Positions 1 through 15,306 of a stretch of 15,306 nucleotides of DNA are shown in pieces. A program made the translations under genes and the position numbers. The DNA lies in NCBI GenBank assembly GCA_026985515.1, contig JALSQH010000082.1, forward strand, positions 1-15,306, written 5' to 3'. The stretch is from a bacterium (GTDB taxonomy: Bacteria > JALSQH01). The first letter of the stretch is position 1; each line of letters opens with the position of its first letter. The notes beneath the pieces were generated by a model that was not told where the DNA came from, did no database searches, and saw nothing but the letters and a program-made list of their open reading frames with translations.

Positions 1-641
1 GCATTTGAAGCTATCATTTCAGCAATTTCTCTCCCTTTTCTGAAAAGGGTTTCATGGTCAGGAACGACCTCTTCCACCAGGCCAATTCTCTCTGCAGTCT
101 TTGCATCTATTTTTTCACCTGTAAAAATCAATCTTTTTGTCCATCCAAGCCCTATCAACCTCTGTAATCTGTGGGGACCCCCCAGATCAGGAGCTATCCC
201 AAGAGCAACTTCTGGCAGGGAGAAAACAGCATCACTGCTGGCTATTCTGAGATCCGCTGAAGCAATTAGTTCCACAGCTCCACCCAGACAATAGCCGTGG
301 ATGAGGGCTATCACCGGAACAGGAACTCTCTCCACCGCCATTCCGGCCTGCTGAATCTGTTTCGCTACTTCATAAGCTTTTACATTCTTTCTGGCCGGGG
401 ATTCTTCCTGAAGAATTTCCTGAAAGCAGGGCATACCTGTAAGATCAAGACCGGATGAGAAACCCTTTTCGCCTCTACCTGCAAGAATAATAACTCTGAT
501 ACTCTCTTCCCTTGAGAGATTGTTAAAAGTTTCTGTTATCTGATCCCACATTTCCCTGTTCAGGGCGTTTATTCTTTCAGGTCTATTCAGATAAACATAA
601 ACTATTCCCTTTTCCTCTCTTTCAACTTCCACTACACTCAT
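1..641 (-). CDS. Crotonase-fold enoyl-CoA hydratase/isomerase, dienoyl-CoA isomerase-like (3' end outside window)
   Basis: Acts on CoA thioesters of fatty acids in the cytoplasm. I translated it from the ATG at 641; 213 residues are visible and the C-terminus lies beyond base 1. Crotonase hallmarks are the oxyanion-hole segment FSSGLDLTGM (about 61-70), HGYCLGGAVEL (about 115-125) and SLPEVALGIAPDLGG (about 141-155). The acidic residues are E124, E144 and D152. Hydratases keep the two Glu but have Gly at the third place; mammalian delta3,5-delta2,4-dienoyl-CoA isomerase has acids at all three places with the same 20 and 8 residue spacing (D176, E196, D204 in the rat enzyme). Dienoyl-CoA isomerase is therefore the likelier activity, by inference. 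A G-rich ribosome site (AGGGGG) lies 5 nt before the ATG. It follows the SCP2 gene on the same strand, across a terminator. Family confidence is high, substrate uncertain. Confidence 0.9.
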   Translation of the reverse strand, partial: MSVVEVEREEKGIVYVYLNRPERINALNREMWDQITETFNNLSREESIRVIILAGRGEKGFSSGLDLTGMPCFQEILQEESPARKNVKAYEVAKQIQQAGMAVERVPVPVIALIHGYCLGGAVELIASADLRIASSDAVFSLPEVALGIAPDLGGPHRLQRLIGLGWTKRLIFTGEKIDAKTAERIGLVEEVVPDHETLFRKGREIAEMIASN

Positions 642-661
642 TGTTTCCCCCTGAAAAGTAG

Positions 662-687
662 AAAAAAGCGGGGTGAACCCCCGCTTT
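662..687 (-). terminator. Intrinsic terminator between the SCP2 and crotonase genes
   Basis: A 9-bp stem (AAAGCGGGG with CCCCGCTTT, arms at 679-687 and 665-673) with a 5-nt loop is followed, on the minus strand, by a run of T. It lies about 10 nt after the SCP2 stop codon. Because the downstream crotonase ATG is only about 20 nt further on, it probably acts as an attenuator: the crotonase would depend on read-through. Confidence 0.85.
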
Positions 688-696
688 ATGGTGGAC

Positions 697-1020
697 TTAG
701 AGGATCTGTCCAAGTTTCATTGCGAGACCCATGTCTCCCTGAATTTTGAGCTTCCCGGTCATGAAAGCCATCTGGGCATTGAGTTCTTTGTTAACGATTT
801 TCAGAAAATCATCTGCTGAAACTGTAATTGTGCACTGTGCATCGCCTTCACCTTCTTTTACCACTGGTGGATCAGCTTTGAGATCAACAATCCATGTTCC
901 TCCGCCTTCACCTGTGACAACAAATTTGTAAACGCCATTTACAGCCTTTGCCTTTGAAGGATCTTCATCGAGCTGTTTCTGGATGCTTTCAAAAACTTCC
1001 TTTACACTGCTGTAAGCCAT
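697..1020 (-). CDS. SCP2 sterol-carrier-domain protein
   Basis: A stand-alone SCP2-type lipid-binding protein of 107 residues, with no signal peptide and so cytoplasmic. The family binds sterols, fatty acids or fatty acyl-CoAs in a hydrophobic pocket. The pattern is typical: an N-terminal helix (AYSSVKEVFESIQKQLDE), a central sheet with GVYKFVVTGEGGGTWIVDL, the acidic turn KEGEGDAQCTITVSADDF (about 55-72), and the C-terminal helix region MAFMTGKLKIQGDMGLAMKL. The length matches single-domain SCP2 proteins. I chose the ATG at 1020 because AAAGGAGG lies 7 nt upstream; the in-frame TTG at 1026 sits almost on that site. A promoter precedes it and a terminator follows, and the next gene on the strand is a crotonase, so a role in lipid or acyl-CoA handling is likely. 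The true ligand cannot be read from sequence. Confidence 0.9.
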   Translation of the reverse strand: MAYSSVKEVFESIQKQLDEDPSKAKAVNGVYKFVVTGEGGGTWIVDLKADPPVVKEGEGDAQCTITVSADDFLKIVNKELNAQMAFMTGKLKIQGDMGLAMKLGQIL

Positions 1021-1086
1021 AACCAAACCTCCTTTTAGTTTTTGTCTGGATTTGACATTTTTATCAATTTTGCCAAATCCACTTTA

Positions 1087-1115
1087 AAGATAACATTAAA
1101 GAGGGAAATTGTCAA
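1087..1115 (-). promoter_or_regulatory. Sigma-70-type promoter of the SCP2 gene
   Basis: On the minus strand TTGACA (1115-1110), a 17-bp spacer and TATCTT (1092-1087). Transcription would begin near 1080, leaving a leader of about 60 nt before the start at 1020. The -35 is a perfect consensus. It faces away from the promoter at 1127-1154. Confidence 0.7.
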
Positions 1116-1126
1116 GAGGTTTCCCT

Positions 1127-1154
1127 TTTTCAGGGAGAATTTTTCAGTTATAAT
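1127..1154 (+). promoter_or_regulatory. Promoter of the lipoprotein/GMC gene run
   Basis: A perfect -10 (TATAAT, 1149-1154) is preceded at 16 bp by a weak -35, TTTTCA (1127-1132). Predicted transcription start is near 1161, about 26 nt before the first lipoprotein ATG. It is divergent from the SCP2 promoter, so the two lipid-related units share one roughly 165-bp control region. Confidence 0.6.
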
Positions 1155-1186
1155 TTTTAAAGAGAATCGCAGAAAGGAGGGGAAAA

Positions 1187-1873
1187 ATGCGTAAGAGAAT
1201 TTTTTCTTTTTTAGCTGTCTTATTTTTTTCAACAGGCTGTTCTGCTCCCACCGCTATTCTCAATCACAATTTGAGGGATTTCTCTCCCAGCATAATGGGA
1301 GTTACCTCCATCCAGCTTCAGAATTATTTTTTTATCCCCTATATGGGCGGAGTTGCTGTGAAACCAGGAAAATCCCATGAAGTGTTTTTTGAGATGGGGA
1401 ACAATGCCGACAGTTTCAATTACAGATTTAACGTTTTCCATGAAAAGAACATATATTTTTCCACTGGAGTTGGTATTTCAAGAGAGGAAAAGGGTGGCGC
1501 AAATCTCGGTGGTGAGGAGAAGGATGAAGAGGATGTACAGAAGATCCCTGCCAATACATGGGTTGAATTGCCACTGACGGTAACGGTGAAGCATAAAAAT
1601 CTTTTTGGATGGGTGTCGCTTAAGCCCGGGATGGTTAAGGTGGAGGATTATGATGCATGTGAAGATAGTTATTCCTGTGACGATGAGGAAGCCAAACATT
1701 ATTCCCCGGGTCTGTTAAATGAGTTTACCATGGGCTGGGGTTTTGGTTACCTGAGCCCAAACGGTTTTTACATTCTATTTGCCTCCCAGAATTCTTTTGT
1801 AAAAATAGAGGGACCTGCAGAAGCCGGGAATCTGTTTTCTATCCTGGTTGGTTATACCCTTTATACTGAATAA
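1187..1873 (+). CDS. Predicted outer-membrane lipoprotein of unknown function
   Basis: A 228-residue protein I do not recognise. Its start is well supported: AAAGGAGG lies 6 nt upstream of the ATG. Residues 1-18 form a lipoprotein signal: MRKR, a hydrophobic stretch, then the lipobox STGC with C18 as the lipidated residue. Ser at position +2 predicts transfer to the outer membrane under the Lol rule. The mature part looks like a beta-rich soluble domain. It holds an acidic loop (about 100-116, rich in E, D and K) and a second acidic segment with two cysteines (CEDSYSCDDEE), which could form a disulfide or bind a cation. The C-terminal third is rich in aromatic and Gly residues (WGFGYLSPNGFYILF). 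It is the first gene of the plus-strand run and is followed after 40 nt by another lipoprotein, which suggests a shared envelope role. Confidence 0.8.
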   Translation: MRKRIFSFLAVLFFSTGCSAPTAILNHNLRDFSPSIMGVTSIQLQNYFFIPYMGGVAVKPGKSHEVFFEMGNNADSFNYRFNVFHEKNIYFSTGVGISREEKGGANLGGEEKDEEDVQKIPANTWVELPLTVTVKHKNLFGWVSLKPGMVKVEDYDACEDSYSCDDEEAKHYSPGLLNEFTMGWGFGYLSPNGFYILFASQNSFVKIEGPAEAGNLFSILVGYTLYTE

Positions 1874-1895
1874 GCTGGCTCCTGTACTCCAGGAG

Positions 1896-1904
1896 TGCTA
1901 TAAT
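1896..1904 (+). promoter_or_regulatory. Possible extended -10 promoter just before the phosphoesterase gene
   Basis: TGC followed by a perfect TATAAT (1899-1904) forms an extended -10 element with no clear -35. Transcription would start near 1911, only a few nt before the ATG at 1914, giving a leaderless or nearly leaderless message. A dyad (ACTCC-A-GGAGT, 1885-1895) abuts it and could be an operator. No good ribosome site is present at normal spacing (AGGAG at 1891-1895 is 18 nt away). Confidence 0.4.
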
Positions 1905-1913
1905 TTAAAAAAA

Positions 1914-4253
1914 ATGAAGAAGTTAATCTGGTCAACTGTGTTGATTTTGCTGGTGCTTGTTGCATCGTGTGGAAGGGGAGAGAAAGAAAGTAAACCACAG
2001 TATTGTAATAATGTTGAGGTCAGGAAGTTTCTTCCAGATTCTCCCGGTTTTTTTACTTACAATGGGATCAGGAGATATCTTCTCCCCAATGGTGACGTAA
2101 TCTATCCTGCAGGGACCACCTTTTACACCGGTGGTTATCCAATGGTTCCCTTTGTCACTGATGATGGTAATTTCGTTGTTGTTACTGACAATGACAACAG
2201 GGGAAACAATCTTCAGAAAATCAGTGTTTATGATTTGAGAAGTGGGAAAATCTTTTTCATCCCCGCCCACACCTTCAGGGGGGTTTATGCCTGGGTGGAG
2301 GGTGGATTTCTTAAAATTGTCTACGGAGGGGGGTGGAAGGGAACCCTTGAAGAGGTTGATCTGAATATACAGAGCGGTGAGTACAATCTGGTCCATTCTC
2401 TCTCCCTTGAGGGTTTTATTTCAGATATTGTGGTGGAGAGAAGGGGAAGGGTAGTGTATGCATCTAATTTCACAGATGGAAAAATATGGAAGGTTTCTCT
2501 TGATACATGGCAGGTGGAGAGAATATATCACGGGAAGGGTGCCATATATGATGCCGTCCTCACACCAGATGGAAAATATTTGATCTTTTCAGACTGGACC
2601 GGGCAGAGCATTTACAGACAGGATCTTGTTACAGGGAAAGTTACGAAACTTGTTGTGGGCAAGTTTCCTGAGGGAATAGTTCTGGGTTCAGGAGGAGAAA
2701 AGGGATATGTTGCTGTAAGTGGAGAGGATAAGGCAGTGGAGTTTGACTGGAAAAGATGGAAGAGGATGGGAGAGATTGAACTCAACACGGGAGACAGGAA
2801 GGGTCTCTATCCCTCTGAGGTTACGCTATGCAGTGAAAGAAACTGGCTGCTTGTCAGCAACTCCCAGGGGAATTACATTTCGGTGATTGATACGAAAAGT
2901 AACCTGATCGTGGGGAAAATTCCCACACTCTGGTACCCCACAGGAATTGTGTGTGACGAGAAACATAATTTACTTGTTTTTGCAAGTGCCAAGGGATTTG
3001 GTGGGGAACACTGGAGTGGAAGTCCCGAGATGAGCCAGTGGAACCTCACCAGAGGAATAGTTACATACATGCAGATCCCGGACGAGGATGAACTTGAGAA
3101 GTTGAGTAAAATAGTGGATGAGAATCTCACCCTGGAGAAAGAAAAACTTGATTCTCCCTGTACCCATCCTGAAACCTTCTTCAGGAGATTCCCCATTTAC
3201 CATGTGGTTCTCATTGTGAGAGAGAATAAAACATATGATGAGGATCTTGGAGATCTTGAGACGGGAAATGGTGATCCTTCCCTCACCCTTTTTGGAGAGA
3301 GGGTAACTCCCAATCTTCACCAGCTTGCCAGAGAATTTACCAACTGTGATAACTTCTATTCCAATCCTGAGGTTTCCCTTGAAGGTCATGTGTGGACAAC
3401 CCATGCTGATATAACAGATTATCTTGACAAGTCGTGGCAGAATCTGATGCCCTTTGCAGGTGTTGAAACTGCGGCAACAGCGGTAAACAGGTCCTTCTTC
3501 CATTATCTCTACAATCTGGGGATTGACTTCAGAGTCTACGGGGAAGTGGCAGGTGTTGGAACTGATCTCTTTACGATTTTCTATGACCATGTGGATATGA
3601 AGTTTCCCTTCTACAACCTTGATATTCCTGATGTGGAGAAGGCGGCAGAGTTTATCAGGGAGTTGAAGCTGGGTATTTTGAAGCCATTTACCTATATAAG
3701 TCTCCCCAACGATCACACCTATGGTTACTATCCGGGGAAACCCACCCCTGAATCAATGGTGGCAGATAATGATGAAGCCACGGGAATGATAGTTGATGCC
3801 ATTTCTCATTCTCCTTTCTGGAAAAATACTCTGATTTTTATTATTGAGGATGACCCTCAATCCTTTGCGGGAGATCATGTTGAGGCACACAGAAGTGTAT
3901 GTGTGGCAGCTGGTCCCTATGTGAAACGCCACTACACATCCCATTATCCCTACTCCATTCCCTCAATTTACAGTACAATTGAGCTGCTTTTCGGAATACC
4001 CCATTTTAACAGAAACACAGAAAAGGCTCTTCCCTTTTTTGATATATTCACAGATAAGCCTGATCTATCTTCGTATAGCTACATTGAAAGGAAGGTACCA
4101 GTTCAGTATGTTCCGGAGGATCACCCCCTTGCAGAAATGAGCAGGGAGATTTTCCGTGACATTGATGATGCTCCAGGACTGGGATTCATTCTCTGGAAGG
4201 GGATAAAGGGTGATGTGACTCCTCCACCCTACGCAGTGGGAATAGACAGATGA
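1914..4253 (+). CDS. Lipoprotein with YncE-like beta-propeller and alkaline-phosphatase-superfamily phosphoesterase domains
   Basis: A 779-residue enzyme predicted to sit on the outer membrane. Residues 1-19 are a lipoprotein signal (lipobox VASC, C19, Gly at +2). Residues about 30-400 are a beta-propeller of YncE/YVTN type, with repeated strands such as SDIVVERRGRVVYASN, AVLTPDGKYLIFSDW and ISVIDTKSNLIVGKIP. Residues about 428-740 are the phosphoesterase domain found in phospholipase C and acid phosphatases. Likely metal or catalytic segments are RENKTYDEDLG (436-446), EVSLEGHVWTTHADITDYLD, PNDHTYG (D600, H601), EDDPQ (645-649) and GDHVEAHRS (653-661). Family members cleave phosphomono- or diesters; the substrate here is unknown. 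I chose the ATG at 1914 because it gives a complete lipoprotein signal; an in-frame TTG at 1848 would bury that signal. The stop overlaps the next start by 4 nt, so the two are probably translationally coupled. Confidence 0.88.
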   Translation: MKKLIWSTVLILLVLVASCGRGEKESKPQYCNNVEVRKFLPDSPGFFTYNGIRRYLLPNGDVIYPAGTTFYTGGYPMVPFVTDDGNFVVVTDNDNRGNNLQKISVYDLRSGKIFFIPAHTFRGVYAWVEGGFLKIVYGGGWKGTLEEVDLNIQSGEYNLVHSLSLEGFISDIVVERRGRVVYASNFTDGKIWKVSLDTWQVERIYHGKGAIYDAVLTPDGKYLIFSDWTGQSIYRQDLVTGKVTKLVVGKFPEGIVLGSGGEKGYVAVSGEDKAVEFDWKRWKRMGEIELNTGDRKGLYPSEVTLCSERNWLLVSNSQGNYISVIDTKSNLIVGKIPTLWYPTGIVCDEKHNLLVFASAKGFGGEHWSGSPEMSQWNLTRGIVTYMQIPDEDELEKLSKIVDENLTLEKEKLDSPCTHPETFFRRFPIYHVVLIVRENKTYDEDLGDLETGNGDPSLTLFGERVTPNLHQLAREFTNCDNFYSNPEVSLEGHVWTTHADITDYLDKSWQNLMPFAGVETAATAVNRSFFHYLYNLGIDFRVYGEVAGVGTDLFTIFYDHVDMKFPFYNLDIPDVEKAAEFIRELKLGILKPFTYISLPNDHTYGYYPGKPTPESMVADNDEATGMIVDAISHSPFWKNTLIFIIEDDPQSFAGDHVEAHRSVCVAAGPYVKRHYTSHYPYSIPSIYSTIELLFGIPHFNRNTEKALPFFDIFTDKPDLSSYSYIERKVPVQYVPEDHPLAEMSREIFRDIDDAPGLGFILWKGIKGDVTPPPYAVGIDR

Positions 4254-5713
4254 GAAAAGTATTGGTAATTCTTTTATTGCTTTCGATTGGGTGTGGTGGC
4301 AAAAATGAGATACCAGAGGAGTATTTCACTCACCTTGAAAATGGTAAGAGGTTGCTCCTTCAGGCAAGGTATGTTGAAGCCGGGAGGGAGATGGAAAAAG
4401 CTCTGAGAGTTTATAATGGGGAGGAGGCTCTCTATGGTCTTGCAATTTCAAAGACCCTTTCAATAAATGACCTGATGATAATGCTTGTAAGGACTGTTGC
4501 ACAGGGATCATCCTATATACCCATGGCTGAAGGTGAAAGAATGATGAAGGAGGTTGAAAAAACAGCTGGTGGACTGGCGACTCAATATATGGAATCAGCA
4601 GAGCTCTGGAATAATCTGCTCGAAAGGTATAAGAAACCAGTTTTTGAAGGTGATGTACCCGTTTATTTTGCCACGGTTCCCCTTCTGGAATTCAGGGAAG
4701 AATTGGGAAGAAAGGAGGCTCTTTTCTTCTCTTCCATGGTTAATATAACTGCTTTCATTTTAACACTTTTTTACTCACAGTCACTTACTGCAGATATCCT
4801 GGGTGCCTATCTATTCTACAGGAATCATGGTGGTACAAGGGGGTTTCAACTTTCAAGACTTATCGCATATATTCTCACGGAGAATAGGGATCTTCTGACA
4901 CTGAGGAATGGGGATCTGTGGAAAAAATCCGGGGAATTTCTGGATAAGGGAGTAAAAGATTTTTATGAATTTCTCGGGGAAGAGTTTGAAACTCCCTCAA
5001 TGCAGTTTAAAGATGGGGAACTGCTCTTTAAGTTTTTTAACAGTAGATCCCCATCAGAAGAACCTCAATTTGGCACCTTTAAAGTAACCATTCCCTCACC
5101 ATTGACATCATCGGTAATGGGGGGAAAAATATATCTTGAAGATGGTTTTCTCCAGACCATTTCGGTATATCTGGGTATCCTGATAAAATTTCTTGCCCCT
5201 TCCCTCAAAACTTTTCTGGGTTCTTATGCGAATTACCTTGATTTTATAGAACCTTCCCTTCTCGTTCAGACCATTGAAACTGTAATACCTGAAAAAAGTC
5301 TTGCCTTTGATTTTAAATCCTTTTTCTCCTCGCCCGATTCAATGAGGTACTTTTTCCCTGTAACCAGAGGAGTGAGTAACATTTTTGAAAATGACCTGTA
5401 TCTTGAATGGGAGTGTGATGATCTTGATTCCCATGGCTATCCTGGTGGTGTGGCAGGTTTGATTTGTGAAAAAAATTCTTCACTGACAGATTCGGAACAC
5501 TTTGCAGGTGGTTTTAAAATAGCAAAAGATGGAATCTTATCAAGGGCTCCATATATGCTCTTTGCAGATCCTTCCATAAATGGCTTACTCTACCTCAATG
5601 GCAGTAAATTTTCTGATATATTACCCGAAGGATTAAAGAAATCTGACCTGTTGCTTTTAAATGCTTTTCTCGGGTATGCTGTAAATAAAATTCTTTCAGT
5701 GATAGGTTATTAG
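4250..5713 (+). CDS. Predicted outer-membrane lipoprotein with TPR-like N-terminus, function unknown
   Basis: A 487-residue protein I do not recognise. It starts at an ATGA overlap with the phosphoesterase stop, which indicates coupled synthesis. Residues 1-15 are a lipoprotein signal (lipobox SIGC, C15, Gly at +2, so outer membrane). Residues about 21-75 are helical and resemble a tetratricopeptide unit: HLENGKRLLLQARYVEAG then MEKALRVYNGEEALYGLAIS. The middle (about 150-220) is helical and hydrophobic, with a segment around INVTAF-like residues 163-185 that could be a membrane-apposed helix. The rest mixes beta and helical stretches, including PQFGTFKVTIPSP and LYLEWECDDLDSHGYPGG, and ends in a hydrophobic helix (LLLLNAFLGYAVNKILSVIG). 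TPR-containing lipoproteins often scaffold envelope complexes, so it may tether the neighbouring enzymes. That role is inference from position only. Confidence 0.75.
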   Translation: MRKVLVILLLLSIGCGGKNEIPEEYFTHLENGKRLLLQARYVEAGREMEKALRVYNGEEALYGLAISKTLSINDLMIMLVRTVAQGSSYIPMAEGERMMKEVEKTAGGLATQYMESAELWNNLLERYKKPVFEGDVPVYFATVPLLEFREELGRKEALFFSSMVNITAFILTLFYSQSLTADILGAYLFYRNHGGTRGFQLSRLIAYILTENRDLLTLRNGDLWKKSGEFLDKGVKDFYEFLGEEFETPSMQFKDGELLFKFFNSRSPSEEPQFGTFKVTIPSPLTSSVMGGKIYLEDGFLQTISVYLGILIKFLAPSLKTFLGSYANYLDFIEPSLLVQTIETVIPEKSLAFDFKSFFSSPDSMRYFFPVTRGVSNIFENDLYLEWECDDLDSHGYPGGVAGLICEKNSSLTDSEHFAGGFKIAKDGILSRAPYMLFADPSINGLLYLNGSKFSDILPEGLKKSDLLLLNAFLGYAVNKILSVIGY

Positions 5714-5722
5714 GAGGGTAAA

Positions 5723-6145
5723 ATGGCTTTTAACAGGTGGGAGAAAAGAACACTTGAAAAAATAGTTGAGGTATTTTTCCCACCCGGGGTGGGGGACAGG
5801 TTAAAGAGAGACCTCATAGAGGCGGGAACCGTTGAGCGACTTGACTATATGATTTCCCGCTATCCTCTGCAGGCGAGACTGCTTTTCCACATTGTGATCT
5901 GGGTTACCTACTGGGCACCGATTTTTCTTTTCGTTTCAATTTTACCCTTTAATTTCCTGAACTGGGAAAAGAGAAAAAAAGCAATGGAAAAGATGTTCTA
6001 CAGCAGAATCTACTATGTGAGGCAGTTTGCAAATCTCCTGAAACTTGTTGCGGCTATTTCATTCTTTGCAGATGAGGAAGCAAGAAGAGAAGTCGGGATA
6101 CCAGGGATAGATGACCCCATTTACTCAAAATATATGGGAGGATAA
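5723..6145 (+). CDS. Small membrane protein resembling the N-terminal domain of long-chain fatty alcohol oxidase
   Basis: A 140-residue protein read from an ATG 5 nt after AGGAGG, which overlaps the stop of the preceding gene. It begins WEKRTLEKIVEVFFPPG, like the segment that opens fatty-alcohol-oxidase-type GMC proteins (there roughly L-x-x-L-C-D-T-x-x-P). Residues about 51-73 are a hydrophobic stretch containing LLFHIVIWVTYWAPIFLF, probably one membrane helix or hairpin. Then comes LNWEKRKKAMEKMFYSRIYYVRQ and a helix ending in AAISFFADEE, which parallels the EKRE...W...SR...R...LK...FFS order in plant fatty alcohol oxidases. In those enzymes this part is fused to the FAD domain; here the FAD protein is the very next gene, one nt away. 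I infer a membrane-anchoring or substrate-channel subunit. Similarity was judged by eye, so the homology needs a profile comparison. Confidence 0.7.
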   Translation: MAFNRWEKRTLEKIVEVFFPPGVGDRLKRDLIEAGTVERLDYMISRYPLQARLLFHIVIWVTYWAPIFLFVSILPFNFLNWEKRKKAMEKMFYSRIYYVRQFANLLKLVAAISFFADEEARREVGIPGIDDPIYSKYMGG

Positions 6146-6146
6146 G

Positions 6147-7679
6147 ATGGGTAAATTTAAAAATCACATAGACGCTGCAGATATTTCAAAGTATCGTGAG
6201 GATTCAGCTGATTTTGTTGTGGTTGGAACGGGTGCAGGTGGAGGTATAGCTGGGTGGGTCCTCACGGAAATGGGTTACGAAGTTATCTGGGTGGAAGCGG
6301 GTCCCTATATGACTGCTGAGGATTTCAGGGATGATGTATACACATCAATGTTGAATCTCGCAAAGGATGCAGGTGCCACAAGCATGATGGGGAGGGCAAT
6401 TGTGACATACCTTCAGGGTAGTTGTGTAGGAGGAAGTCCACTTATCAATTCAGCAATTGTCTGGAGAACTCCTGAGGAGGTTGTGGATGAATGGGCGGAG
6501 AAGTTTGGCACCGGAAATGTTATAAATAACAGGACTCTTGAGTATGCTTTTGAGAAAATTGAAAAGCTTCTGAATATTCATCCCATAGAGGAGGAGATCC
6601 TTGGGGGAAATAATCTCCTTTTTAAAGAGGCATGTGAGAAGATGGGGTATGAGAGCAGGGTGATAAGGAGAAATACCAGAGGTTGCCATGGTTCCAACAG
6701 ATGTGTGCAGGGTTGCCCCTTTAAGGCGAAACTGAGTCCAGATGTAACTTTTGTCCCATGGAGCCTTGAAAAAGGTGCCAGGGTCTACTCAAACTGTCGG
6801 GTGGTAAAAATTATTTCAAAGAACAGGAAAGCCACCGGGGTTGAGGTTGTTTTTAAAGAAAGGGGAAAGGAAAATTACAGGCCTGTTAAGGGCAGAATTT
6901 ATGCAAGGAGAGGAGTTATCCTCGCAGCAGGAGCCATTGATACACCTCATCTGATCAGGAAAAGCAGATTACAGGGTGATTCAAAGGCTGTGGGAAAATT
7001 CTTCATGGCTCACCCGGGAGTTGGAATTGGTGGAATATTTGACAGAGAGATAAATATCTCCTTGGGACCCTCTCAGGGGTATGAATCTCCCCATTTCCGC
7101 AAAGGTCACCATTTCAAGATGGAGACAATCGGGCTACCCATTGAGCTTTTATCAGCCAGAACTCCCGGGTTTGGCAGAGAATTTATGAAGAGAATAGAAA
7201 ATTACAACTATGTGGCTGTCTGGGACAGTTATGTTAAATCTGAGGCCCATGGGCAGGTCATGTCCACAATATTTGGGCCTGTACCAAAGTATGAGCCAAC
7301 TAAAAGGGATACCGAGATCCTGATTTTTGCAATTAAGAAGATGGCGGAGATGATGTTTGAGGTGGGTGCAAAAGTTGTATTCCCCGGAATATATGGCATT
7401 CCTGAAGAAATAACGAAGGATCAGCTCAACCTTATTGATGAAGCAGAACCTGATCCCAGAAATCTCCTCCTCTATGCGTCGCATCTTTTTGGCGGTGCCA
7501 GAATGGGTGTTGATCCCCGTATAAGTGTTGTTGATCTGAATTTTAAGGTACACGGAGTGGAAAATCTCTTTGTTACTGATGCAAGTGTTTTTCCAACAAA
7601 TCTCGGGGTCAATCCTCAGCATACGGTAATGGCTGTTTCCATGATCGGTGCGGAGAGGATCGGTGAGAGTGCGCGGTGA
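6147..7679 (+). CDS. GMC-family FAD-dependent oxidoreductase, fatty-alcohol-oxidase/cholesterol-oxidase-like
   Basis: A 510-residue flavoprotein that should oxidise an alcohol, probably a hydrophobic one. The start is the ATG at 6147, with GGAGG 5 nt upstream; an in-frame ATG at 6111 would overlap the preceding gene by 35 nt and lacks a ribosome site. The dinucleotide-binding motif VVVGTGAGGGIAG lies at about 24-36, followed by VIWVEAGPY. A second FAD/substrate segment is LQGSCVGGSPLINSAIVW. A cysteine cluster, C180-x5-C186-x3-C190, sits where related enzymes often have C-x2-C-x3-C-like motifs. The C-terminal domain has HLFGGARMG (H446) and VFPTNLGVNPQHTVMA (N489, H492), the usual catalytic His/Asn region of this branch, and VENLFVTDASVFP. 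There is no signal peptide, so it is cytoplasmic or held at the inner face by its small partner. Substrate is unproven; long-chain alcohols or sterol-like compounds are plausible. Confidence 0.9.
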   Translation: MGKFKNHIDAADISKYREDSADFVVVGTGAGGGIAGWVLTEMGYEVIWVEAGPYMTAEDFRDDVYTSMLNLAKDAGATSMMGRAIVTYLQGSCVGGSPLINSAIVWRTPEEVVDEWAEKFGTGNVINNRTLEYAFEKIEKLLNIHPIEEEILGGNNLLFKEACEKMGYESRVIRRNTRGCHGSNRCVQGCPFKAKLSPDVTFVPWSLEKGARVYSNCRVVKIISKNRKATGVEVVFKERGKENYRPVKGRIYARRGVILAAGAIDTPHLIRKSRLQGDSKAVGKFFMAHPGVGIGGIFDREINISLGPSQGYESPHFRKGHHFKMETIGLPIELLSARTPGFGREFMKRIENYNYVAVWDSYVKSEAHGQVMSTIFGPVPKYEPTKRDTEILIFAIKKMAEMMFEVGAKVVFPGIYGIPEEITKDQLNLIDEAEPDPRNLLLYASHLFGGARMGVDPRISVVDLNFKVHGVENLFVTDASVFPTNLGVNPQHTVMAVSMIGAERIGESAR

Positions 7680-8445
7680 GTCAGGGATCTCCAGGGATTG
7701 GCTTGAGGAGATCTATTTCCTTTACAATCACAGAGAGTATGTCCATCCTGATCCCCTTGAATTTCTCTATAACTTTGAGAGCTGTGGGGATATGGAAATC
7801 GCAGGCTTAATTGCTTCATCCCTTGCCTATGGCAATGTAAAGCAGATTTTAAGAAGTGTTAAGAGTGTGCTTGATCGGATGGGGAATTCCCCTCTGAATT
7901 TTGTAATGAACACCAGCGAGAAAGAGAAGAAATATTGCTTTAAAAATTTTAAGCACAGATTCACCACAGGTCAGGAAGTAGCAGAACTGCTTGAAAGAAC
8001 GAAGAAATTAATACTTGAGTATGGATCTCTTGGTGCCTTTATTCAAAAGGTTTCAGGAAGTGAAAGCAGTATTATTGATATCCAGGAAGAATTTGTGAAG
8101 CAACTTATCTCAGGGGTAAAATCAACTCTGTTGCCTGAAGTTAAAAGGGGAAGTGCATCTAAAAGATTAAATCTCTTTTTCAGGTGGATGGTTAGAAAGG
8201 ATGAAGTTGATCCAGGATGCTGGTCTGGAAAAATCCTCCCTTCCCAACTTCTCATTCCCCTCGATACCCATATGTACAGGTTTGCAGTAAAGTTTGGTAT
8301 TACCAGAAGGAAAAGTGCGAATTTAAAAACAGAGATGGAAATTACAGATTTTTTTAAAAAGGTGAATCCTGAAGACCCTGTAAAGTATGATTTTGCAATA
8401 ACAAGGGCAGGTATTGGTAGATGGTATGAGTGGGATCAGAAGTAG
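7663..8445 (+). CDS. TIGR02757/DUF2400 family protein
   Basis: About 260 residues; belongs to the uncharacterised TIGR02757 (DUF2400) family, judged from the near-N-terminal segment NHREYVHPDPLEFLY, from MEIAGLIASSLAYGNVKQIL, and from the C-terminal run FFRWMVRKDEVDPGCW, IPLDTHMYRFAVKFGI and NPEDPVKYDFAITRAGI. Length fits the family. The start is uncertain: in-frame GTG codons lie at 7648, 7663 and 7669, and GGAGAGG at 7652-7658 best serves 7663. All choices overlap the end of the GMC gene, so translation is probably coupled. The order of helices around LDTHMYR recalls the DTH-x-x-R segment after the catalytic loop in HhH-GPD DNA glycosylases such as endonuclease III, but the helix-hairpin-helix Gly-rich turn and catalytic Lys are not evident. 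It may be an RNA/DNA-related protein carried along in the gene run rather than part of lipid metabolism. Confidence 0.85.
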   Translation: MRVRGESGISRDWLEEIYFLYNHREYVHPDPLEFLYNFESCGDMEIAGLIASSLAYGNVKQILRSVKSVLDRMGNSPLNFVMNTSEKEKKYCFKNFKHRFTTGQEVAELLERTKKLILEYGSLGAFIQKVSGSESSIIDIQEEFVKQLISGVKSTLLPEVKRGSASKRLNLFFRWMVRKDEVDPGCWSGKILPSQLLIPLDTHMYRFAVKFGITRRKSANLKTEMEITDFFKKVNPEDPVKYDFAITRAGIGRWYEWDQK

Positions 8446-8520
8446 TACTAGGGGAAGAGTGTGCAAATTGAACATCCAATATTCATTTTGCATAAGAAGA
8501 GGAAAATGTCAATTTGACTT

Positions 8521-8542
8521 AAAATCTCAATTAAGAGATTTT
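8521..8542 (+). terminator. Possible weak terminator after the TIGR02757 gene
   Basis: An 8-bp inverted repeat (AAAATCTC and GAGATTTT, 6-nt loop) lies about 75 nt after the stop. The stem is AT-rich and the T run is short and partly inside the stem, so it may not terminate strongly on its own. Confidence 0.35.
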
Positions 8543-8679
8543 GGGTAACTAAGATTTATTATTAAAAACATACCCTATATCGTGCTGTCACCTAAAAGGT
8601 GAAGGCATGTGAGATAGAAATTTATAGGGATAAAAATGCAGACGCAGGATTAACCAGATTTCTATTAGAGAATTACGGT

Positions 8680-8707
8680 TTGACTGAGAATTGAACTGGT
8701 GTATAAT
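8680..8707 (+). promoter_or_regulatory. Promoter of the AAA_14/DUF4143 ATPase gene
   Basis: TTGACT (8680-8685), a 16-bp spacer and a perfect TATAAT (8702-8707). Predicted start near 8714 leaves a leader of about 34 nt that contains the 12-bp palindrome TGCAAATTTGCA (8732-8743) ending 4 nt before the ATG. The gene can therefore be expressed apart from the upstream run. Confidence 0.7.
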
Positions 8708-8731
8708 TTTCGTGAAAATTTGAAAACAAAA

Positions 8732-8743
8732 TGCAAATTTGCA
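8732..8743. repeat. 12-bp perfect palindrome at the ATPase start codon
   Basis: TGCAAATTTGCA covers the place where a ribosome-binding site should be, and no Shine-Dalgarno match is present. It could be an operator for self-repression or a small hairpin in the leader. Its half-sites TGCAAA and TTTGCA recur, spread apart, at 8462-8467 and 8487-8492. Confidence 0.5.
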
Positions 8744-8747
8744 AAAA

Positions 8748-9929
8748 ATGATTGAAAGAGAAATTACACCATACTTGAAAAAGGCTGCGAGCGAATATCC
8801 GGTTGTAACGGTAACGGGACCGATGCAATCTGGCAAAACCACTCTTGTGAAAATGGTTTTTCCAGAGAAGGTTTACTACTCTCTTGAGGCACCAGATATC
8901 AGATCAATTGCTTTTTCCGATCCCAGAGGTTTCCTTGCTGAAGGGGGAAGCAGAGGGATGATTATTGATGAAGTACAGCATCTTCCTCAGTTACTTTCAT
9001 ATATTCAAGTAATGGTTGATGAGAGGAAGGTTCCTGGCTCTTTTATTTTGACGGGAAGTCATCAACCCAGATTGCATGAAGCTATTGCTCATCAATCCCT
9101 TGCTGGAAGGGTAAATATTATCCGATTACTTCCATTTTCTATATCTGAGGTCAAGAAATATCATGTTCAGATTGATCCATTTGATTTGATTTTCAGGGGA
9201 TTTTATCCTGCTATTTATGAAGAGAAATTGAGTGTTGGGGAATTTTATCGCAATTATATTGAAACTTATGTTGAAAGAGATGTGCGTTCCATAGCAAATA
9301 TTCATGATCTCTTTCGCTTTCAGCAATTTATGATCCTTCTTGCCGGAAGAACAGGACAGATTCTAAATTATTCCTCAATTTCAAATGATCTTGGAATTTC
9401 TGTAAACAGTGTAAAAAACTGGATTAGTGTTCTTTTGTCTTCATATCTGGTTTTCATTTTGCCCCCATATTATATTAATATTCGAAAAAGAGTGGTAAAA
9501 TCACCAAAGATATATTTTACTGATGTTGGTCTGGGTTCTTTTCTTCTGGGTATAAAGTCCCCTGATCAGGTTAAATATCATCCACTTCGTGGCAATCTCT
9601 ACGAAAATATGGTAATTGTGGAAATAATAAAATCATTCTATAATAAAGGTAACAGGCCAGACATTTATTTTTTCCGTGATTCCAGGGGAAACGAAATTGA
9701 TCTTGTTATAAGAATCAGCAGAGGATTGATTCTGATTGAAATAAAATCAGCTTCAACATTTACCCCTGAGTTTTTGAAAAGTTTTGAAAAATTTAAACGG
9801 GTTACAGCAGAGCCTGTAATTAAAGAAATTCTTTTCTACAATGGTGAACAAAACTTCAAAATAAAGGGAGTGAAAGTTTTAAATCCTTTGTCTGTTAAAA
9901 ATCTGTGGAATGAAGTGATTGAGGAGTAA
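8748..9929 (+). CDS. AAA_14/DUF4143 family ATPase with nuclease-like C-terminal fold
   Basis: A 393-residue P-loop ATPase of the AAA_14 plus DUF4143 family. Walker A is GPMQSGKT (24-31), Walker B MIIDEVQHLP (D74, E75), and a sensor-like LTGSHQPRLH follows. Downstream are the family segments SLAGRVNIIRLLPFSISE, a winged-helix-like part (ILNYSSISNDLGISVNSVKNW) and VYFTDVGLGSFLLG-like residues. The C-terminus has NEIDLVI (D318) and LIEIKSA (E331, K333), the D-x12-ExK arrangement of PD-(D/E)XK nucleases. The family is frequent in mobile or patchily distributed loci; its cellular role is poorly known. I chose the ATG at 8748 to match the usual MIERE beginning; a TTG three codons upstream is the alternative. 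It is AT-rich, has its own promoter, lacks a ribosome site and ends 7 nt from the 3' end of ssrA, which suggests an acquired unit. Confidence 0.92.
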   Translation: MIEREITPYLKKAASEYPVVTVTGPMQSGKTTLVKMVFPEKVYYSLEAPDIRSIAFSDPRGFLAEGGSRGMIIDEVQHLPQLLSYIQVMVDERKVPGSFILTGSHQPRLHEAIAHQSLAGRVNIIRLLPFSISEVKKYHVQIDPFDLIFRGFYPAIYEEKLSVGEFYRNYIETYVERDVRSIANIHDLFRFQQFMILLAGRTGQILNYSSISNDLGISVNSVKNWISVLLSSYLVFILPPYYINIRKRVVKSPKIYFTDVGLGSFLLGIKSPDQVKYHPLRGNLYENMVIVEIIKSFYNKGNRPDIYFFRDSRGNEIDLVIRISRGLILIEIKSASTFTPEFLKSFEKFKRVTAEPVIKEILFYNGEQNFKIKGVKVLNPLSVKNLWNEVIEE

Positions 9930-9936
9930 TTTTTAT

Positions 9937-10295
9937 TGGTGGAGGTGGCGGGAATCGAACCCGCGTCCGGGAGTGCTACGCTAAGACCTCTACATGCTTA
10001 GCCTGTGTTTTTATTTTTCCCTGTTGAGTCTCCCACAGGCAGGATCCTCAACAGGTAGCCAGGATAGATACGTGGTTGTTATCCCCTGGCTGGATAACAA
10101 CCACGTCCTGCCGTGAATGACCCCTTCCATATCCCGGCAGGAGAGGATATGGAAGAGGTGGCTGCTCTAATTAGGCAGCCAGAGCATAGTCATAATCAGC
10201 GGCACTTATTCGGCCTCTCGCCTTTTTTACGGGATGGCGAGCAACCCGGCATGCAGTCTTAGCTTCACTACTCCCGTCGAAACCTGCACACCCCC
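9937..10295 (-). ncRNA. ssrA: Transfer-messenger RNA (tmRNA)
   Basis: A 359-nt one-piece tmRNA, which with SmpB rescues stalled ribosomes. The acceptor stem pairs GGGGGTG at the 5' end with CACCTCC before the encoded CCA. The T-arm contains GGTTCGATTCCC and the 5' part has GGTTTCGACGGG. All four pseudoknots can be drawn: PK1 (10217-10248; stem CGGG/CCCG, loop CTCGCC with GGCGAG), PK2 (10106-10155; 11-bp stem, loop TCCTGCCG with CGGCAGGA), PK3 (10057-10105; 14-bp stem, loop AGCCAGG with CCTGGCT) and PK4 (10001-10055; 9-bp stem, GCCTGTG with CACAGGC). The tag frame lies between PK1 and PK2. A promoter precedes it; no hairpin terminator follows the CCA, and transcription would run into the antisense strand of the convergent ATPase gene. 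Mature ends are inferred from pairing. Confidence 0.97.
10171..10203 (-). other. tmRNA tag reading frame (AADYDYALAA)
   Basis: Beginning at the GCC that follows AATAAGT (aligned with the E. coli resume codon after AATAGTC), ten codons read A-A-D-Y-D-Y-A-L-A-A and end in TAA. With the alanine delivered by the charged tmRNA the full tag is AAADYDYALAA. The ALAA end is the standard degron read by ClpXP-type proteases. Confidence 0.9.
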
Positions 10296-10303
10296 ATAAG
10301 TTT

Positions 10304-10331
10304 ATTATAATCATCCAGTGATATTTGACAA
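10304..10331 (-). promoter_or_regulatory. ssrA promoter
   Basis: TTGTCA (10331-10326), a 16-bp spacer and a perfect TATAAT (10309-10304), 8 nt before the mature tmRNA 5' end. A second copy of the -35 octamer (TTTGTCAA on this strand, 10348-10341) sits 16 nt further upstream. No terminator separates mfd from this promoter. Confidence 0.75.
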
Positions 10332-10357
10332 ATCAAAAAATTGACAAAAGACACCTT

Positions 10358-13300
10358 TTACTCTCTACCTGGTCTTTCCATCATCTCACCCAGTATTCCC
10401 ACCACTTCAGCGAGACCCTTTTTCAGATCTTCAAATGCGTAACTTATATGAGTTTCTGTAAAGGAAAAGTTTTTGTACTTTCTGGACAGGTTAATGAGTT
10501 GCCCCGGAGTTATTTCCGATTGCGGTGATGGATAAATTTTAATCTCACTTTCAGTTACATGAATTTCTCTTATTTTCATCAGGCTGGCTCTATTTTTCAG
10601 CAGATAGAGCCGAGCCAGGAGATTGACCTCCTCTGGAATTTCTCCATATATTTCCTCCATCTCATCTATAATTCTTTTGAGCGAATCTTCATCCGTTGCC
10701 GTGGAAAGTTTATAGTAGTACTCGAGTCTGTCTTCAATGTTATCAATGTAATCGTCAGGGATAAAGGCAGGTATGGATGTTTTGATTTCTGTTTCTTCTT
10801 CAATGCTTAATTCACCCTTCATCTTTTTTATGGTTTTCTGGAGCAGTTTGAGATAAAGATCATATCCGAGTTTGCTCATGAATCCATGCTGTTTTTTCCC
10901 CAGTAGTTCCCCTGCTCCTCTGATTTCAAGATCTTTAAGTGCGATTTTGAAACCGCTCCCAAGTTTTGCAAAACTCTTCAGCACCTCCAGTCTCTTCAAC
11001 GCTTTTTTGGTGAGTCTTGCTCCAGGAGGTATGACGAGGTAAGCATACCCTTTCACACTTGATCTACCTACTCTCCCTCTCAGCTGATAAAGTTCAGCAA
11101 GCCCGAAAAGGTGTGCATTTATAACGATAATGGTATTTGCATTTGGTATGTCCAGCCCTGATTCAATGATTGTGGTTGAAATAAAAATGTCATATTCACC
11201 GTTGTAAAAAGCGAGGATCTTTTTTTCGAGTTCATCAGGATGCATTCTGCCATGAGCATATGTTATCCGGGCGTCGGGAACAAGTTCCCTGACTTCTTCA
11301 TAAATTTTCTCCAGTCCTTCAATTCTGTTGAAAAGAATAAAAACCTGGCCTTTCCTGTCCAGCTCTTTTCTGATAATACTTCTGATCAGATTCTGATCCC
11401 AGCTGATTATTTTTGTCTCAACTTCCTGTCTCTCCCTTGGTGGAGTTGTTATTACGCTTATTGCCTTTAAACCTGAAAGTGAGGTGTGGAGTGTCCGGGG
11501 AATGGGCGTAGCAGTGAGGGTCAGAGTATCAACAGTAGCTTTTAATTTTCTCAATTTCTCCTTCTGTTTTACACCAAATCTCTGTTCTTCATCAATTATG
11601 ATCAGTCCAAGATCCCTGAAGTTAATGTCGCGGGAAAGTAACCTGTGAGTGCCAACCACTATGTCTACTCTTCCTTTTTTAATGTCTTCAATTATCTGTT
11701 TCTGCTTTTTTTGTGGAACAAGTCTATTGAGCAGTTCAACTCTGATGGGAAGTCCAGATACTCTCTCACTTATAACCCTGTAGTGCTGAAGAGAGAGGAC
11801 CGTGGTTGGAGCAAGCATTACCACCTGTTTGCCATCTTCCACTGCCTTCACAGCTGCTCTTATTGCAACTTCTGTCTTCCCGAAGCCTGCGTCCCCGCAG
11901 ATAAGTCTGTCCATGGGGCGTGGAGATTGCATATCTTCAAGTGTTTCTTCAATTGCCTTTTTCTGATCAGGAGTTTCTTCAAAAGGGAAACTTTCCTCCA
12001 CTGCACGCACAAATTCACCGGGTGGGGAAAATTGAAAACCCTGATGAGCTTCCCTTTCAGAGTAGAGTTTGAGGAGATCAATGGCAAGTTGCTCAACATC
12101 TTTTCTCGCTCTTTCTTTCAGTTTTTTCCACTTTGATGATCCAAGCTCACTCAGTTCTGGTTCTTCTTCCCCGATGTAGGGAGAAACTTTGTCCAGTTTC
12201 AAAATGGGAACGTAGAGTTTACCATCTGCGTACTGGATCTGAATGAATTCACCTTCTTTTTCAAATCTAACGAGGCCCATATATCTGCCTATTCCGTGAT
12301 CTTCGTGAACAACATAATCTCCGGGCCTAATGTCTCTCAGAGTAAGTTCAATTTTCCTCTTTGTTCCCTTAGAGATTCGGTAGGAAATTTTCTTTATTTC
12401 CTGCCATTCCTCTCTTCCAATAAATGTGATTTTTTTCTCCTCCCATTCAATTCCATGGGAAATGTTTTTCCTTAGAAGATAAATTCCCGGGTCAAGAGTT
12501 TCAACTTCATCGAGATCATCTGCCTCTCTGCTTTCGGGAAACCATCTGGAGAGTTGTTCCCTTTCCCATGATGTGAGGTAGAAAAATACTATTCGATATC
12601 CAGCAAGTTTTTTCTGTTCAAGAGCTCTTTTGAAAATGGGAACCTTATCTTCAGTGAGCGGTAAAAATGATTCATATATCGTAGTTATGGGTGATGCTTC
12701 CAGATCCTCTCTTCTCATTTTTTCAAGGTCTGAATGTAATTCTTCAGGTTCCACAAGTAGTTCCTCGAGAGGTACAGGAAAATTTTCAATCTCAATATAT
12801 TTGCTGGCTATTTGTTTGTAGAGGTTTTCAAGGTAACCCCTTTCGATGGTTAAATCGTCACCATGGAAACGGAGACAAAAGTTTTTTTCTAAAACTAAAC
12901 CTGTGAGGGATTTCATTTCATGGATGAGGGGAAGTGTAAATTGTGGAAAGGGGAGAACACCTTTTTCCTGGAACTCTTCTAAGATTTTTTCAGATTTTTT
13001 AATTGAACTCTGGGAATCTACCAGTTTTGCTTTGAGCCGTGAAAATGCATTCTCCGGTATGAATGATTCTCTTATTGGGGTGACTTCAAAATCGTCCAGA
13101 ACCTCAATGGTGGTGTATTTTTCCGGATCAATTTTTTTTATCTCTTCAATCTCTTCTCCAAAATAATCTACCCGGATGAAAAAATTACTCTCAGGAGGCA
13201 TGAAATCAACAATACCTCCTCTGAAGGCTACCTCTCCATGATTCTCAACACGCTCTGCAACTTCATATCCAAGTTCAATGAGACGTCTTATAAGGTAGTC

Positions 13301-13651
13301 TCTTCTCAGTCTCAGATTTTTCTTGAGAAGAAGAGTGTTTGATTGTATCTCTTCTGGAGAGACAACTTTCCAGACAATTTCCGAAACAGGCGTTATGAGA
13401 ATTTTGATTTTCTTTTCCTCAATCAGAGATAGAAGAGTTTTTACCCTGGTTATTGAGATGGAAGGATGGGGCAATGATTCATCAAAAAAAGGGATTCCCT
13501 TTTCGGGGAAAAGGAGAGGAGTAATTGTGGAATCTTCGGTTAACTCCACTAACTCACGGAAAATTTCTTCTGCTTCCCTCTGAGAGTATGTAATCACAAG
13601 CAGATTGCAGCCATTTTCTCTTGCAAGAAGATAATAGTTGAGGGGAAACAT
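10358..13651 (-). CDS. mfd: Transcription-repair coupling factor Mfd
   Basis: Mfd frees RNA polymerase stalled at DNA lesions and recruits UvrA for nucleotide excision repair. The 1097 residues hold the full domain order: UvrB-like region (GYEVAERVENHGEVAFRGG and VDYFGEEIEEI, about 128-185), CarD-like polymerase-interaction domain (RPGDYVVHEDHGIGRYMG to SPYIGEEEPEL, about 443-510), the helicase motor with Walker A GDAGFGKTE (about 586-594), DEEQRFG (about 687), TATPIPRTL (about 713) and ESGLDIPNANTI plus QLRGRVGR (about 830-865), a TRG region, and the C-terminal D7 domain from about 960. Most bacterial Mfd proteins have some 20-40 more residues at the N-terminus; here the first strand begins almost at once. 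The ATG lies 11 nt after the nadA stop and has no Shine-Dalgarno match, so translation may be coupled to nadA. No better start exists upstream in frame nearby. Confidence 0.97.
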   Translation of the reverse strand: MFPLNYYLLARENGCNLLVITYSQREAEEIFRELVELTEDSTITPLLFPEKGIPFFDESLPHPSISITRVKTLLSLIEEKKIKILITPVSEIVWKVVSPEEIQSNTLLLKKNLRLRRDYLIRRLIELGYEVAERVENHGEVAFRGGIVDFMPPESNFFIRVDYFGEEIEEIKKIDPEKYTTIEVLDDFEVTPIRESFIPENAFSRLKAKLVDSQSSIKKSEKILEEFQEKGVLPFPQFTLPLIHEMKSLTGLVLEKNFCLRFHGDDLTIERGYLENLYKQIASKYIEIENFPVPLEELLVEPEELHSDLEKMRREDLEASPITTIYESFLPLTEDKVPIFKRALEQKKLAGYRIVFFYLTSWEREQLSRWFPESREADDLDEVETLDPGIYLLRKNISHGIEWEEKKITFIGREEWQEIKKISYRISKGTKRKIELTLRDIRPGDYVVHEDHGIGRYMGLVRFEKEGEFIQIQYADGKLYVPILKLDKVSPYIGEEEPELSELGSSKWKKLKERARKDVEQLAIDLLKLYSEREAHQGFQFSPPGEFVRAVEESFPFEETPDQKKAIEETLEDMQSPRPMDRLICGDAGFGKTEVAIRAAVKAVEDGKQVVMLAPTTVLSLQHYRVISERVSGLPIRVELLNRLVPQKKQKQIIEDIKKGRVDIVVGTHRLLSRDINFRDLGLIIIDEEQRFGVKQKEKLRKLKATVDTLTLTATPIPRTLHTSLSGLKAISVITTPPRERQEVETKIISWDQNLIRSIIRKELDRKGQVFILFNRIEGLEKIYEEVRELVPDARITYAHGRMHPDELEKKILAFYNGEYDIFISTTIIESGLDIPNANTIIVINAHLFGLAELYQLRGRVGRSSVKGYAYLVIPPGARLTKKALKRLEVLKSFAKLGSGFKIALKDLEIRGAGELLGKKQHGFMSKLGYDLYLKLLQKTIKKMKGELSIEEETEIKTSIPAFIPDDYIDNIEDRLEYYYKLSTATDEDSLKRIIDEMEEIYGEIPEEVNLLARLYLLKNRASLMKIREIHVTESEIKIYPSPQSEITPGQLINLSRKYKNFSFTETHISYAFEDLKKGLAEVVGILGEMMERPGRE

Positions 13652-13662
13652 TTTAAATCTTA

Positions 13663-14565
13663 TCAGGAAATTTGAGCCATTTTTTCCACAGCATTGAGGG
13701 CTCTGAGCCTGATATCCTCGGGAATTTTTATTTCAAATTTTTCCTCTTTCAGGGACAGATATATATCCCGGAGAGTGATCTTTTTCATATTTGGGCACAC
13801 TAACTTCTCAGAAGCGGGGATAAATTCTTTGTCCGGATTTTCCTTCTTCAACCTGTGAATCACCCCTTCCTCTGTGCCGATTATGAATACCCTGGCGTCA
13901 GTTTCCCTTGCATAGGGGTACAAACCTGAAGTGCTGCATACATGATCAGCAAGTTCCAGTACTTCCGGTTCGCACTCAGGATGAGCGACAAATTTTGCAT
14001 CAGGGTATTGCCTTTTAAGGGATATAACATCCTCTTTTTTTAACCTCCTGTGTACGGGACAGTATCCATCCCACCACTTTATCTCTTTACTACTGTGTTT
14101 TTTCACCCATTGTGCAAGGTTTCTGTCAGGAGTAAAGTAAATCTTCTCCTGCGGTAGCGAATTCACCACATTTACTGCATTGGCTGATGTACAGCAGATA
14201 TCACTCTCAGCCTTTATCTCTGCAGTTGAATTGACGTATGTTACAATGGCGTGGTCAGGATATTCTCTTCTTATTTTTCTTATGTCTTCCACAGTGATCA
14301 TTTCTGCAAGGGGACATGAAGCGTCAATCCGGGGTATTAGAATTTTTTTATCTGGTGAGAGAATAGCGGCTGTTTCCCCCATAAAGTAAACTCCAGCCAC
14401 TACCACAATTTTGTTTGGTAACTCCCTCACAATTCTTGCAAGTTGCAGTGAATCACCGGTATAGTCTGCAATATCCTGTACCTCTCCCCTCTGATAGTTG
14501 TGAGCCACAATTACTGCGTCTTTTTCCTTCTTGAGAGACAGGATTTTCTCTACTAAATTCTCCAT
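13663..14565 (-). CDS. nadA: Quinolinate synthase NadA
   Basis: Condenses iminoaspartate with dihydroxyacetone phosphate to quinolinate, the second step of de novo NAD synthesis. It is cytoplasmic and carries an oxygen-sensitive [4Fe-4S] cluster. The 300-residue length matches the short NadA class. Three cluster cysteines are visible in their usual settings: CTSANAV (C125), HPEC (C198) and CPNMKKITL (C257). Other family motifs are VAHNYQRGEVQDIADYTGDS at the N-terminus (substrate-binding Tyr and His), GVYFMGETA, and VCSTSGLYPYA. Start: ATG at 14565 with GTGAGG 5 nt upstream; only 2 nt separate it from the prenyltransferase stop, so the two are co-transcribed. The NadB partner that supplies iminoaspartate is not in the window. 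Confidence 0.97.
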   Translation of the reverse strand: MENLVEKILSLKKEKDAVIVAHNYQRGEVQDIADYTGDSLQLARIVRELPNKIVVVAGVYFMGETAAILSPDKKILIPRIDASCPLAEMITVEDIRKIRREYPDHAIVTYVNSTAEIKAESDICCTSANAVNVVNSLPQEKIYFTPDRNLAQWVKKHSSKEIKWWDGYCPVHRRLKKEDVISLKRQYPDAKFVAHPECEPEVLELADHVCSTSGLYPYARETDARVFIIGTEEGVIHRLKKENPDKEFIPASEKLVCPNMKKITLRDIYLSLKEEKFEIKIPEDIRLRALNAVEKMAQIS

Positions 14566-14567
14566 AT

Positions 14568-15306
14568 TTACCTCACAAAATAGTTGATAAAAAGGCCCAG
14601 TGCCATGAAGAACTGGGTTAAAAGCACGATTGGGACATTGAGTCCCTGAATTTTCACAAACTCAGGTGAATCTACAAGATTTCCTCCATTCCTTAAAATT
14701 TTCAGGTAAAGTGGAAGGGTAACCAGGCTCAAAAGCATATAGGGTGAAAAGACTCCCGCAAGTACCATGACGATTATCCATACATAGCTCAATCCAGTAA
14801 GGAATAGATAGAGATAGAAAGCTTTTCTTTTCCCTATCTGAATGGGAATGGTTTTTCTCCCCCCAAGAATGTCACTTTCCACATCGGGTATTTCATTAAT
14901 CAGGAGGAGTGAAGCTACAAGAAGACCTGAGGGAACAGAATAGAGAAGGGCGTGCAGAGAAAAGTCACCGGTCATAACAACATACACACCATAAACGGGG
15001 AGGAGGCCCAGCCCAAGTCCCGCAGACATTTCTGCCACACCATAACCGATTCTGGCCAGAACAGGGGTGTAGAGGAGTACAAATATTGCCCCTGAAAGAA
15101 TAATGGGAAGAAACTTGAGACCAATTTTGTGCAGAAAGTAGAGACCTTCGGGTACAGCAAGAATAAAAGCCACTATCCCTAACCAGAAGGCTTCCTCTGG
15201 CTTCATCAGTCCGGAGGTGAGAATTCCACTTCCTCCATTAAATGGGGTTCTCCGGGTGTGAAAATCTATTCCAGACCTGTAGTCGAAATAATCATTGAGA
15301 ACATTA
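14568..15306 (-). CDS. UbiA-family prenyltransferase (MenA-like), 5' end outside window
   Basis: An integral membrane enzyme that attaches a polyprenyl chain to an aromatic acceptor, most likely in quinone synthesis. The frame stays open past the internal ATG at 15206 to the window edge, and the added residues contain the first Mg-diphosphate motif, NVLNDYFDYRSGID, followed by TRRTPFNGGSGILTSGL. The true start is therefore beyond base 15306 and 245 codons are visible. The second Asp motif is LLINEIPDVESDILGGRKT. Hydrophobic helices are clear at FWLGIVAFILAV, FLPIILSGAIFVLLYTPVL, ALLYSVPSGLLVASLLL, LYLFLTGLSYVWIIVMVL and the C-terminal IVLLTQFFMALGLFI. The pattern of TPFNGGSG is closer to MenA-type than to UbiA itself, but the acceptor cannot be settled here. 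It leads directly into nadA. Confidence 0.9.
   Translation of the reverse strand, partial: NVLNDYFDYRSGIDFHTRRTPFNGGSGILTSGLMKPEEAFWLGIVAFILAVPEGLYFLHKIGLKFLPIILSGAIFVLLYTPVLARIGYGVAEMSAGLGLGLLPVYGVYVVMTGDFSLHALLYSVPSGLLVASLLLINEIPDVESDILGGRKTIPIQIGKRKAFYLYLFLTGLSYVWIIVMVLAGVFSPYMLLSLVTLPLYLKILRNGGNLVDSPEFVKIQGLNVPIVLLTQFFMALGLFINYFVR

Follow-up and report, generated by a model that had tools for sequence, protein, structure and literature searches.

The gene cluster in this contig raises the question of whether its neighboring genes encode one envelope pathway or a smaller conserved unit flanked by incidental neighbors. The window is the entire contig of 15,306 bp, which comes from a metagenome-type assembly of an uncultured bacterium (268 contigs, 2.36 Mb, 97.6% complete). 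Among the 40 relatives that we examined, one genome (G001) belongs to the same family, and the rest are related at the domain level only. The original prediction assigned positions 697-7679 to envelope-lipid processing by an SCP2 lipid carrier and a crotonase on one strand and three lipoproteins (one a phosphoesterase), a membrane subunit, and a GMC alcohol oxidase on the other. Pfam matches and lipoboxes confirmed this gene content. The features of the window are as follows.

3..641, minus strand: crotonase/enoyl-CoA hydratase (PF00378, E 3.7e-43), truncated by the contig end
687..665, minus strand: terminator-like hairpin with a 9-bp stem and then a T run, between the SCP2 and crotonase genes
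697..1026, minus strand: SCP2-domain protein (PF02036, E 2.6e-27), divergent from the plus-strand genes
1187..1873, plus strand: LP228, a 228-aa lipoprotein (lipobox FSTGC)
1914..4253, plus strand: PE, a 779-aa lipoprotein with a propeller and a phosphoesterase domain (lipobox LVASC; PF04185, E 2.5e-12)
4250..5713, plus strand: LP487, a 487-aa lipoprotein (lipobox LSIGC) with a TPR-like N-terminus
5723..6145, plus strand: g140, the smaller partner in the GMC pair (140 aa, helical, membrane-associated), with a paralogue beside a second GMC gene
6147..7679, plus strand: GMC flavoprotein dehydrogenase/oxidase subunit (PF00732, E 6.7e-41; PF05199)
7648..8445, plus strand: DUF2400 protein (TIGR02757), overlapping the GMC gene
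8739..9929, plus strand: AAA/DUF4143 ATPase
9937..10295, minus strand: tmRNA (tag AADYDYALAA), directly after the ATPase gene

The predicted coupling of the plus-strand genes agreed with the spacing that we measured: 40 nt separate LP228 from PE, PE and LP487 overlap by 4 nt, and gaps of 9 nt and 1 nt precede g140 and GMC, respectively. We placed the start of PE at the ATG at 1914 instead of the mechanical ORF start at 1848, and the start of the crotonase at the ATG at 641, which has a Shine-Dalgarno sequence. All of the named genes are present, but the proposed span needed correction at both ends. The plus-strand run continues past 7679, where DUF2400 overlaps GMC, and most of the crotonase gene lies outside of the span. 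The lipoboxes suggest that the three lipoproteins reside at the surface or outer membrane. The tmRNA was the only RNA family found in the window. An association with anti-phage defence was considered and dropped, as PADLOC gave no match.

PE and LP487 are a conserved gene pair

We compared the neighborhoods of the window genes across genomes. At 18 further loci, in distantly related genomes, LP487 adjoins PE and shares its strand. PE comes first in 17 of the 18, the lipoprotein comes first in L055, and the matched parts of the two genes are 18-104 nt apart. The surrounding genes vary between loci and are common only among close relatives; since the flanks vary, we regard the PE-LP487 pair as the unit. 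Conserved co-occurrence had been put forward as support for the whole set. It held for PE and LP487, but LP228, g140, GMC, SCP2, and crotonase were not detected at any of the 18 other pair loci. We found no description of the pair in the literature that we searched.

To obtain a frequency that does not depend on LP487, we used the counts from a search of 377 Myxococcota genomes that started from PE; these genomes are a sample from the phylum of one genome named as Myxococcota. LP487 lies directly downstream of 15 of the 16 PE relatives that scored above 600 bits, and this PE-started count is an unbiased frequency. The sixteenth relative (in G245) sits at a contig edge, and the LP487 gene of that genome begins at the edge of another contig. 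Pairing was rare among lower-scoring PE relatives (2 of 61), most of which were judged by coordinate comparison, with only some of the loci read individually. Direct scanning of the flanks at 15 of these weaker loci revealed no adjacent LP487. A reciprocal search of the 377 genomes with the LP487 profile, in which the matching loci were then read, contributed additional pairs to the 18; it scored three candidates per genome and may have missed some copies. Matches to positions 1-75 of this profile in many Myxococcota reflect generic TPR similarity and were left out of the counts. A scan of bacterial genomes with a PE alignment gave relatives in many phyla; a scan with the single PE sequence gave none.

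The three Myxococcota PE relatives with the highest coverage (L060-L062) each have an LP487 homologue directly downstream, and they have a C-terminal end of the GxILWKxxxGDVxPPPYAxGIDR type in common with the window PE. In L061 and L062 the two genes at first looked fused, an artefact of taking the longest ORF where GC content is high; a frame-resolved reading gave two adjacent genes. In four related Myxococcota loci, the pair is followed by a protein of about 200 aa with an N-terminal membrane-like helix (L060:14237-14824, L061:14211-14837, L173:6893-7498, and L192:8965-9594). This protein is possibly a third gene in a subset of loci.

We placed the window PE in a tree of 104 PE rows. The clade around it is supported (SH-aLRT 97), and each of its 16 rows is paired. 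The pairing label changes 3 times on the tree compared with 17.7 times in shuffles; many of the paired rows were gathered via LP487, and the tree shows placement rather than an unbiased frequency. Pairwise identities of PE and LP487 are strongly correlated across 19 pairs (r = 0.95), a correlation that plain vertical descent alone also predicts. The window LP487 groups with unpaired paralogues from its own phylum (88/79, long branches), and we do not claim that the LP487 and PE trees match everywhere.

Both families also occur alone. Solitary PE copies and solitary LP487-like proteins both occur in the host genome and in G015, so the two do not strictly need each other at the family level. The second PE of the host genome occupies a different, unpaired branch of the PE tree and lies on another contig (C133), where a gene for a HEAT-repeat protein follows it; the host's LP487-like proteins stand alone. 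Two loci place an unpaired LP487-like lipoprotein beside genes that we assigned by eye as TetR-like and DtxR-like (L043:6169-9102 and L046:1245-4228), and their gene order is identical in the host genome and G001. Myxococcota additionally encode LP487-like proteins of about 750 aa (L185 and L187-L191) that carry an internal insertion and are not next to a PE gene. We handled these as a separate subfamily.

The unpaired copies bear on whether PE and LP487 function together. The two genes might be co-transcribed only because they pass on together as a two-gene cassette, by vertical descent or by block exchange, with LP487 having a function of its own, for example as an envelope scaffold. The solitary LP487-like proteins in the host phylum, in G015, and in the 750-aa group fit such an arrangement, as does the wide occurrence of PE without LP487. 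We nevertheless judge it rather unlikely. Adjacency has been kept while the flanks changed and while the proteins diverged to mean identities of 43% (PE) and 29% (LP487), and it is limited to one PE clade and a few deeper members. We favor the explanation that the conserved unit is an envelope phosphoesterase with a dedicated TPR lipoprotein partner, which we consider probable; the complex, its outer-membrane location, and its activity are predictions.

PE is a predicted envelope phosphoesterase with an N-terminal propeller

PE combines an N-terminal seven-bladed beta-propeller of the YncE type with a C-terminal phosphoesterase domain of the AcpA/phospholipase C (PLC) type. Its match to PF04185 scored 47.1 bits against a curated Pfam cutoff of 23. 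An AF2 model built with 36 sequences had a mean pLDDT of 86.8, and Foldseek aligned the propeller with YncE structures 3vgz and 7seu (TM-scores by target of 0.78 and 0.79). Because Foldseek searches with the full model were flooded by WD40/G-beta propellers, the assignment of the phosphoesterase half comes from sequence profiles. This domain matched AcpA (PDB 2d1g) with an E-value of 1.5e-12 and matched PLCs more weakly. AcpA residues E43, N44, D386, and D387, which we take to be active-site residues, align with E-N and D-D residues that are invariant in the 36 PE sequences. AcpA S175 is presumably the serine nucleophile. The profile alignment to 2d1g leaves the serine region of PE unaligned to S175, and the candidate nucleophile in PE is an invariant Ser within a Ser-x-x-Gly-His motif, which as a whole is nearly invariant among the 36 sequences. 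PE is most likely an envelope phosphoesterase, with an activity predicted from these conserved motifs.

We compared PE to known proteins. Proteins that join a YncE-like propeller to PF04185, which commonly carry the annotation "bifunctional YncE / alkaline phosphatase family" protein, have the same domain order and active-site motifs as PE. They are widespread in Bacteroidota, Acidobacteriota, Planctomycetota, Myxococcota, and Bacillota. Unlike the window PE, those outside of the paired Myxococcota-type group have no adjacent LP487. Our literature search found no biochemically characterised protein of this architecture. The Francisella acid phosphatase AcpA and the bacterial and plant phospholipases C of PF04185 resemble PE by profile, and the positions of the four AcpA residues are kept in PE. 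AcpA (498 residues in 2d1g) differs in lacking a propeller; the window protein, by contrast, carries a lipobox and has a partner gene.

A narrower version of our preferred explanation, compatible with it, is that the pair acts as a phosphate-scavenging device like the low-phosphate-inducible phosphatase lipoproteins of Flavobacterium. Expression of Fjoh_3414, a predicted propeller-containing "putative phosphatase" lipoprotein from Flavobacterium, rises strongly when phosphate is depleted (PMC8115612), and PE is itself a predicted envelope phosphoesterase. However, the domains listed for Fjoh_3414 do not include PF04185, and no transporter is consistently adjacent to the pair across loci. We offer phosphate scavenging as a tentative analogy.

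LP487 is a candidate partner of PE

LP487 has no family of its own in Pfam, NCBIfam, PHROG, or PADLOC. The TPR similarity of its profile is confined to the N-terminus, and its C-terminal region had no match in any of these four collections. The structure model was too poor for a structure search (pLDDT 43.5). TPR domains commonly mediate protein contacts. The TPR domain and the overlapping gene order suggest that LP487 is a partner of PE.

Our model for the pair is as follows. The AcpA/phospholipase C-type domain of PE would hydrolyse a phosphate ester outside of the cytoplasm, and the YncE-like propeller would supply a binding face. LP487, produced from the overlapping downstream gene, would hold, localise, or organise PE at the envelope. 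A bolder proposal is that Myxococcota and related uncultured phyla have an undescribed envelope enzyme complex made of the two lipoproteins. In it, LP487 would represent a new family of TPR lipoproteins and would dock PE onto a specific phosphate ester of the envelope or of prey origin. We regard this as speculative and, on balance, doubtful. What the computational analysis established is the conservation of the pair, the identities of its domains, and the conserved active-site motifs. The pair joins a known enzyme fold to a predicted dedicated partner from a family absent in Pfam and NCBIfam, making it a compact and testable unit, and it provides a concrete functional lead for an unnamed lipoprotein family.

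The remaining genes lie outside the conserved unit

The host genome contains a second g140-GMC pair (C228; L042:6331-9042) without lipoproteins or PE. This second pair is preceded by a gene for a GntR-like regulator (assigned by eye). The window GMC protein is 32% identical over 99% to the GMC protein of Alteromonas macleodii pKD02. The Alteromonas genes, which encode a PF13618 subunit (gluconate 2-dehydrogenase subunit 3 type) and a GMC protein beside an aldehyde dehydrogenase, have the same order and adjacency as those of the window. A small gene directly before the GMC gene thus recurs in the host paralogue and in the Alteromonas analogue. Tsukamurella has a single-chain GMC form with a PF13618-like N-terminus. 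Neither g140 nor its paralogue had a Pfam match or reached PF13618, and the profile match of g140 to PF13618-like subunits was weak (hhalign probability 44, E 2.3e-4). For these reasons, we describe g140 as a divergent counterpart of the small subunit or N-terminal segment of GMC dehydrogenases and not as a member of PF13618. It also differs from the Alteromonas subunit in lacking the Tat-like signal suggested for that protein. The g140-GMC pair is a two-gene version of the known small-subunit/GMC dehydrogenases. It would operate as an independent membrane-associated alcohol or polyol dehydrogenase module that shares a transcription unit with PE-LP487 by chance.

SCP2 and crotonase had been read as one divergent unit. 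They do lie on the same strand, but the hairpin between them reads AAAGCGGGG-GTTCA-CCCCGCTTT on the minus strand (687..665) with a T run after it. SCP2 and LP228 each have a sigma-70-like site of their own, the two sites lying back to back, with the promoter-like site for SCP2 at 1115..1087 on the minus strand. Because of the terminator-like hairpin and the separate promoter-like sites, SCP2 and crotonase do not make up one clean unit of co-transcription. A crotonase gene lies within 1.5 kb of the SCP2 homologue at 1 of 11 loci. We considered SCP2 and crotonase to be lineage-specific or unrelated neighbors outside of the conserved unit.

These results bear on the pathway of the original prediction, in which surface cleavage of a phospholipid or phosphoester by PE yields an alcohol, oxidation of that alcohol by g140-GMC follows, and SCP2 and crotonase pass it on to beta-oxidation. 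The adjacency of the genes and the tight spacing on the plus strand speak for it, and the aldehyde dehydrogenase beside the Alteromonas GMC pair makes alcohol oxidation by the GMC module plausible. Against it, PE and LP487 are the only named genes that co-occur at the pair loci, the GMC-pair paralogue occurs without PE, and the crotonase sits on the opposite strand behind a terminator-like hairpin. Homologues are also scattered in unrelated contexts, as seen for the second g140-GMC copy, the lone PE and LP487 paralogues, and LP228. We therefore find a single system of surface cleavage, alcohol oxidation, and beta-oxidation very improbable. The window illustrates how an operon from a sparsely sampled phylum can combine a conserved pair with ordinary, incidental neighbors.

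LP228 is co-directional with PE and LP487 but falls outside of the conserved unit. It had no Pfam or NCBIfam match, and its homologues were found only in G001, where four copies occupy other contexts and one context is a tandem pair. In the sample examined, the LP228 family is restricted to the bacterial family of the host. One G001 contig also carries a relative of the DUF2400 gene about 5 kb from a PE homologue (L048).
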